NCBI GenBank assembly: GCA_021779935.1 | Contig: JAJXZT010000005.1 | Location: 1-57,879 of the forward strand | Reading direction: 5' to 3' | Source: Acidobacteriota bacterium | GTDB taxonomy: Bacteria; Acidobacteriota; Terriglobia; Terriglobales; Acidobacteriaceae | Length of the DNA stretch: 57,879 nt | In this document: positions 1 to 57,879 of the stretch, piece by piece | Numbering within the stretch: position 1 is the stretch's first letter | Layout: the number at the start of each line of letters is the position of its first letter | Position numbers and translations under genes: made by a program | The notes under the pieces: model-generated | Seen by the model: the letters and a program-made list of their open reading frames with translations, nothing else | Database searches by the model: none | What the model was told of the DNA's origin: nothing

Positions 1-114
1 TTCGCCTGGATGCACAACTACCGCAGACTTGTTACCCGATGGGAATACCACATCGAGAACTTCCTCGGCTTCGTCCACCTCGCCTGTCTCCTCATGCTTC
101 TCAAACATTTATGA
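1..114 (+). mobile_element. 3' end of an IS5-type DDE transposase (partial)
   Basis: An open frame enters from the left edge and ends at TGA 112-114, giving 37 residues. The pattern RRLVTRWEYHIENFLGFVHL is typical of the extreme C-terminus of IS5-family transposases, where the third catalytic acidic residue and the YHIENF motif lie. Only the tail is visible, so whether the element is intact cannot be judged. The bases after the stop (115-170) probably include the right inverted repeat of the element, but without the left end it cannot be defined. Confidence 0.75.
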
Positions 115-182
115 GACCGCTTCTAGTGCAAGATATCTGGCGTCCTTCGTTGGCAATCAACCGGAGATGAGTGGGGAGGGAT

Positions 183-692
183 ATGAACTGTAAGGCGTGT
201 GGCAAAGAGATTTCTGATGGCTCCAGCAATTGCCCGTCCTGCGGAGAAGTAGCGGCAGGACAAGACGCGGGTGCAATCAATCTTTACGCGATGGCTTTCA
301 TCGCTATTCCGCCGGTGGTGATTGCGTACATATTGCTGCAATACCGGCCGGAGCACATGGGAGCGATGGAACTCGCGGGAATGGTTCTCACTGTAGTGGG
401 GATCGCAATGCTGACCCTGGCGCGGTACCAGTTAGGAAATTCGTTCTCGGTAACTCCGCAGGCACGGCGACTGGTAACGAACGGAATCTACGCATACATT
501 CGCAATCCGGTGTACGTGTTTTCGGCGATTGGTCTGTCGGGACTGGCGCTGTATGTCGACAAGCCGCGGTATCTGCTGGGACTGCTCATCCTGATACCAA
601 TGCAGGTGATGCGCGCACGGGCCGAGGGACGCGTGTTGGAGGAGAAGTTTGGCGACGAGTATAGACAGTACAAGGCGAAAACGTGGATGTAA
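183..692 (+). CDS. Zinc-ribbon / isoprenylcysteine carboxyl methyltransferase-like membrane protein
   Basis: The protein starts with a zinc ribbon made of two CxxC pairs (CKACG and CPSCG within the first 25 residues). It continues with about four hydrophobic segments and a C-terminal half typical of the phospholipid methyltransferase/ICMT fold: NGIYAYIRNPVY, then an EEKFGDEYRQYK tail. Family members transfer a methyl group from SAM to lipid or prenyl-cysteine substrates; the substrate here is unknown. ATG 183 is chosen over GTG 171 because a purine-rich GGGGAGGG lies just before it. It stands alone beside a transposase remnant. Confidence 0.8.
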   Translation: MNCKACGKEISDGSSNCPSCGEVAAGQDAGAINLYAMAFIAIPPVVIAYILLQYRPEHMGAMELAGMVLTVVGIAMLTLARYQLGNSFSVTPQARRLVTNGIYAYIRNPVYVFSAIGLSGLALYVDKPRYLLGLLILIPMQVMRARAEGRVLEEKFGDEYRQYKAKTWM

Positions 693-757
693 GGGAGGCA
701 GGAAGCAGCTATTAGCTGTTAGCGATTAGCGACGGGCCAAGACCCTTCACAAGTAGC

Positions 758-1234
758 TTATTTTTCAGTCGGCCACCAGCCGTCGGACGAAGGGGTGGGT
801 TCTTCCTGGCCGGATTTACGGCGGACCCACTCTGCCAGTAAGCGAAATGTCCCGTACAAGGCGAGGGCAACAGCGAAAAGCCGGTGTTGGTTGGTAAAGA
901 CGAGAAAGGTGCCGCTCACTCCAAAGAAAATCCAAGCAAGCCAAATGAGCCACGGCAGAAGAGACTTCAGGCGCTGGGCGTCGTGACGCAGGAAGAGATA
1001 TAGCAGTAGCCAAAGAGCATACGGAAAAAGCACCACGGCAAATACGAGCCCCTTTGAGTCACTCAATAGAAACTCGTGTTGGGTGCGCGCGGCGGCAGTC
1101 AATGAAAAAACTCCTGCTCTAGCCTTGTGCACGTAGCGGCCAAGTCCCTCCGCAGAAGCTGTTGCAGAGGCAGGCACGCCGAAACTGGCGAGCACAACCA
1201 GAATAAAGACGACTATTTGCGTACGCGACCACAT
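758..1234 (-). CDS. Hypothetical small membrane protein with signal peptide
   Basis: This 158-residue protein begins with a signal-type segment (basic WSRTQ, then a hydrophobic stretch ending near ASA). After a short external part come three hydrophobic stretches and a basic C-terminal tail ending near WWPTEK. I do not recognise a family. The frame stays open upstream to 1414, but that extension runs through the tRNA-His gene and cannot be coding. The ATG at 1234 is the first that gives a sensible signal peptide. Inner-membrane location is inferred. Confidence 0.55.
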   Translation of the reverse strand: MWSRTQIVVFILVVLASFGVPASATASAEGLGRYVHKARAGVFSLTAAARTQHEFLLSDSKGLVFAVVLFPYALWLLLYLFLRHDAQRLKSLLPWLIWLAWIFFGVSGTFLVFTNQHRLFAVALALYGTFRLLAEWVRRKSGQEEPTPSSDGWWPTEK

Positions 1235-1353
1235 GCCGATTCCACCGAAGTAGCCCGAAATCGTAGACCAAACAAGCAAAAAGCACAAATGAACTTTGCG
1301 TTCTTTCCATGGTGAACGATGAAATTGGAGGAAGAAATACGGGGAGGGGATTT

Positions 1354-1429
1354 TGGGGTGGGTGGTGGGATTCGAACCCACGACAGCCGGAGCCACAGTC
1401 CGGAGTTCTACCACTGAACTACACCCACC
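1354..1429 (-). tRNA. tRNA-His (GTG)
   Basis: Reading the minus strand, a 7-bp acceptor stem (GTGGGTG/CACCCAC) carries an extra G at position -1 opposite C73, the hallmark of tRNA-His. The anticodon loop CTGTGGC gives anticodon GTG, and the T-arm is GTGGG-TTCGAAT-CCCAC. CCA is encoded at 1356-1354. U8 and A9 are in place. Confidence 0.97.
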
Positions 1430-1515
1430 GTGACCCTATGATTATAGCAAAGGAAAGGCGCGGGGCCGGGCCGCAAGGTGGAAAATGGCGGCGGAAGAGG
1501 CTCTAACCGCAGGAT

Positions 1516-1550
1516 TAAAAAATCCCCAGCCAGAGAGGGTGGCCGGGGAT
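1516..1550 (-). terminator. Rho-independent terminator after the UDP-glucose dehydrogenase-like gene
   Basis: On the minus strand ATCCCCGGCCA and TGGCTGGGGAT form an 11-bp stem with one G-T wobble pair, immediately followed by six T residues. It lies about 60 bases beyond the stop of the gene ending at 1609. Confidence 0.88.
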
Positions 1551-1608
1551 CCCAAAACGTGCGACAGAACTTCACAGTGATCTTCAGGACGGGCCCAAAC
1601 AGCAGAAA

Positions 1609-2877
1609 TCAACCTCGTCCCACGCCGAGGTACTGAAAGCCAATGCCTCGCAAGCGTTCGGCGTCGAGGAGGTTCTTGGTGTCGATGACAAGCGGGCGAC
1701 GGACCACGCGCTTGAGGCGAGTGAAGTCGAGGGCGCGGAACTCGGGCCATCCGGTGCCGACGACGAGCGCATCGGAATTCTCGGCCGCGTCATACGCTGA
1801 CTCGCAGAAATGGACGTTGTCGTTGAGTTCGCGCTCGGCGGCCTGCATGGCAACAGGATCATAGGCGTGGACGTATGCGCCACGAGTGGCCAGTTCTCGG
1901 GCAAGGGCAACGGACGACGATCCGGCAACGGAACTGGTGTGAGGCTTGAAGGCGAGTCCGAGAAAGCCGAGACGCTTTTCGCGCAAGGAATCGAGCGCAG
2001 AGGTGATCTTCTGCACGAGCCGGTTGGTCTGCGAGCGATGGACGTCGCGCGCGGCAGTCAGGATCTTGAGTCCGACTCCCTTGCCGGAAGCAAGTGACGC
2101 AAGCGAGTCCATGTCGGCTTCGACGAATGTCCCGCCAAGCCCCACTCCGGGCTGGAGGCAGCGCGGCGCGATGCGCTTATCGAGTCCGAGAGCCAGTGCG
2201 AGATCGACGGCATCGGCATTGACGTGCTCGCAAAGAGACGCAAGCTCGTTGATAAACGAAATCTTGGTGGCGACGAACGCGGTGGCCGCTTCGCGCACAA
2301 GCTCAGCGGTTTCAAAGTTGGTGACGATGACGGGGATGCCGCGCATGACAAGCGGACGGTAGATCATCTTGAGCGTGGTAACAGCCTCGGACGAGTGGGT
2401 GCCAAGAAGCAGCCGGTCCGGCCAATTGAAGTCTTCGACGGCGCATCCATCAGTGAGCGAGAGCGGATGCGACACGATGGCCTGGTTAAAACCGGCCTCG
2501 CGCAGATGGCGCTCAAGCCGCGCCGCAGTTCCGACGGGAACGGGCGTGCAAATGACGAAGATGGCATCGGAGGCCGCGCTGGCAGCGACGCGGAGTGCAT
2601 ACTCGACGAGATAAGTATTGGCGTCGTCGGCAAAGAAGACGACCTGCGCGGAAACATCGTGCGGATCAGAGTCGGAAGCATAGTGAAGACGTCCGGCACG
2701 CACGTTGCGACGAATGATTTCGTCGAGGTTTTTTTCGTAGAACGTCAGGCTGCCCTGGGCGAGTTCGAGAATACGTTCGCTATCGCCGTCACGACAAACA
2801 ACGGAGTTGCCGAGATCCGCCAGGCAGGCCGAGATCACAGTTGCGAGATACCCGGAACCAGTCACTGCGATCTGCAT
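1609..2877 (-). CDS. UDP-glucose/GDP-mannose dehydrogenase-family protein lacking catalytic residues
   Basis: Its 422 residues align end to end with UDP-glucose 6-dehydrogenases (Ugd/TuaD): N-terminal NAD fold (GSGYLAT near residue 7), the central helix motif ATKISFINELASLCE, GLDKRI, and a C-terminal domain with GLAFKP and AYDPVA. The active site is not conserved. The SCFPKD catalytic cysteine loop reads TFVEAD (Phe at about residue 251), PEFLREG reads PLSLTDG, the Lys and Asn of IKYAANAF are Arg and Thr, and STVPVG reads TPVPVG. The normal four-electron oxidation of UDP-glucose is therefore unlikely. Start: ATG 2877 matches the family start; the upstream ATG would add 32 non-homologous residues. 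Confidence 0.85.
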   Translation of the reverse strand: MQIAVTGSGYLATVISACLADLGNSVVCRDGDSERILELAQGSLTFYEKNLDEIIRRNVRAGRLHYASDSDPHDVSAQVVFFADDANTYLVEYALRVAASAASDAIFVICTPVPVGTAARLERHLREAGFNQAIVSHPLSLTDGCAVEDFNWPDRLLLGTHSSEAVTTLKMIYRPLVMRGIPVIVTNFETAELVREAATAFVATKISFINELASLCEHVNADAVDLALALGLDKRIAPRCLQPGVGLGGTFVEADMDSLASLASGKGVGLKILTAARDVHRSQTNRLVQKITSALDSLREKRLGFLGLAFKPHTSSVAGSSSVALARELATRGAYVHAYDPVAMQAAERELNDNVHFCESAYDAAENSDALVVGTGWPEFRALDFTRLKRVVRRPLVIDTKNLLDAERLRGIGFQYLGVGRG

Positions 2878-3051
2878 GGAAGTCTCCTTGGCGAATACAT
2901 AACGGCGCTCGCGAAGTTGGCGTTGCGCGGGGGAGGGTGCAACCGGCGAGCGCCGTTGCGCTTCGCACTTCAATCTTTACGTTTTTTGCTAGTTCATCCG
3001 CAATGCAAAAGAAGGACATGTACCTTTGCAGACGAGGAAGGCGGGGGAAAA

Positions 3052-3594
3052 TCAGTGTCCGGAAAGCGATACGCAGGCAATGTCGGTCCAGCTATGATCG
3101 CGTCCGCGGACGAAGGTAAGGTGCTGAACGCAAACGGCTCGCGTGCCACGGTACTCAGCCCAGCGGTCGCGCGAAATGGCATAAACCTCATGCGCTCGCT
3201 CAACTTCGACAACCTTGGCGATGGTGAGATGGGGCATGTAAGGCAACGGCTCCTCATAGGTCAGGCCGTTGCAATTGAGCAGGTTGTGGAGTTCAAGCAG
3301 GCGGTAGGCAGCGCGGGAGACGCGGATAAAGACAGTGGGCGTGGTGGGGAGAAAAGTTTCAATGGCGCCCATCTCGACCTCGAAGGGCGCTATGGACGCG
3401 CAGACTTCGGAGAGAGCTTTGAGGGCCTGGGCTTCGGTTCCGCGGAGGGGACGGGGAGGAAGCACGGAGAGATGCGCCGGCAGATGTGCGTGCTTGGGAT
3501 GGAGCTCTCCGCGAAGATTTTCGACGAAGTCTCCCAAAGGACTACGAATGTACGCAACCAGTGCGTACTGTGGAGGAAGCAGATCCGCAGGCAT
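3052..3594 (-). CDS. 2H phosphoesterase superfamily protein (2'-5' RNA ligase-like)
   Basis: The protein carries the two H-x-(S/T) motifs that define 2H phosphoesterases: HLS in LPAHLSVLPPRP (about residue 35) and HLT in YMPHLTIAK (about residue 125). Length (180 residues) fits LigT/ThpR/YjcG-type members, which act on 2',3'-cyclic phosphates or related RNA ends. The substrate cannot be told from sequence. The longer frame to 3714 adds a 40-residue N-terminus without homologous character; ATG 3594 begins right before the family core. Confidence 0.8.
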   Translation of the reverse strand: MPADLLPPQYALVAYIRSPLGDFVENLRGELHPKHAHLPAHLSVLPPRPLRGTEAQALKALSEVCASIAPFEVEMGAIETFLPTTPTVFIRVSRAAYRLLELHNLLNCNGLTYEEPLPYMPHLTIAKVVEVERAHEVYAISRDRWAEYRGTRAVCVQHLTFVRGRDHSWTDIACVSLSGH

Positions 3595-3760
3595 GGCAAA
3601 GTGAAGCTCTATTATATGCCGTAATGACGAAGGAAAACCGCTGCGCGGAGGAAATGCGCACACGGGATTCCCAGTCCGTGAAACGGATTGAATACCAATC
3701 TTCTGTGCTACCATTAAAAGTACGGGAACCGTCGTTCAACAGCTTCAGTTTCCACGGAGT

Positions 3761-3837
3761 CGGGGCGTAGCGCAGCCTGGTAGCGCACCTGCCTTGGGCG
3801 CAGGGGGTCGTAGGTTCAAATCCTATCGCCCCGACCA
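3761..3837 (+). tRNA. tRNA-Pro (TGG)
   Basis: Acceptor stem CGGGGCG/CGCCCCG, D-arm with AGCGCAGCCTGGTAGCGC, anticodon stem CCTGC/GCAGG with loop CTTGGGC (anticodon TGG), T-arm TAGG-TTCAAAT-CCTA, discriminator A and an encoded CCA at 3835-3837. Confidence 0.97.
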
Positions 3838-4013
3838 ATGTTTTCAAGTAGATGTGACCCCTCTGAAATATTCCTCATAAAGCACACTAGACCCGAGATA
3901 CCTCCAATATAGAGACGTAACAGTCAAATCGCCGGCGGAGGGCTGGGGCCGTCGACGACCCCGCACCTTTACATCTTAGCGCCGCAATTTCAGCATCGAA
4001 GCATGAACAGATC

Positions 4014-5315
4014 CTAGCTCAGGCTTCGTTCGATGACATCGGCCGCCTTCATCGCCTGCTCGCGAGTAATGATTAATGGAGGCTGGAAACGAATTACGTT
4101 CCCATTCACTCCCCCGACTCCGACCAACACACCCTGCTCGCGACACCTGCTGCGAACCTCTTCTGCCTTGGCGGCGCTCGGAGCGCCATCACCTTCGGAC
4201 ACAAGCTCGAGGCCGATCATCAAACCAAGGCCGCGAACTTCGCCGATCGCACGACTCTTGATGGCGCGGAAATGAGCCAACATTTCTTCGCCCAGGCGCG
4301 CCGAATATTCGGCAATCTTTTCGCGCAGAAGAAACTGAACGCTGGCAATGCCCGCAGCGCAGGAGACAGGATTCCCCCCGAAAGTAGATAGGTGGTCACC
4401 AGGTTGGAAGGCACCAGCGATTTCTTCCGTGACGGTGAACGCACCGAGAGGAAATCCATCAGCGATACCCTTGGCGGTGACAAGGATGTCGGGCTCAACA
4501 CCGAAGTGCTCGATGGCAAACATTTTTCCGGTTCGCGCAAATCCACTCTGCACTTCGTCGGCGATGAAGAGGATGCCATGACGGTCGAGGATTTTCTTCA
4601 GGCGACGGAAGTAGTCCCGGGGCGGGACGATGATTCCGCCTTCACCGAGGACGGGCTCCGCAATGAACGCAGCGACATCGCCGGAAGTTGAATAGCGAAT
4701 TGCGTTCTCAAGTTCTTCTTCCGCAGCCGATACGAAATCATCATCAGAACGAAAACGGCCTCGTCCCAGACCGGGCGATTGGAGAAAAGTGACGCCCGGT
4801 GCGTAAGGCCCACCGCGGCGCTTGCGGCCCGCATTTCCCGTCACGCTAAGCGTGCCGAACGTGCGCCCGTGGAAGCTTGTCTGCAATGCCAGGATCTCGT
4901 GCTTGCCGGTGTGAAGCTTTGCGATCTTCAGCGCACCTTCGATGCCCTCGGCGCCGCTGTTACAGAAAAATGTCTTCTGCAACTTGCCGGGAGTGATGCG
5001 CGCCATCAACTCGGCCAGATCGGCCGTCGGCTTGCTGTAGTAGACGTATGAGCAGCAGTGAATCAAGCGATCCAACTGCTCCTTCGCGGCGGCAACAACT
5101 TCAGGATTGCAGTGGCCCGCGTTGACGACAGAGATGCCCGCAAAGCAGTCGATGTACTCTTTCCCGGTCTCGTCGGTAAGGACAGCGCCGCTGGCGCGCT
5201 CGGCGACAACCGGCTGGACGGACTTCACAAAACTGGTGATGACGTATTCCCGATACTTCCTGACGGTTTCGCTGCTGTCCGTGATTTGAGTCTTGGAATT
5301 GTTTTCACTCATCAT
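4014..5315 (-). CDS. Class III (omega-type) aminotransferase
   Basis: PLP-dependent class III aminotransferase of about 433 residues. Visible motifs are NSGAEGIEGALK (phosphate cup), SFHGRTFGTLS, FIADEVQSGFARTGK with the cofactor-binding Asp, and VTAKGIADGFPLGAF with the Schiff-base Lys. The family includes beta-alanine:pyruvate, 4-aminobutyrate and alanine:glyoxylate transaminases; substrate is not decidable from motifs. It starts 7 bases after the mmsA stop, with GAGGTAACA before two adjacent ATGs (5315 and 5312), so it is probably co-transcribed. Next to mmsA, conversion of beta-alanine or 3-aminoisobutyrate to (methyl)malonate semialdehyde is the likely role. Confidence 0.9.
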   Translation of the reverse strand: MMSENNSKTQITDSSETVRKYREYVITSFVKSVQPVVAERASGAVLTDETGKEYIDCFAGISVVNAGHCNPEVVAAAKEQLDRLIHCCSYVYYSKPTADLAELMARITPGKLQKTFFCNSGAEGIEGALKIAKLHTGKHEILALQTSFHGRTFGTLSVTGNAGRKRRGGPYAPGVTFLQSPGLGRGRFRSDDDFVSAAEEELENAIRYSTSGDVAAFIAEPVLGEGGIIVPPRDYFRRLKKILDRHGILFIADEVQSGFARTGKMFAIEHFGVEPDILVTAKGIADGFPLGAFTVTEEIAGAFQPGDHLSTFGGNPVSCAAGIASVQFLLREKIAEYSARLGEEMLAHFRAIKSRAIGEVRGLGLMIGLELVSEGDGAPSAAKAEEVRSRCREQGVLVGVGGVNGNVIRFQPPLIITREQAMKAADVIERSLS

Positions 5316-5322
5316 TGTTACC

Positions 5323-6792
5323 TCAGAACTTTCTCGACCAGCTTGTGGGCCAGCGCTCAATGACAACCTTTTCTTCGGTATAGAAAGCGACGCCGTCCCA
5401 CCCTTGACCATGCAAGGTACCGAAGAAGCTGTCTTTCCAGCCGCTGAAGGGAAAGTACGCCAGCGGTGCAGCCACTCCGACGTTGACACCTACGTTTCCG
5501 GTTGGCACTTCATACTTGAACTGCCGCGCCGCACGGCCGCTATTGGTGAAGATGGAAGCGGCGTTTCCATAGGAACTGGCCGCAATCAGCTTGACGCCTT
5601 CTTCGACGGAGTCAACATGTACGGTGCTGAGCACCGGGCCGAAAATCTCCGTTGACGACAAGGCACTGTCCGGCGCAACTCCATCGAGTATCGTGGGCAC
5701 AACGAAATTTCCCGCACCGAGATCCTTCGCACTCGGTGATTCAGCGATAAGCTTGGCGCCCTCTCGAACACCTTTATGGATAAGATCTTCGACACGGACA
5801 CGGCTTTCGCGCGAGATGACGGGACCCATCTGAACGGAGTCATCGAGACCGTTTCCGACCTTGATGGATGCAGCAGCGTCCCTGATCTTCGCGGCAAATC
5901 CCGCGCGCGCTTCTCCGACGGTGACCGCAACCGAAACGGCGAGACACCTCTGCCCAGCGCAACCAAAGGCACTATCGCTGACGATTCGGGCGGACATCTC
6001 CATGTCGGCATCGGGAAGAATGAGGACGTGATTCTTCGCTCCACCCTGGCACTGTACGCGTTTTCCGTAGGAAGCGGCCTGCGCATAGATGTAGCGCGCC
6101 ACCGGAGTAGATCCTACGAAGCTGACCGCGCGAACGTCCGGCGACGAAAGCAAGGCATTCACAGCGGCCTTGCCGCCATGCAGGAGATTCAGCACCCCCG
6201 GGGGCAGGTCAAGCTGGTGAATCAGCTCAAAGATGTATTGCGCCGTGAGCGGAACTCTCTCAGACGGTTTGAGGATGAATGTATTGCCACACGCAATAGC
6301 ATACGGAAGGAACCAGAACGGAATCATTGCCGGGAAATTGAACGGAGTAATTGCGGCGACGACTCCGAGAGGCTGGCGAATCATGGTCTCGTCGATACCG
6401 GGAGAAATATCTTCAAGGTTATAACCCTGCATCAGCATGGGCGCACCGCAGGCAACCTCCACGTTTTCGATGGCCCGGCGCAACTCTCCCCGCGATTCGT
6501 TTCGGGTCTTGCCATTCTCCAGGGTGACGATCTCCGATATACGTTCGAAGTGCTCTTCGAGCAGGTTCTTTAGTTTGAAGAGATATTGAATGCGCGTCCC
6601 GACGGGGACCCGACGCCACTCGGGAAAGGCTGCCCGCGCGCTCTGAATGACATCCTCTGCTTCGTCGGCAGAGGCATCCGGGACTTGCGTCAGGAGCTCC
6701 TGTGTAGCTGGATTAACAACATCGGTGAATTGCTCTGCCGCCGATGGATGCCATGTTCCGCCGTAATAATGTTGCTGCGTTTCGATTGCCAT
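5323..6792 (-). CDS. mmsA: CoA-acylating (methyl)malonate-semialdehyde dehydrogenase
   Basis: A 489-residue aldehyde dehydrogenase of the MmsA/IolA group: NPATQELLTQVP near the N-terminus, ITPFNFPAMIPFWFLPYA, the motif FVGSTPVARYIY, and the nucleophilic Cys in FGCAGQRCLA. MmsA oxidises malonate or methylmalonate semialdehyde with CoA and NAD+ to acetyl-CoA or propionyl-CoA plus CO2. GAGGAGAC lies 4 bases before the ATG. It precedes the class III aminotransferase, which would supply the semialdehyde, and follows the dehydrogenase ending at 6808. Confidence 0.93.
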   Translation of the reverse strand: MAIETQQHYYGGTWHPSAAEQFTDVVNPATQELLTQVPDASADEAEDVIQSARAAFPEWRRVPVGTRIQYLFKLKNLLEEHFERISEIVTLENGKTRNESRGELRRAIENVEVACGAPMLMQGYNLEDISPGIDETMIRQPLGVVAAITPFNFPAMIPFWFLPYAIACGNTFILKPSERVPLTAQYIFELIHQLDLPPGVLNLLHGGKAAVNALLSSPDVRAVSFVGSTPVARYIYAQAASYGKRVQCQGGAKNHVLILPDADMEMSARIVSDSAFGCAGQRCLAVSVAVTVGEARAGFAAKIRDAAASIKVGNGLDDSVQMGPVISRESRVRVEDLIHKGVREGAKLIAESPSAKDLGAGNFVVPTILDGVAPDSALSSTEIFGPVLSTVHVDSVEEGVKLIAASSYGNAASIFTNSGRAARQFKYEVPTGNVGVNVGVAAPLAYFPFSGWKDSFFGTLHGQGWDGVAFYTEEKVVIERWPTSWSRKF

Positions 6793-6807
6793 TTGCTGTC
6801 TCCTCGA

Positions 6808-7935
6808 CTAATTCGGTTGCATGCACTCCACGATGTCGTCGCCTACTTGTGAGGTCGTGGCGGTACCACCAAGGTCGCTGGTGCGAACGCGACCACGCTC
6901 GAGATTCCGCTCGATGGCGCGCATCACGCTGGCCGCGGCTTCCGGTTGTCCGATTGTTTCCAGCATCATCGCTCCCGCCCAGATAGTTGCGATGGGATTC
7001 GCCTTCTGCAAACCCTTCAAAGGTGGAGCACTGCCATGAATCGGTTCAAACATCGACACTCCCTCGGGATTGACGTTTGCTCCAGCAGAAGTTCCAAGTC
7101 CACCCTGAATCGCAGCGCCGAGGTCCGTAAGAATGTCGCCGAACATATTCGGGGCTACAACCACGTCGAACATTTCGGGGCTGCGCACAAACCACATCGC
7201 GGCGGCATCGACCAGCATGTATTCGGTGGACACATCGGGAAAGCCAGCAGCAACCTCGCGCGAGACTTCGCGCCAGAGGGAGTACATGTCGGTTAGAACA
7301 TTTGCCTTGTCGATGAGAGTAACGTGCCGGCGGCGGCGTTGCGCCAGCTTAAACGCGTAACTGACAGCGCGGCGTATGCCTTCCGCCGTGACGAGTCCAA
7401 TCTGATACGCCATTGACTCCGCCGTATGCTGGACATCGATGGCGAAGTCGACGGTGTAGAGTTTCCGCGTCACGCGCAGGGAGTCGTGCTGACATTTTGT
7501 GGACACTCTGCTTCCGGCAGCGACATAGAAGTCTTCGGTGTTTTCGCGAATCACCACGAAATCAATATCCCTGGCGGACTTATCGCGAAGAGGGCTTTCA
7601 ATGCCGGGAAGCAGGCGAATTGGCCGGATGTTGATGTACTGATCGCAGTACATGCGGATGGCAATCACCAAACCCTTCTCAAGAATGCCGGGGGCAACGC
7701 GTTCGTCACCGCACGCGCCGAAATAAATGGCGTCATGCCTGGCAAGTTCAGCCAGGTTCTGCTCGGTCAATACCTCACCGGTCGCAAGGTAGTGATCGGC
7801 ACCGAAGGGATATTGTTTCCACTCGATTGTGAAATGGTGCAGGCGCGCAGCCGCATTCAGCACCTTGATGCCTTCGGCGATTACCTCGGGGCCGATTCCA
7901 TCACCCGGAATAGCAGCAATTGAGTACGTTTTCAT
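6808..7935 (-). CDS. Isopropylmalate/isocitrate/tartrate dehydrogenase-family protein
   Basis: The protein (375 residues) has the beta-decarboxylating dehydrogenase fold: IPGDGIGPEV at the N-terminus, VIRENTEDFYV, and the metal/NAD motif MFGDILTDLGAAIQGGLG, then FEPIHGSAP. The RENTEDFY motif and length resemble tartrate/D-malate dehydrogenases more than LeuB, and the gene lies outside any leucine operon, so a 2-hydroxyacid from the catabolic cluster is the more likely substrate. Only 8 bases separate it from the MFS gene. Confidence 0.85.
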   Translation of the reverse strand: MKTYSIAAIPGDGIGPEVIAEGIKVLNAAARLHHFTIEWKQYPFGADHYLATGEVLTEQNLAELARHDAIYFGACGDERVAPGILEKGLVIAIRMYCDQYINIRPIRLLPGIESPLRDKSARDIDFVVIRENTEDFYVAAGSRVSTKCQHDSLRVTRKLYTVDFAIDVQHTAESMAYQIGLVTAEGIRRAVSYAFKLAQRRRRHVTLIDKANVLTDMYSLWREVSREVAAGFPDVSTEYMLVDAAAMWFVRSPEMFDVVVAPNMFGDILTDLGAAIQGGLGTSAGANVNPEGVSMFEPIHGSAPPLKGLQKANPIATIWAGAMMLETIGQPEAAASVMRAIERNLERGRVRTSDLGGTATTSQVGDDIVECMQPN

Positions 7936-7943
7936 ATTGATAT

Positions 7944-9308
7944 CTATGAATATGTCAATTTCTTTTCAGGGTCGACAAACCACCACAGCATGCCGCCAAT
8001 CATGATGATGACAGCAGCAATTTCCAGAGCGGGGATCCATCCGAACTTATTTGCGAGAATTGGAGTAAGTATGGGAGAAACGATTCCTCCGACATTCCCT
8101 CCCCAATTCATCATGCCGCTGACCGTCCCGGCGTGTTCGCGGGATATGTCAATGGTGGTTGCCCAATGCGAGGCCAGAGCGAAGTAAATCGCTCCCGCAC
8201 CGATTGAGAGCCAAACTATTGCAATCCCCATATTGGTGACGCGCGCACCGATAATCAGCGCCACACCGGCAAGCAGCATTCCACCCATTGACACAACGCG
8301 ACGCCCACGACGCAGGCCAAAGCGCGTGGCGACCATATCGGAAGCGATGCCTCCCACGGGCGTCATGATCGCGATCGCAATGAAGGGACCAATCGCATAA
8401 AACGAACCTGCCATGATTGTCAGGTGGCGTTGCTCCACCAGGTAGGTAAAGAACCAGGTCATGTAGATGTAGACCATGTATCCGCAAGTCATGGCGGAAC
8501 AGAACAACATCCAGATGTTCGGCTCGCTGAAGATCTTGCGCCATGGGGTGCGCGTAATACTCTCGGGTTCCGCATGATTGACGAGTTCCGGGGCGAGAGT
8601 TTCCGGGCCGGCAGCGTGAATAATGGCAAGTTCTCCGGTGTTGACTCCGCGATGTTGTTCGGGCTTATCGCGCGCAACTTTGTACCAGATAAGGCCAGCA
8701 ATAATTCCCAGTACACCTGAAATTACAAACGACGCGCGCCAGCCATAGTTGAGCATCAGCCACGCGATGAACGGAGGCGTGATGGCAGCACCAACACCTC
8801 CACCGGCGAGCGGAACACTGGTGGCAAACGCGCGCTCCTTTACTGCCATCCAGTTGGCAATGGTGCGATTGAAACTGGGCCACGCAGCCGCCTCGCCTGC
8901 GCCAAGACAGAAGCGCATAAGACAGAGCGAGACGACTGCCGATACGCCGATGGGGCCAAACATCTCGACCGCGAATGCGGTTAGCGCCGTGAACACCGAC
9001 CACCAGAGAATGGCAAAGGTAAGAACCCGGCGCGAACCGAAGCGATCTCCGAGCCATCCGCCGGGCAGCTGAAACAGTCCGTAGGCAAGAATGAAGGCGC
9101 TGAAAATCTTGCCCATCTGAACGTCGGTCAGATGATATTCAAGCGTGATATCGCGCGCCGCGATGGAGATGTTAATGCGGTCGAGATACGTCACCATGCT
9201 GAGCATCAGCATGAGACCGAGAATCTGCCACCGCACGCCGGACGGCTTGATGGTGGCGAGTTCCGAGGCAACGGGCTCCTGGTTCGGTTGCGATATCGCG
9301 CTCAACAA
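7944..9308 (-). CDS. MFS transporter, anion:cation symporter (ACS)-like family
   Basis: A polytopic protein of 454 residues with about 12 hydrophobic segments. The N-terminal part TYLDRINISIAA and the loop GGWLGDRFGSRR match the ACS family (hexuronate, glucarate, phthalate and similar carboxylate importers). It sits directly after the SDR ending at 9309, whose stop abuts this start, inside the minus-strand catabolic run. Uptake of a carboxylate substrate across the inner membrane is the likely job; the substrate is unknown. Confidence 0.88.
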   Translation of the reverse strand: MLSAISQPNQEPVASELATIKPSGVRWQILGLMLMLSMVTYLDRINISIAARDITLEYHLTDVQMGKIFSAFILAYGLFQLPGGWLGDRFGSRRVLTFAILWWSVFTALTAFAVEMFGPIGVSAVVSLCLMRFCLGAGEAAAWPSFNRTIANWMAVKERAFATSVPLAGGGVGAAITPPFIAWLMLNYGWRASFVISGVLGIIAGLIWYKVARDKPEQHRGVNTGELAIIHAAGPETLAPELVNHAEPESITRTPWRKIFSEPNIWMLFCSAMTCGYMVYIYMTWFFTYLVEQRHLTIMAGSFYAIGPFIAIAIMTPVGGIASDMVATRFGLRRGRRVVSMGGMLLAGVALIIGARVTNMGIAIVWLSIGAGAIYFALASHWATTIDISREHAGTVSGMMNWGGNVGGIVSPILTPILANKFGWIPALEIAAVIIMIGGMLWWFVDPEKKLTYS

Positions 9309-10094
9309 TCACACTCCTTTGGAGGCGACGGGCCAACCGCCCCACGAGGTCCAACCGCCATCGACACAAAGCGTCTGGCCGGTGACATATGAAGATTCCG
9401 GCGACGCCAGAAAGAGCGCTACCGATGCGATCTCCGAGGGTTCGCCAAAACGAGACATCGGCGTGCGCTCAAGCACACGCGAGCCATCGAGGAGACCACG
9501 CTCGAAATTCTGACGAACAAGATCAGTCAGAATCGTGCCGGGCGCAATGCAGTTCACGCGTACTCCGCTCTCAGCCCACTCACAGGCGAGCGCCTTGGTG
9601 AACATGATCTTGGCGGCTTCAACGGTGGAATAGATGACGCGCAAAGGAAGAGCGACAACGCCCGCGACCGAAGCGATGTTGATGATGGAACCGCTCTTTC
9701 GTTCGCGCATGATCTTTCCGGCGAGTTGCGACGCCAGCAGGACGCCTCGCATGTGAATTCCAATCATGCGATCCCACTCCGATTCAGCGATCTCCGCGAA
9801 TGGCTTGGTAAGTCCAAAACCGGCATTATTAACGAGGACATCAACCGTGCCGAACTCGCGCACGCAGAGATCCACCAGTTCACGTACGGAATCGCTGTCG
9901 GCTACATCGCCGCAAAGAGCGCCGGCGCGCGCACCCAGTTGCTCAATTTCCCGCACCGTGTTCGACGCTTCCCGATCGTTGTCGAGATAATTGAAGGCAA
10001 CGTTTGCACCTTCACGCGCGAAGCGCAAGGCAATAGCCTTCCCGATTCCACGAGAACCGCCGGTCACGATCACACTTTTTCCGCTCAATATCAT
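9309..10094 (-). CDS. SDR-family protein with altered catalytic motif (YxxxE)
   Basis: Classical short-chain dehydrogenase scaffold: TGGSRGIGKA nucleotide loop, VNNAG, the IINIAS strand, and the C-terminal YVTGQTLCVDGGW. Tyr155 is present in VIYSTVEAAK, but the Lys expected four residues later is Glu159, so the usual YxxxK proton relay is broken. A Lys lies at Y+7. ATG 10094 is chosen because the preceding in-frame residues do not match SDR N-termini and would run into the amidohydrolase gene. It lies between the amidohydrolase and the MFS transporter. Confidence 0.87.
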   Translation of the reverse strand: MILSGKSVIVTGGSRGIGKAIALRFAREGANVAFNYLDNDREASNTVREIEQLGARAGALCGDVADSDSVRELVDLCVREFGTVDVLVNNAGFGLTKPFAEIAESEWDRMIGIHMRGVLLASQLAGKIMRERKSGSIINIASVAGVVALPLRVIYSTVEAAKIMFTKALACEWAESGVRVNCIAPGTILTDLVRQNFERGLLDGSRVLERTPMSRFGEPSEIASVALFLASPESSYVTGQTLCVDGGWTSWGGWPVASKGV

Positions 10095-10104
10095 CAGCGC
10101 ACCG

Positions 10105-11676
10105 TCATGCCTGGTAAGTGATTCGCCCACGGGAAATTGTCGTCTCGACACTGACATCCTTGATGTTTTGCTGGGCAACTTTAAGAATGTCATCCGACAC
10201 GACGACAACGTCTCCGCGTTTGCCGACCTTCAACGTTCCGGTTTCGTATTCTTCGAATCCGAGATATGCACTGTTCCAGGTAAACATTTTCAGCGCTTCG
10301 AGCGGCGTGATGCGCTGCTCCGGATTGAAGTGGTTGACAGCCGCATGGATTCCCCAGATTGGACGTACAGGAGTGACAAAACTATCAGACCCGCCACCGG
10401 CAACAACGCCCGCATCCAGAAACCAACGATACGGATGCGTCCGCAATGCGCGCTCGGGGCCGAGCCGGCGAACATACATATCGTGGAATATCTCCGCAAA
10501 GTACGGCTGGACGCCGGAACCGACTCCCAGTTGTGCGGCCTTCCATACCTGTTCCCGCGTCGGAAAATAGAAATGGTCGATGCGATGACGGTGATTGGAA
10601 CGCGGGTACGTACGAATCGCATTCTCGTAAGCGGTCAACATCTGTCCGACCGCGCGCTCGCAGGTGGCGTGGACGACGATTTGCAGACCTGCCTTGTGGC
10701 AGCGCAGTACCCACTCGTTGAGGTCTTCCTGCTTGTGATATTCCGGACCGCTAGTCGCAGGGTTATCCTCGTACGGCGCATAGAGCGCGCCCGTGTGGGC
10801 AGCCGGACTGCCATCGATGAGTACACATCCGCCGATGCGTGGAAGACCGAGGCTCAGAATTCGCTCGAGGTCCATCACCTGGTAATAGAGCAGCGTGGAG
10901 AACGGCAAGTCGGCTTGATGCGCGAGAAAGTCTTCCACGTCGGGATCGCCGTTGATGCGGCCGCCTTCGAGGCAATGCACAGTGGTGACGCCGCCAGCGA
11001 CGGAATGTTCGGAAATGATGGAAAGACAGCGACGTCGCACTTCAGGCGTCAACAGGGTCATCAACTTGCCCTGCGAACTGAAGGCAATTTTCTCGCGAAG
11101 CGGGCCGGCAGCCTTGCCTGTATCCGGTTCGCGTTCAACACCCGGCGTGGTGGGATCGAGGTTCAGCCACTCAATGGCCCGCGTGTTGAGAACGCAAGAA
11201 TGGCCGTTGAGATGGAGAAGATAGACGATGTGGTCCGGAGCAACGGCATCAAGCTCATGCCTGGTTGGGTAGCGCCTTTCCTCGAGCACCGTGTCAGCCC
11301 ATCCTCGCCCCATCAGCAGTTGTCCCTTGGGCGTAGTCGCGGCCCGCTGGCTCAGCGCGTTCTGGATTTCCGCGATTGTGCGTAGCCCGCGAAGATCGAC
11401 CATCTGCTCCATGAGGCCGCTGCGCCAGAAGTGAACGTGGCAGTCGATGAAGCCGGGGTAAGCGACGCGGCCTTTGAGGTCGATGGCGCGCGTCTCCGGT
11501 TGCAGGCGCCGGGCTTCGTCAGAGGAGCCAGTGAAGACAATGCGGCCGTCACGGATAGCAATGGCGTCAACCACCGGCTGTGATTGTTCAAGGGTAACGA
11601 TTCGCCCATTGAATAAGACAATATCCTCGCCTTTGGGGACACGCTCAGTCGGGTTGTTGTTCAATGCGTCCTCCAT
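10105..11676 (-). CDS. YtcJ-like metal-dependent amidohydrolase
   Basis: This 523-residue protein belongs to the amidohydrolase-3 (YtcJ) group: beta-sandwich N-terminus (LFNGRIVTLE), first metal motif GFIDCHVHFW, a His in VVHATCERA, RHRIDHFYF, and the late Asp in GGGSDSFV, ending with GKRGDVVVVS. Such enzymes hydrolyse C-N bonds of amides, carbamates or cyclic ureas. No signal peptide is visible, so cytoplasmic. It starts 2 bases after the preceding SDR stop and is tightly packed in the catabolic run. Confidence 0.88.
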   Translation of the reverse strand: MEDALNNNPTERVPKGEDIVLFNGRIVTLEQSQPVVDAIAIRDGRIVFTGSSDEARRLQPETRAIDLKGRVAYPGFIDCHVHFWRSGLMEQMVDLRGLRTIAEIQNALSQRAATTPKGQLLMGRGWADTVLEERRYPTRHELDAVAPDHIVYLLHLNGHSCVLNTRAIEWLNLDPTTPGVEREPDTGKAAGPLREKIAFSSQGKLMTLLTPEVRRRCLSIISEHSVAGGVTTVHCLEGGRINGDPDVEDFLAHQADLPFSTLLYYQVMDLERILSLGLPRIGGCVLIDGSPAAHTGALYAPYEDNPATSGPEYHKQEDLNEWVLRCHKAGLQIVVHATCERAVGQMLTAYENAIRTYPRSNHRHRIDHFYFPTREQVWKAAQLGVGSGVQPYFAEIFHDMYVRRLGPERALRTHPYRWFLDAGVVAGGGSDSFVTPVRPIWGIHAAVNHFNPEQRITPLEALKMFTWNSAYLGFEEYETGTLKVGKRGDVVVVSDDILKVAQQNIKDVSVETTISRGRITYQA

Positions 11677-11678
11677 GT

Positions 11679-12440
11679 TTAATGCATGGTGCGCCCGCCG
11701 TCGACGGGAACAACCGCTCCGGTGATATACGAGGCTTCATGCGAGGCAAGAAACACGGCCACACGAGCAATCTCTTCCACTGCGGCAATCCTGCGAAGGG
11801 GATAGCGGGCTTCCACGGCCTTTCGCGCGGCGGCAGGATCAGCGGCCTGGTTCATCGACGAATGCAACAACGGCGTATCGACCGCGCCCGGACATACGCA
11901 ATTTGCACGGATAGCGGGAGCGAGATCGAGTGCCAATGATTTTGTGAACGCGATCAGGGCGCCCTTGGAGGCGTTGTAAGCAGGATGGTTCGCAATTGGA
12001 GAAATGCCCGCGGCGGAAGCAATATTGACGATGGCTCCGCCGCGAGCGCTCAGGAACCCGACAACGTGCTTGCAGACAAGAAATGCGGATCGCACATTTA
12101 CCGCCATGACTTCGTCCCACCGTTCCGCCGAAGTTTCGGCGAGCGAGGCGTTCATGTCGATCCCAGCACAATTCACCAGGACGTCGATTTGGGAGCCCAT
12201 CTGCCGGACGCGTTCGGCAATCTCCACTGCCGTGGATTCGAGCGAGAGATCCCCTACGATGGTTTCGACCGCGCTTCCCATTTTTCTCAGGTCATCGGCG
12301 ACACGTAAGAGCATCTCCCGGTCGCGATCGACGAGGAGAAGCCGCGCGCCTTCCTCCGCGAAGATTGCGGCCGATGCTCTTCCGATTCCGGAAGCGGCAC
12401 CGGTGACTATCGCGTTCATGCTGGAGAAGCGCATTGCCAT
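11679..12440 (-). CDS. SDR-family oxidoreductase
   Basis: A 253-residue classical SDR: VTGAASGIGRA at residues 11-21, VNCAG, IVNIASAAG with the catalytic Ser strand, intact YNASK (Tyr and Lys), and YITGAVVPVDGG at the C-terminus. It probably interconverts a hydroxyl and keto group with NAD(P). Two bases separate it from the deacetylase and two from the amidohydrolase, so the three are surely co-transcribed. Substrate unknown. Confidence 0.9.
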   Translation of the reverse strand: MAMRFSSMNAIVTGAASGIGRASAAIFAEEGARLLLVDRDREMLLRVADDLRKMGSAVETIVGDLSLESTAVEIAERVRQMGSQIDVLVNCAGIDMNASLAETSAERWDEVMAVNVRSAFLVCKHVVGFLSARGGAIVNIASAAGISPIANHPAYNASKGALIAFTKSLALDLAPAIRANCVCPGAVDTPLLHSSMNQAADPAAARKAVEARYPLRRIAAVEEIARVAVFLASHEASYITGAVVPVDGGRTMH

Positions 12441-12442
12441 CG

Positions 12443-13249
12443 CTACAAACTATCCTTCAGGCTCATGGCGAGATCGCAAAAACGGAAGAACGTTACATCC
12501 TTGTGCCCGCGAATGTATTCAATAAGCCGCTCCAAGAGCGTGATACGCGACGGACGCCCGATAATCTGCGGGTGCATCGCGAGGTTGAACAATTTCCGCT
12601 CCTTGTACAGAGTGTCAAATTCAGCGGACCAATGTTCAAAGACCGCTGAAGGCGGCATCATGACGCGACCGACCAGTTGAATGCTGTACAGGAAGAAAGG
12701 CGCATCATCGAGTACCCAAGCAAACGGAAACTCGATCAGCTCCGTCTTTTTGCCGTCGATGACATGCTTATAAGGAACGTCACGGTCGAAGAAATTCGAC
12801 GAGTAGAGAAAGCCATATTCGAGCAGCAGCCGCATCGTGTTCGGGCTGAATTCCGCCGCCGGTGAGCGCCACCCCAACGGTTTGCTCCCGGTAAGCCCGG
12901 CGATGAGGTCGGTCGCCTTTTCGAACTCCTGACGCTCCTCGACCTCATCCATGTCCTGCACCCATCGGTGTGAATAACTATGGTGGGCTATCTCATGGCC
13001 CGCAGCGTGAATCTCCTGAACGACTTCGCGATTTCGCTCGATGATCATTCCAGGGACGAAGAACGTACAGGTAATACCGTACTTGGCAAGCAGATTCAGG
13101 ATGCGAGGCACGCCGGCGCGATATCCGTATGCGCCCTGAGACAAGGCGACGGGGCGCTGCCAGTTCTTGCTGTCGCGCGCGGTCCACAACAGTTCCGCGT
13201 CCAGATCAAATGACAGCAACACCGGGAGCGATGTGTTTGCGCCATCCAT
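12443..13249 (-). CDS. Polysaccharide deacetylase-family hydrolase
   Basis: NodB-homology protein of 268 residues: the first acidic motif reads SFDLDAE, the metal-binding HxxxH motif is HHSYSHRW, and WRSPAAEFSP matches the third NodB motif. The short cytoplasmic form without signal peptide resembles the PuuE/peptidoglycan-deacetylase-like group, which includes enzymes acting on cyclic amides as well as N-acetyl sugars. In this operon an amide or N-acyl amino-acid substrate is plausible, but this is inference. Confidence 0.85.
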   Translation of the reverse strand: MDGANTSLPVLLSFDLDAELLWTARDSKNWQRPVALSQGAYGYRAGVPRILNLLAKYGITCTFFVPGMIIERNREVVQEIHAAGHEIAHHSYSHRWVQDMDEVEERQEFEKATDLIAGLTGSKPLGWRSPAAEFSPNTMRLLLEYGFLYSSNFFDRDVPYKHVIDGKKTELIEFPFAWVLDDAPFFLYSIQLVGRVMMPPSAVFEHWSAEFDTLYKERKLFNLAMHPQIIGRPSRITLLERLIEYIRGHKDVTFFRFCDLAMSLKDSL

Positions 13250-13258
13250 AAGAACTCC

Positions 13259-14398
13259 TCACTTGCCTTGTAACTTTGCGGTGTAGTCTCGATAGGCCGG
13301 CCAGTCTGGAATCGACGTGGCCATCTTGGCCGACTGAATGATTGCCTCGGAAACGACTTCCGCGGCAAGCGTCCCGACCACGGACAGCGATAGATCCGAT
13401 TTGACCTGACGCGTGGAGACGCCAAACAGCGTGTCACCGTCGCCGGGAGTGTGGTACGGGTTGATGCAGCGGGCAGCGCCGCAGTTCGCCATCATCGCGA
13501 TCTTCGTCATCTCCGTCTTGTTGAACTCGGCATTGGTGGCGACCACGCCGATGGTGGTGGCGTGCATGACCGGATCTTCCGGGATGATGGCCGCACGCAT
13601 GCCGGAGCGCGGAGGATTGGACCTGAGAACGTCCGGAATAGAGGCCAATCCCTTGCCATCCTTGGTGCGGGCGCCGGCGATGACATTTCCGGTACGCCAA
13701 TCGACGATATTGCCCACAGCATTGACGACCATGAGGGCGGAGATGATGACATCGTCGACCTGCATGCTCGCCATTCCCACGCCGGCCTTCATGCCCTTCA
13801 TGCCTTGCTGGTAAAGCATTTTGCCAACCGTGGCGCCAGCGCCAGCACCGATGTTTCCCTGCTCCGTGGCGTGGTCGGTAGCGGCAAGGCAGGCCTTGTA
13901 CGCGGATTCGGCGTCTGGACGAATGGTAGGATCGCCGACGCCAAGATCGTAGATGATGGCGCCAACGACGATCGGGACGAGGCCAATGCCGAAATGCAAC
14001 CCGATCTTCTGCTCTTCCAGGTAGCGGACCGCGCCGGGGACGCTGGCAAGCCCAAAGGAACTGCCTCCAGACAGCACGATGCCCCATACTTCCTGAATGA
14101 AGCTCACTGGCTGGAGAAGCGCAACTTGATAGGTGCCAGGCGCCGAGCCATCGTAGTCAACACCGCAGGCTGCGCCTTTTTCGCCGAAGAGAAGAACCGT
14201 GCACCCCGTGGGACGCCGGGGATCGGTATAATGCCCGACCTTGATGCCCGGAACATCGGTTATCGATCCTGTCAGTTTGCGCGGAGTTATGGCGCGCTTC
14301 TTTCCCACTTGACCGGCGGCGGACAAATCTCCCGCCACTAGCGCGCCCGTCGCGCCGAGCACAACACCGCTGAATTCTCTCCGGCTGATTTTTGGCAT
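13259..14398 (-). CDS. P1 (S58, DmpA/BapA-type) aminopeptidase, Tat-exported
   Basis: Begins with a twin-arginine signal (SRREFSGVVLG followed by a hydrophobic stretch). The body has the P1/S58 hallmarks: GSITDVPGIKVGHYTD, SGGSSFGL, EQGNIGAGAGATVGK and the nucleophile region ATTIGVVATNAEF, where the precursor is expected to self-cleave. The family includes L-aminopeptidase/D-esterase DmpA and beta-aminopeptidases BapA. The residue before the TT pair is Ala, whereas the paralogue at 15425-16543 has Asn. It follows the GntR gene with 129 bases between. Confidence 0.9.
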   Translation of the reverse strand: MPKISRREFSGVVLGATGALVAGDLSAAGQVGKKRAITPRKLTGSITDVPGIKVGHYTDPRRPTGCTVLLFGEKGAACGVDYDGSAPGTYQVALLQPVSFIQEVWGIVLSGGSSFGLASVPGAVRYLEEQKIGLHFGIGLVPIVVGAIIYDLGVGDPTIRPDAESAYKACLAATDHATEQGNIGAGAGATVGKMLYQQGMKGMKAGVGMASMQVDDVIISALMVVNAVGNIVDWRTGNVIAGARTKDGKGLASIPDVLRSNPPRSGMRAAIIPEDPVMHATTIGVVATNAEFNKTEMTKIAMMANCGAARCINPYHTPGDGDTLFGVSTRQVKSDLSLSVVGTLAAEVVSEAIIQSAKMATSIPDWPAYRDYTAKLQGK

Positions 14399-14507
14399 GA
14401 AGTCCTCCCTTGGGAAAGCACTTTGTATTGATCAATCAAGGCCAGCACGCCCGCGATGCGACAAATGGAGCGCCCCTCCCTAAAACCAGGAGAGGCTGAG
14501 CGAGTGT

Positions 14508-14517
14508 CTGTATACTT
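14508..14517. promoter_or_regulatory. GTATAC-core element before the first P1 peptidase
   Basis: CTGTATACTT lies in the gap between the GntR gene and the P1 peptidase at 13259-14398, on the promoter side of the latter. It shares the CTGTATAC core with the stronger elements at 15308 and 25185. Alone it would not be convincing; it is listed because of its position. Confidence 0.3.
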
Positions 14518-14527
14518 CAACTCCCGG

Positions 14528-15298
14528 CTAGCGCCCCACGCGCACTCCGGGCCGAGATTTCTTTCTTGCCGTACCGGAACTTCGCTGGCGCACCGGTTCA
14601 GCAACTGGCAGGCGTTCAGCCTGTCCCTGTATGGTGAATTGGCCGCACAAGCCAGCTCCGTCCTGACCGGGATAGAAAATGCGCGCACTTCTCCGCATCG
14701 TGTTGAGAACGTGCTGATGCGTCAGCCTTCTCGCCTCCGCGCTCTTGTGCTTGCGGATGGCGTCGATGATGAGAGAATGCTCGCGAACAATTTCAGAGCC
14801 GAAGGAGTCGACGCTCAATCCCAGGTAGAAATAACGCATGAGGCGCGTGTGCACGCTGGAAACGATATCGACGAGATAGTTGTTCCCGGATGCTCGCGCG
14901 ATGCCGATATGCAGGTTCCGGTTCTGCTCGAGGAATTCGTAGTAACTGGATTTCTGCTTGTCTTTGTACTGGTAGCGCGCCCAGACATCCATCTCGTCCA
15001 CTTGCCTGGGCGTCGCGCGCACGGCCGCGAGATCGGCAGCCGAGGGATCGACAATGAGCTGAACTTCCTGCAGGTTGTTGAATTCCGAGATGGTGAGAGG
15101 GGCAACAAAGTAGCCGCGAAACGGAATGATGGTGATAAACGCTTCGTTGGCGAGCAGGCGACAGGCTTCGCGAACCGGCGTACGGCTGGTCTTGTATCTC
15201 TTTGCGAGTTCGCCCTCAGAAAGCGGCATTCCGGGAGGCAGTACGCACGTGACTACGTCGTGCTTAAACTCCCGGTATAGTCGTTCCGCAGAAGTCAT
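14528..15298 (-). CDS. GntR-family transcriptional regulator, FCD (FadR-like) subfamily
   Basis: N-terminal winged helix with the GntR signature LSEGELAKRYKTSRTPVREA (about residues 25-45), then an all-helical FCD ligand domain with His residues in NRNLHIGIA, REHSLI and LTHQHV that would bind a metal and a carboxylate effector. The C-terminal 30 residues are basic and not part of the family core. The start at 15298 is chosen because the upstream ATG would place the palindrome at 15308 inside the gene. It sits between two P1 peptidase genes and probably controls the cluster. Confidence 0.9.
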   Translation of the reverse strand: MTSAERLYREFKHDVVTCVLPPGMPLSEGELAKRYKTSRTPVREACRLLANEAFITIIPFRGYFVAPLTISEFNNLQEVQLIVDPSAADLAAVRATPRQVDEMDVWARYQYKDKQKSSYYEFLEQNRNLHIGIARASGNNYLVDIVSSVHTRLMRYFYLGLSVDSFGSEIVREHSLIIDAIRKHKSAEARRLTHQHVLNTMRRSARIFYPGQDGAGLCGQFTIQGQAERLPVAEPVRQRSSGTARKKSRPGVRVGR

Positions 15299-15307
15299 TG
15301 TCACTCC

Positions 15308-15324
15308 GTATACATGCTGTATAC
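15308..15324. promoter_or_regulatory. Palindromic operator before the GntR gene
   Basis: GTATACA-TGC-TGTATAC is a perfect inverted repeat with 7-base arms, ending 10 bases upstream of the GntR start codon. FCD-type GntR regulators commonly bind short palindromes of the TTGTATACAA kind, so autoregulation is likely. The right arm with its flank (GCTGTATACAA) is repeated exactly at 25185-25195. Confidence 0.65.
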
Positions 15325-15424
15325 AATATTTACACCTTAGTTTCCGGCACAAAGTCTGTCAAGAACATTCCCCAAATATTCTCGCGTTCATCCAATGATG
15401 CCGCGCTTCCGCACTGCGTATTCG

Positions 15425-16543
15425 CTAGGCGGAAATATCCCGATAGGCGGGGGTGCCGGCCACGCTTTCGGCATTCAACACGGCGCGTAGAATCGCCTGC
15501 TCCATCACCATGGCCGCAATCGCGCCAATGGCGCCGTGGTTTACCTTGACCCCTTTCAGAGTTCCAGTCGCGAGCGCAAAGATCGTATCGCCGTCAGCCG
15601 GAGTGTGAACCGGGTTAATCGCCCGAGCATAGCCGTCGTGGGCCATTTGCGCGATTTTCGAAACCTGCACTTTTTCAAGTTCGGCGTTGGTGGCGACGAC
15701 GCCGATGGTAGTGTTCATCCCCTTCGGCATCAGGACACTGTATCCTCGCATGATCTCGGCCATCGAATCGCGGAACCCATGGCCGCCGGCGGCGCGCGCG
15801 CCTGCAACGACTTTGCCGGTGCGAGGATTGACGACATCGCCCACGGCATTCACCGCAACGATCGCCCCAACAACGACACCCGTATCGCCAATTTTCACGC
15901 TTGCCGAACCGAGACCGGACTTCATCGCGAACTGCGGTCCAAACATCTTGCCGATCGTCGCGCCAGCCCCGGCGCCAATGTTTCCCTGCTGCACCGGATT
16001 GGCCGTCGCCGCCAGACATGCCTGGTAGCCCGACTCAGCCGTGGGACGAATTTTGAAATCGCCGCCAAATCCCAAGTCAAAGAGAATTGCGGCGGGAACA
16101 ATCGGGACCACTCCCAGATTGCCGATCTTGTAGCCGGACCCGTGCTCTTCCAGGTACTTCATCACTCCACTCGCCGTATCGAGCCCGTAGGCGCTGCCTC
16201 CAGAAAGGACTATGGCCTCGACTTGCTGCACGGTGTTGATGGGGTTAAGCAGATCGGTTTCACGCGTACCGGGCGCGGAGCCGCGCACATCAACGCCGCC
16301 CACCGCTCCAGCTTCGCACAGCACAACAGTACATCCCGTGGGCCGCGCCTTGAGCGTATGATGCCCGACCTTGATACCCTCAACGTCAGTGATACTGCCA
16401 GGGCCAAGCCATTCCAGGCTGTCGCGACCAGCAGCAGCGCCGGTCGCGCCATCGGGAAGCGCCGCAACACCAACCCCCTTGGCACCGGCTGCAAGCATCA
16501 TCGCCATCATGCCCTGATTGAATTCTCTGCGTTCCATACTCAT
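15425..16543 (-). CDS. P1 (S58, DmpA/BapA-type) aminopeptidase, Tat-exported, second copy
   Basis: Paralogue of the protein at 13259-14398 with the same architecture: twin-arginine start (ERREFNQG, then a hydrophobic stretch), GSITDVEGIKVGHHT, SGGSAYGL, QQGNIGAGAGATIGK and the nucleophile segment MNTTIGVVATNAELEK. Asn before the Thr pair is the classic self-cleavage arrangement reported for NylC-like members. Expected in the periplasm, removing N-terminal residues from small peptides or amides, possibly beta-amino acids. It follows the Na+/solute symporter gene by 26 bases. Confidence 0.9.
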   Translation of the reverse strand: MSMERREFNQGMMAMMLAAGAKGVGVAALPDGATGAAAGRDSLEWLGPGSITDVEGIKVGHHTLKARPTGCTVVLCEAGAVGGVDVRGSAPGTRETDLLNPINTVQQVEAIVLSGGSAYGLDTASGVMKYLEEHGSGYKIGNLGVVPIVPAAILFDLGFGGDFKIRPTAESGYQACLAATANPVQQGNIGAGAGATIGKMFGPQFAMKSGLGSASVKIGDTGVVVGAIVAVNAVGDVVNPRTGKVVAGARAAGGHGFRDSMAEIMRGYSVLMPKGMNTTIGVVATNAELEKVQVSKIAQMAHDGYARAINPVHTPADGDTIFALATGTLKGVKVNHGAIGAIAAMVMEQAILRAVLNAESVAGTPAYRDISA

Positions 16544-16569
16544 CTCCTATGTGCCGACTGCTTGAACTC

Positions 16570-18015
16570 TCAGGATTCGGAGTCCGCGGCGGATGGAGCC
16601 GCGGAAGCGCCGAGCCTGGCCGGGAACAACAATGTCAAAACAACGACGATGACCGCTGCCGTCAGGATTCCAATTGCCTGTGGCGAAAGGAATGACCATC
16701 CTTTGCCGTGGGTTAAGTACGAGGCCGTCAACATGCCTGCGATGGCGCCCCCGATAGTTACCAAGGCCACCGTAGCCGTTACTTTTCGCCAATAGAGTCC
16801 GGCGACTACTGGAACAAACAGTGCGACGGCGAGTAACGCGTAAAAGATACTGACCGCAGAAATGATGGAAGGGAGCACGCTGGCAAGGAGCACTCCGGAG
16901 ATACCGGCAAACACAGCCGCACCACGACTCACTCGCAACAGCCGCTTTTCCGAGACTTGCGGATTCAGAAATGTCTTGTAAAGATCGACCACCAGCGAGG
17001 TGGAGAGCATGAAGAGAATTGCATCGGTCGCGCTTAACTCTGCCGAAAAGATGGACGCCAGTGCCCAGATTCCAAGCCACTTTGGCAACAGCTTCATCAT
17101 CACCGTGGGAAGCGCAAGCTCCGAGTTTGCGAGATGGGGATAAGCAGCGAGCGCACAGAGTCCCAACACGGCGGGCACAGCAGCGAAGCCGGCCTGCGCG
17201 ATCGAATTGATGCCGACCCCGATTCGAACTGTTTTATCGTCGCGCGCGCCGTAGAGTTTTTGCGCCAGTCCCGGAGACACCATGAAAGAGGGCGTGAGTA
17301 TGGCGACGTAGGCGAAGATTCTTTTAAAACCGATTCCAGTGAAGCTAAACAGATATTGAGAGTTGGGAATGGAGGTGGTGACCTGATGCGTCAGGTGCGA
17401 CCATCCGCCCAAGGCATGAATGGCGAATGGAACGGCGAGCAGCAAACCCGACATCGTCATTACAAGCTCAACGACATTGACGACCGCCGCCGCCATCAGT
17501 CCGCCAGCCGAGCAGTAGACAACAGCGACCGTGCCCCCGACGGCGCATCCCGCCCATTTCGGCAGTCCGATCACAACATTCAAAATCCAGGAAATGGCGA
17601 TGAGTTGTCCGGCAAGGATGGCGAGTGTGCCGAGCCACAACAAGATGGCGATGACGCCTTTGACCGCTTTGTTGTAGCGAAGTTCGAGGTAATCGCCCAT
17701 GGTACTGAGCGAATGCTGCTTCGCCAGCCTCCACAGCCTGGGCCCGAGAAATTGCGAAAGGATGAACGTGCCGATACTCGCGGAGCCTACCCACCACCAC
17801 GCCGACAAACCGAATTGATATCCCAATCCGGTGGCGCCCACGGTCGACCCGGCGCCAATATTTGCTGCAAGAAATGTTGTGAAGATCAAGCCCGGCCCGA
17901 GACTTCGTCCGGCGACAAGGAAATCGGAAGAGCGCTTGACGCGCCGGCTCACGAAGATGCCGACCCCCATCAGCAGCACCGAATACGTCAGTAGACCCGC
18001 AAGATAAACGTTCAT
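16570..18015 (-). CDS. Sodium:solute symporter (SSS family)
   Basis: A 481-residue protein with about 13 hydrophobic segments. It shows SSS features: GAGSTVGATGLGYQFG early, the motif GDYLELRYNKAVKG and the region ELSATDAILFMLSTSLVVD. SSS members such as PutP and PanF import proline, pantothenate, sugars or peptide-derived compounds with Na+. Sitting between an M20 peptidase (10 bases upstream) and a P1 peptidase, it most likely imports an amino acid or peptide product. Confidence 0.9.
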   Translation of the reverse strand: MNVYLAGLLTYSVLLMGVGIFVSRRVKRSSDFLVAGRSLGPGLIFTTFLAANIGAGSTVGATGLGYQFGLSAWWWVGSASIGTFILSQFLGPRLWRLAKQHSLSTMGDYLELRYNKAVKGVIAILLWLGTLAILAGQLIAISWILNVVIGLPKWAGCAVGGTVAVVYCSAGGLMAAAVVNVVELVMTMSGLLLAVPFAIHALGGWSHLTHQVTTSIPNSQYLFSFTGIGFKRIFAYVAILTPSFMVSPGLAQKLYGARDDKTVRIGVGINSIAQAGFAAVPAVLGLCALAAYPHLANSELALPTVMMKLLPKWLGIWALASIFSAELSATDAILFMLSTSLVVDLYKTFLNPQVSEKRLLRVSRGAAVFAGISGVLLASVLPSIISAVSIFYALLAVALFVPVVAGLYWRKVTATVALVTIGGAIAGMLTASYLTHGKGWSFLSPQAIGILTAAVIVVVLTLLFPARLGASAAPSAADSES

Positions 18016-18025
18016 TCCGGCTATC

Positions 18026-19312
18026 CTAGTCCGTTCCCAGCAGGCGCATGGCCGATAGCGCCATCACTTTGGCTGAATTCACCAGATCCTCCACCGTACA
18101 GTACTCGTCAGGCTGGTGCGCCTGGTTGAGTATCCCCGGGCCGTACGCGATGCAATCCTTGACATGGCCCAGGCGCGTGACATGTTTCTGGTCGTATGTT
18201 CCCGGGCTGGCAGTGAGCGGAGGTCTCTTGCCGAGTACCTCCTCGATTCCGGCGGCCACAGTGGTGACCAGTTCACTGGTTGGCTCCGTCTGCACGGGGT
18301 GAACAATCATCAGGTCTTCCATCGTGTATTTGAATTCTTCATTCTGCCGATGGAGCTCTTCGAGAATATCCCGGACTTCGCCGCGCACCTGCTCGAAATC
18401 TTCTTCTGCGAGGAAGCGGCGGTCAAAGATGGCCCCCGCGCGATCAGCGACGCACGGGGTCTGGGGGCCGATTTCGTCCTGCCCCCCGAAAATAGCATTT
18501 ATATTGACACTCGCGAATTTTGAACCTGGAGGCTCCACCGGCATTGAAGTCTTTCGCGTGGCCAACTCCGGCTTCAGCGTGTGGTTGACGGAGTAAATGA
18601 AATCTCCGAGATGGTCGATGGCGCTGACTCCGAGAAACGGCATGCTTCCGTGGCCGATTCGTCCGTGGGTGATGACCTTGAACCAGTAGACGCCGCGATG
18701 TCCTATGCAGACCCTGTCGACGTTGGAGGGTTCGGTGATGATGACGAAATCGGTTTTGTTCTGGCTGATGTAGCCGTGTTGGGCCAAGTATGCGACCCCG
18801 GCGAATCCGCCGCTCTCTTCGTCAACCGTACCGCTCTGTTCGACAGTCCCATGTAATTTCATTCCCGCGCGACGAATGGCCTCGACCGCGTAGATGGACG
18901 CTGCGATACCCGCTTTTTGATCGGACGTTCCGCGCCCGTAAATTTTTCCGTCGCGCAGCAGTCCGGAAAACGGATCGACCGTCCATCCCTTGCCGACGGG
19001 TACCACGTCGAAATGACCGTTGAAGTGCAATAACGGACGAGCGGATTGTCCGGCCATGGAGCCAATCACGTTGACGCGCGGATACTCCGCCGAGTGTTCC
19101 TTGAGGCCTTCCGCCGAAACATAGGCGACTTCGTATCCGAACGTCTTCAACTTATCGCCGATGAATTGAGCTCCGGTCGTGTATTCCTCTCCGGGAGGGT
19201 TCACGGTCGGAATGCGAATAAGCGCTTGCAGAAAATCCACCATCTCATCCGCGATGGCGTCAACGCTGCGTAGTACGGTGTCCTGATCTTTCGCGGTAAT
19301 GGTAGCGCTCAT
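18026..19312 (-). CDS. M20-family peptidase (ArgE/DapE-type deacylase)
   Basis: Metallopeptidase of 428 residues with all M20 ligands visible: His in LLHFNGHFDVVPVG, bridging Asp in YGRGTSDQKAG, the Glu pair in VDEESGG, a Glu in ITEPSNVD and a late His in ILNQAHQPDEY. The lid domain is present between residues about 200 and 310. Family members split N-acyl amino acids or dipeptides such as carnosine. It lies just upstream of the SSS transporter and has no signal peptide, so it acts in the cytoplasm. Confidence 0.9.
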   Translation of the reverse strand: MSATITAKDQDTVLRSVDAIADEMVDFLQALIRIPTVNPPGEEYTTGAQFIGDKLKTFGYEVAYVSAEGLKEHSAEYPRVNVIGSMAGQSARPLLHFNGHFDVVPVGKGWTVDPFSGLLRDGKIYGRGTSDQKAGIAASIYAVEAIRRAGMKLHGTVEQSGTVDEESGGFAGVAYLAQHGYISQNKTDFVIITEPSNVDRVCIGHRGVYWFKVITHGRIGHGSMPFLGVSAIDHLGDFIYSVNHTLKPELATRKTSMPVEPPGSKFASVNINAIFGGQDEIGPQTPCVADRAGAIFDRRFLAEEDFEQVRGEVRDILEELHRQNEEFKYTMEDLMIVHPVQTEPTSELVTTVAAGIEEVLGKRPPLTASPGTYDQKHVTRLGHVKDCIAYGPGILNQAHQPDEYCTVEDLVNSAKVMALSAMRLLGTD

Positions 19313-19379
19313 GCCCAGGTCCCCCAGTTACCTGCCTATCTGCTTGAATAAACCTGCGAACGGTTCAATATCTTCATCT

Positions 19380-20174
19380 TCACAGTGGAGGCTCGAAGCG
19401 TCCATCCACCGCAACCCATCCGCCATCGACAAACAGGACGGTACCAGTGATGTAGCTGGCTGCGTCCGACGCGAGAAAAACAATTGGCCAGGCCAACTCC
19501 GACGGCTTAGCCCAGCGCTTCAACGCGGACTTGTTGGCATACGCGGAATACCACTCGTGATTCTTCTTGATCGGCGCGGTCAGTGGCGTGTCGACTACTC
19601 CAGGCGCAATCGCGTTGACTCGAACGTTATACTGCGCAAGCTCCGAAGCAAACCCGCGAGCCAGTTGCACAAGCGAAGCCTTTGTCGCCGCGTACACTCC
19701 CTGGCCCGGTTCAACCACAAGAGAACGTATCGAGGATGTAAGGATGATGCTGCCGCCGTTTCCCTCCGTCATGACTTGCGCCACGGCGCGCGCGATGCGG
19801 AAGCTTCCCTTCAAGTTTATGTCCACTACACGGTCCAGTTCTTCATCGGTGTAACTCAACAGGCGCTTGCGGACGTTCACTGCCGGCGTTGTGACCAGGA
19901 TGTCGATCCCGCCATGCTCAGCTTTGATTTTTGCGACGCCGCTGTTCACGCTATTCGGGTTTGTAATATCAAGCGTCAACGGGAATGCCTTGCCGCCGTC
20001 GCGGGAAATGGCTGCGGCCGTTGCTGCCGCTCCCGCCTCGTTAAGATCTCCGCACACAACCGTGGCGCCCGACTGAGCGAGGGCGAAGGCAGTTGCTTCT
20101 CCAATTCCCGACGCGGCGCCCACGACGAGCGCCACCTTTCCGTCAACACGAAACACAGAACTTTGATTCCCCAT
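19380..20174 (-). CDS. SDR-family oxidoreductase
   Basis: Classical SDR of 264 residues: VVGAASGIGEA, TTPAVN in place of the usual NNAG, catalytic Ser in ILTSSIRS, intact YAATK, and YITGTVLFVDGGW. The NNAG motif variant (TTPAVN) is unusual but occurs in the family. It is the third SDR of the cluster. It lies 67 bases upstream of the M20 peptidase gene and downstream of the PHP hydrolase. Confidence 0.88.
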   Translation of the reverse strand: MGNQSSVFRVDGKVALVVGAASGIGEATAFALAQSGATVVCGDLNEAGAAATAAAISRDGGKAFPLTLDITNPNSVNSGVAKIKAEHGGIDILVTTPAVNVRKRLLSYTDEELDRVVDINLKGSFRIARAVAQVMTEGNGGSIILTSSIRSLVVEPGQGVYAATKASLVQLARGFASELAQYNVRVNAIAPGVVDTPLTAPIKKNHEWYSAYANKSALKRWAKPSELAWPIVFLASDAASYITGTVLFVDGGWVAVDGRFEPPL

Positions 20175-20242
20175 GAATCCTCCGAGATGGCCTGGCGCGC
20201 CTCAAGGTCATAGCGCGTTAATTGAATGATGAACAGTACGCA

Positions 20243-21766
20243 TCACTTCCGGGAGTTATGGCTCTCCGGAAAATTAAGATAGATCGGATTCGTCAGCGTT
20301 ACGAGAGTGCTGGCGGGCTTGTACAACTCGATTCGAATCCAGTGCCGGCTCCCATCGCAATGTACGGCGAACGATTTCGAATCGTCGTCCCCGTGCACCG
20401 TTGTGCTGGCAAGAAGGCTGGAGAGCTTACCGTTATCGAGAACATGAATGATCCCGGCGTCCCCTCCCTTGACCTCCACGGTAAAGTTCGCAGTGTCTCC
20501 GGAAGGACAACTCAGATTGTCTCCCATTTGTCCTTTTCCGGAAGGAGTCGTGGCGTTTAAAAATACGTCGGGTCCATCCGGTCCGAAGACCTTGATGTAA
20601 ACGTGACCGGCCTTGATGCCATCGAGAATTCCGCGCTCGGAAAGTTCCGGGGCATATACGACATCAGTGGGCCGCCCGACTCCATCGTCGGGAAGTTGCT
20701 CACCACTGCGGTGATCGTCGCTCCCGCCGACAGCAGTAATGCGCAGGCCCTTGGCAAGTTCTTCCTCCCACATCGGCGTCCCGTTGCCCGGAGGCGGCTT
20801 GAACCACGAACCTTTCTGGTTGTAGCCGTTGATGACTTCAATGGCGTCAACTTTACGGAAGTCTGTGTTCGGCTTTTCGGCCCAGCCACATCCCATGCAA
20901 CGCTCGTCGTATGGCCACCAGTTGTGATTGATGGAGACGAGTCCACCGTGCGCATGCGCTTCGTCGAAGAAGTTATTGACCGTCAGCCCCTTGTACCCGG
21001 TACGAAAATCCACGAATGATTTGGTTCCCCAGACATTGAAGTGTCCGCCGAACGTCGTCATTTCCCGGCCGTCAATCAGCAGCAACTTGTCGAAGTACGG
21101 CTGGGCTTCCATCATGTCGTTATAAGTGCTGGTGGTGTTGTGATCGGTGATAGCGAGGAAATCAAGTTTCCGGGCGGCCGCTGCCTCCATCAACTTGAAT
21201 GCCGGACAAGGGACGGGATGTCCGCTTTGACTATTGCAAACGCCATCGCTGTGACCAGTGTGCGAATGAAGATCTCCCTGGTACCAGCCGGGTTTGGGAT
21301 TGAGAACCGGCAGCGCATCCGTCGGAGAGCTTACGCCGTCCACGGAGTTCATGAAATGAATTTCCGCCGTCCAGTGAGAGACATAACCCTTGGCAATATC
21401 ATCCACTCCAAGCAGCAAGCCCCACTTTCCCGCTGGAATTGCTCCGGGTAAAAATGGCGGCGTCGCGTCCACGGTGGAAATGGTGAAGTGGGTGCGTCCA
21501 TACCCGCGGAACCCATTGGGATCGAAGATGCCAGGGAACACGGCGGCTTTCCGCTCCTTCATTCCTGTGAACGTGATATCGACAGTGATGCGCTTGACAC
21601 CGGGCGGCACATGGAACGGGACCATCTTGAACGCGTGAAAATCAGCATACGTGAGAGTGCCATGCAGTACCAATGAAGGTTTGGGAGTTGTTTGGGGAAC
21701 TGCCGCAAACAAGGAGAGACTTCCCAGGAGAAGCATCGCAAATCCGTGAAACAACGACGGTCTCAT
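20243..21766 (-). CDS. CehA/McbA-type PHP-domain metallohydrolase, secreted
   Basis: A signal peptide ending around FAAVPQ is followed by a beta-rich N-terminal domain and a PHP domain: GDLHSHTGHSDG (about residue 165), AITDHNTTS, LVSINHNWW and GGSDDHRSGEQ. CehA/McbA proteins are secreted hydrolases related to carbaryl esterase; the natural substrates are phosphoesters or other esters. A terminator-like hairpin separates it from the TonB receptor gene, but only about 15 bases lie between that hairpin and its ATG, so it probably depends on read-through. Confidence 0.88.
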   Translation of the reverse strand: MRPSLFHGFAMLLLGSLSLFAAVPQTTPKPSLVLHGTLTYADFHAFKMVPFHVPPGVKRITVDITFTGMKERKAAVFPGIFDPNGFRGYGRTHFTISTVDATPPFLPGAIPAGKWGLLLGVDDIAKGYVSHWTAEIHFMNSVDGVSSPTDALPVLNPKPGWYQGDLHSHTGHSDGVCNSQSGHPVPCPAFKLMEAAAARKLDFLAITDHNTTSTYNDMMEAQPYFDKLLLIDGREMTTFGGHFNVWGTKSFVDFRTGYKGLTVNNFFDEAHAHGGLVSINHNWWPYDERCMGCGWAEKPNTDFRKVDAIEVINGYNQKGSWFKPPPGNGTPMWEEELAKGLRITAVGGSDDHRSGEQLPDDGVGRPTDVVYAPELSERGILDGIKAGHVYIKVFGPDGPDVFLNATTPSGKGQMGDNLSCPSGDTANFTVEVKGGDAGIIHVLDNGKLSSLLASTTVHGDDDSKSFAVHCDGSRHWIRIELYKPASTLVTLTNPIYLNFPESHNSRK

Positions 21767-21781
21767 TTTGCCCTTTGCCCA

Positions 21782-21818
21782 AAAGAAAGAAAAGAGGGCT
21801 GGCGCGAGTCCAGCCCTC
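21782..21818 (-). terminator. Terminator after the TonB-dependent receptor gene
   Basis: On the minus strand GAGGGCTGG-(7 nt)-CCAGCCCTC forms a 9-bp perfect stem followed by TTTTCTTTCTTTT. It begins 9 bases after the receptor stop and ends 15 bases before the next start codon, so it probably lets only part of the transcripts into the peptidase cluster. Confidence 0.88.
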
Positions 21819-21826
21819 GGGTGCCG

Positions 21827-24800
21827 TTACCAGATCAATCGAATGGCCATTTCCATATGTCTCTGCGGAAGCGGAGTCAGCGCCCCAAATGTTGTTGGGT
21901 TGCTTACGTACAAGGTATTTACGCTCGCCGCATAGAAAGATGGATTGTTGAGCACGTTATACACTTCAGCACGAAGCTGTAATGTCCATGGGCCCGACCC
22001 CATCGGTCCTTTTTCAGCCAATTGAAATCCTTTCGTGACCGACCAGTTGAAGTTAAGCAAACCGGGCTCACGAGCAGCATTTCTAGGGCAAGTGCCATTG
22101 TTGCCAAGGAGTGGCTGGCTGAAGGTGTACTTGGAAGAGAAGGCACCGGGCAATGCGAGGCCTCCCGGTCCAAGCGTGCAGTTAGCAAGGGTGTTATCGA
22201 CAGCCGACCCGCCTGTCGTGTTTCCATCGAGATTCACGTCGGTAATGCCAAGCCGTGGTCCCGCGAAGACATTGACCGGCACGCCCGACTGCCAGACATT
22301 TGCCGTCTCGAACGACCAATTCTGCAGGAAAATTCTAGAGAGGACATCCGTCCGACCCTGGAAGAACGGAACCCGCCAGATGCTCGTCAGCAGGAACCGG
22401 CGTGGCATATCGAAGTTCGATACGGCCTGGCTGAGTTTGATGTTGCGGACATTCTGCGGAACACCATCGCCGAGGTAGTCCTGCGTTGGATATGCGGTAG
22501 AAGCATCGTCAACCGACTTGGACCAGGTATACGACGCATTGAACATCAAGCCGTGCGACATCGCTTTGTTGACTTGTATCTGAAGTGAATTGTAATGAGA
22601 CGTCGCCGCGCTCGTTACCAGGTTGACCTGGCTGAACCGGTTATCGGCACGCAGGCTGCCGTTACCTTCCTGGGCAAACGCCGCCTTGAACTGCGCGAGT
22701 CTCGCCTGCTCATCTGCGGTGCTGGTCGCCGGAGCCGGCAGTAGCGCCGGATTGAATGAGTTGATCGGAATGAACGCGGCAAGATTCGATCCCCTGGATC
22801 CCACATATCCCACGCTCACCATGGTCGAATGCGTTAACCGGTACTCGGCCAGCAGGTCATATTCCTGCATCACAGGATTCTTGAGATTGGGGTTCGTGGT
22901 GGTGATGGAGCCGAAGTTCGTCAGCGTTCCAAAACCGCCACTGGCGGCCTGCGCAGCCCACTGCTGTTGAAATGGCGAATTGCCCGCCAGCAGCGCACTG
23001 ATTGTATTTCCGCCGCTGAAGTTGGTCAGCGTGGCATTGTAGGCAACAGGAGGGCTGGTGCGGCCCTGATCGGCCAGTGGAGTGAAGTCGAAGCTGTTGT
23101 AGTAGAGTCCGTATCCACCACGAATAACCAGCTTGCCTTGCCCCGGGTTCCACGCGAATCCAAGACGCGGAGCGATGTTGTGTGGATTTGCGTTTACGAT
23201 CGGATTGCCAACCTTGAACGCTCCCATCGGTCCGGTGCCCGCAGCGCCAATGGCCCCAGTGAGTCCCTGATCGAGCAGAGAGAATTTTCCGCCCGCTGAA
23301 TCAAGCGCTCCCTGGTATTCCCAACGGAGACCAAGGTTCAGGGTAAGAGTCGGCGTCATTCTGTAGTCGTCCTGGGCAAAGAAGCTGAACAACTTCGTAC
23401 GGAACGGTTCTTCGGAAGGTCCGAACAACTGGTTATATGCAGAGGGTTGTGCGTTCAGAAAGGCCGTCTCGCTGGGGAAAATGAAGTAGCCGCGATCGAA
23501 GAACTGGCCAGTTCCCGTGTTATACGAGTTGTCCTGAATGATCCGCATATCGAAGCCGGCCTTCAGCAGATGCTTGCCCCTGGCCTGGCTGATGACGTCG
23601 TTCGCCTGGTAGATGTTGAAGACACGGCCCTGGGGGAATCCGCCGTATTCGCCGAACGTTAAGAGTCCAGCGATCGTAATGTATGGTCCCGGATTCGTCA
23701 TCTGCGGAGGCAGCAAGCCGTACGATCGGGCATAGCCAATGCGCAACTGGTTGACCGTAGTCGGATTGATCTCCCAGGTGTCCGTGATGTTGGCGTTGCG
23801 AGCCTCTGCGGTGATCAGCGACCCTTCATTCGCCAGTCCGACCAGGGATCCCACAAACGGCAGCACGGTGTTTGCGGTGCTTTGGAAGTAACGCATGCTC
23901 AGCGTGTTGGCTTGATTGAACCGATGGTCGCCGCGGAGAAGGAACATATATCCTTTTCCCGGACTGGAGAAATTCACCGGATAAATGCCGACAAGCGGAT
24001 TGCTGGTGGCAATGGTCGGCGTCGGCAGGTAAGTCTTGATGATGCTTTGGATCCCAGGATCGGTGACCGTGGCAACCGCCGCCGCACTTGGCACCGCGGC
24101 GTTATAGGTAGCGCCAGCGCCGATGTTCCGGTTCTGGTGCCAGCCGCCAAACAACCACGTCTTGTCCTTTTGCAACGGTCCGCCCATGGAGAAGCCGTAG
24201 TTATTGATATCCGTACGAGCGGGCTTCCCCGATGTGTCGTTCCAGTTGCGTGCGTTGAACGCGTCGTTCTGGATGTAATCGTTGGCCTCGCCGTGCCAGT
24301 TGTTGGTGCCGCTCTTGGTGATCATCTCGATCTGTCCGCCGGCCTTGATGCCATACTCCGCCGAGACGTTCGAGGTAAGCACCTTGAATTCCTGGATGAA
24401 ATCCGGCGCGGGCTGCGTGCCTAGTGCGAATCCGCCAAACTCCCAGTCGTTGGCGTCCGTAAAGTCGAGTTCGATATTGCTGTACTCGGCACGGGTACCG
24501 TTCGCGGTAATTTGTCCGGTCTGCGCACCACTCAGTTTCACGAGACTCCCGCCACGCGGGCTATACATGGGCTGCACGCCGGGGTCATAGGCTACAAGGC
24601 CAGCCGCGGTATGCAGGGAGGGAAGATCGTTCTCCTGGATCGAGTTGAAGTTGGTGCTGAGCTGCGGATCGGATTTGTCGATCTGCGCCGAGGCACCCTG
24701 TTCGCGCACTTCAATTGTTTGCGTCGTGCCCGCCACGCCGAGCTTGAAATCCTGGGTAACGGTTTGGCTCGCGGCGGCGCTGACTTGAACCGTGTTCTTC

Positions 24801-25072
24801 GCAAACCCTTTTGCCGCAGCCGTCACCGTGTAAGTGCCTGGAGATACCGCCGCGAAGTAATACAGACCATTCGTGCCGGTTGTGAACGTACGTGAAACGT
24901 TTGTGTTGAGGTTGCGAAGTTCCACTGTCGCGTTCGGAACAACCGCACCATTCGGATCAACGACGGTCCCCTGCACCGTTCCGGTGGTGTACTGAGCTAG
25001 CGCAATTCCCACCCCTAGAACGAGAACCAGTGCAACGAGCGCACAACACTTGATGGCATTGATCTGTCGCAT
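21827..25072 (-). CDS. TonB-dependent receptor, Oar-like, with carboxypeptidase-regulatory N-terminal domain
   Basis: Outer-membrane receptor of 1081 residues. Order of domains: signal peptide (to about residue 26), a CarboxypepD-regulatory-like Ig fold (VVDPNGAVVPNATVELRN, residues 35-110), a plug (DLPSLHTAAGLVAYDPG) and a long beta-barrel ending in the aromatic-final strand HMEMAIRLIW. This architecture is typical of the expanded Oar family of Acidobacteriota. The substrate may be a peptide or glycan. The GntR-type element at 25185 lies in its promoter region, suggesting control by the GntR protein encoded at 14528-15298. Confidence 0.92.
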   Translation of the reverse strand: MRQINAIKCCALVALVLVLGVGIALAQYTTGTVQGTVVDPNGAVVPNATVELRNLNTNVSRTFTTGTNGLYYFAAVSPGTYTVTAAAKGFAKNTVQVSAAASQTVTQDFKLGVAGTTQTIEVREQGASAQIDKSDPQLSTNFNSIQENDLPSLHTAAGLVAYDPGVQPMYSPRGGSLVKLSGAQTGQITANGTRAEYSNIELDFTDANDWEFGGFALGTQPAPDFIQEFKVLTSNVSAEYGIKAGGQIEMITKSGTNNWHGEANDYIQNDAFNARNWNDTSGKPARTDINNYGFSMGGPLQKDKTWLFGGWHQNRNIGAGATYNAAVPSAAAVATVTDPGIQSIIKTYLPTPTIATSNPLVGIYPVNFSSPGKGYMFLLRGDHRFNQANTLSMRYFQSTANTVLPFVGSLVGLANEGSLITAEARNANITDTWEINPTTVNQLRIGYARSYGLLPPQMTNPGPYITIAGLLTFGEYGGFPQGRVFNIYQANDVISQARGKHLLKAGFDMRIIQDNSYNTGTGQFFDRGYFIFPSETAFLNAQPSAYNQLFGPSEEPFRTKLFSFFAQDDYRMTPTLTLNLGLRWEYQGALDSAGGKFSLLDQGLTGAIGAAGTGPMGAFKVGNPIVNANPHNIAPRLGFAWNPGQGKLVIRGGYGLYYNSFDFTPLADQGRTSPPVAYNATLTNFSGGNTISALLAGNSPFQQQWAAQAASGGFGTLTNFGSITTTNPNLKNPVMQEYDLLAEYRLTHSTMVSVGYVGSRGSNLAAFIPINSFNPALLPAPATSTADEQARLAQFKAAFAQEGNGSLRADNRFSQVNLVTSAATSHYNSLQIQVNKAMSHGLMFNASYTWSKSVDDASTAYPTQDYLGDGVPQNVRNIKLSQAVSNFDMPRRFLLTSIWRVPFFQGRTDVLSRIFLQNWSFETANVWQSGVPVNVFAGPRLGITDVNLDGNTTGGSAVDNTLANCTLGPGGLALPGAFSSKYTFSQPLLGNNGTCPRNAAREPGLLNFNWSVTKGFQLAEKGPMGSGPWTLQLRAEVYNVLNNPSFYAASVNTLYVSNPTTFGALTPLPQRHMEMAIRLIW

Positions 25073-25184
25073 CTTGCCTCCTCACGAGCAATCACGAGCA
25101 ATGAAGAACAGCGCTAACGCCGGCCGCAGCAACGCAACTGCCGTACGCTCACCCAACGCTGGTCTGGCGGATACGCCCCCACAG

Positions 25185-25210
25185 GCTGTATACAAGTCGC
25201 ATACAATATC
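25185..25210. promoter_or_regulatory. Putative GntR operator in front of the TonB receptor
   Basis: GCTGTATACAA (25185-25195) is followed by GCATACAATATC (25199-25210). The first block is identical to 15316-15326 before the GntR gene; the ATACAATAT core of the second is identical to 15321-15329. It lies 113-138 bases upstream of the receptor ATG, suitable for control of the receptor promoter. Confidence 0.6.
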
Positions 25211-25665
25211 TGCACTGATGCGAACTGTCAAACGAATTTTGTTGTTTCCATATCTTGAAGAACAACTGCCATGAAGTATTCACGGGGGTGTTACAAATTT
25301 CATCCGGGAGTTTTGTGGTGGCCATTTCGTGGCGACTACAACGAAGCAGCGGTCAGTGCAGAAAACCTGGTTGGGATAGGAGGCAGTTTGAGTGGCGTTA
25401 CTTCTCACTTCTCGGCGGAAGATGGTCTTAAGTATCAGCGCAACATCCAACCGCAAGTTCACAGGCGTCATCGGGCGATGCTTGGAGCGATACTTTCCGC
25501 GACAAGACCGGCACCGAAGTGGCATATTAACGCCGAAAAAAACAAGTCACTTCTGCCGGAGGAGCTCCTCCAGTCCGATGCGCTGAGCGACACAAAGAGG
25601 CAGGAATCGGCTATCGGAGGAAATCGAGAGGGTGTCGTAAATTGCGGGCAGTGGAGAGATTTGAA

Positions 25666-25691
25666 CGGCGCCCCACCGAAGCAGGGCGCCG
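25666..25691 (-). terminator. GC-rich hairpin after the PilX-like gene
   Basis: CGGCGCCC and GGGCGCCG form a perfect 8-bp stem 10 bases beyond the stop at 25701. The trailing sequence TTCAAATCT is only weakly T-rich, so it may be a poor or Rho-assisted terminator. Confidence 0.45.
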
Positions 25692-25700
25692 GGAGTTTGT

Positions 25701-28700
25701 CTACCGCGGTGTGAAGTCCTGACGGTAGCTGAGGTTATCCACGTCGCGGAACATTGGCGTTCCGGGAGGCAGATTCTGCGGCTGCGAGAACAATGGATCA
25801 AACGAGAAGTTACGGATCGGCGGGTGATAGACCGCGTCGCCGCAGCACTTGAATACACCGGTATCGTACGTGGAGTAGAACAGGCTGACGAGTGAACCCT
25901 TGTAATAGGCGCTCACGCCCGACCAGTCCTCTAGGAAGCGCAGGAAGTTGTGGACGCCGCCATCGGTGCCGAAGCCATAGAGGATAGTGCTTGAAGCGTA
26001 GGATGTCGCCGGAAAAACCTTATTCTTGCCCGCCGCAATTGCCACACGGTAGTACGTCGTGGATGCCGCAGGCCGTCGGCTGGTGCAGGACGAATTGGTG
26101 GCACAGGACTGGTTCCCAAAAGGATAGGCGAAGCTATCCATGTCGCCCCCGACCTGCCAATTGTTCGAGAGCAGCGTAACGCTATCGGCAATGATGGCAG
26201 CAGCGGAGTGTGCAGGGTCAGTGGCGCTCGGATTAGTCCAAGTCTGATCCGTGGAGTTGCTGTTGTAATTCCCCAGAATGTAGACCGGGTTCTCCGATGC
26301 AATGGTGAATCCGCCGGTGCCGTCAGGCTTGGTTGGAACCTGCCCAAGCGATCCATCCACGAGCCGCAGTACATGCCGCGCTCCGCTTACCCAGTTCTTG
26401 CGTCCGGTTGACTGGCAATTCGCGAAACGGACGAACGGGTTTGGCGCGCTTGAATTCGCGACGATGTCGTTGTTGGTCGGATTGCCTGCCAGGTCGTTCC
26501 CAAATCCGAGGCCCATGTCCCAAGGTCCGAAGTTATCCAGCACGCCGTTTTCGTTGACGTCCTCGGGAGAAGCCGTCCCGCCCGGAGTTTCCAGCGTGCC
26601 ATCCGGCGTTCCAGCCTTGGACGAGGTGTTGATGACGTCTTCGAGGCCGGCGTCCCCGGTCTTGACGTTGCCAGCGTTGGGATTGTTGAGCATTCCGCGC
26701 CGGTCGGAGTAGTAGAGGATATATCCGTTGTCCGTATTGAAGTCGACGTCCTGTCCAGTGGTTGTGGCAAGCCACGCCTTCAGGTTTCCTACGTCGAGTT
26801 CGACGGCGTTCATCACGCCGTTCGCAGAGCAACTTCCCGCAGTCAAGGAATTGACGTTGTCCCGGGATTCTCCTTCGCGCGGATCATAGAAATTGATTGG
26901 ATACCAGTTGTTGCGAGTGACACTGGTGGTCTCGCTGCTGGTTCCGGTATATGCGCTGCCAGAGACCGGATCGATGGCGAGCTCAGGCGGCTTCGGGATG
27001 TAACACTTCTGCGAAGTGCCCGTTCCCGAGCAGACTTGTGTGCCGCCGGTCAGGTCGAGCGTACCATCACCGTTGCGGTCCGCAGCCTCCTGGAAAATGA
27101 GGATCGCATTCGGGTTGACGGTGTTTCCGCCGGCTGTCGTGGGGGCATTCACGCCGCGGGCGAATCCCAGCTCCAGCCACTCTTGGGTCACCGGGTGATA
27201 GACACCGCTCGCGTCGCGATACTCCACGCGCAGGTAGCCATCGATGAGGTTCCATGTCGTAGGCTGGGCTGGCGGCGCGTTATATGTCGGAATTGCGCTG
27301 GTACCGTTCTTTTCCAATGCCAGCTGCGCAGCGGTTCGCATCGGTGTAAGCTGCCCCGTTGGGTCCGCGGTGATAAACGGCGCATAACCGGGAAGACTAC
27401 TTGTGGATGAGTAGACGACTGTGCCCACTGGCTGGGCCGGATCTGACGAGACAGGAGTGGGTTTAACCATGTAGTTCTGCAAGGGCCAGTTGTAGGCGCC
27501 GCTATTCATGGTCGCAAGCGTTTTCGGAAGGATGCTCCAGTCGGGGGGAAGGGCCCACTGGGCTGCGGAAGCGCTAGAGCTCCATTGGCTGGAATCCTCG
27601 ACGGCAGTGCTGGCTTCGGCGAAGTAGGTCGTATAAGTAGTGACGCCCGATGTTGAAGTCGGCACGCCGTTGCTGTAGTCAGGGGCGCCCGCCATAGTCT
27701 GCACATTGGCCAGGCGGATGTTCTGGGGATCGTTGGCGCCGCCCGGAAGGTCGTTCGGATCGTCCGAAAGGAAAATCCGAATCTCCGCCCTGTTCATGAG
27801 GCGGGACTGGCTGGTCATCGAAGCCGTGGATTCCCCGGCAGGCGCGCGACGAATGATTTCAAAGGGCTGCGTTCCGCCGCCGGTGAATGGCAGGGTCAGG
27901 TCCGTCGCTCCGGTGCCTCCGGGCTGGCCGTAGTTACCGTCGATGACCTCTCCGTTGTACGTGTTTTTCGATATGTTTGGCCAGATTCCGTTCTGACTCG
28001 ACTTCGGGCCACCGGTCACGCTTCCTTCGCCTATGCCTATCGCCCGGCATTTATTGCCAGTGTCGCAACCGGCGTTGGCAGTCGGAATTTTCACGACGCC
28101 GGTGTTCCCATAAGAGGCGGAACTGAGGCCGTTGGGCAGCACAGCACGGATCACGTTTCCATAGGCCGAGAGCTTGTCGTGGAACGTGAGCTTGTTGCTG
28201 GCTGACACGCCGAGGTACAGGTCTCCATTGGTGTGGACGCGACCGGCAAAATCCATGTCCGGGCTGTTGAAGAAGCCAAGATCGCTGTCTGAGAAGACGC
28301 CGAACTGGAAAACCGGAATGAGGGCGATTTCCGCTGTACGGACCATCGTTACCTGGTTCTCCGTCGGGGCCTGGGCAGTGACCATGAGGGTCACAGGAAT
28401 GATCTGTGCGTTCAGTCCCTGGTTGGGGCCGCTGCTGATGGTGCCCCAGAAGGTTTTCAGTGAGCCGTCGGGATTCTCGGCCGGCGTGACTTTGTAATCC
28501 TGCCACGTGATACCGGGGATGTTTGGCAACTGGCTCTCAATGGCTGTAAGATCGCCGGCTTTTGGCGCTTGAATGGTGGTGAAGACGGCCGAAAGATCCG
28601 CAGTCATCTTCTCGATACCACCTTCTGCCGCGTGATAAGCAATGTTGTTCTGGAGATCGTTGGCCCCGGCAGTCGTCTCGGAATTGACCATCATGAGCAA

Positions 28701-28835
28701 GCCAATACTGATAATGGTCAGCAGCAGAAGCAGTAGTAGGGCCGTAATGAGTACAAAACCGCGCTCGCGGGACGAGGAGCGTCTTGAGCATCCAGGTGTC
28801 GCCGCTTTTTCGAATTTTGTCCTTCGATGATTCAT
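25701..28835 (-). CDS. Very large PilX-like pilus assembly protein with calcium-loop motifs
   Basis: A 1044-residue protein with an N-terminal PilX-type segment: RGFVLITALLLLLLLTIIS as membrane helix (about residues 25-50), then SETTAGANDLQNNIAYHAAEGG. PilX homologues are normally about 200 residues; here roughly 900 further residues follow, rich in Asn, Gly, Thr and Ser. Two EF-hand-like loops are visible: DRNGDGTLD (DNA about 27055-27085) and DVNENGVLD (about 26535-26562). It is the last of four pseudopilin genes (FimT, PilV, PilW, PilX-like). No pilY1 gene is in the window, so it may serve as the tip or adhesin-like component; that is inference. Confidence 0.8.
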   Translation of the reverse strand: MNHRRTKFEKAATPGCSRRSSSRERGFVLITALLLLLLLTIISIGLLMMVNSETTAGANDLQNNIAYHAAEGGIEKMTADLSAVFTTIQAPKAGDLTAIESQLPNIPGITWQDYKVTPAENPDGSLKTFWGTISSGPNQGLNAQIIPVTLMVTAQAPTENQVTMVRTAEIALIPVFQFGVFSDSDLGFFNSPDMDFAGRVHTNGDLYLGVSASNKLTFHDKLSAYGNVIRAVLPNGLSSASYGNTGVVKIPTANAGCDTGNKCRAIGIGEGSVTGGPKSSQNGIWPNISKNTYNGEVIDGNYGQPGGTGATDLTLPFTGGGTQPFEIIRRAPAGESTASMTSQSRLMNRAEIRIFLSDDPNDLPGGANDPQNIRLANVQTMAGAPDYSNGVPTSTSGVTTYTTYFAEASTAVEDSSQWSSSASAAQWALPPDWSILPKTLATMNSGAYNWPLQNYMVKPTPVSSDPAQPVGTVVYSSTSSLPGYAPFITADPTGQLTPMRTAAQLALEKNGTSAIPTYNAPPAQPTTWNLIDGYLRVEYRDASGVYHPVTQEWLELGFARGVNAPTTAGGNTVNPNAILIFQEAADRNGDGTLDLTGGTQVCSGTGTSQKCYIPKPPELAIDPVSGSAYTGTSSETTSVTRNNWYPINFYDPREGESRDNVNSLTAGSCSANGVMNAVELDVGNLKAWLATTTGQDVDFNTDNGYILYYSDRRGMLNNPNAGNVKTGDAGLEDVINTSSKAGTPDGTLETPGGTASPEDVNENGVLDNFGPWDMGLGFGNDLAGNPTNNDIVANSSAPNPFVRFANCQSTGRKNWVSGARHVLRLVDGSLGQVPTKPDGTGGFTIASENPVYILGNYNSNSTDQTWTNPSATDPAHSAAAIIADSVTLLSNNWQVGGDMDSFAYPFGNQSCATNSSCTSRRPAASTTYYRVAIAAGKNKVFPATSYASSTILYGFGTDGGVHNFLRFLEDWSGVSAYYKGSLVSLFYSTYDTGVFKCCGDAVYHPPIRNFSFDPLFSQPQNLPPGTPMFRDVDNLSYRQDFTPR

Positions 28836-28863
28836 GACGAAACCTTCTTTTCCAGTTATCCAG

Positions 28864-29970
28864 TTACTGCGGGTATCTATCCTTGAAACTCATATTCCGC
28901 ACACTGACGATCCTCTGCAGAGTAAGACTCTGATATGCCGAGGTTCCCCTGACAGCGCTGCGGCCCGTAATGCTGATTCGAACCTTCTGAATCATGTTTG
29001 GCGAAGAGGCGGACGCATCTAACTGGTTAGCCGTGAGATTTCCGTTAGCGTCATAGAGGTCGTACCAGAAATGCAGATCGACGACGTTTTCGGAAACCGG
29101 CACCGGGGTCTGTCCGTTGACCTGGCGCATAAGCACGGGCGTCCCGGGTCCGCTGCCGCTGGGATTTGGCCGGACATCGATGTAATACGTGATGACGTAG
29201 ATGCGAATGGCCGTGGTTCCGGTTCCGGTGGTGATCTGCGGAAGACCAGATGAGGTTGCCGAGCTCTGGTTCAGGCCAAGTGCATCGGGATCGGAGAAAC
29301 TCACATTATAGGGGCCCGAAGTGCCGGTTGCAGTCGCCGTGACTTCCCCGACAGCGGTCTGCGAATTGCCGCCATTTGTATTCGCAAAGAGCACCAGGTC
29401 GCCCGTTGTTAGTCCGTTCGCGGGATCGCTGATCTGTACCACCGGCCTGGGGGGAGCGCTCGACACCGTGAACTTTACCGAAGTACCTTTGGTGTTGTTG
29501 AACGAAACGTTGTAGTCGTCCCAGGGAAAGACCGTGTCGCCATAGACGATCGTGATCGCATCGGTCGGGCCGCTGGCGGAATTCACCGTGGCGCCCCAGT
29601 TAGGCCCTGGCAAGATCCAGTAAAGGTAGTTGTTGGGAAACGCGATGCCCGACGGAGTTGTGCTGACGGGCAGATAGCATTTGATCTGGTCACAGCCGTA
29701 GATGGGGTTCTTGCTGGCACCCGTGGCGATGGCTACCCCGCCGGGATCGAGCCCAGCGCCAGCCATGCTGATGTCCCTGACAAGAAGGTTTTGCGTTGCG
29801 CGCATGTCGAGCTGCATCTCGGCGCGCTGCTGGACCAGAAACGTAGCATCCAGTCCCCTCCGGTAAAGCTCTACGGCTCCGGCGAGCAAGATGAGGCCTA
29901 CTCCCATGGCTACAAGCATCTCCAGGAGAGTGAATCCGCGCGACAGCTTTTTGCGAGACCCGGACCTCAT
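28864..29970 (-). CDS. PilW-family minor type IV pseudopilin
   Basis: Prepilin leader with cleavage motif RGFTLLEMLVAMGVGLILLAG (Gly|Phe, Glu5 present), then the PilW-characteristic VQQRAEMQLDMRATQNLLVRDISMAGAG. Length 368. PilW-type proteins help prime pilus assembly at the inner membrane. It starts 9 bases after the PilV stop and ends 28 bases before the PilX-like start. The C-terminus has the PilW-like pattern of an ISITGRSAVRG segment. A short run of acidic loops is not seen here, unlike in the neighbouring PilV. Confidence 0.88.
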   Translation of the reverse strand: MRSGSRKKLSRGFTLLEMLVAMGVGLILLAGAVELYRRGLDATFLVQQRAEMQLDMRATQNLLVRDISMAGAGLDPGGVAIATGASKNPIYGCDQIKCYLPVSTTPSGIAFPNNYLYWILPGPNWGATVNSASGPTDAITIVYGDTVFPWDDYNVSFNNTKGTSVKFTVSSAPPRPVVQISDPANGLTTGDLVLFANTNGGNSQTAVGEVTATATGTSGPYNVSFSDPDALGLNQSSATSSGLPQITTGTGTTAIRIYVITYYIDVRPNPSGSGPGTPVLMRQVNGQTPVPVSENVVDLHFWYDLYDANGNLTANQLDASASSPNMIQKVRISITGRSAVRGTSAYQSLTLQRIVSVRNMSFKDRYPQ

Positions 29971-29979
29971 ACATGAGCC

Positions 29980-30564
29980 TTATCGGTACTGTGAAATGTA
30001 CCCTTGCAATACATAGCTCTTCTTGAAAGAAAACTGTGGCTGCGGCGTGTACTGAATCGTGATAGTGATGGTTCGGAGAGTATCCGTCCCAGCCACGGGG
30101 TCGATCTCAATCTGACGCTGATAACCAGCCAAAGAGATCGTCTGATCATCCGGCGTGTTCATGATTCCGTCGGGACCGGGCAGTGTCAGCACTTCAGGTG
30201 TATCCGTGGCGTCATCCGCGGTGCCGTAGATGCCATCTGGTCCCGGGTTGTTGATTGGCTGGAAGCCCTTGACAAAAATGCCATCGGGGGTTGTGGCCGC
30301 ACCAACGTTCTGAAGTTGGTCCCACTGAGCCTGGTTCGAGTTGCGCGCAGTGAAGATGCTCTCCATCGCATCGTTGGCCAGTTGCTTGGCGATCAAATTC
30401 TGCTGTGACGTTTGCGTGGTTGCTATGGCGACGGAGAACACGCTCAAGACGCCTACCAACCCTACGGTCAGCACAACTGTGGCGATCAGTACTTCGATCA
30501 GGGTAAATCCGCGCTGTTGACTTTGCCCCCGGCGGAAACGTCGGATTTTGCTTAAAGTTATCAT
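29980..30564 (-). CDS. PilV-like minor type IV pseudopilin with PGPDG loops
   Basis: Prepilin motif RGFTLIEVLIATVVLTVGLVG at residues about 17-37, followed by the PilV-type helix NLIAKQLANDAMESIFTARN. Start codon 30564 overlaps the stop of the upstream fimT-like gene as ATGA, so translation is coupled. Two acidic loops, PGPDGIYGTADD and PGPDGIMNTPDD, stand about 20 residues apart and look like divalent-metal-binding turns. 194 residues, ordinary for PilV. Confidence 0.87.
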   Translation of the reverse strand: MITLSKIRRFRRGQSQQRGFTLIEVLIATVVLTVGLVGVLSVFSVAIATTQTSQQNLIAKQLANDAMESIFTARNSNQAQWDQLQNVGAATTPDGIFVKGFQPINNPGPDGIYGTADDATDTPEVLTLPGPDGIMNTPDDQTISLAGYQRQIEIDPVAGTDTLRTITITIQYTPQPQFSFKKSYVLQGYISQYR

Positions 30565-31205
30565 CGAGGCATCCAATAGTACTGGCCTGAAGAGGTATTC
30601 TTCACGATCTGCCAGCCGCGAATGTTGCCGGTAGTGCCAAGCACCGTGATGGCCCGGGAACTACTGACATCGCCAGGCCGCGCGATATAGATGACGCCAT
30701 TGTTCAAGGCTCCGTTGGCATCGCGTGCGACTCCATCAGGCCAGAAGTAAACGGTGTTGGTACATGTAGCGGAGACGCCAATATCGAAACAAATCGCGCC
30801 GGAAGTCACACCGGTTCCAAGCCCCGCGGGAGTCGTGGTAGCGGTGCTGGGAATACCCGGTTCCGCGTCAAACGCTACGTTTTTGGGAAGAGTACTGGTG
30901 GAAACAATAGTGCTGGTTGTGGATAGAGCGGTCGTGATCGTTCCGGCAGGACTCCCGGTTGGATTAAAGGTGACCAGGTAGATTCGCTTCTCGGAAATGG
31001 CGGTTTCGCGAGCCTGCCGCAGCGCCATCAGAGCCGTGTTGTAGCCGTTGGTCACGCGGGACGTCTCCAGGCTGCGGATGACGCTAATCACCCCGATGCT
31101 GGTCACGATGATGACGATTGCGATAACCAACATCAGTTCCAGCAGCGTGACACCACGCATTCCATCGATGGCCCTGGGATGCCTATTTTTTTCACCGGCA
31201 GTCAT
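30561..31205 (-). CDS. GspH/FimT-family minor pseudopilin
   Basis: Prepilin cleavage motif RGVTLLELMLVIAIVIIVTS with Glu at +5, followed by the FimT/GspH pattern YNTALMALRQARETAISEKR and a C-terminal beta-rich domain with FWPDGVARD. First gene of the minus-strand pseudopilin operon; 214 residues. ATG 31205 is preferred over GTG 31214 for lack of evidence for the latter. Its neighbour starts by ATGA overlap. Confidence 0.87.
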   Translation of the reverse strand: MTAGEKNRHPRAIDGMRGVTLLELMLVIAIVIIVTSIGVISVIRSLETSRVTNGYNTALMALRQARETAISEKRIYLVTFNPTGSPAGTITTALSTTSTIVSTSTLPKNVAFDAEPGIPSTATTTPAGLGTGVTSGAICFDIGVSATCTNTVYFWPDGVARDANGALNNGVIYIARPGDVSSSRAITVLGTTGNIRGWQIVKNTSSGQYYWMPR

Positions 31206-31886
31206 CACTGGCACCCGTTTGTATTTACTTCGTATGAATCTAAAATTTCACCAGCCCTACAATTTAGAACCGCGTGAAGCACAGTTAACTATTGCGAGCC
31301 TTCTTGAGGGCCGCAAAATAATACGATTGTGGCGGTTCGGAATCAAAGTACCAAAGACCGTACACTTCCACTCTTTGGTAATCACCTCTTTAGTAATCAT
31401 CGACCCGAATCGGAACTTCTCACTCTGGATTGTTGTGGAGAGTCTGTACAGCAGGCACACTTTACCTAACGCTTAGACGAAGGCGGTAAACTCAGCTTCA
31501 GAATATCGCGTGATGCGAGTCGATTCGGTAGCGGCGCATGACGGATAGAGGACGATGGCGTCCACCAAAACAGCATAAGCGGCGGCAAATTGCACCGAGC
31601 TTCGGAGGTGGAGTACTGAGCTAATGAATTGATAACTTGGTACCTAGACCTTCGGTAATCTGGCGAAACCTCGCGCTCTTAGCTATAAGTCACTATTGAG
31701 GCAGTGCGGTCCTGATTGGCGGAAAGATTTAAATAACCAGATTGCATCGTGCGATCCGTTGCGTTTTTTGCTTTTGCTCAGGGCGCGTTCGGGGTTTCCG
31801 GTTGGGCTAAGGACACAATCGTAGTTGCCGGTTCGATACGAAGCTGGTTCTAAACAGTTCGTCTTACGCTCCGGCGCGAGGTAAAC
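31206..31886. other. Divergent promoter region between two pseudopilin operons
   Basis: 681 bases with no credible gene. The left part must hold the promoter of the minus-strand operon, the right part that of the plus-strand operon. One inverted repeat is obvious (31349-31380, TACCAAAGA and TCTTTGGTA separated by 14 bases). I see no clear sigma-54 (-24/-12) or other strong promoter match. Confidence 0.6.
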
Positions 31887-32468
31887 ATGCGACGAATGGG
31901 ACTGAGCGCAAGTACAAGGAGAACCCAGCGCGGGATGTCGCTGATCGAATTGTTGATCGCCTTGACGGTGCTCACCGTGGGCCTAGCTGCACTAATTGGG
32001 CTGATAATGACGGGGGTTACCACGAATTCCAGAAACAAACTGGATACAGGGGCAACCTTATCGGCGCAGGCGATTCTGGAAACGATAGCCGCACAACCGA
32101 ACGGCACAAATGTCACGATGGCAGATTGCGCCGGTAATACTTTCACCGTGTATACCTCAAGCCCAGCTGTCGGAAGTTCTCCCAACAATTCTGGCGCAAA
32201 TCTCCTGTCAAGTAACACCGGGATCGACTTCCAGGGACAAACGAACGCAAACGTACCGACGGGATACAAAACGCTCTACGTTGGATGCGGACCTTCAGGC
32301 AATCGGGTCACCTACGATATCCGCTGGAATATCCAGACAATTACCGCTTACTCAAGACTGATCACAGTGGGTGCACAACAGATACAAGCGGTTCAAGCAC
32401 AGGGGAACGCGAATCAATATTTCAATCCACCGGTCAATCTCCGGACCATTTCAGCGAGCGGGAACTGA
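31887..32468 (+). CDS. PilV-like prepilin, second operon
   Basis: Prepilin motif RGMSLIELLIALTVLTVGLA near residue 15 (Gly|Met, Glu at +5), then KLDTGATLSAQAILETIAAQ. 193 residues with two Cys in the C-terminal half. It opens the plus-strand pseudopilin operon, with only 6 bases to the PilW-like gene. Paralogue in role, not closely in sequence, of the PilV at 29980-30564. Confidence 0.82.
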   Translation: MRRMGLSASTRRTQRGMSLIELLIALTVLTVGLAALIGLIMTGVTTNSRNKLDTGATLSAQAILETIAAQPNGTNVTMADCAGNTFTVYTSSPAVGSSPNNSGANLLSSNTGIDFQGQTNANVPTGYKTLYVGCGPSGNRVTYDIRWNIQTITAYSRLITVGAQQIQAVQAQGNANQYFNPPVNLRTISASGN

Positions 32469-32474
32469 GGCGAT

Positions 32475-33296
32475 ATGGAAAAAACATTCAAGATCGCACG
32501 GCGGCAACGGGGCTTCTCCCTTCTGGAGATGATATTCGTGCTGCTGATTCTCGCGCTGGTGCTGGGGGTTGTTTTCAACGAGATCGGCATGACGCAAAAA
32601 AGCTACCAGGCCGAAGGACTGAAGCTGGATATCACGCAGGGGTCGCGGATATTCATGAACCAGATTGGGCGCGACCTGCACAATGCCGGATATCCCACGC
32701 AGGGGATGTTTAACCCTACCCTGGTAAGCCCCGCACTCCAAAGCCCCGTGCAAAATGATTCTCGTATTGCTGCCGGGCTGGTAAAAGCGGCCTACGACGA
32801 GTTGTGGTTTGAGGGCGATGTGACCGGCAATGGAACGGTGTGGGTAGTGGATTACAAGTTACTGCCAGATCCAAGCACTGGCAGTTGTCCCTGCACAATT
32901 GTGCGCAGCCAAATTCCGAAGATTAACGGAAATCCGCTTACAGGGCAGAACTCGCCGCAGTACAGCACAATACTCTCGGATGTAATCAACAGTGGTGGCG
33001 CCAATGGCGCTGCGTCGGGCACTGCGGCATATACGGTCACGGGAAGCTCGACAACAGTGACCGGCACGACCCAGACGAACGATTCGCTGTTCTCAAGCTA
33101 CAAGAGTGCAAACGTGTTTACGTACTACGACGTGTCGGGAAATGAAATCACGCCGACGGACATATCAGGTTCTACGATCTCAAACATCACGACTATACGG
33201 ATCAATGTAAACGTACTTGCGCCGCACGCGGATTTGCAGACAGGCATGCCGCCAGTCATGTCGAATTCGGTGGCCGTACGCCTGCCAGTTCAGTGA
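32475..33296 (+). CDS. PilW-like prepilin, second operon
   Basis: Prepilin motif RGFSLLEMIFVLLILALVLG, then the PilW-type segment EGLKLDITQGSRIFMNQIGRDLHNAGYP. 273 residues. It begins 6 bases after the PilV-like stop and ends 9 bases before the PilX-like start, so all are one transcript. It contains a CPC pair (GSCPCTIV) that could form a disulfide. Confidence 0.82.
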   Translation: MEKTFKIARRQRGFSLLEMIFVLLILALVLGVVFNEIGMTQKSYQAEGLKLDITQGSRIFMNQIGRDLHNAGYPTQGMFNPTLVSPALQSPVQNDSRIAAGLVKAAYDELWFEGDVTGNGTVWVVDYKLLPDPSTGSCPCTIVRSQIPKINGNPLTGQNSPQYSTILSDVINSGGANGAASGTAAYTVTGSSTTVTGTTQTNDSLFSSYKSANVFTYYDVSGNEITPTDISGSTISNITTIRINVNVLAPHADLQTGMPPVMSNSVAVRLPVQ

Positions 33297-33305
33297 GGAG
33301 ACGTC

Positions 33306-34931
33306 ATGATCGAACGACCAGGGAACTCGAACCCGATCAGAAACCAACGTGGAGTAGTGCTGCTGCTTTGTATCTTTGCGCTCCTCCTGGTCACCGGCAT
33401 TGCGCTGACCTTGCTTGCGATGTCCGATACCGAAACTAAGGTCGGTGCCAATTATCGCGAGTCGCAGAAGGCATATTTTTCCGCACTGGGCGGTATTCAG
33501 GAAGCACGCGTACGACTGCTCACGGACAGTTCGGTTGTGCCGAGCGGGATGCCGTCCAACACAAATCCGAACGGCGTAGTCTACATCCTGAATTCAAACG
33601 GCAGCGACACGATTCAGCCATGGACATTGCCCACTCTGTCGAACGGTACCTATTACGATGATGAACTTTGTCATGAGTTTTTCCCCGGCCTGACGGCGAT
33701 TTATGGCAGCAATGACAATAGTGGGGTACCCAATTTGCCTTGTGCGAATACGCCGGGGTCAAGCGGTTGGTATAAGACGGTGACCAGTACCGATCCAAAT
33801 ACTGGCACATCTGCGGCACTGGACTATAAGTGGGTGCGCATCACCGCGAAAGAAAATCGTTCAGCGTACCCCTATAATGTCGCCAGTTCCACTTACAACA
33901 GCACTGCGACCACCCCAATACCGATCTGCTGGGACGGGACAAAAGAACTTCCACTGCCTGCGGGCATGACGGCCTGCAACGACCACTCTACCGGCAAATA
34001 CTATGAATCGGTATACCGTGTAGCTTCCCTGGCCCGCACCAGCGCGGGTGCAAGAAAGATGTTGATTGCCGAAGTCGCAAAAACTCCTCCGCTGATGACC
34101 AACTCGGCGGTTGATTCGCAGGATCACGTAACCCTCAATGGCCAGCTCACCGTAAACGGCTTCGACAGCTGCAGTTGCAATTTAAATTACGGCAAGAATG
34201 GATACGACCTGTCGAGTTGTACGGCGACGACGACCGGCGGCGTAACCACTTACTCTTGTCCCGGACGGGGATCGCAATCCTGCGATAACACCAAGTATGC
34301 TATTTACGCCTCAGGAACTGTGGACTCATCGACTCCTTCCGAAACCTTGGTGGCAGGACCGAATCCCGCAGTCGTGCAGAATCAGCCATGGACTTACGAC
34401 ATCAGTACTTTGATTAACCAGTACTCGCAGGGCGCGGTCAATGTTACGGGAGCACCGTACAATTGGAGCTGTTCCCCTCCCTCGACATCGTATCCAAACG
34501 GCACTTGCGGTACGCAGTCCAGCGCAACACTCGGGGTTCCGCCTCCGTTTCCACCCACCTATAACTCGGATGGGAGTCTTAATACCACCGGAGTGAGTCC
34601 GGCTCCATCGACGCAAGTAACCTACGTGCCGGGCGACTTGCAGTTGTCGGGCGGTTCTGTCGGAAGCGGGATACTGATTGTAAATGGCGATCTCAATATT
34701 CACGGCGGATTGCAGTTCTACGGACTGATCCTTGTGAAAGGCGTCATTAAGTTCACGGGCGGTGGGTCCAATAGCACAAACATTATCGGCGCCGTGCTCG
34801 CCGGACAAGAGTCGTACGTCGACAATACGCTCGGCGGGAGCGCGGTAATCGATTTCAATTCGTGCGCCCTGAAACAGGGGCAAACGCCGCAGCCACCTCA
34901 CTTGGTAAGCATTCGCGTGGCAAGCTACTAA
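33306..34931 (+). CDS. PilX-like pilus assembly protein, second operon
   Basis: N-terminal membrane helix RGVVLLLCIFALLLVTGIAL, then the PilX-type SDTETKVGANYRESQKAYFSALGGIQEARVRL. 541 residues, longer than classical PilX. The extracellular part has a Cys cluster (DSCSCNLNYG ... SSCTAT ... YSCPGRG ... QSCDN), so it is probably disulfide-stabilised. The C-terminal segment VNGDLNIHGGLQFYGLILVKG looks like a beta-helix rung. GAGGAGACGTC precedes the ATG. Confidence 0.8.
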   Translation: MIERPGNSNPIRNQRGVVLLLCIFALLLVTGIALTLLAMSDTETKVGANYRESQKAYFSALGGIQEARVRLLTDSSVVPSGMPSNTNPNGVVYILNSNGSDTIQPWTLPTLSNGTYYDDELCHEFFPGLTAIYGSNDNSGVPNLPCANTPGSSGWYKTVTSTDPNTGTSAALDYKWVRITAKENRSAYPYNVASSTYNSTATTPIPICWDGTKELPLPAGMTACNDHSTGKYYESVYRVASLARTSAGARKMLIAEVAKTPPLMTNSAVDSQDHVTLNGQLTVNGFDSCSCNLNYGKNGYDLSSCTATTTGGVTTYSCPGRGSQSCDNTKYAIYASGTVDSSTPSETLVAGPNPAVVQNQPWTYDISTLINQYSQGAVNVTGAPYNWSCSPPSTSYPNGTCGTQSSATLGVPPPFPPTYNSDGSLNTTGVSPAPSTQVTYVPGDLQLSGGSVGSGILIVNGDLNIHGGLQFYGLILVKGVIKFTGGGSNSTNIIGAVLAGQESYVDNTLGGSAVIDFNSCALKQGQTPQPPHLVSIRVASY

Positions 34932-34945
34932 GAAGGATGATGTCT

Positions 34946-35482
34946 ATGAAGACTTTTAAATGGATTCTATCGGCTTGTCTTTTGACCAGTGCCGCAGTGA
35001 TCGTCGTGCCGGCATCTGCGCAGAATGCCAATGACAGCGCCATCGTGCAGGCTGCGAAGGATACTGCAAAGGAAAGGGCGAGCGACAAGAAGAAAACAAC
35101 GCGGGTCTATACCAACGACGACTTCTCGCAAAGGCACGAGCAACCACCGGATTCGGCGAACGGCACAGCCGCGACGGGAACGCCCGGTGCCAATAAACCT
35201 GGCGACGCAGCCAAGTCAGTGAATGACAACCAAAAACTGAAGGACCTCCAGAAGAAACTCGCGGAATCGAAAGGGCATGAACAGGACCTGCGGAGACAGT
35301 TGGACACGCTGCAGAAAAAGGCAGATGTAGAAACGAGCGTAGATCGCCGAAACATGTACCTTGAGATGATTTCAGACCAACAGACTACTCTGGCCGAGTA
35401 CCGGCGCACCCAGAATGACCTGGAAAAGCAAATCGAGGAAGAAAAGAAGGCGGAAGAAAAGAACAAAGAGTCACAAAAGTGA
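34946..35482 (+). CDS. Secreted coiled-coil protein at the end of the pseudopilin operon
   Basis: A signal peptide (MKTFKWILSACLLTSAAVIV, cleaved near ASAQ) is followed by a low-complexity stretch and a long charged helix with heptad pattern (LKDLQKKLAESK ... LRRQLDTLQKK ... LEKQIEEEKKAEEK) to the C-terminus. About 178 residues. No known family recognised. The AGAAGG at 34931 favours this ATG over 34937 and 34940. It starts 14 bases after the PilX-like stop and probably works in the periplasm with that operon; exact role unknown. Confidence 0.75.
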   Translation: MKTFKWILSACLLTSAAVIVVPASAQNANDSAIVQAAKDTAKERASDKKKTTRVYTNDDFSQRHEQPPDSANGTAATGTPGANKPGDAAKSVNDNQKLKDLQKKLAESKGHEQDLRRQLDTLQKKADVETSVDRRNMYLEMISDQQTTLAEYRRTQNDLEKQIEEEKKAEEKNKESQK

Positions 35483-35784
35483 ATGACAGGATATGGGCCG
35501 AGAAATTTCTGAACGAAAGCACTTTAGGGCAAATCCTTCCCTCTCTCCAGAGAGAACAATCCGTTACAGCCCAGCCCGAGAAAAACTGAAGATAGTTGCC
35601 AGTCTCCGGGCGTCTTTATCGAAGTAGCGTATATACAATTCCTACCCCCTGGTTTTAACGATACCGTCGTTTCTACCGTTTACCTTTCTACAAACTGCCT
35701 CTCGTCTGGTACGGGAATTCGGTCCTTCCATGCGGAAAGGCTTACCCGGATCTACAAAATAACGTATGCTATCGGTTAAATCCT
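35483..35784. other. Intergenic region before the second GntR gene; no gene seen
   Basis: 302 bases. It holds an 8-base palindrome GTATATAC at about 35629-35636 and AT-rich sequence from 35630 to 35780 that probably includes the GntR promoter. No gene is evident. Confidence 0.5.
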
Positions 35785-36504
35785 ATGGAACCCAATTTGC
35801 CAAACGGACAAGAGTCCGGAAACGATTCCTTTATTCCCCGGCAGTCGCTGACGCTGGCGGTCGCCGAAAAGCTGCGCGAAAAAATCTTCTGCGGTGAGCT
35901 TCGGGAGGGACAACAACTGCGGCAGGACGCCATTGCCGCGGAGTTTCGTGTCAGCCGGATTCCGGTACGTGAGGCGCTACGCCACCTGGAAGCAGAGGGG
36001 CTCATTACCATCGTGCCGCATCACGGGGCAGTAGTCTCAGCGCTGTCGCCTGATGACATCGAAGAGCTGTTCGACATAAGGGCCCTCCTGGAGTGCGATC
36101 TCCTGCGGCGCTCGATACCTCATCTGACAGAAGAGGACTTTGCCCGCGCGGAAGCGGTGATGAAGGATTTCGAGAAAGATCTTTTCGAACCGGCGCATAT
36201 GTCGTCATGGGGACGGCTCAACTGGCAGTTTCACTCGGCACTCTACTCAGGCGCGCGACGGCCGCACTTCCTTTCCGTGGTCCGCAACATCAATAACAAT
36301 GGCGAGCGTTATACCCGGCTGCAACTTTACCTTACGCGCGGCGTAGAACGGGCAAAGCAGGAGCATCGCGAACTGCTGGCACTGTGCAGGAAGCGGGACG
36401 TTGACGCCGCATGCGAACTGCTGCAACGCCATATCACACACGCCGGACAGTCGCTGAAACAGGTTCTGCAGGAGCGGCGCCCGGAAGAAAAAACCGGTCG
36501 CTAA
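35785..36504 (+). CDS. GntR-family transcriptional regulator, FCD subfamily (hydroxyproline locus)
   Basis: The winged helix covers about residues 20-85 (LRQDAIAAEFRVSRIPVREAL is the GntR core) and the FCD domain follows: LFDIRALLECDLLRRSIPHL, with metal-ligand candidates in NWQFHSALYSG, QEHRELL and LQRHITHAG. 239 residues. It is convergent with the hydroxyproline operon (22 bases between the stops), and the operon's promoter lies 6 kb away at 42.7 kb. Regulation of that operon is inferred from proximity only. Confidence 0.9.
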   Translation: MEPNLPNGQESGNDSFIPRQSLTLAVAEKLREKIFCGELREGQQLRQDAIAAEFRVSRIPVREALRHLEAEGLITIVPHHGAVVSALSPDDIEELFDIRALLECDLLRRSIPHLTEEDFARAEAVMKDFEKDLFEPAHMSSWGRLNWQFHSALYSGARRPHFLSVVRNINNNGERYTRLQLYLTRGVERAKQEHRELLALCRKRDVDAACELLQRHITHAGQSLKQVLQERRPEEKTGR

Positions 36505-36525
36505 AGATTGCGATACACAAGTCCG

Positions 36526-38118
36526 TTAGATGACATCCCTGGTGAAGTTGCCGTCCACCATTCTCCAGATGCCGAGAGGATTTGCGTCCTTTAACTCATC
36601 CGGTAGAGCTTCGCTGGGAAATCCCTGATAACAGACGAGCCGCGCAAATCGGAAGATGGCCTGCGAGCCGACGGACGTAGAGCGACCATCGGAAGTTGCA
36701 GGATACGGACCGCCATGCACCATCGCATGGCAGACCTCGACGCCAGTCGGGAAGCCGTTTAATAGAAGCCGCCCAACCTTATCCACAAGAATCGACGAGA
36801 GATCGGCCGCTCCGCGGAGATCTTCATCCGTGGCATGGAGCGTGGCCGTCAGATGGCCCTCGAAATTGCGAGCAATCTCCATCATCTGCTCACGCGTGGA
36901 ATAACGCACTAGCAGTGTCGCCGGGCCAAAAACTTCATCGGCCAACGATGGGTTGTGCAGAAATGACTGCGCATCGGTTTCGAACAAGGCGGCGAGTGCG
37001 TGAAGCGGCGGAACATCCCTCGACGGCTGCGCCTCTGCAAGTAGCCGCAACGTCCCGACCGACTTGCGCTCAACGACCGCCGAACAGTATGACTTCCGGA
37101 TGCCTGGCGTAAGCATCGTGAATGCTGCGGAGCCCCGCACGAGATCGGACAGTTTGGCGACAAACGCAGCGGTCTGTGGAGTTTCCGGGACGAGGACTAT
37201 GCCAGGCTTGGTGCAGAACTGGCCCGCTCCGAGCGTAAAGGAACCGTGCAGTCCGGCGGCGATTTGTTCCGCGCGTTCGCGCATTGCTCCGGGCAAAACG
37301 AATACGGGATTTGTGCTGCTCATCTCGCCGAAAAACGGAATGGGCTCGGGACGGGAAGCGCAGGCGCGCATCAGCGCTTGTCCCGCAGCGCGTGATCCAG
37401 TGAAACCGACGGCTTTCACCAGCGGATGATTGACCAGCGCCGTGCCGACCTCTATACCCTTGTCGAAGAGAAGAGAAAAAACTCCCTCGGGTATATGGCA
37501 CTCGCGACTCGCTTCTCGAACCGCCTCGCCAACGAGCGCGCTGGTACCGGGATGCGCGGGATGCGCCTTCACGATCACTGGATTTCCGGCGGCAAGAGCG
37601 GAAGCCGTGTCACCGCCGGCAACCGAAAATGCGAGCGGAAAATTGCTGGCGCCAAAGACGACGACCGGACCGATGGGATGCAACATCGAGCGGATATCGG
37701 GTTTCGGAGCGGGCTGCCGCGCAGGATCGGCGCGGTCGATTCGCGCCCCGACCCAGGAGCCTTCTTCAATAACTTGCGCAAAGAGCCGAAGCTGATTGCA
37801 GGTTCGTCCAACTTCGCCCTGCAGACGTGGGCGCGGCAAAGCCGTCTCCTGCATGGCGCGCTCGATCAGCGTCTCGGCGATGGACTCGATTCGGCCCGCG
37901 ACGGCACGAAGGAACTCCGCGCGAATCTTCGCTGGCACATGGCTGTAGGTCGCGAAGGCTTTCGCGGCCAACCGGGCGGCCGTGTCCACATCGCGCGGGC
38001 CGGCAGACGTAAATTCTCCTGGCAGCGGTTCACCGGTCGAAGGGCTGATTGCGTGAAATACTTCCCCGCTTTCCTGCCCGTCGTGAAATCCAAGTATCGA
38101 CCGTCCCGAGAATTGCAC
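36526..38118 (-). CDS. Alpha-ketoglutarate semialdehyde (2,5-dioxovalerate) dehydrogenase
   Basis: Aldehyde dehydrogenase of the KGSADH type: GPVVVFGASNFPLAFSVAGG, VKAHPAHPGTS, GFTGSRAAGQAL, GEMSSTNPVFVLPGA and the nucleophile in GAGQFCTKPG. 530 residues. It oxidises alpha-ketoglutarate semialdehyde to alpha-ketoglutarate, the last step of trans-4-hydroxyproline (or pentose/glucarate) degradation. It follows the DapA-like deaminase by 21 bases, at the end of the hydroxyproline operon. Confidence 0.9.
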   Translation of the reverse strand: MQFSGRSILGFHDGQESGEVFHAISPSTGEPLPGEFTSAGPRDVDTAARLAAKAFATYSHVPAKIRAEFLRAVAGRIESIAETLIERAMQETALPRPRLQGEVGRTCNQLRLFAQVIEEGSWVGARIDRADPARQPAPKPDIRSMLHPIGPVVVFGASNFPLAFSVAGGDTASALAAGNPVIVKAHPAHPGTSALVGEAVREASRECHIPEGVFSLLFDKGIEVGTALVNHPLVKAVGFTGSRAAGQALMRACASRPEPIPFFGEMSSTNPVFVLPGAMRERAEQIAAGLHGSFTLGAGQFCTKPGIVLVPETPQTAAFVAKLSDLVRGSAAFTMLTPGIRKSYCSAVVERKSVGTLRLLAEAQPSRDVPPLHALAALFETDAQSFLHNPSLADEVFGPATLLVRYSTREQMMEIARNFEGHLTATLHATDEDLRGAADLSSILVDKVGRLLLNGFPTGVEVCHAMVHGGPYPATSDGRSTSVGSQAIFRFARLVCYQGFPSEALPDELKDANPLGIWRMVDGNFTRDVI

Positions 38119-38139
38119 CTCTGCCCTCCTTATTATTTA

Positions 38140-39060
38140 TCAGGCGAAAGCCACTACTTTACTGATGGCGGACTGTGGGCGATTCTCGATCGCCTCGCGA
38201 ACAATCCGCAGCGTCGCTTCCCGCTCCTCGCCAATAATCTCGAGCCTTGGCGCACGCACCCTTGCGCTGCCGACGCCAAGCACTTCCTGCACCAGTTTGA
38301 TCAGTTGCACAAACTTCGGCACTGTATCGAGCCGCAACAGCGGCAGAAACCAGCGATAAAGTTCGAACGCCCTCTCTGATTCACCGGCTATGCCGAGATC
38401 GAATAGGTCGACCGATTGACGGGGCAACGCATTGGCGAGACCGGCAATCCAGCCGCATGCGCCAACTCCAATGGCCTCAAGGATTCCATCATCTACCCCA
38501 ACAAACACCGAGAGCCGATCCCCAAGGAGCGCACGAATCGCACTGACACGCCGCGTGTCCATGGAGGATTCCTTGACTGCATGGAAGTTGCCATACTCTC
38601 CGGCCAACTCAGTAATCTGTTCGGGAAGAAAATCCGTACCGTAGGCGACGGGGTTATTGTAAAGCATGCAGGAGAGGGGAGTGGCCGCGAACACGGCGGC
38701 AACGTGCGCCTTCATCTCTCTCCAGTCGCCGCGGTATACGTAGGGCGGAAGAACCATCAGTCCGTCACAGCCTGCGTCCAGCGCGCCTTTTGCAATAGCA
38801 ATCGACTCGTCCGTACTGAGCGACGAAACTGCCGCTACCACCGGTGCGCGACCTCGCGCGGCATCGACGCCAGTGCGCAGCACTTTTATCTTTTCATCAA
38901 AGGACAGCGTTGCGCCCTCACCCAGCGAGCCGAGCAGTACGAGGCCTGAGCAACCATTGTCGAGCAGCCAGCGGCAGTGCTGCGCCATGAATGCATGGTC
39001 GACTTTATAATTGCGGTCAAAGCAGGTTGTGACAGCGGGCATCACGCCCTTCCAATTCAT
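38140..39060 (-). CDS. DapA-family pyrroline-4-hydroxy-2-carboxylate deaminase (probable)
   Basis: A DHDPS/NAL-superfamily TIM barrel of 306 residues: the glycine-rich GLVLLGSLGEGATLSFDEK, catalytic Tyr in MLYNNPVAYGTD and Schiff-base Lys in FHAVKESSMD. In hydroxyproline clusters this family converts 1-pyrroline-4-hydroxy-2-carboxylate to alpha-ketoglutarate semialdehyde. Start overlaps the preceding dehydrogenase gene by ATGA (39060/39057). Assignment rests mainly on operon context, as DapA-family substrates are hard to tell from sequence. Confidence 0.82.
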   Translation of the reverse strand: MNWKGVMPAVTTCFDRNYKVDHAFMAQHCRWLLDNGCSGLVLLGSLGEGATLSFDEKIKVLRTGVDAARGRAPVVAAVSSLSTDESIAIAKGALDAGCDGLMVLPPYVYRGDWREMKAHVAAVFAATPLSCMLYNNPVAYGTDFLPEQITELAGEYGNFHAVKESSMDTRRVSAIRALLGDRLSVFVGVDDGILEAIGVGACGWIAGLANALPRQSVDLFDLGIAGESERAFELYRWFLPLLRLDTVPKFVQLIKLVQEVLGVGSARVRAPRLEIIGEEREATLRIVREAIENRPQSAISKVVAFA

Positions 39061-40364
39061 CGAGTTCCTCCAGTTGTCCTATCGCTTTCCACTTCCAGTT
39101 CAGTTTCCATCCCCGAGAGGCTCGCGACACGAGCCGGAAATACCGGCGGTCGCACGGAAGCCGCTTCCCATGAAAAAAGAAATTCCATCGCAGGACCGCA
39201 GACGCGTCCCTGGCATGGGCCCATTCCGCAACGCGTGTGTAACTTGGCCGCGCGAGAAGATGCGTGTCCCCCCATGCGCGCGAACGTTACATCCTCGCAG
39301 CGACAGACGATCGTTTCCGGCGAGGACAGACTTTTCAGTTCCTCTCGCGGCGCAAAAGCCCGTGCCAAGCTACTGACGAACTTCTGTAGCTTGCGGTGAT
39401 TACCGAACAATGCGCGTGCGGCGCTTTCGTCGCCGGCAGCGGCAAGACCGGCAATCTCACCCTCGACCACAGCAAGTTCCACTCCTCCGATGCCGGTAAG
39501 TTCGCCGGCGCAATAAACGGCCGGCACCGAGGTTCGCAGGAAATCATCCACCGCGACGAATCCGCCACGCAGTTCGCATCCAAGCAACGCGGCTAACTCG
39601 TTGTTGGGGACAAGATGAAATCCGCACGCCAGGTAGTCGCAGGCGATCTCCTGCTTTTCCCCATTGCGAGAAACCAAAACAGATTCCAGGCGATCGAAGC
39701 CCTGTGCGGCAAGCGGCCAGCAATTCGCGGCAAAAGGTACGAAACCCAATCCAAGTTTGAGTTTGAGTCCCTGCGCAATTTTGCCCGGATGGGATATCAG
39801 TGAAAATCCAAAACCTGCCAGCCGCGTCCACGAAGTTTGCTCGCAGATGAGCGGAATTTCTGCTCCGTGGCGGCGAAGATACGCAGCCACGGCAAGCAGT
39901 AACGGGCCGCTTCCGGCAACCACTACCCGCTTTTCGTGAATCGGCAGGCCGGACTTTACCAGTGCTTGCAGACCTCCCGCTCCCATCACATTGGGCAGCG
40001 TCCAACCGGGAAATGGGAGGAAGCGTTCGCGTGCTCCGGTGGCAAGAATCAGGGTGCGGTAACGAAGCGTTCGCGGAACGTCGCGCTCTTCGGCGAGCAA
40101 CATTCCGGACTGCTGCTGGCCAATGACGCGCGTACCGGGGAACAATCGCGGACCGACTTTTTGGAAGCGATTCATCCACTCCCGCGCCTGCATGTCCTCC
40201 GCCTTCTCCGCACCTCCGCGCCAGATTTGCCCTCCAAGTGCTGGATTGTCATCGACGACCGCAACACGGGCTCCGCACTCGGCGGCGCGGGTGGCGGCGG
40301 CAATGCCCGCTGGTCCGGCCCCAACCACGATCACATCAAATTGTTCGCGGCCGGCGCTAGTCAT
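39057..40364 (-). CDS. D-hydroxyproline dehydrogenase, NAD(P)/FAD-type subunit with Bfd-like iron-sulfur site
   Basis: A pyridine nucleotide-disulfide oxidoreductase-like protein: GAGPAGIAAATRAAECGA at residues 16-33, LATGARERFLPFPGWTLP, VVVAGSGPLLLA, and a C-terminal BFD-type [2Fe-2S] segment IVCRCEDV ... CGMGPCQGRVCG. 435 residues. It is the alpha-type subunit of the heterotrimeric amine/hydroxyproline dehydrogenases (HcnB/OoxA-like). Start overlaps the small ferredoxin gene by 8 bases. Confidence 0.87.
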   Translation of the reverse strand: MTSAGREQFDVIVVGAGPAGIAAATRAAECGARVAVVDDNPALGGQIWRGGAEKAEDMQAREWMNRFQKVGPRLFPGTRVIGQQQSGMLLAEERDVPRTLRYRTLILATGARERFLPFPGWTLPNVMGAGGLQALVKSGLPIHEKRVVVAGSGPLLLAVAAYLRRHGAEIPLICEQTSWTRLAGFGFSLISHPGKIAQGLKLKLGLGFVPFAANCWPLAAQGFDRLESVLVSRNGEKQEIACDYLACGFHLVPNNELAALLGCELRGGFVAVDDFLRTSVPAVYCAGELTGIGGVELAVVEGEIAGLAAAGDESAARALFGNHRKLQKFVSSLARAFAPREELKSLSSPETIVCRCEDVTFARMGGHASSRAAKLHTRCGMGPCQGRVCGPAMEFLFSWEAASVRPPVFPARVASLSGMETELEVESDRTTGGTR

Positions 40365-40602
40365 CGGTCCTCACATTCATCCCGTGCTCGCAGAGCGTTT
40401 GACAGCCACGGCAATGCGATACGTCATCGATCTTGACGCGGCATTCGTAGCAGACGCCCATTCCGCAGAGTGGTGCGCGTGGTTCGTCCGTGACGGAGTG
40501 ACGACAGATTGCACCCGCCAGCAGGACGGCGACAGCAACCGTGGTGCCGCGAGGCACGGAAACTTGTATTCCATTTACCGTCAGCGTGATCTGTTCAGAC
40601 AT
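40357..40602 (-). CDS. D-hydroxyproline dehydrogenase small [2Fe-2S] subunit
   Basis: Ferredoxin-like subunit of 81 residues with a Cys cluster (CGMGVCYEC ... CRGCQTLC) of the HcnA/OoxB type. The ATG at 40602 overlaps the end of the DadA-like gene by 8 bases; an upstream ATG at 40620 would add only RRSRR. It forms the electron-transfer link between the two flavoprotein subunits encoded on either side. Confidence 0.85.
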   Translation of the reverse strand: MSEQITLTVNGIQVSVPRGTTVAVAVLLAGAICRHSVTDEPRAPLCGMGVCYECRVKIDDVSHCRGCQTLCEHGMNVRTDD

Positions 40603-41725
40603 GCGACGGCTCCTGCGCAACGCGCGACGGCAGGTACGGCCCTATGGGAATCGAGGAATCGGCGCCGGTGAGTTGGTCGGCGATCAGGCGTCCTGTCGCC
40701 AGGGAAGTTGTGATGCCGAGCCCTTCATGTCCGGCAGCAATATACGTCGCCGGATCTTCCGGCGCGGGGCCGATAAGCGGCAGCTTGTCGGGCGTCGCGG
40801 GACGAAACCCAGCCCATGCGCGAATAGCGGAGAGTTGCGCCAAACCCGGCATATAGTACTGCGCTCTCTGCAACATCTTCGCGGTGATCTCCGCCTCAAC
40901 TTCTGCGGACTCAGCACCGTACTGACGCGACGATCCAATCAGCACCTGGCCGGTCTTGCGCGGTTGAACGTTGAACGCCACGGAATCGCTGGAAATGGAA
41001 TGAGCGCTCTTCAGGTATCCAAGTTCCACGAGTTGGTGGCGAACGAATCCCGGATATCGGTCGGTGATGACGAGATGTCCCTTGCGCCTCCGTATCTCCA
41101 GGCCTGGCGTAAGTTCAGGCGCCCAGGCGCCGGTGGCGTTGACCACGACGCTGGCGGAGATTTCTCTGCCATCCGAGAGACGAACCCGACCCCGTCCGAT
41201 CTGCTGCACCGCCTTGCCGAGATGGATTGCAACGCCTTGCGCCTTAGCGCGTTCGATCAGAAAACTGGCAGCACAGGGCGGATACAAGACGCCGTCATCC
41301 GGCACGAGAAGACCACCGGCAAGTCCTCGACGAAGGTTAGGCTCAAGAATCGCGAGTTCGGCCGAGTTCACGATTTCCGCGTTCACTCCGCGCGATGTGT
41401 AGTAGGAGTGCTTGCGCCGCACTTCCTCCATCTCTTCCTCATCGGCGGCGACCCAGATGGTTCCGCTGCGCTCGAACTCAACTTCGGCCGGCAAGTCGTC
41501 ACGCAACTCGTTCCAGAGCTGACGCGAATATTGGGTAAGCGCAAACTGCGCGGGCGAGTCGTCCATGACGACGATGTGCCCCATGCCGGCGGCAGTCGAG
41601 CCTCCGCCAATGACGTCGCGATCGAGGACAGTGACGCGCATTCCGCGCCGCGCACACTCCAGCGCGCACGCCGCGCCCACAATACCCGCGCCAACCACAA
41701 CGACGTCATGCGATGAAGCTGTCAT
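40595..41725 (-). CDS. FAD-dependent D-amino-acid/D-hydroxyproline dehydrogenase catalytic subunit
   Basis: DadA-family flavoprotein of 376 residues: VVVVGAGIVGAACALECARRG at the N-terminus (Rossmann loop), GGSTAAGMGHIVV, and IRAWAGFRPATPDKLPLIG plus YIAAGHEGLGITTS at the C-terminus. It oxidises cis-4-hydroxy-D-proline to a cyclic imine. It overlaps the epimerase gene by ATGA (41725/41722) and the iron-sulfur subunit gene by 8 bases, so translational coupling is expected. Confidence 0.88.
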   Translation of the reverse strand: MTASSHDVVVVGAGIVGAACALECARRGMRVTVLDRDVIGGGSTAAGMGHIVVMDDSPAQFALTQYSRQLWNELRDDLPAEVEFERSGTIWVAADEEEMEEVRRKHSYYTSRGVNAEIVNSAELAILEPNLRRGLAGGLLVPDDGVLYPPCAASFLIERAKAQGVAIHLGKAVQQIGRGRVRLSDGREISASVVVNATGAWAPELTPGLEIRRRKGHLVITDRYPGFVRHQLVELGYLKSAHSISSDSVAFNVQPRKTGQVLIGSSRQYGAESAEVEAEITAKMLQRAQYYMPGLAQLSAIRAWAGFRPATPDKLPLIGPAPEDPATYIAAGHEGLGITTSLATGRLIADQLTGADSSIPIGPYLPSRVAQEPSHV

Positions 41726-42675
41726 GCCCGAATGCCTGAACAGAACGGATCGTGAGGATCAAGCACGAGGTCGGCTTCCGCGCAGACAAAAGCCGAGCCC
41801 TTGATGCTTGGATATACCTTGCCTCCGCGTATTTCCACACTGCCTTCGAAGACGCTGCCGACAATGCTTTCTTGTCGCCAGATTTCTCCCGGCTTCAATT
41901 TGCCGTCAGCGTAGAGGCACGCCATCTTGGCGCTGGTTCCCGTACCGCAGGGCGAACGGTCATAAGCCTTGCCGGGACAAAGCACGAAATTACGGCTGTG
42001 CGCACCTGCTACGGTGGGCGGCCCAAACAATTCCACGTGATCGATCTCCGCACCATTTTCGCCGGTAACGCCACTGTCCCGGAGAGCGTTCCGGATGGCC
42101 CACGTGAAGGCCGTCAATGCTTCGACATTGGCAAGCGACAATTCCATCTCGTGTCGCTCGACAAGGAAAAACCAGTTGCCTCCCCACGCAACATCACCGC
42201 ACACACTCCCGTAGCCCGGAACATCGACGGGCACACGTGCCTGATAGCGATAGCTCGGTATGTTGTGGACCGTGACTTCTCCCGTCTTGTGAAGGATCGC
42301 CGTGACATCGCCAACTGGAGTTTCAATACGATGCTCGCCGGAAGCGATGCGTCCGAGATAGGCAAGCGAGGCAACCAGGCCAATCGTCCCGTGACCACAC
42401 ATACCCAGGTAGCCGACATTATTAAAAAAGATGACGCCAGCCGTTGCCGTCCGATCGACGGGTTCACACAGAAGCGCACCCACAATCACATCCGAGCCGC
42501 GCGGTTCGTTGACAACTGCCGAGCGAAACTCATCATGGTTGCTGCGAAAAAGCTCAAGACGTTGCGCAAGTGAACCGGTTCCGAGGTCGGGACCGCCACT
42601 GACAACCAGGCGTGTGGGTTCTCCGCCGGTGTGAGAATCGATAACACGGACTTTAATGGACTGGAGAGAATGCAT
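41722..42675 (-). CDS. 4-hydroxyproline 2-epimerase (proline racemase family)
   Basis: Proline racemase superfamily protein of 317 residues with both catalytic cysteines: GMCGHGT (about residue 91) and DRSPCGTGTSA (about residue 236). Having Cys in both sites marks a racemase/epimerase rather than the Cys/Thr trans-3-hydroxyproline dehydratase. Context with a D-hydroxyproline dehydrogenase points to the trans-4-hydroxy-L-proline epimerase that starts the pathway. ATG 42675 fits the family start; ATG 42744 would translate the palindrome region. Confidence 0.88.
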   Translation of the reverse strand: MHSLQSIKVRVIDSHTGGEPTRLVVSGGPDLGTGSLAQRLELFRSNHDEFRSAVVNEPRGSDVIVGALLCEPVDRTATAGVIFFNNVGYLGMCGHGTIGLVASLAYLGRIASGEHRIETPVGDVTAILHKTGEVTVHNIPSYRYQARVPVDVPGYGSVCGDVAWGGNWFFLVERHEMELSLANVEALTAFTWAIRNALRDSGVTGENGAEIDHVELFGPPTVAGAHSRNFVLCPGKAYDRSPCGTGTSAKMACLYADGKLKPGEIWRQESIVGSVFEGSVEIRGGKVYPSIKGSAFVCAEADLVLDPHDPFCSGIRA

Positions 42676-42729
42676 GATTGGCTGCCCGGGACACGAGAGT
42701 CGAATAAGTTGGCTCCAAGCAGATATTAT

Positions 42730-42742
42730 GGATATAATATCC
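42730..42742. promoter_or_regulatory. Palindrome upstream of the hydroxyproline operon
   Basis: GGATAT-A-ATATCC is a perfect 13-base palindrome, 55 bases upstream of the epimerase ATG. It lies in an AT-rich stretch that likely contains the operon promoter. A GntR-type operator is plausible given the GntR gene at 35785. Confidence 0.45.
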
Positions 42743-42861
42743 AATAGTCAACATGGAAAGCCGCCTCTATCTTCGCCGAACGCCATCTTAAGGCGAAACA
42801 TTGATCACCGGCCACCCATTTGAAGCCGATGAGCCCTCTCTGTTATTGACATAAAAACGGC

Positions 42862-42885
42862 AAAAGCCCGCTGGAAGACGGGCTT
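42862..42885 (-). terminator. Terminator for the minus-strand transcript of the small membrane ORF
   Basis: AAGCCCG-(8 nt)-CGGGCTT stem; on the minus strand it is followed by TTG and further T-rich sequence. It lies downstream of the small ORF starting at 43130 and of the longer reading that continues to 42963. Confidence 0.65.
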
Positions 42886-43037
42886 GTTGTGAGGAGACTT
42901 CTTTCATGGAACGCGACGAAATGATGCCACGGGCTCTGCACCTGTTTTCCCGCGACAAACCTCTATAGCGGGCAGGATGGTGGTTTTTCCTCGGTGTCGG
43001 GCTTGCCGTCGGCCGAAACTCGGCCTCGTGGCACACC

Positions 43038-43130
43038 TCAAGTCGGCACTCCAAGTTTGGGGAATAGCCATTGCGTAATCGCCAGGTAGACGAAAATAAC
43101 GGCCAGAAGAGAAAGCATCTCTCGAAACAT
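43038..43130 (-). CDS. Tiny membrane protein; possible selenoprotein if the TGA is read through
   Basis: A 30-codon frame begins at ATG 43130 with AAGGAG seven bases upstream (at an ideal distance) and encodes MFREML, then one membrane helix (LLAVIFVYLAI) and WLFPKLGVPT before TGA at 43040-43038. If TGA is decoded as selenocysteine, the frame runs on for 24 codons to TAG 42965-42963. A perfect 6-bp hairpin with a GTT loop sits 12-26 bases after the TGA, at the distance and with the loop G expected of a bacterial SECIS element, and it is not followed by a T-run. Function unknown. Confidence 0.55.
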   Translation of the reverse strand: MFREMLSLLAVIFVYLAITQWLFPKLGVPT

Positions 43131-43232
43131 AGAACTCCTTACTACTATAGATGCCGTGCGACACTGAATTGTTACAGGTTACGCAAGATGTAACGCAAGC
43201 GCAACGACGTGCATTTCTTCCCAGAGGCAATC

Positions 43233-43682
43233 ATGGAGAACTCCTACCAATACACAACATCGGCAACATGGACCAACGGACGCCGCGGCACAATCCACGC
43301 GGAAGGTATCGGCCACTCACTCGACTTCTCGGCTCCGCCAGAGTTCCAGGGAACGGCGGGCATCTGGACGCCGGAACATTTCCTGGTCGCGGCCGTAGCC
43401 ACCTGCTTCATCACCACGTTCCGTGCGATCGCGGAATTCTCGAAGTTCGAGATCGGCGGTCTGCAAGTCACGGCGGAAGGTGTGCTCAGCAAAGGCGAGG
43501 GCGGCTTTAAATTTACAAATGTAATTGTTCGCCCAACGCTGACCATCCTCCGCGAAGAGGACCGGGAGCGCGGACTGAAGTTGATGGACAAGGCCGAACA
43601 CGCCTGTCTTGTGTCCCGTTCGCTGAACTCCCAGATCTCTCTGGAACCGACGGTGATTGTCGGCGGCGCCGTATCTGCTTGA
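43233..43682 (+). CDS. OsmC-family peroxidase-like protein
   Basis: 149 residues of the OsmC/Ohr fold: ATWTNGRRGTIHAEG, FQGTAGIWTPEHFLVAAVATC with the peroxidatic-type Cys, VRPTLTILREEDRERGLKLMDKAEHACLVSRSL with the second Cys, then SLEPTV. OsmC proteins reduce organic peroxides; this one is of the short SACOL/YhfA-like type. ATG 43233 is chosen with CAGAGGC upstream. It is divergent from the tiny membrane ORF, so the two may share a stress-responsive promoter region. Confidence 0.85.
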   Translation: MENSYQYTTSATWTNGRRGTIHAEGIGHSLDFSAPPEFQGTAGIWTPEHFLVAAVATCFITTFRAIAEFSKFEIGGLQVTAEGVLSKGEGGFKFTNVIVRPTLTILREEDRERGLKLMDKAEHACLVSRSLNSQISLEPTVIVGGAVSA

Positions 43683-43735
43683 GACCCTGGTTATGATTCC
43701 CGGCCGGGTGCTGAAATGCCACGGCCGGGATCATT

Positions 43736-44293
43736 TCATTGCCCGGCGGCTGCGGCCTGCTGCGGTACCGGTTGCGTCGCCAGCGCGGCCTTGATGTTCT
43801 CTTCCACCTCGTGATGGCTGATGAGTCCGGCGACAGATGCGACGACACGTCCATCGCGTCCGATGTAGAAGGTTGTCGGCAGCGCATCCACTCCGCCATA
43901 TTCGTCCGCTACCGTCGGTCCGCCTTGCAACACCGGATAGTTGATCCCTCGCTGCTCTGCGAATTTCTCCACGACGTCACGACCACCCTCGTCGAGCGAG
44001 ACACCGACGACCTGCAGGCCCTGTGCACCGTATTGCTTTTGCAAGTCGATAAACCAGGGAATCTCCATGCGGCAGGGTGGACACCATGTGGCCCAGAAAT
44101 TGAGCACCACCGCCTTGCCGCGATAATCCGAAAGATGAACCGTGTGGCCGTTGAGGTCCTGCAGGGCAAAGTCCGGAGCAACCTGGTTGGAGCCTGAAGC
44201 GATCATGGCGGCCGGTCTTGCGTAATGGTTGGCCAGAAGCATGATCAAAATAACCATGGCCAGCACGGATGCGATTGCGAGATTTCTCTTCAC
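43736..44293 (-). CDS. TlpA/ResA-like membrane-anchored thioredoxin
   Basis: N-terminal membrane anchor (LAIASVLAMVILIMLL), then a thioredoxin fold with active site WATWCPPCRMEIP, PTTFYIGRDG (cis-Pro) and a C-terminal tail. It would reduce or isomerise disulfides, for example in cytochrome c maturation, in the periplasm. GTG 44293 has an AAGGGAAAA upstream; an alternative ATG at 44356 has no ribosome-binding site. Nearby c-type cytochromes make a heme-maturation role plausible. Confidence 0.82.
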   Translation of the reverse strand: MKRNLAIASVLAMVILIMLLANHYARPAAMIASGSNQVAPDFALQDLNGHTVHLSDYRGKAVVLNFWATWCPPCRMEIPWFIDLQKQYGAQGLQVVGVSLDEGGRDVVEKFAEQRGINYPVLQGGPTVADEYGGVDALPTTFYIGRDGRVVASVAGLISHHEVEENIKAALATQPVPQQAAAAGQ

Positions 44294-44430
44294 CTTGAAT
44301 TTTCCCTTTATCAATCCAGTCAACGATACAACTCTCAACGGTACGGCACGTGCCATTCGAAAAAACTGCCAGTCGCCAGAGCAACGCTCTTGAATCGGCA
44401 GTGCCGCAAATCAAGCGAGTATGTGCTGGA

Positions 44431-44763
44431 TTAAATCCGCAGAATCGGCTCAGCGTTACACGCGGTGAGTGTTCGCCCGTCGCGGGAGAGTGCAACGTCC
44501 AACGAGTGCCGATGCAATGCGATCGCGCAACGCGCAGCGGGTATCGCGTCCTGCGAACCGTGTGGAACGCGAGAAGCGGGGGGCAGGGCGCCGGTCTCGC
44601 TGCGTCCGGTATCGCAGAGAGGACGCGCCGCCACGGCCATGCAGATCGCTGGCCGGGACGAAACAGTGGCTGCGGAGCCTGGCACGCAGACATGCACGCC
44701 CACACCCAGCGCCAGTACAACCAGCGCGGTCGTCAATCCCCGCAAACAATAACGGCGAACCAT
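44431..44763 (-). CDS. Hypothetical secreted or membrane protein
   Basis: 110 residues with a hydrophobic N-terminal segment (LRGLTTALVVLALGVGVHVC) consistent with a signal peptide, followed by a Ser/Arg/Ala-rich region with four more Cys. No family recognised, no clear ribosome-binding site. It lies 100 bases after the small secreted protein gene on the same strand. Existence as a gene is uncertain. Confidence 0.35.
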   Translation of the reverse strand: MVRRYCLRGLTTALVVLALGVGVHVCVPGSAATVSSRPAICMAVAARPLCDTGRSETGALPPASRVPHGSQDAIPAARCAIALHRHSLDVALSRDGRTLTACNAEPILRI

Positions 44764-44862
44764 TCATACTTTGGATGCCCGCGCGTGCCAATGAGGTGCA
44801 GGAAGCTCGAGAACTTGTTCCGGCAGTTGTGCAGAACCACCGGAACAAGCCTCGATCGCCGC

Positions 44863-45153
44863 TCACTTCGTGGTTGTGGGCGTCGCCTTCTGCTTGCCAC
44901 TGCTGTTGTTGGGACAATTCGGACTGCCGCTGTTTGGACCGGTTCCGTCCCGCTTCTGGGCACGTGTGCGATCTGCCTGCGTTCCCGTTAGTCCGGTGCC
45001 GGGAGTGTGAATGCGCTGACGAAGTTGCGTGCCATTGCCTTGCCCGCCTCCCTGCCCGCGATTCCCCGCTCCTCGTCCGAGTCCCTGCGCCAACAATGCC
45101 GATGGAGCCAACAACGCGATGGCGATGAGTAACACAACACATTGACGTTTCAT
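44863..45153 (-). CDS. Small secreted Gly/Gln/Asn-rich protein
   Basis: A signal peptide (MKRQCVVLLIAIALLAPSAL, cleaved near LLAQ) is followed by a low-complexity, Gly/Asn/Gln/Thr-rich mature part (GLGRGAGNRGQGGGQGNG) and a polar tail. 96 residues. AAGGAG lies 7 bases before ATG 45153, a strong start. No family recognised; likely periplasmic or surface, disordered. Confidence 0.65.
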   Translation of the reverse strand: MKRQCVVLLIAIALLAPSALLAQGLGRGAGNRGQGGGQGNGTQLRQRIHTPGTGLTGTQADRTRAQKRDGTGPNSGSPNCPNNSSGKQKATPTTTK

Positions 45154-45304
45154 GTGAGTCTCCTTGGTGTAGCGTTGATGGCATAAACGTGCCACGCGAA
45201 GATTTGTCGCGGCCAGTCACGTTGAAGCGTGACATCGATCACTCCTTGACCCTCTCCTGTAACGAACACATATCTGCCGGCATCTATAGTGCAGAGGAAT
45301 CCGC

Positions 45305-45727
45305 ATGCTGCACATTTCCATCTTCGAAGAGCCGCTCTCCGTGAAGGTCCGGTTTGAAGGAACGTTCGACCAGGCGGCGGAAGCGCAAATGGTCGAAGCT
45401 CTGGAAAAGGCTGCTGCGCTTGGCGGAAAGCGACGGTTGCTGGTCGATGTGGGAGACGTGAATTCCGACGATGCGTTCACCCTCTCGGCACTCAGCCAAC
45501 TGGAGGAGCGGGGCTTCGAACTGGTGGCGCCGAGAGGGAAACTCAGCGCGATGTTGACGCGGCAGGCCTCCGACGATTGCAGGGAACACTGCACACTTTT
45601 ACAGAAACTTCTTTATCGGATCGCCAGCATCGAGTGCTGCATTCCGCGCGGTATAAGAACGCGAGCCTGCGCAATCGTGTGGAACGCGACGCAGCACGGC
45701 CGCCATGGTCTGCCCTGCAAGCAGTAG
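45305..45727 (+). CDS. STAS-like domain protein
   Basis: 140 residues whose first ~95 resemble the STAS fold: beta strands KVRFEGTFDQ, RRLLVDVGDVNSDDAFTLSAL and a later strand FELVAPRGK. STAS proteins serve as anti-sigma antagonists or phospho-signalling partners; the conserved Ser/Thr phosphosite cannot be placed with certainty. The C-terminal 45 residues (Cys/Arg-rich) are not typical of the domain and could be an artefact of the reading frame. Confidence 0.55.
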   Translation: MLHISIFEEPLSVKVRFEGTFDQAAEAQMVEALEKAAALGGKRRLLVDVGDVNSDDAFTLSALSQLEERGFELVAPRGKLSAMLTRQASDDCREHCTLLQKLLYRIASIECCIPRGIRTRACAIVWNATQHGRHGLPCKQ

Positions 45728-46051
45728 ACGCGCTTTGCGCCGGTCAAGATCAATTGCCCAGCCGCCGCATTCCGCATCCCACACCATCGTGATATGTCAA
45801 TGTATCCATCAACCTTTGTGTGGTTTCTTCCCGAATTGATATTTCACGTGAAATTTGCGATGCACATCACTGCACTATAGTTGCGAAATTTCTAAAGTGT
45901 ATGACTGTGAAGGCGTGCGGCCTCGTACAGTTCTTTCGTTCTCATTCCATACAACAATTGTCGCGAGACAGCGCGAAACACCTTCACCGCGGGTCCCCCG
46001 AATAGCGGGGTCAGCGTATGGCCCTGCTTTACGGCCAGAAGGAGATAGTAG
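45728..46051. other. Promoter region of the cytochrome module; no gene seen
   Basis: 324 bases with no credible gene. It contains the perfect palindrome at 45841-45854 and, just before the cytochrome start, GAAGGAGATAG as ribosome-binding site. A short hairpin (CCCCCGAATAGCGGGG near 45990) is visible but not T-flanked. No riboswitch was recognised. Confidence 0.5.
45841..45854. promoter_or_regulatory. Perfect palindrome ATTTCACGTGAAAT
   Basis: A 14-base perfect inverted repeat about 200 bases upstream of the cytochrome operon. Its 12-base core TTTCACGTGAAA equals the core of the ParB-binding parS site (TGTTTCACGTGAAACA); the outer G/C is replaced by A/T. It could be a parS variant or an operator of the cytochrome genes. 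Confidence 0.45.
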
Positions 46052-46399
46052 ATGCGCTCTCTTATTAAGTTTGCCCTCTTTACGTGCGTTGTCACTCTCG
46101 CGGTAGTTGCGTTTGCTGGGGATAAGGGTCCCGACGGCAAGACACTCTACAAGGCGAATTGCCTGGTATGTCACGACAAGGGGTCGCCGAATGGCGAGTA
46201 CACCCCGATGTCTCTTATCAGCGATCAGTGGGACGCATTCTTCAAAACCAAGCTGGTCCCTTCTCACAAGGATGCAGTGCTGCCGAATTCAGGAGACAAG
46301 AAGCTCCTTGAAATTCTCAACCCGGAAGAGCTCAAGGTGCTCCACAAGTTCTGCGTGGATCACGCCGCCGACTCCGAGCAACCGCTCACTTGCGGTTAA
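46052..46399 (+). CDS. Monoheme periplasmic cytochrome c
   Basis: Signal peptide (SLIKFALFTCVVTLAVVAFA) and a single CLVCH heme-binding motif near residue 40, with a possible Met ligand downstream (TPMSLI). 115 residues, a small class-I-like cytochrome. It starts after AAGGAGATA and precedes the DUF3373 porin by 30 bases, so it is the first gene of the electron-transfer module. Electron carrier between periplasm and outer-membrane complex is the likely role. Confidence 0.85.
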   Translation: MRSLIKFALFTCVVTLAVVAFAGDKGPDGKTLYKANCLVCHDKGSPNGEYTPMSLISDQWDAFFKTKLVPSHKDAVLPNSGDKKLLEILNPEELKVLHKFCVDHAADSEQPLTCG

Positions 46400-46429
46400 G
46401 CAGCCAACATCTGATGGAAGGAACAGCAA

Positions 46430-48208
46430 ATGCGAAAACTGACAGCTCTTCTCACCGTTGTGCTATTCGTGTGTCAATTTGGCTGGGCGCAGCAGCCTGA
46501 GACTAAGACAAACGAAACGGAACAGCTACGGCAGCAGGTTGAACAACTGAAACAGGCGCTTGCGCAGCTCGAACAGCGCCTGGATGCCCAGGAAAAGAAA
46601 ACCGAGGAGGCTGCGAAGACTCCGCCAGCGGCGCCCGCAGCCACACCCACCGACAAGAAACTCGAAGCCAAGGTCGGCGATCTCGACCGGCGTATGAACC
46701 GGGCGGAGCGCGACATAGGGTTGAACCGCATTCATTTCAGCGGCGACTACCGCTTTGAAGCGCATTCGATCACCGGTCACATTCCCACCTACTACAACGG
46801 CATGGCGCTACAGAGCAACATGGTGGAGGCGATGTTCTATTCGCAGGCTACCGGAACCATGCCATCCAGCGTCAGCCAGATCAACGGCTATGTCGCCACG
46901 CACTACGGCGACTTCCAGTACTTCTCCAACAACCTGACGTTCGCTCAGTTGAAGCAGGGGTTCGGTGCGATGCCCGCCGCGCAGCAGCAGGCGCTGATGG
47001 GCATGCTGATGCCGAGCACGCTGGTAAAGGGCTACGACTACAAGAACGCAGTGATGTACACCAATCGTCTGCGCCTGAACTTTGACGCCCAGATGGCCGA
47101 CAATCTCCGTTTTGTTGGCCGCTTGAGCATGTACAAGGTTTTCGGCGACTCGACGGGTGTACAGGTATTCAACGGTCAGCCTTCGTCGTTAAACATTGAC
47201 GGCACGACGGCGACCGTTCCGAACTCCGACATCCTGCGGGTCGAACGGGCCTTCTTCACCTGGAGCAAGATCGGTGGACTGCCGGTCTATCTCTCGATTG
47301 GACGGCGGCCTTCTACCGATGGACCTCCGATGAACATCCGTCAGGATGAACCTCGCGGTGGCACGCCCATGGGATCTCTGATCGACTACCAATTCGACGG
47401 AATCACCATTGGCTACCACGTCACCTCGAAGACAGAATTCCGGGCCTGCTACGGTGTCGGATACGAATCTGGCTTCGGCAGCGGCGACGTGACGCAACTT
47501 CCGCAGGATCGTCTCTCGGATACGCACCTGATCGGCGGAAACTTCGACATCTGGAACACCGACAAGACACTTATCCAGGCAACGATTGCCAAGGCGTTTG
47601 ATGTCACCGACGGCTTCGATGGACTGGTGGTGATGCCCAGCAATCCGGTCACCGGACAGGCGATGCCGAACTTCGTCATGCGCTATAGTCCGTCGGCAAA
47701 CCTGGGCGACATCGATCTGGCCGGTTTCCTCGTCCAGCGCAGGCAGGGTCCGTTTGACCTGTTTGGCAACATCAACTGGGTCGGTCTGCGGCCGAACAGC
47801 CTTACGACTCCATTCGGAGGATTGGGCACCGATCCGTTTGAAACGCCTACCAACCACGACGGCAACATGGTCTATGCCGGCGTACGTTACAACTTCTCAA
47901 ACGACAAAACCAAGGCTGGTTTCGAATACAACCATGGTTCGAAGTACTGGTTCAATTTCGCGCAGGCGCAGGACGATATCATCTCTCCTAAGACCAGCAC
48001 CCGCGGCAACGTGTACGAAGCCTACCTGACGCATCGGATCAACCGCCGGTTCATGTTCAAAGCGGATTACATCCACTACGACTACAACTGGAGCGGTTCC
48101 GGTTGGCACGTCGGCGCGCCCAAGGCACTGAATTCCTCGCCAGTGCTTGGGTTCCCGACTTACGACACGGCGAACATGTTTACCATTGGCCTCACTACTC
48201 GCTTCTAG
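46430..48208 (+). CDS. DUF3373-family outer-membrane porin-like protein
   Basis: A signal peptide (to WAQQ) is followed by a coiled-coil region (ETEQLRQQVEQLKQALAQLEQRLD), an Ala/Pro linker, then a long beta-barrel region of alternating aromatic-hydrophobic strands ending in MFTIGLTTRF, the C-terminal aromatic signature of outer-membrane proteins. 592 residues. DUF3373 proteins occur beside c-type cytochromes in Geobacter-like electron conduits. It stands between a monoheme and an octaheme cytochrome. Confidence 0.82.
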   Translation: MRKLTALLTVVLFVCQFGWAQQPETKTNETEQLRQQVEQLKQALAQLEQRLDAQEKKTEEAAKTPPAAPAATPTDKKLEAKVGDLDRRMNRAERDIGLNRIHFSGDYRFEAHSITGHIPTYYNGMALQSNMVEAMFYSQATGTMPSSVSQINGYVATHYGDFQYFSNNLTFAQLKQGFGAMPAAQQQALMGMLMPSTLVKGYDYKNAVMYTNRLRLNFDAQMADNLRFVGRLSMYKVFGDSTGVQVFNGQPSSLNIDGTTATVPNSDILRVERAFFTWSKIGGLPVYLSIGRRPSTDGPPMNIRQDEPRGGTPMGSLIDYQFDGITIGYHVTSKTEFRACYGVGYESGFGSGDVTQLPQDRLSDTHLIGGNFDIWNTDKTLIQATIAKAFDVTDGFDGLVVMPSNPVTGQAMPNFVMRYSPSANLGDIDLAGFLVQRRQGPFDLFGNINWVGLRPNSLTTPFGGLGTDPFETPTNHDGNMVYAGVRYNFSNDKTKAGFEYNHGSKYWFNFAQAQDDIISPKTSTRGNVYEAYLTHRINRRFMFKADYIHYDYNWSGSGWHVGAPKALNSSPVLGFPTYDTANMFTIGLTTRF

Positions 48209-48212
48209 CCAA

Positions 48213-48249
48213 CACCGGCGCGTACACGAGTACGTGCCGGTGCATTTTT
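48213..48249 (+). terminator. Hairpin with T-run between porin and octaheme cytochrome genes
   Basis: CACCGGC-GCGTAC-ACGA-GTACGT-GCCGGTG makes a 13-bp stem with one wobble/mismatch, followed directly by CATTTTTG. It begins 4 bases after the porin stop and ends only 8 bases before the octaheme start, so it probably attenuates rather than ends transcription. Confidence 0.75.
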
Positions 48250-48257
48250 GGATTTAT

Positions 48258-49667
48258 ATGAAACGACTTTTCGCATTCGCATTCCTCACTCTATGGGCGG
48301 CCGCCTGTCTCGCGGGAGACAAGCCGGTAAGCAGCCACGCACAATACTTTGAACATTACGAGGGGACGAAGACCTGTTTGCAATGCCATCGGCAGGACGC
48401 TGAGAATTTCTTTCATTCGCAGCACTACCAATGGGAAGGCAACGCTCCCAACATCGTGAACGCCGATGGCCGCAAGCTCGGCAAAATGAATACGATCAAC
48501 GATTTCTGCACGAACCCCAGGGTAAACTGGATCGGCAACGTGAAGAATTCGCGCGGCGAAGTCATCACAAAAGGCTGCTCGGCCTGCCATGCCGGTTCCG
48601 GCAAACTGCCTTCGGAGAAGATGACCGAAGATCAGCTCGAGAACATCGACTGCCTGATGTGCCATGCCAACGGTTATCGCCGTGACCTCTATCCCGACGG
48701 CAAGGGCGGCTGGGAATGGAAGCCGATCCTCTGGCAAAACCAGGTGGGAATGGACTCGGTTGCAAAACGCATTTCCTTGCCGACTCGGATCATGTGCCTG
48801 CGGTGTCACTCGGCTTCCGGCGGCGGAGCAAACTACAAGCGCGGCGATATCGAGTATGTACTCTCCGATACCACCCGCGACTACGACGTACACATGGGAA
48901 CCAACGGCGCGAACATGCAGTGCATCGCCTGCCATAAGGGGCAGGATCACCGCGTGCGCGGCCGCGGCTCCGACTTATCGGGTACGGACATGCCCTCGGC
49001 GCCTCTCTCCTGCAGCACCAAGGAATGCCACGGCGATGCGCCGCACAAGCTGGCCGTGCTCGACAAACACGCCGAGCGCATATCCTGCACGGTCTGTCAC
49101 ATTCCTGACTTCGCCCGCACCGATGCAACCGACATGTATCGCGACTGGTCGAAGCCGGCCTACAACGCCGAGGCCGACAAGTACTCCGCCACCATCACGC
49201 TGGAAAAAGACGTAAAGCCGGTCTACGCGTGGTACAACGGCACCACCCGTGAGCAGTTCATGGGAGAACCAGTACACAAGCTGGCGGATGGAACCATCGG
49301 CATGATGATACCGATGGGCAGTAAGGCAGATCCTCACTCGAAGATCTTCGCCTTCAAACTTCATCGTGCAAAAATGCCCGTGCTCGATGGGAAGGATTAC
49401 ATCATCCCCATCGAGGTCGAGGAATTCTTCTCGAACGGAAATATCGACGAAGCGGTGAAGGCTGCCGCCAAGGCGACCTATCACGTCGACGATGCAAAGT
49501 ACACGTGGATGCCAACAACACGCTACATGGGAATCTTCCACGGCGTTCAGCCGAAGGAAAAGGCCCTGCAGTGTCTCGATTGTCACGGGAAGAATGGCCG
49601 TATGGATTGGAAAGCTTTGGGCTATGGTCAGGACCCGCTGGCAGTATTGATGAGCGCCCACAAGTAA
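48258..49667 (+). CDS. Octaheme c-type cytochrome
   Basis: Signal peptide (to about residue 20), then eight heme sites: CLQCH, CSACH, CLMCH, CLRCH, CIACH, the longer CSTKECH (CX4CH), CTVCH and, far downstream, CLDCH. 469 residues. The spacing (seven hemes in the first 65% and one near the C-terminus) recalls octaheme tetrathionate/hydroxylamine oxidoreductase-like or Geobacter Oma-type cytochromes; assignment to either is not secure. Start ATG 48258 matches the signal peptide. It is likely periplasmic, passing electrons through the DUF3373 barrel. Confidence 0.87.
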   Translation: MKRLFAFAFLTLWAAACLAGDKPVSSHAQYFEHYEGTKTCLQCHRQDAENFFHSQHYQWEGNAPNIVNADGRKLGKMNTINDFCTNPRVNWIGNVKNSRGEVITKGCSACHAGSGKLPSEKMTEDQLENIDCLMCHANGYRRDLYPDGKGGWEWKPILWQNQVGMDSVAKRISLPTRIMCLRCHSASGGGANYKRGDIEYVLSDTTRDYDVHMGTNGANMQCIACHKGQDHRVRGRGSDLSGTDMPSAPLSCSTKECHGDAPHKLAVLDKHAERISCTVCHIPDFARTDATDMYRDWSKPAYNAEADKYSATITLEKDVKPVYAWYNGTTREQFMGEPVHKLADGTIGMMIPMGSKADPHSKIFAFKLHRAKMPVLDGKDYIIPIEVEEFFSNGNIDEAVKAAAKATYHVDDAKYTWMPTTRYMGIFHGVQPKEKALQCLDCHGKNGRMDWKALGYGQDPLAVLMSAHK

Positions 49668-49688
49668 ACGGAACGCTCAAGGAACAAT

Positions 49689-49716
49689 CCCGCACGGCCC
49701 TTCGGGGCCGTGTGGG
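49689..49716 (+). terminator. UUCG hairpin after the octaheme cytochrome gene
   Basis: CCCGCACGGCCC-TTCG-GGGCCGTGTGGG forms a 12-bp stem with a stable tetraloop, 21 bases after the cytochrome stop. The flanking T-run is missing, so it may be a Rho-type stem or an mRNA-stabilising element. Confidence 0.55.
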
Positions 49717-49737
49717 GTTACAATAGCAGTTGAGAAG

Positions 49738-50076
49738 ATGCCAAAGAAGACCAATAACTGCTCGGCCACCGACCGACTCGTATACGAGCGTCAGTCAAGG
49801 ATCTGCAAGGCCTTTGCCCACCCCAGTCGCATCCATCTGCTCGACCTGCTTGGCTCGGGCGAACGTGCGTGCAGTGATTTGCAGGAAGAGTTGAATATCT
49901 CCAAGGCAAACCTGTCGCAGCACCTCACGCTGCTCAAGTCGGCCGGCATCATTGTCACCCGCAGGGACGGCAAACAGATATTCTGCTCGCTCGCAATGCC
50001 ACAAGTTAAGCATGCGTGCGGAATCATCCGCGACGTGCTTCGCGCGCAGATCAAGGCCAGCGCTAAACTGGTTTAA
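49738..50076 (+). CDS. ArsR-family winged-helix transcriptional regulator
   Basis: 112 residues. The wHTH is clear: KAFAHPSRIHLLDLLGSGE, then ACSDLQEELNISKANLSQHL, LLKSAGIIVTRRDGK. Four Cys occur (NNC, RICKA, RACSD and HACG), so metal or redox sensing is possible; the classical ELCVCDL metal box is replaced by RACSDL. It follows the octaheme cytochrome by 70 bases and may control that module, but this is inferred from proximity. Confidence 0.85.
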   Translation: MPKKTNNCSATDRLVYERQSRICKAFAHPSRIHLLDLLGSGERACSDLQEELNISKANLSQHLTLLKSAGIIVTRRDGKQIFCSLAMPQVKHACGIIRDVLRAQIKASAKLV

Positions 50077-50097
50077 CCTTTACAATCCCATTCTTGC

Positions 50098-50478
50098 TTA
50101 CGCGGTCTCGTCGATGATGGCGAGTATCTCGCGTTGTATTTCACCTGCAAGTTTGTCCACGCCATCCAGTCCCGTTGCGCCCAGAAGATCCGTGGGCATC
50201 ACCGTGGCAATGGTCGAACCCGCGGCGTCTCCGTAGACGGAGATTCGGCATGGGAGCACGGTCGACACACTCATATCGTGTCCCAGCGCCAAGGAAGCAG
50301 CCTGCGGATTGCAGACGTCGAACACGCGGCACTCCGGTTCGATCTCGATTCCCTTCGAGTGCAGAGTCTGCTTGAGATCGAGGACGTGAAGAACGCCAAA
50401 CTTGTGGCGCGCGGCAGCGTCCCGGAGGCGTTGGTCAATTTCGTCAGGAGAATGATTGGAACGTCTGGTGTGTATCAT
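50098..50478 (-). CDS. DUF302-family protein
   Basis: 126 residues with the DUF302 pattern RHKFGVLHVLDLKQTLHSKGI and the acidic-aromatic core EIEPECRVFDVCNPQAA, ending LAGEIQREILAI. The DUF302 fold is a heme/iron-linked alpha-beta barrel of unknown function. It is convergent with the ArsR gene (22 bases apart) and on the opposite strand. Cytoplasmic. Confidence 0.85.
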   Translation of the reverse strand: MIHTRRSNHSPDEIDQRLRDAAARHKFGVLHVLDLKQTLHSKGIEIEPECRVFDVCNPQAASLALGHDMSVSTVLPCRISVYGDAAGSTIATVMPTDLLGATGLDGVDKLAGEIQREILAIIDETA

Positions 50479-50538
50479 CGCGACTCCTTGCGATTACGTC
50501 TGCATCAATTGTAAAGCTGCTTCGCACACAGTGATGGC

Positions 50539-51498
50539 TTAGCCCGATGTCTTCAGACGGCGCGACGCGCGTGCGGCCTTGCTCGCCTCAAGTGAATCGC
50601 GGAGCGACGGTTGGCAATGGAGCGCGAAACGGCGGAAAGCCCCGGCGGCTCCATTCGGCTCCGGTCCCGCCGGATAGACCAGGCAAAGCTCTCGCAGGAT
50701 ACGCAGTCCGGACACTGCAACCACTCTCACAGAGCCGAGCGCAACCTCCTTGGCAATCGCCGAAACCGAGATGAGGCCGACGCCCAGTCCGGCTTCAATG
50801 CTTGAAATGATGGCCTCCGTCGAGTCCAGTTCCATCGCGAGGGAAAGAGACTTCGTCTTCAGCCCGTACTTCTTAAGCGCCATCTCCACCACACGCCGTG
50901 TTCCCGAACCTCGCTCGCGCATCAGCAGCGGAGCGTCCGCAAGCTGACTTGGATGGATGCTTCCCTGCTCCGCCCATTCATGACTGGCGGGAACCACGAG
51001 CACCAGTTCGTCTTCGAAGAACGGCTCGGCATGAACATCGCGTCGCAACGGCGGCCCTTCGATCAGACCGATTCCGATCTTCTGCTCCACCAGTGACTCG
51101 ACGATCTGCTCCGTGTTGCCACTGATGATCGAGAGCCGCACGCGCGGGTGCTCTTTGCGGAATTCCCCGAGAAGTCTTGGCAATAGATATTGCGCAATGG
51201 TCGTCGAGGCTCCCAGGCGCAACACACCGCCCTGCTCGCCGGAGAGTGCCATGATTTCCGATTCGGCCTCCTGGGTGAGCTCGGTGATACGCCGGGCATA
51301 CTTCAGCAGGACTTTGCCCGCGGGTGTCAGCGCCACCCGACTGCCCGTCCGATCCAGTAACTGTGAGCCAAGCTCTTCCTCCAGCGCCTTGATCTGCAAA
51401 GTGACGGCAGGCTGAGTCAGGTAGAGTTCCTCGGCGGCCTTGCGAAAATTCAGGTTCTCAGCGACGGCGCGAAATACCTTGAGACGGAAATTTTCCAT
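50539..51498 (-). CDS. LysR-family regulator (YeiE-like)
   Basis: 319 residues: N-terminal HTH (FRKAAEELYLTQPAVTLQIK with the LysR recognition helix) and an effector-binding domain (LRLGASTTIAQYLLPRLLGEF; SIISGNTEQIVESL; ELDSTEAIISSIEAGLGVGLIS). It is divergent from the yeiH-like gene with 154 bases between, the usual arrangement for a LysR regulator controlling its neighbour. Confidence 0.92.
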   Translation of the reverse strand: MENFRLKVFRAVAENLNFRKAAEELYLTQPAVTLQIKALEEELGSQLLDRTGSRVALTPAGKVLLKYARRITELTQEAESEIMALSGEQGGVLRLGASTTIAQYLLPRLLGEFRKEHPRVRLSIISGNTEQIVESLVEQKIGIGLIEGPPLRRDVHAEPFFEDELVLVVPASHEWAEQGSIHPSQLADAPLLMRERGSGTRRVVEMALKKYGLKTKSLSLAMELDSTEAIISSIEAGLGVGLISVSAIAKEVALGSVRVVAVSGLRILRELCLVYPAGPEPNGAAGAFRRFALHCQPSLRDSLEASKAARASRRLKTSG

Positions 51499-51652
51499 CG
51501 AACTCTCTCAATGACTGCGGGAAGGCCGGCAACCATCCACCAGTGGGCCGTCTCAATCGTACCTGAAAGGCAGCCGATAAGGCGCCACCTTATGACTCAT
51601 TAGGATTACTGCTTGGACAGCTCTGTGAGCGTACCCCGACACTGGTTCCGGT

Positions 51653-52576
51653 ATGAATCCAAAGAACGTTTTTTTCGTGGGACTAATCATCGCCGCCAGC
51701 GGTTTCATCTCGACTCCGATCGCGTTGCTGGCGGGGCTCGCTTACGGCTTATCGTTTGCGCATCCGTATCACATGGATGCCAAGAAGCTCTCGACCTTCC
51801 TTCTCCAGGCATCCGTCGTCGGACTTGGATTCGGCATGAACCTCCACCAGGTCGTGCATGCCGGACGCGAAGGCTTCCTGTACACCGCCGTCAGCATCAC
51901 CTGCGTCATGATCCTGGGCTTGACGCTCGGACGCCTCCTGAAGGTGGAAAGCACCGCAGCGTTGCTGATCGCGACCGGCACCGCTATTTGCGGAGGCAGC
52001 GCCATCGCCGCCGTCGGTCCGGTCGCCGGTGCGGGTGAGGAAGAAATGGCCGTCTCTCTGGGCACCGTCTTCGTCCTGAACTCGGTCGCCCTGCTGATCT
52101 TCCCGCTGATCGGGTTGTCTCTACACCTGTCGCAGAATCAGTTTGGACTGTGGTCGGCACTGGCTATCCACGACACAAGCTCGGTGGTGGGCGCCACGGC
52201 CAAGTACGGCGCACAGGCACTCATGGTTGGCACCACCGTAAAACTTGCGCGAGCGCTCTGGATCGTCCCCATGGCCTTCGCCATAGCCATGATGAAGAAG
52301 ACCAAGACGCGCATCAAATGGCCGTGGTTCATCCTGCTCTTCGCCCTGGCCGCCGTCGCAAACACCTACCTGCCGCTGTTTGACCACTTCTACCCGGCGC
52401 TGAGCAAGCTGGGCGAGACTGGTTTGACCGTCACGCTCTTCTTAATAGGTTCTGGAATCTCTAGAACCACCCTCAAGGAGGTCGGAGCCCGTCCTCTGGT
52501 CCAAGGAATTGTGCTGTGGGCTATTGTCGCGGTCTCCACGCTTCTTCTTATAAGAGGTGGCATCATCTCAATCTAG
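51653..52576 (+). CDS. YeiH-family putative sulfate exporter (UPF0324)
   Basis: Polytopic protein of 307 residues with about ten hydrophobic segments, with the family motifs KKLSTFLLQASVVGLGFGMN, ATGTAICGGSAIAAVGPV and AIHDTSSVVGATAKYG. The family, often paired with LysR YeiE/CbbR-type genes, is linked to sulfate/sulfite or organosulfur export, without firm proof. The divergent LysR gene is the likely regulator. Confidence 0.9.
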   Translation: MNPKNVFFVGLIIAASGFISTPIALLAGLAYGLSFAHPYHMDAKKLSTFLLQASVVGLGFGMNLHQVVHAGREGFLYTAVSITCVMILGLTLGRLLKVESTAALLIATGTAICGGSAIAAVGPVAGAGEEEMAVSLGTVFVLNSVALLIFPLIGLSLHLSQNQFGLWSALAIHDTSSVVGATAKYGAQALMVGTTVKLARALWIVPMAFAIAMMKKTKTRIKWPWFILLFALAAVANTYLPLFDHFYPALSKLGETGLTVTLFLIGSGISRTTLKEVGARPLVQGIVLWAIVAVSTLLLIRGGIISI

Positions 52577-52608
52577 ATTTCACATCTGGGATGTACCAAT
52601 CATCATTA

Positions 52609-52663
52609 CGGCGCGGGCAATCCGTGCCGTTCATCTTTTCGACCACAAACTCAGGATGTCTCA
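52609..52663. repeat. Leader repeat, copy A (upstream of first secreted paralogue)
   Basis: CGGCGCGGGCAATCCG (52609-52624) and CAGGATGTCTCA (52652-52663) recur exactly upstream of the second paralogue (53481-53496 and 53658-53669), with further weaker similarity to position 52750. The leader was duplicated together with the gene. Confidence 0.8.
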
Positions 52664-52851
52664 GGATGGGCGGACCGGATGTGATAAGTCGTCCTCATCG
52701 TCTCCATTCCCAATTTCTATCCACGAGAACTAAACAGGTTCCAGCAGCCTAGAGAATGGCAACCTATGTGCTATACAAGAAGCGTCGAACTGTGGAGTTC
52801 CCTAACAAGAGTGCAGGGAGCCAGGCAGGTCGAACCGGAAGTTTGCCGGAT

Positions 52852-53343
52852 ATGAAAAAGAAGGTGAAGGTCGCGACGCTTCATATCGGCTGCTGGATGA
52901 TGCTGGCGGCGTTCCTCCTTATCACGCCCCTGCTCCATGCCCAAGTCACCCTGCAAGTGAACACGACAACTTTGCCGACTCTGACTGCGACAGGCACTTC
53001 CAGTGACCAGCAGTCCATGACGATCACGACGAGCTGGACGGGCAGACTGAACGCAACTGTCAGAACGTGCGTTTACATGTTGACGGCCCTGACGGGAACA
53101 GTCGGCAATCCCGATACGATCCCGCCGGCGAACATCATGGTGACTTATGGAGCCACCACCGCTTCGATTGTCGGAACGAACGGTTGCGGGGTTGCTACGG
53201 GATTGCAGGTGAACCGCAGGCGCGTGCGGAATACCTGGAACGGAAGTATCAACGTTCCCCTGAGTTTCCAAGCGATAAACACGGGCACTCTAGCAGCGGA
53301 TACGTATACCGGAACCATCAATATTATCGCCACCACGCTTTGA
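52852..53343 (+). CDS. Small secreted fibre-subunit-like protein, paralogue 1
   Basis: Signal peptide (LHIGCWMMLAAFLLITPLL, cut near LHAQ) and a mature part of about 135 residues of beta-strand character. It shares with its two neighbours the segments SSDQQSMTITTSW, one Cys in TCVYM, NPDTIPPANIMVT, a second Cys in GCGVAT and the C-terminal LAADTYTGTINIIA. Two conserved Cys suggest a disulfide, and the terminal strand pattern resembles SCPU/Csu-type pilus subunits. ATG 52852 is chosen at the signal peptide. It is followed by paralogue 2 after 514 bases. Confidence 0.72.
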   Translation: MKKKVKVATLHIGCWMMLAAFLLITPLLHAQVTLQVNTTTLPTLTATGTSSDQQSMTITTSWTGRLNATVRTCVYMLTALTGTVGNPDTIPPANIMVTYGATTASIVGTNGCGVATGLQVNRRRVRNTWNGSINVPLSFQAINTGTLAADTYTGTINIIATTL

Positions 53344-53378
53344 GTCATACGAGTAGTTGGGCCCCACATACCATTGAG
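53334..53378. repeat. Trailer repeat, copy A
   Basis: The stretch beginning CACGCTTTGAGTC and continuing TACGAGTAG at the end of paralogue 1 is repeated with few changes at 54366-54410 after paralogue 2. In copy A the TGA of the gene lies inside the repeat. Confidence 0.8.
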
Positions 53379-53480
53379 CCACGCTCAACACCACAGCCCA
53401 TCCAACGAAAGACACGAAGCGAATTTATCTCGATTTGACCCTCCGCAAATAACATAAAAGCGGTACACGTATTACCGGTG

Positions 53481-53669
53481 CGGCGCGGGCAATCCGCGTA
53501 CCAACGAGGACAAAAAACGCCGACACGCTGCCCATGCGGCGCGATGATGGATCGTCGATTACCAATGTAATCTCTTGTGCCCATTCGGTATTTAGAATGA
53601 TTCTCACCTCGTTGGCGCTTTTTGAGACGACGCCCGTTCCGTTTTGGCGACACAAGACAGGATGTCTCA
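53481..53669. repeat. Leader repeat, copy B, interrupted by an insertion
   Basis: Copy B of the leader (53481-53496 and 53658-53669). The two blocks are 161 bases apart here against 27 in copy A, an extra of about 134 bases that is bounded by the 9-base inverted repeat CCAACGAGG (53501-53509) / CCTCGTTGG (53607-53615). Confidence 0.75.
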
Positions 53670-53857
53670 AGTTGGCACGGCCAAGATGGGACAAGTTGTC
53701 ACTCTGCCCGAATCTCCAAATTTTCCCCCTTGAAGACTGAACAAGTTACAGCCCAACCACGATTGGCACCTTCCGTGCTTATTGATAAGGCACCGGAGTG
53801 CGGGGTTCAGGCAAGAGACTGAGCGGACCACGTAAGCCGGGTTGGGAAGTTCGTCGT

Positions 53858-54364
53858 ATGAGACTGAAGGTCATGTTGGCAACGCTTCAAATCGACTGGT
53901 GGATGGTGCTGGTGGCGTTCCTCCTTGTCGCCCCCATGCTCCATGCCCAGAACAAGCTGACGGTGACCGTGACGACTCCTTTGCCCACTCTGACGGCGGT
54001 TGGCAATTCCAGCGACCAGCAGACCATGGCAGTTACAACGAGTTGGGCCCAGGGGGGACGCAACTGGTGGGGAAATGTGACCACCTGCGTCTACATGACG
54101 ACGCCGCTTACGGGAACGAACGGTAACCCTGACACCATTCAACCCGCAAACATCATGGTGACGGCCACGGGGATCGGCACCACTTCAATCGTCAGTTCGG
54201 GCGGTTGTGGCGTCGCGACGGCATTACAGGTAAACAGCACATTCGAGATATTTTTTTGGGCCGGAAATCTGACCGTTCCAATGCAGTTTCAGGCGGTAAA
54301 CACGGGCAATCTAGCGGCGGACACGTATTCGGGAACCATCAACATTATTGTTGTCACGCCGTAA
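53858..54364 (+). CDS. Small secreted fibre-subunit-like protein, paralogue 2
   Basis: Close paralogue of 52852-53343. Signal peptide (WWMVLVAFLLVAPML, cut near HAQ), then PLPTLTAVGNSSDQQTMAVTTSW, the Cys in TTCVYM, NPDTIQPANIMVT, the Cys in GGCGVAT and LAADTYSGTINIIVV. 168 residues. The two proteins, their leaders and trailers form a tandem duplication. ATG 53858 is at the signal peptide; the longer frame from 53798 lacks homologous N-terminus. Confidence 0.72.
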   Translation: MRLKVMLATLQIDWWMVLVAFLLVAPMLHAQNKLTVTVTTPLPTLTAVGNSSDQQTMAVTTSWAQGGRNWWGNVTTCVYMTTPLTGTNGNPDTIQPANIMVTATGIGTTSIVSSGGCGVATALQVNSTFEIFFWAGNLTVPMQFQAVNTGNLAADTYSGTINIIVVTP

Positions 54365-54365
54365 T

Positions 54366-54410
54366 CACGCTTTGAGTCGTACGAGTAGTCGGGCTCCATG
54401 GGCCATTAAG
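54366..54410. repeat. Trailer repeat, copy B
   Basis: Counterpart of 53334-53378: CACGCTTTGAGTC ... TACGAGTAG, starting 2 bases after the TAA of paralogue 2. Confidence 0.8.
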
Positions 54411-54448
54411 TAAGAACCAACATCACAGTTCATCGAAGGAGAAACAAA

Positions 54449-54997
54449 ATGAAGTTTACGAAAGTAGCAGTTCTGCTGGCAGTTTTCGCACTCGCCGCTC
54501 TCCCCATGTTCGGACAGGCTACGGCCACCGCCACCACCCCGATTTCGGTGCTGCGCACCGAGTCGATCTCGCTGTCGGTCACCACGCCGCTGCCGCAGCT
54601 GGTGATTCCTGCCGGCACCATGAGCGCCCCGGCGCAGGACGTCGTCGTCCAGTCGGCATGGAACCTGAAGCAGAGCCGCACCAACGGCGTCCAGATTTGC
54701 GCCTATGTCAGCTCCGCCCTCATCGGCACCCCGGCTAGCGGCAATGGCGACACGATTCCGATCAACAACATCTACATCACTCCCAGCGGTGGATCGGCCA
54801 CGGCTCTTGGCGGCGGGACGCCGGCTTGCGGTATTGCCGGCGCGGTACAGTACACGAACTATGCGACCACCACGGCGGCCGAGCGCAAGAACTTCACCGG
54901 TCAGAGCGACACCATTCCGGTGAGTGTGACGCTCTCGACCGATGTGGCGGCCGATACGTATACCGGCACACTGAACCTGATCGCCTATTCCAACTAG
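54449..54997 (+). CDS. Small secreted fibre-subunit-like protein, paralogue 3 (divergent)
   Basis: Signal peptide (KFTKVAVLLAVFALAALPMF, cut near GQA) and a 160-residue mature part. It is related to paralogues 1 and 2: PLPQLVIPAG, DVVVQSAWNL, Cys in QICAYV, GNGDTIPINNIYIT, Cys in ACGIAG, and the terminal VAADTYTGTLNLIA. GAAGGAGAAAC precedes the ATG. It lies 20 bases upstream of the chaperone-like gene, which likely handles it. Confidence 0.75.
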   Translation: MKFTKVAVLLAVFALAALPMFGQATATATTPISVLRTESISLSVTTPLPQLVIPAGTMSAPAQDVVVQSAWNLKQSRTNGVQICAYVSSALIGTPASGNGDTIPINNIYITPSGGSATALGGGTPACGIAGAVQYTNYATTTAAERKNFTGQSDTIPVSVTLSTDVAADTYTGTLNLIAYSN

Positions 54998-55016
54998 TCC
55001 TGAGGAGCGATGAACG

Positions 55017-55742
55017 GTGATAACCGGTAATCAGACTCGAACGGCTCTGAGAACGCTGTGGATGGCCATGATTGCTTTGGTCGTGGCCATCCCGGCGGTA
55101 TCCCAGACAATCATGCCTCCCATCGCCGAGTACCACAAGCGCGCTGATGGTGTCGTCGAACTTCGCAACGACGGTGACGACCCCATGGCCGTGATCGTTG
55201 AGGTGAAGGGTTTTCAGGTGGATGAGAACGGCGGGATGCGGTACGTTCCGCTGGATCCATCGGTCAAGGTGGAATTCGGCTCCAATAGCTTCATTATTCC
55301 GCCTCACCAGTCGCACATGGTCTTTTATAAGTCGGATTCCAAGAAGACCCCGTACTGGTTTGCGATCCTGAACACCTTTACCAAGGCAGCGCCGGTGAAG
55401 GGCACGTTTCGAGTCAACATGATTCTGCCGCACATCGTTTACGTGTATCAGAAGGATTCGTTGAAGAAGAAAGACATTGAACTCGCGCTGACTCCGGGCC
55501 CGAAGCCGGACACATATCGTCTCCAGATCAAGAATCTGACGGACAAGGCGGGCAGGATCCAAGGCGTGGATTGTAAGGATTTTGAGAAGAAGTACGAGGG
55601 CGGCGGTCTGCCAGTGTTTCCCAATCAGTCGCGGTATCTCACGCTGGATACCGGCCGGCCCAATGGAGCGAAGGCCCACTGCACGGTTACGTTCGAACAG
55701 GGGTTCTCTTTGAACGTCTCTCCGAGCGCCGCTACGCAGTAG
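55017..55742 (+). CDS. PapD-like periplasmic pilus chaperone
   Basis: Signal peptide (to about VSQ), then an Ig-like domain with the chaperone features: VELRNDGDDPMAVIVEVKGF, SNSFIIPPHQSHMVFYK (the strand that normally bears the capping residues), PYWFAILNTF and FRVNMILPHIVYVYQKD (end of domain 1), then domain 2 with TYRLQIKNLTDKAG. 241 residues. GTG 55017 is preceded by GAGGAG at 55002. It lies between the subunit genes and a barrel gene. The identification as a PapD homologue is moderate since several family positions are not conserved. Confidence 0.7.
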   Translation: MITGNQTRTALRTLWMAMIALVVAIPAVSQTIMPPIAEYHKRADGVVELRNDGDDPMAVIVEVKGFQVDENGGMRYVPLDPSVKVEFGSNSFIIPPHQSHMVFYKSDSKKTPYWFAILNTFTKAAPVKGTFRVNMILPHIVYVYQKDSLKKKDIELALTPGPKPDTYRLQIKNLTDKAGRIQGVDCKDFEKKYEGGGLPVFPNQSRYLTLDTGRPNGAKAHCTVTFEQGFSLNVSPSAATQ

Positions 55743-55755
55743 CCTCCGACGGAAA

Positions 55756-57474
55756 ATGCGATTCCCCCATGTATCTCCGAGAGTGAAAGTCCGCTTTCTG
55801 CTCGCGGCCATACTGCTCATGTTGATCGGCATTGCCGATTCGGCGACGGCACAAGTGGTTGCGATTCAGGGAGGGACTTCTACCCTTTTGGGGACCTCGG
55901 GAGCGCAAGCCGACTACCACTGGGGCCCATACTCGGGATTCTTCTCCGCTGGATATTCCAACGGTCTCCAATTCGGCGGCCTGGTTTCCACCCAGTGGAA
56001 GGGATACAACCTGCGGGTCGGCGACACCCAGCAAGACTTCGCACTCGACACCGATCGGCTCAATCCGGGGCAAACAAGTTTCTACGCCCGCGGTGTTCAA
56101 CTCAGTCGCAAGTCGAAGGACCGCGACTGGTCCGCATTCTTCGGCAAGAGCGCGATGCAGTATTTTGGTGGGTTTTACAACTCCTATGCGCCTGACGCCC
56201 TGACCGGAAGCTTCACCTTCCACCAGAAACTCTCCTCGCGGCTGGATTTTCACTCCACCACGATCATCCAGGACAAATTCACAACCCTGGCATCGCTGAA
56301 CTACAAACTGAGCGAGCACTGGGTAGTCGCGACCAGCGGAGGCGTAGGACGGAATGCGCCGTACTACTCCCTCGGAACTGATCTGACGCACGAGAAGTAC
56401 CAGATCACGGCAAGCTACACCTTCACCGGCGAGGGATTCCAGCGCTTCAAGCTGGTCAACTCCGGAATGTCCGAGAACACCGGCCTGAATTTCAAAGCAT
56501 CTTTCCAGCCAACCAGTCGCTGGGGATTCTATGTGAACCATGACGAGATGCTGCCGATCACCGACCAGCGGGTAAGTGTGTACACCGGGCAAAAGGTGAG
56601 CATGAACGGCGTTGGAGTCAATACGTTCCTCGCCGGATTCCGCATCAACGTCAACGCGACCAACAGCACCTCGGGAACCTTCTGGACTAAAACACGCAAC
56701 GTGATGGTGCAGCGCAACTTGTTCAACCGCTTCCTCAGCATGACCGGCACCGTCACCCAGCTCAACAACCAGTACGGTAAAAACCGCTTCTACGTGGGGA
56801 CTGCCGAAGAGCATATTTCCCCCCGGCTCTCGGTGTCGCAATCTTACACACGCTCCAATGGGCAGAACTCGTTCTCCGTTGGAGGCGAGATACGTACAAA
56901 CCGCATCACCCTCGGAATCCAACAGCAGATGGTCTACAACACCATGGCCGGCAGCACGCGCTCCGCGTTCCATGCCTGGGCAATTACGCTTCGGCTGCCG
57001 CTGTTCCGCGGAATTCATGTCAACGCGAATACCTACGTTGACCCGACCAATCGCGTCCGCTACACCGGATTCCTGGATGGAATCTTCTTCGCGCGCAACG
57101 GCGAAACGATGCCCGGACAAGGTCAGTCGCCGGAGTCAGTCTCGTTTGCCAAGTACATCGTGAAGGGCATCGTGCTGGATGAAACCGGAAAACCTGTATG
57201 GGGAATTGCGGTGCAGATCGACGGTCATACGACCGTCTACTCAGACAATACCGGTCAGTTCTACGTTCGCTTCGCCAAGCGCGGAGACTACCCAATCCGG
57301 GTTCACCTCGACGAATCGCTCTCTCCAGTCCCATACGAATTAATTTCCGCTCCCGGAATGGCACACGCCGATACTGACGATCTTTCAAAGCAAATAGTTA
57401 TACACGTGACACGAGTGATCTCCACTTCTGCACACAAAACCCCAGATCCAAACATCGCGAGCGCGAAACAGTAG
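55756..57474 (+). CDS. Outer-membrane barrel with C-terminal carboxypeptidase-regulatory-like domain
   Basis: Signal peptide (RFLLAAILLMLIGIADSATA), about 450 residues of amphipathic strands of a barrel (SAGYSNGLQFGG; TLGIQQQMVYNT; AITLRLPLF) and a C-terminal Ig-like segment (KGIVLDETGKPVWGIAVQID and TVYSDNTGQFYVRF), similar to the regulatory domain of carboxypeptidases and to usher C-terminal domains. 572 residues, against ~800 for classical ushers, and the usher plug is not recognised. It starts 13 bases after the chaperone stop, so operon membership is firm, function is inferred. Confidence 0.65.
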   Translation: MRFPHVSPRVKVRFLLAAILLMLIGIADSATAQVVAIQGGTSTLLGTSGAQADYHWGPYSGFFSAGYSNGLQFGGLVSTQWKGYNLRVGDTQQDFALDTDRLNPGQTSFYARGVQLSRKSKDRDWSAFFGKSAMQYFGGFYNSYAPDALTGSFTFHQKLSSRLDFHSTTIIQDKFTTLASLNYKLSEHWVVATSGGVGRNAPYYSLGTDLTHEKYQITASYTFTGEGFQRFKLVNSGMSENTGLNFKASFQPTSRWGFYVNHDEMLPITDQRVSVYTGQKVSMNGVGVNTFLAGFRINVNATNSTSGTFWTKTRNVMVQRNLFNRFLSMTGTVTQLNNQYGKNRFYVGTAEEHISPRLSVSQSYTRSNGQNSFSVGGEIRTNRITLGIQQQMVYNTMAGSTRSAFHAWAITLRLPLFRGIHVNANTYVDPTNRVRYTGFLDGIFFARNGETMPGQGQSPESVSFAKYIVKGIVLDETGKPVWGIAVQIDGHTTVYSDNTGQFYVRFAKRGDYPIRVHLDESLSPVPYELISAPGMAHADTDDLSKQIVIHVTRVISTSAHKTPDPNIASAKQ

Positions 57475-57710
57475 AGCTCAATCTTGGTTTCTTGCAGTAA
57501 CTTGAAGGGTAACTCCCGCGCGTAACTCAGTCTTTAATTACTTACTTCGCCGCTACTCTTGCGAATTTCCCTTTCAGCACACCTCTGAACTTCATCCCTC
57601 TTCGAGACATGCGTCGATAGGCCTCACTCACATTTTCTTCAGCCAGGTGTCTTCTCATCCGTTGCTTTGGGGTGCAATAATTCGCCCACTGGGTGAAGGA
57701 AGGATCCTCA
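57475..57710. other. Intergenic region before the last partial gene
   Basis: 236 bases. A minus-strand frame covering 57542-57835 has a basic C-terminus but overlaps the start of the following plus-strand gene and has no family resemblance. GAAGGAAGG at 57696 is the ribosome-binding site of the next gene. Confidence 0.5.
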
Positions 57711-57879
57711 ATGAAGATCGCCGGATGGAATCGCGGCATTTGTTTCGCAGTAGCTCTGCTGTTCGTCGTGGGGACGACGCAACTGTGTGCGGCACAGTCT
57801 TCCGATCTGCGCGCGAGTAAGAGCACGACAATCACCGTGCGAGTTCTCGGATCGGTGGGGCTCAGCAGCGGAGCGGCGG
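57711..57879 (+). CDS. Secreted protein of the fibre locus (partial, runs off the window)
   Basis: ATG 57711 after GAAGGAAGG. Signal peptide (GICFAVALLFVVGTTQL, cut near CAAQ) and the beginning of the mature part, STTITVRVLGSVGLSSGA, then the window ends. It has the same signal-plus-short-strand style as the fibre subunits upstream but no decisive homology. It might be another subunit or an adhesin. Confidence 0.6.
   Translation, partial: MKIAGWNRGICFAVALLFVVGTTQLCAAQSSDLRASKSTTITVRVLGSVGLSSGAA

Follow-up and report, generated by a model that had tools for sequence, protein, structure and literature searches.

A probable family of small single-helix membrane selenoproteins in Acidobacteriota

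The locus and its reading frame

The stretch of acidobacterial DNA analysed here, referred to as the window, is 57,879 nucleotides long and carries on its minus strand, at 42963..43130, a short gene that is predicted from its sequence and its homologues to encode a selenoprotein of 55 residues, MFREMLSLLAVIFVYLAITQWLFPKLGVPT-U-GVPRGRVSADGKPDTEEKPPSCPL, with selenocysteine (Sec) at position 31. A ribosome-binding site, AAGGAG (43135..43140, minus strand), is separated by a 4-base spacer from the ATG at 43130, and the 30 codons of MFREMLSLLAVIFVYLAITQWLFPKLGVPT lead from there to a TGA at 43040-43038. Past this codon the frame remains open for another 24 codons, GVPRGRVSADGKPDTEEKPPSCPL, up to a TAG at 42965-42963. 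A standard-stop ORF caller would end the gene at codon 30. The first-pass annotation of this DNA had described both parts, a 30-codon membrane ORF with a ribosome-binding site that ends at TGA and an open frame of 24 codons beyond it, and both are found as described on the minus strand.

The annotation had also proposed a SECIS-like hairpin in bases 13-27 past the TGA, and such an element is present at 43011..43025 (minus strand), with the core GGCCGA-GTT-TCGGCC, a 6-bp stem, a loop of 3 nucleotides that starts with G, and 18 nucleotides between the TGA and the loop. The outer extension of the stem that it had suggested is formed by TGCC/GGCA pairs, which bring the hairpin to -16.3 kcal/mol. 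As it had noted, there is no T run behind this hairpin, and a separate terminator-like hairpin followed by a T run lies 3' of the gene at 42862..42885 on the same strand. The cysteine that it had expected downstream of the TGA is present as well, with only two further residues behind it in the window protein.

On the other side, the selenoprotein gene has a divergent neighbour on the plus strand (43209..43682), an OsmC-family peroxiredoxin (Pfam PF02566, E 3e-16) whose nearest NCBIfam model, below its cut-off, is the SACOL1771-family peroxiredoxin. It is followed by a TlpA/AhpC-TSA thioredoxin-like protein on the minus strand (43736..44356; Pfam PF00578, E 3e-30). Beside the selenoprotein gene, at 36525-42744, a minus-strand cluster contains genes that were named from their sequence as proline-racemase-like, FAD amino-acid oxidase-like, 2Fe-2S, a second FAD protein, dihydrodipicolinate-synthase-like and aldehyde-dehydrogenase-like, a set that we take to resemble hydroxyproline catabolism genes. 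About 7 kb away, at 49737-51498, lie ArsR-like (plus strand), DUF302-like and LysR-like genes, again named by likeness. An Rfam scan of the window at gathering thresholds returned two tRNAs only; Rfam may hold no bacterial SECIS model.

Homologues and their distribution

An initial search with the 55-residue protein against 100 genomes of the same family returned homologues with TGA at the corresponding position among many chance matches, and the matches that lacked the motif were disregarded. Two profiles were then used, one of 14 members (A1) and one of 32 members for the class and phylum searches. Profile A1 gave 52 matches in 47 of 398 host-family genomes, and the codon at the Sec position, read in each of them, is TGA in all 52. 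In the class search, 70 matches at E<=1e-4 were found in 399 genomes, 67 of them with TGA, and the phylum search, whose sample overlaps with that of the class, gave 92 matches at E<1e-3, with TGA in 91. Seventeen class and 13 phylum rows fell in the range from E 1e-3 to 0.05; most of them lack TGA, and they were regarded as chance matches. Direct reading of the codon at 46 loci retrieved beyond the host set gave TGA at 43 and, for the 3 matches that lack TGA, a cysteine codon. The family is phylum-wide in Acidobacteriota, and 92 of the 396 sampled phylum genomes have a match at E<1e-3.

The homologues share a motif with the usual form W-x-x-P-[KR]-x-G-V-P-T-Sec. In the host family the core reads T-[QR]-W-L-L-P-K-L-G-V-P-T-U, and the wider core is approximately W-[VI]-L-P-[RK]-x-G-V-P-T-U-M-S-x-S-C, with the variants GVQT, GVAT and GVST. 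In a wider contig collection the single sequence P0001 found no relative, and profile A1 recovered 37 loci, of which 34 bear Acidobacteria-type or Terriglobia names, two are labelled as Candidatus Sulfotelmatobacter, also an acidobacterium, and one (L089) only as 'bacterium'. Beyond Acidobacteriota the search consisted of one strict peptide pattern, and tblastn of the family consensus against plasmids gave no match.

The comparisons described below use 48 distinct members, in which identical copies are merged and which include at least one member found only in the wider contig collection (L089). Three host-family matches (L131, L132 and L133) were left out of this set because none of them has an intact in-frame helix; they keep the TGA and the tail behind a broken or truncated helix, a possible sign of gene decay, and the genome of L132 (G308) has no selA match.

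Selenocysteine machinery and cysteine forms

The first-pass annotation had called for a check of the genome for selA, selB, selC and selD. The host assembly (72 contigs, 99% complete) encodes selA, selB and selD together with a tRNA-Sec with anticodon TCA. The host selD (L010 1501-2424) contains an in-frame TGA of its own, with the motif UASK in the context GUASK, so SelD is itself probably a selenoprotein; the motif fits the UxxK form given for SelD in a table of selenoprotein families (PMC13188914).

Presence of the gene follows that of selA. A selA match was obtained in 184 of 398 host-family genomes, in 44 of 47 carriers vs 140 of 351 non-carriers (p 3e-13), and in the phylum test set in 76 of 77 TGA genomes vs 0 of 3 Cys genomes (Fisher p 5e-5), both p values being too small because the genomes are related and not independent. 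The three family carriers that are negative for selA (G293, G308 and G337) are only 75-82% complete, so that within the 256 better genomes, 113 of which are selA-positive, every one of the 30 carriers has selA. The phylum set comprised 80 genomes, namely the 3 Cys genomes and 77 of the better-scoring TGA genomes, with 44 further genomes and the weakest phylum rows outside the test. The selA match is above the family cut-off in 75 of the 76 positive TGA genomes, and the sole TGA genome without a match in this set, G781, is 91% complete. In many genomes, including G006, G026, G081 and G261, the selA profile match is split in two, and the best piece begins near profile position 137-140; there may be an insertion in the SelA of several genera.

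Homologues with cysteine in place of the TGA, which the earlier annotation had named as the supporting observation (pattern GVPT-C), exist in three genomes: L165 with GIPTC-MSGAC, L171 with GIPTC-MSNSC and L203 with GIGTC-MSGAC. All three genomes lack a match to selA, the one gene of the Sec machinery used for this comparison, and one of them (G659) has a completeness of 89% and a contamination of 7%. As to the hairpin, these Cys forms differ: it is missing in L203, no better than in shuffled sequences in L165, and kept in GC-rich form in L171 (p 0.027). The exchange of Sec and Cys tracks selA, which is the pattern expected of a true Sec/Cys pair. With the Sec machinery in the genome and cysteine at the TGA position of relatives, the selenoprotein reading advanced in the first-pass annotation is supported. 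Furthermore, the family may help to explain why the Sec machinery has been retained in Acidobacteriota.

The hairpin

The limits published for bacterial SECIS elements are a loop of 3-9 nucleotides, a stem of 4-16 bp, a spacing of 16-37 nucleotides, a G in the first two loop bases and an MFE of -7.5 or lower (PMC13188914). Applied by hand, these limits all accommodate the window hairpin (6 bp, 3-nucleotide loop with G first, 18 nucleotides from the TGA, -8.9 kcal/mol on its own). Taken alone the hairpin is only mildly unusual, as 2.8% of 5000 base-shuffles of its own sequence equal or exceed its strength; the evidence that it exceeds chance is comparative.

A hairpin can be placed in 47 of the 48 distinct members, and the loop starts in one codon phase in 41 of these 47, most often 17, 20 or 23 nucleotides from the TGA. 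The window hairpin, at 18 nucleotides, sits one codon closer to the TGA than those of the two best single-sequence matches (L136 and L137, centred at 21); the spacing is not a fixed value and varies mostly by whole codons. In the 34 distinct hairpins, which represent the 41 members taken into the pairing count (the window and six others fall outside it), 94.5% of cells are paired vs 27-53% when the partner is slid by 1-2 bases, a percentage that is biased to the chosen register because each loop was set where its own sequence pairs best. Two-sided (compensatory) changes in the same hairpins number 36 vs 0-10 in the slid registers, and these changes, together with the codon phasing, are stronger signs than the pairing percentage. 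By a simple score, a hairpin with shuffle p<=0.05 is present in 39 of the 48 members of the host-family set and in 28 of 43 other phylum members, and none reaches that level in the remaining 9 and 15, respectively. The hairpin is found repeatedly across the phylum, mostly at whole-codon spacings and with compensatory changes.

Protein shape and the tail after the TGA

The product is predicted to be a single membrane helix that leads into P-K-L-G-V-P-T-Sec and ends in a short flexible tail with a cysteine. In an AlphaFold2 model built with alignment A2, residues 2-25 (43056..43127, minus strand) form the helix and the remainder is unstructured, with a mean pLDDT of 66.8 and low confidence outside the helix. 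All 48 members carry more positive charge in the stretch behind the helix than at the N-terminus, and by the positive-inside rule the Sec tail is therefore probably cytoplasmic.

The TGA lies inside a longer conserved reading frame, and the coding signal past it is modest. In the tails of 15 sequence pairs, with no sequence used twice, changes at codon positions 1, 2 and 3 number 73, 61 and 112 (p 2e-4). The codon changes in the tail comprise 99 nonsynonymous vs 54 synonymous, as compared to 53 vs 78 in the helix part. These patterns suggest that the tail is a loosely constrained coding peptide, and the hairpin may account for some of its conservation. A tail cysteine is present in 47 of the 48 distinct members, and in 35 of 48 it stands five residues after Sec (U-x4-C).

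Gene neighbourhood

Neighbouring genes were counted at 68 loci within 2.5 kb and, for comparison, at 4-9 kb. The counts are suggestive and carry no formal test, because the reference proteins were picked from the same loci and the loci are related: YgaP-like genes were found near 29 vs 1, OsmC 13 vs 2, ECF sigma factors 12 vs 2, ArsR 10 vs 1, DUF302 7 vs 1, TlpA 6 vs 1 and UspA (named by eye) 4 vs 0, with RND pumps weakly enriched (20 vs 9), rhodanese (2 vs 1) and CoA-disulfide reductase (2 vs 2) not enriched, and MFP (1 vs 19) and TolC (3 vs 14) more frequent at the greater distance. Of the 68 loci, 54 have one or more of 11 such genes in the nearer range. A methyltransferase signal near the TGA in the same count was dropped, as it came from an over-long reference ORF.

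Two recurrent arrangements can be distinguished. In an operon clade, TolC, MFP, an RND pump and a 62-residue YgaP-like membrane gene lie upstream on the same strand, and in a second clade the selenoprotein gene lies between an upstream ArsR-type regulator and a downstream methyltransferase. The RND/YgaP operon arrangement is not that of the window copy. Among individual loci, OsmC genes adjoin L221 and L226, DUF302 genes adjoin L213, L216 and L225, UspA-like genes (named by eye) adjoin L213, L225 and L228, CoA-disulfide-reductase-like genes adjoin L211 and L215, and an RND pump adjoins L222. The pump of L150 is an RND permease of the AcrB/AcrD/AcrF type that falls under all NCBIfam cut-offs. 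The L216 locus also has an MTH895/ArsE-like thioredoxin and a SaoE-related permease, the latter below its cut-off. In L218 and L223, a thiC-like gene (named by eye) ends just 5' of the selenoprotein homologue.

Decoding of the TGA and possible functions

The TGA is almost certainly decoded as selenocysteine by SelB and tRNA-Sec, aided by the hairpin that begins 12 bases downstream, as far as can be judged from the sequences compared. The converse reading is that of an ordinary 30-residue membrane peptide that ends at the TGA, the hairpin then being another RNA element such as a transcription attenuator. The mild distinctiveness of the hairpin taken alone and the weak conservation of the tail would fit such a peptide, as would two weak single-sequence matches with an internal TAG (L022 and L025, E 3-4e-4); these two, however, have no motif that ends at the stop and are not recovered by the profile. 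Moreover, an ordinary stop codon does not account for the use of TGA, and never TAA or TAG, in all family members read, for hairpin spacings that shift mostly by whole codons, or for a tail cysteine that is kept in 47 of 48 members, and an attenuator sits poorly with the missing T run. The cysteine at the TGA position in three homologues from genomes without a selA match is strongly contrary to it, and the ordinary peptide is accordingly very improbable. It is equally improbable that some carriers hold only a fossil of the gene or one in decay, although three of 52 family matches (L131, L132 and L133) have lost the intact in-frame helix; the window copy, by contrast, has its ribosome-binding site, intact helix, TGA, hairpin and tail.

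If the TGA is read as selenocysteine, the Sec/Cys pair would most likely act as a membrane-tethered redox switch. Having captured a reactive sulfur, peroxide or soft-metal species, the switch would be restored via a selenenyl-sulfide by cellular thiol systems. It would operate alongside YgaP-like membrane proteins, OsmC peroxiredoxins and RND efflux pumps, and its role would be defence against thiol-reactive stress (sulfane sulfur, peroxide or metalloid), with sulfane sulfur or peroxide as the most likely agents. Gene neighbourhood and chemistry make it reasonably probable that the broad function is redox or sulfur defence at the membrane. The more specific proposal, that these phylum-wide Sec-tipped single-helix peptides are the redox- or sulfur-accepting subunit of a YgaP-like and RND envelope machinery, is tentative.

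Two other functions are compatible with a selenoprotein. One is that the protein works together with OsmC/TlpA-type partners to reduce (lipid) hydroperoxides at the membrane and does not handle sulfur. The OsmC-family gene that adjoins the window copy points to this role, as do the OsmC genes near 13 of the 68 loci and the TlpA-like genes near 6, all within 2.5 kb. Against this, the commonest neighbour is YgaP-like (29 of 68 loci), and the model contains a helix and a tail only, with no peroxidase fold, so this role is somewhat unlikely. A mainly structural role is also conceivable. AcrZ is a small subunit of the AcrB pump and provides a precedent for a selenoprotein that serves as a small subunit of an RND efflux pump, in which Sec would bind an arsenical, a mercurial or an electrophile. 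The small size and single helix suit such a subunit. So do the RND matches that 20 of the 68 loci have within 2.5 kb, the position of the pump and YgaP-like genes in the operon clade, immediately upstream and in the same orientation, and the thioredoxin and permease of L216. Against it, 48 of the 68 loci, the window included, have no RND match within 2.5 kb, and RND matches occur at 4-9 kb in 9 loci. This pump-subunit role is unlikely, slightly more so than the hydroperoxide one.

Were the peptides indeed the redox- or sulfur-accepting subunit of a YgaP-like and RND machinery, selenium would in these bacteria directly power a defence at the membrane against reactive sulfur, peroxide or metalloid species. 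The protein is small and easily made and tested, and the recurring neighbourhood makes a selenium-dependent membrane step in sulfur or oxidant handling testable.

Comparison with known systems

Selenoproteins as a kind are well known, and the present gene represents a new selenoprotein family with an unusual shape, in a phylum described as abundant in soil. Scans of Pfam-A and NCBIfam release 20.0 (June 2026) with the window protein, 14 A1 members and 10 phylum members gave no match with an E-value below 0.05. Among the 119 prokaryotic selenoprotein families and subfamilies tabulated in 2026 (PMC13188914) there is no small single-helix GVPTU family; the scans took in those that have NCBIfam or Pfam models, and a few others were compared by name and motif alone. 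The families described by Haft in 2023 and 2025 are listed in that table, mostly with models from NCBIfam, one of the scanned libraries. No report of the family was found in the consulted literature on selenoproteins, Acidobacteria and the neighbour genes, where an earlier unnamed listing is possible, and the motif strings led to one unrelated paper at most. In the portion of the deep-Sep study that was available (PMC12013277), 0 new genes are given for the one acidobacterium shown.

The family resembles the redox selenoproteins of the UxxC/CxxU type (PMC13188914) in its in-frame UGA, in a bSECIS-type hairpin within 16-37 nucleotides, in cysteine replacing Sec in relatives and in a possible redox Sec/Cys pair. 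Unlike those families, it has no predicted thioredoxin-like fold, only one helix and a short tail, and its commonest spacing is U-x4-C (35 of 48 members). A second likeness lies in the gene context. In E. coli, ygaP (rhodanese-like) is controlled by the sulfide-responsive ArsR-type repressor YgaV, according to the available part of PMC9774250, and the YgaP-like genes (PF11127) near 29 of 68 loci and the ArsR-type regulators nearby recall this ygaVP arrangement. The likeness is one of context only, as the selenoprotein itself, unlike the YgaP-like PF11127 proteins, matches no Pfam model. Finally, there are points of contact with Haft's Sao and Tso systems (PMC13188914, NCBIfam): L216 has the SaoE-related permease, below cut-off, and a thioredoxin-like protein, and an ArsR protein near one homologue resembles TsoR, also below cut-off. 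A difference is that the scanned members of the present family have no NCBIfam match better than E 0.05.
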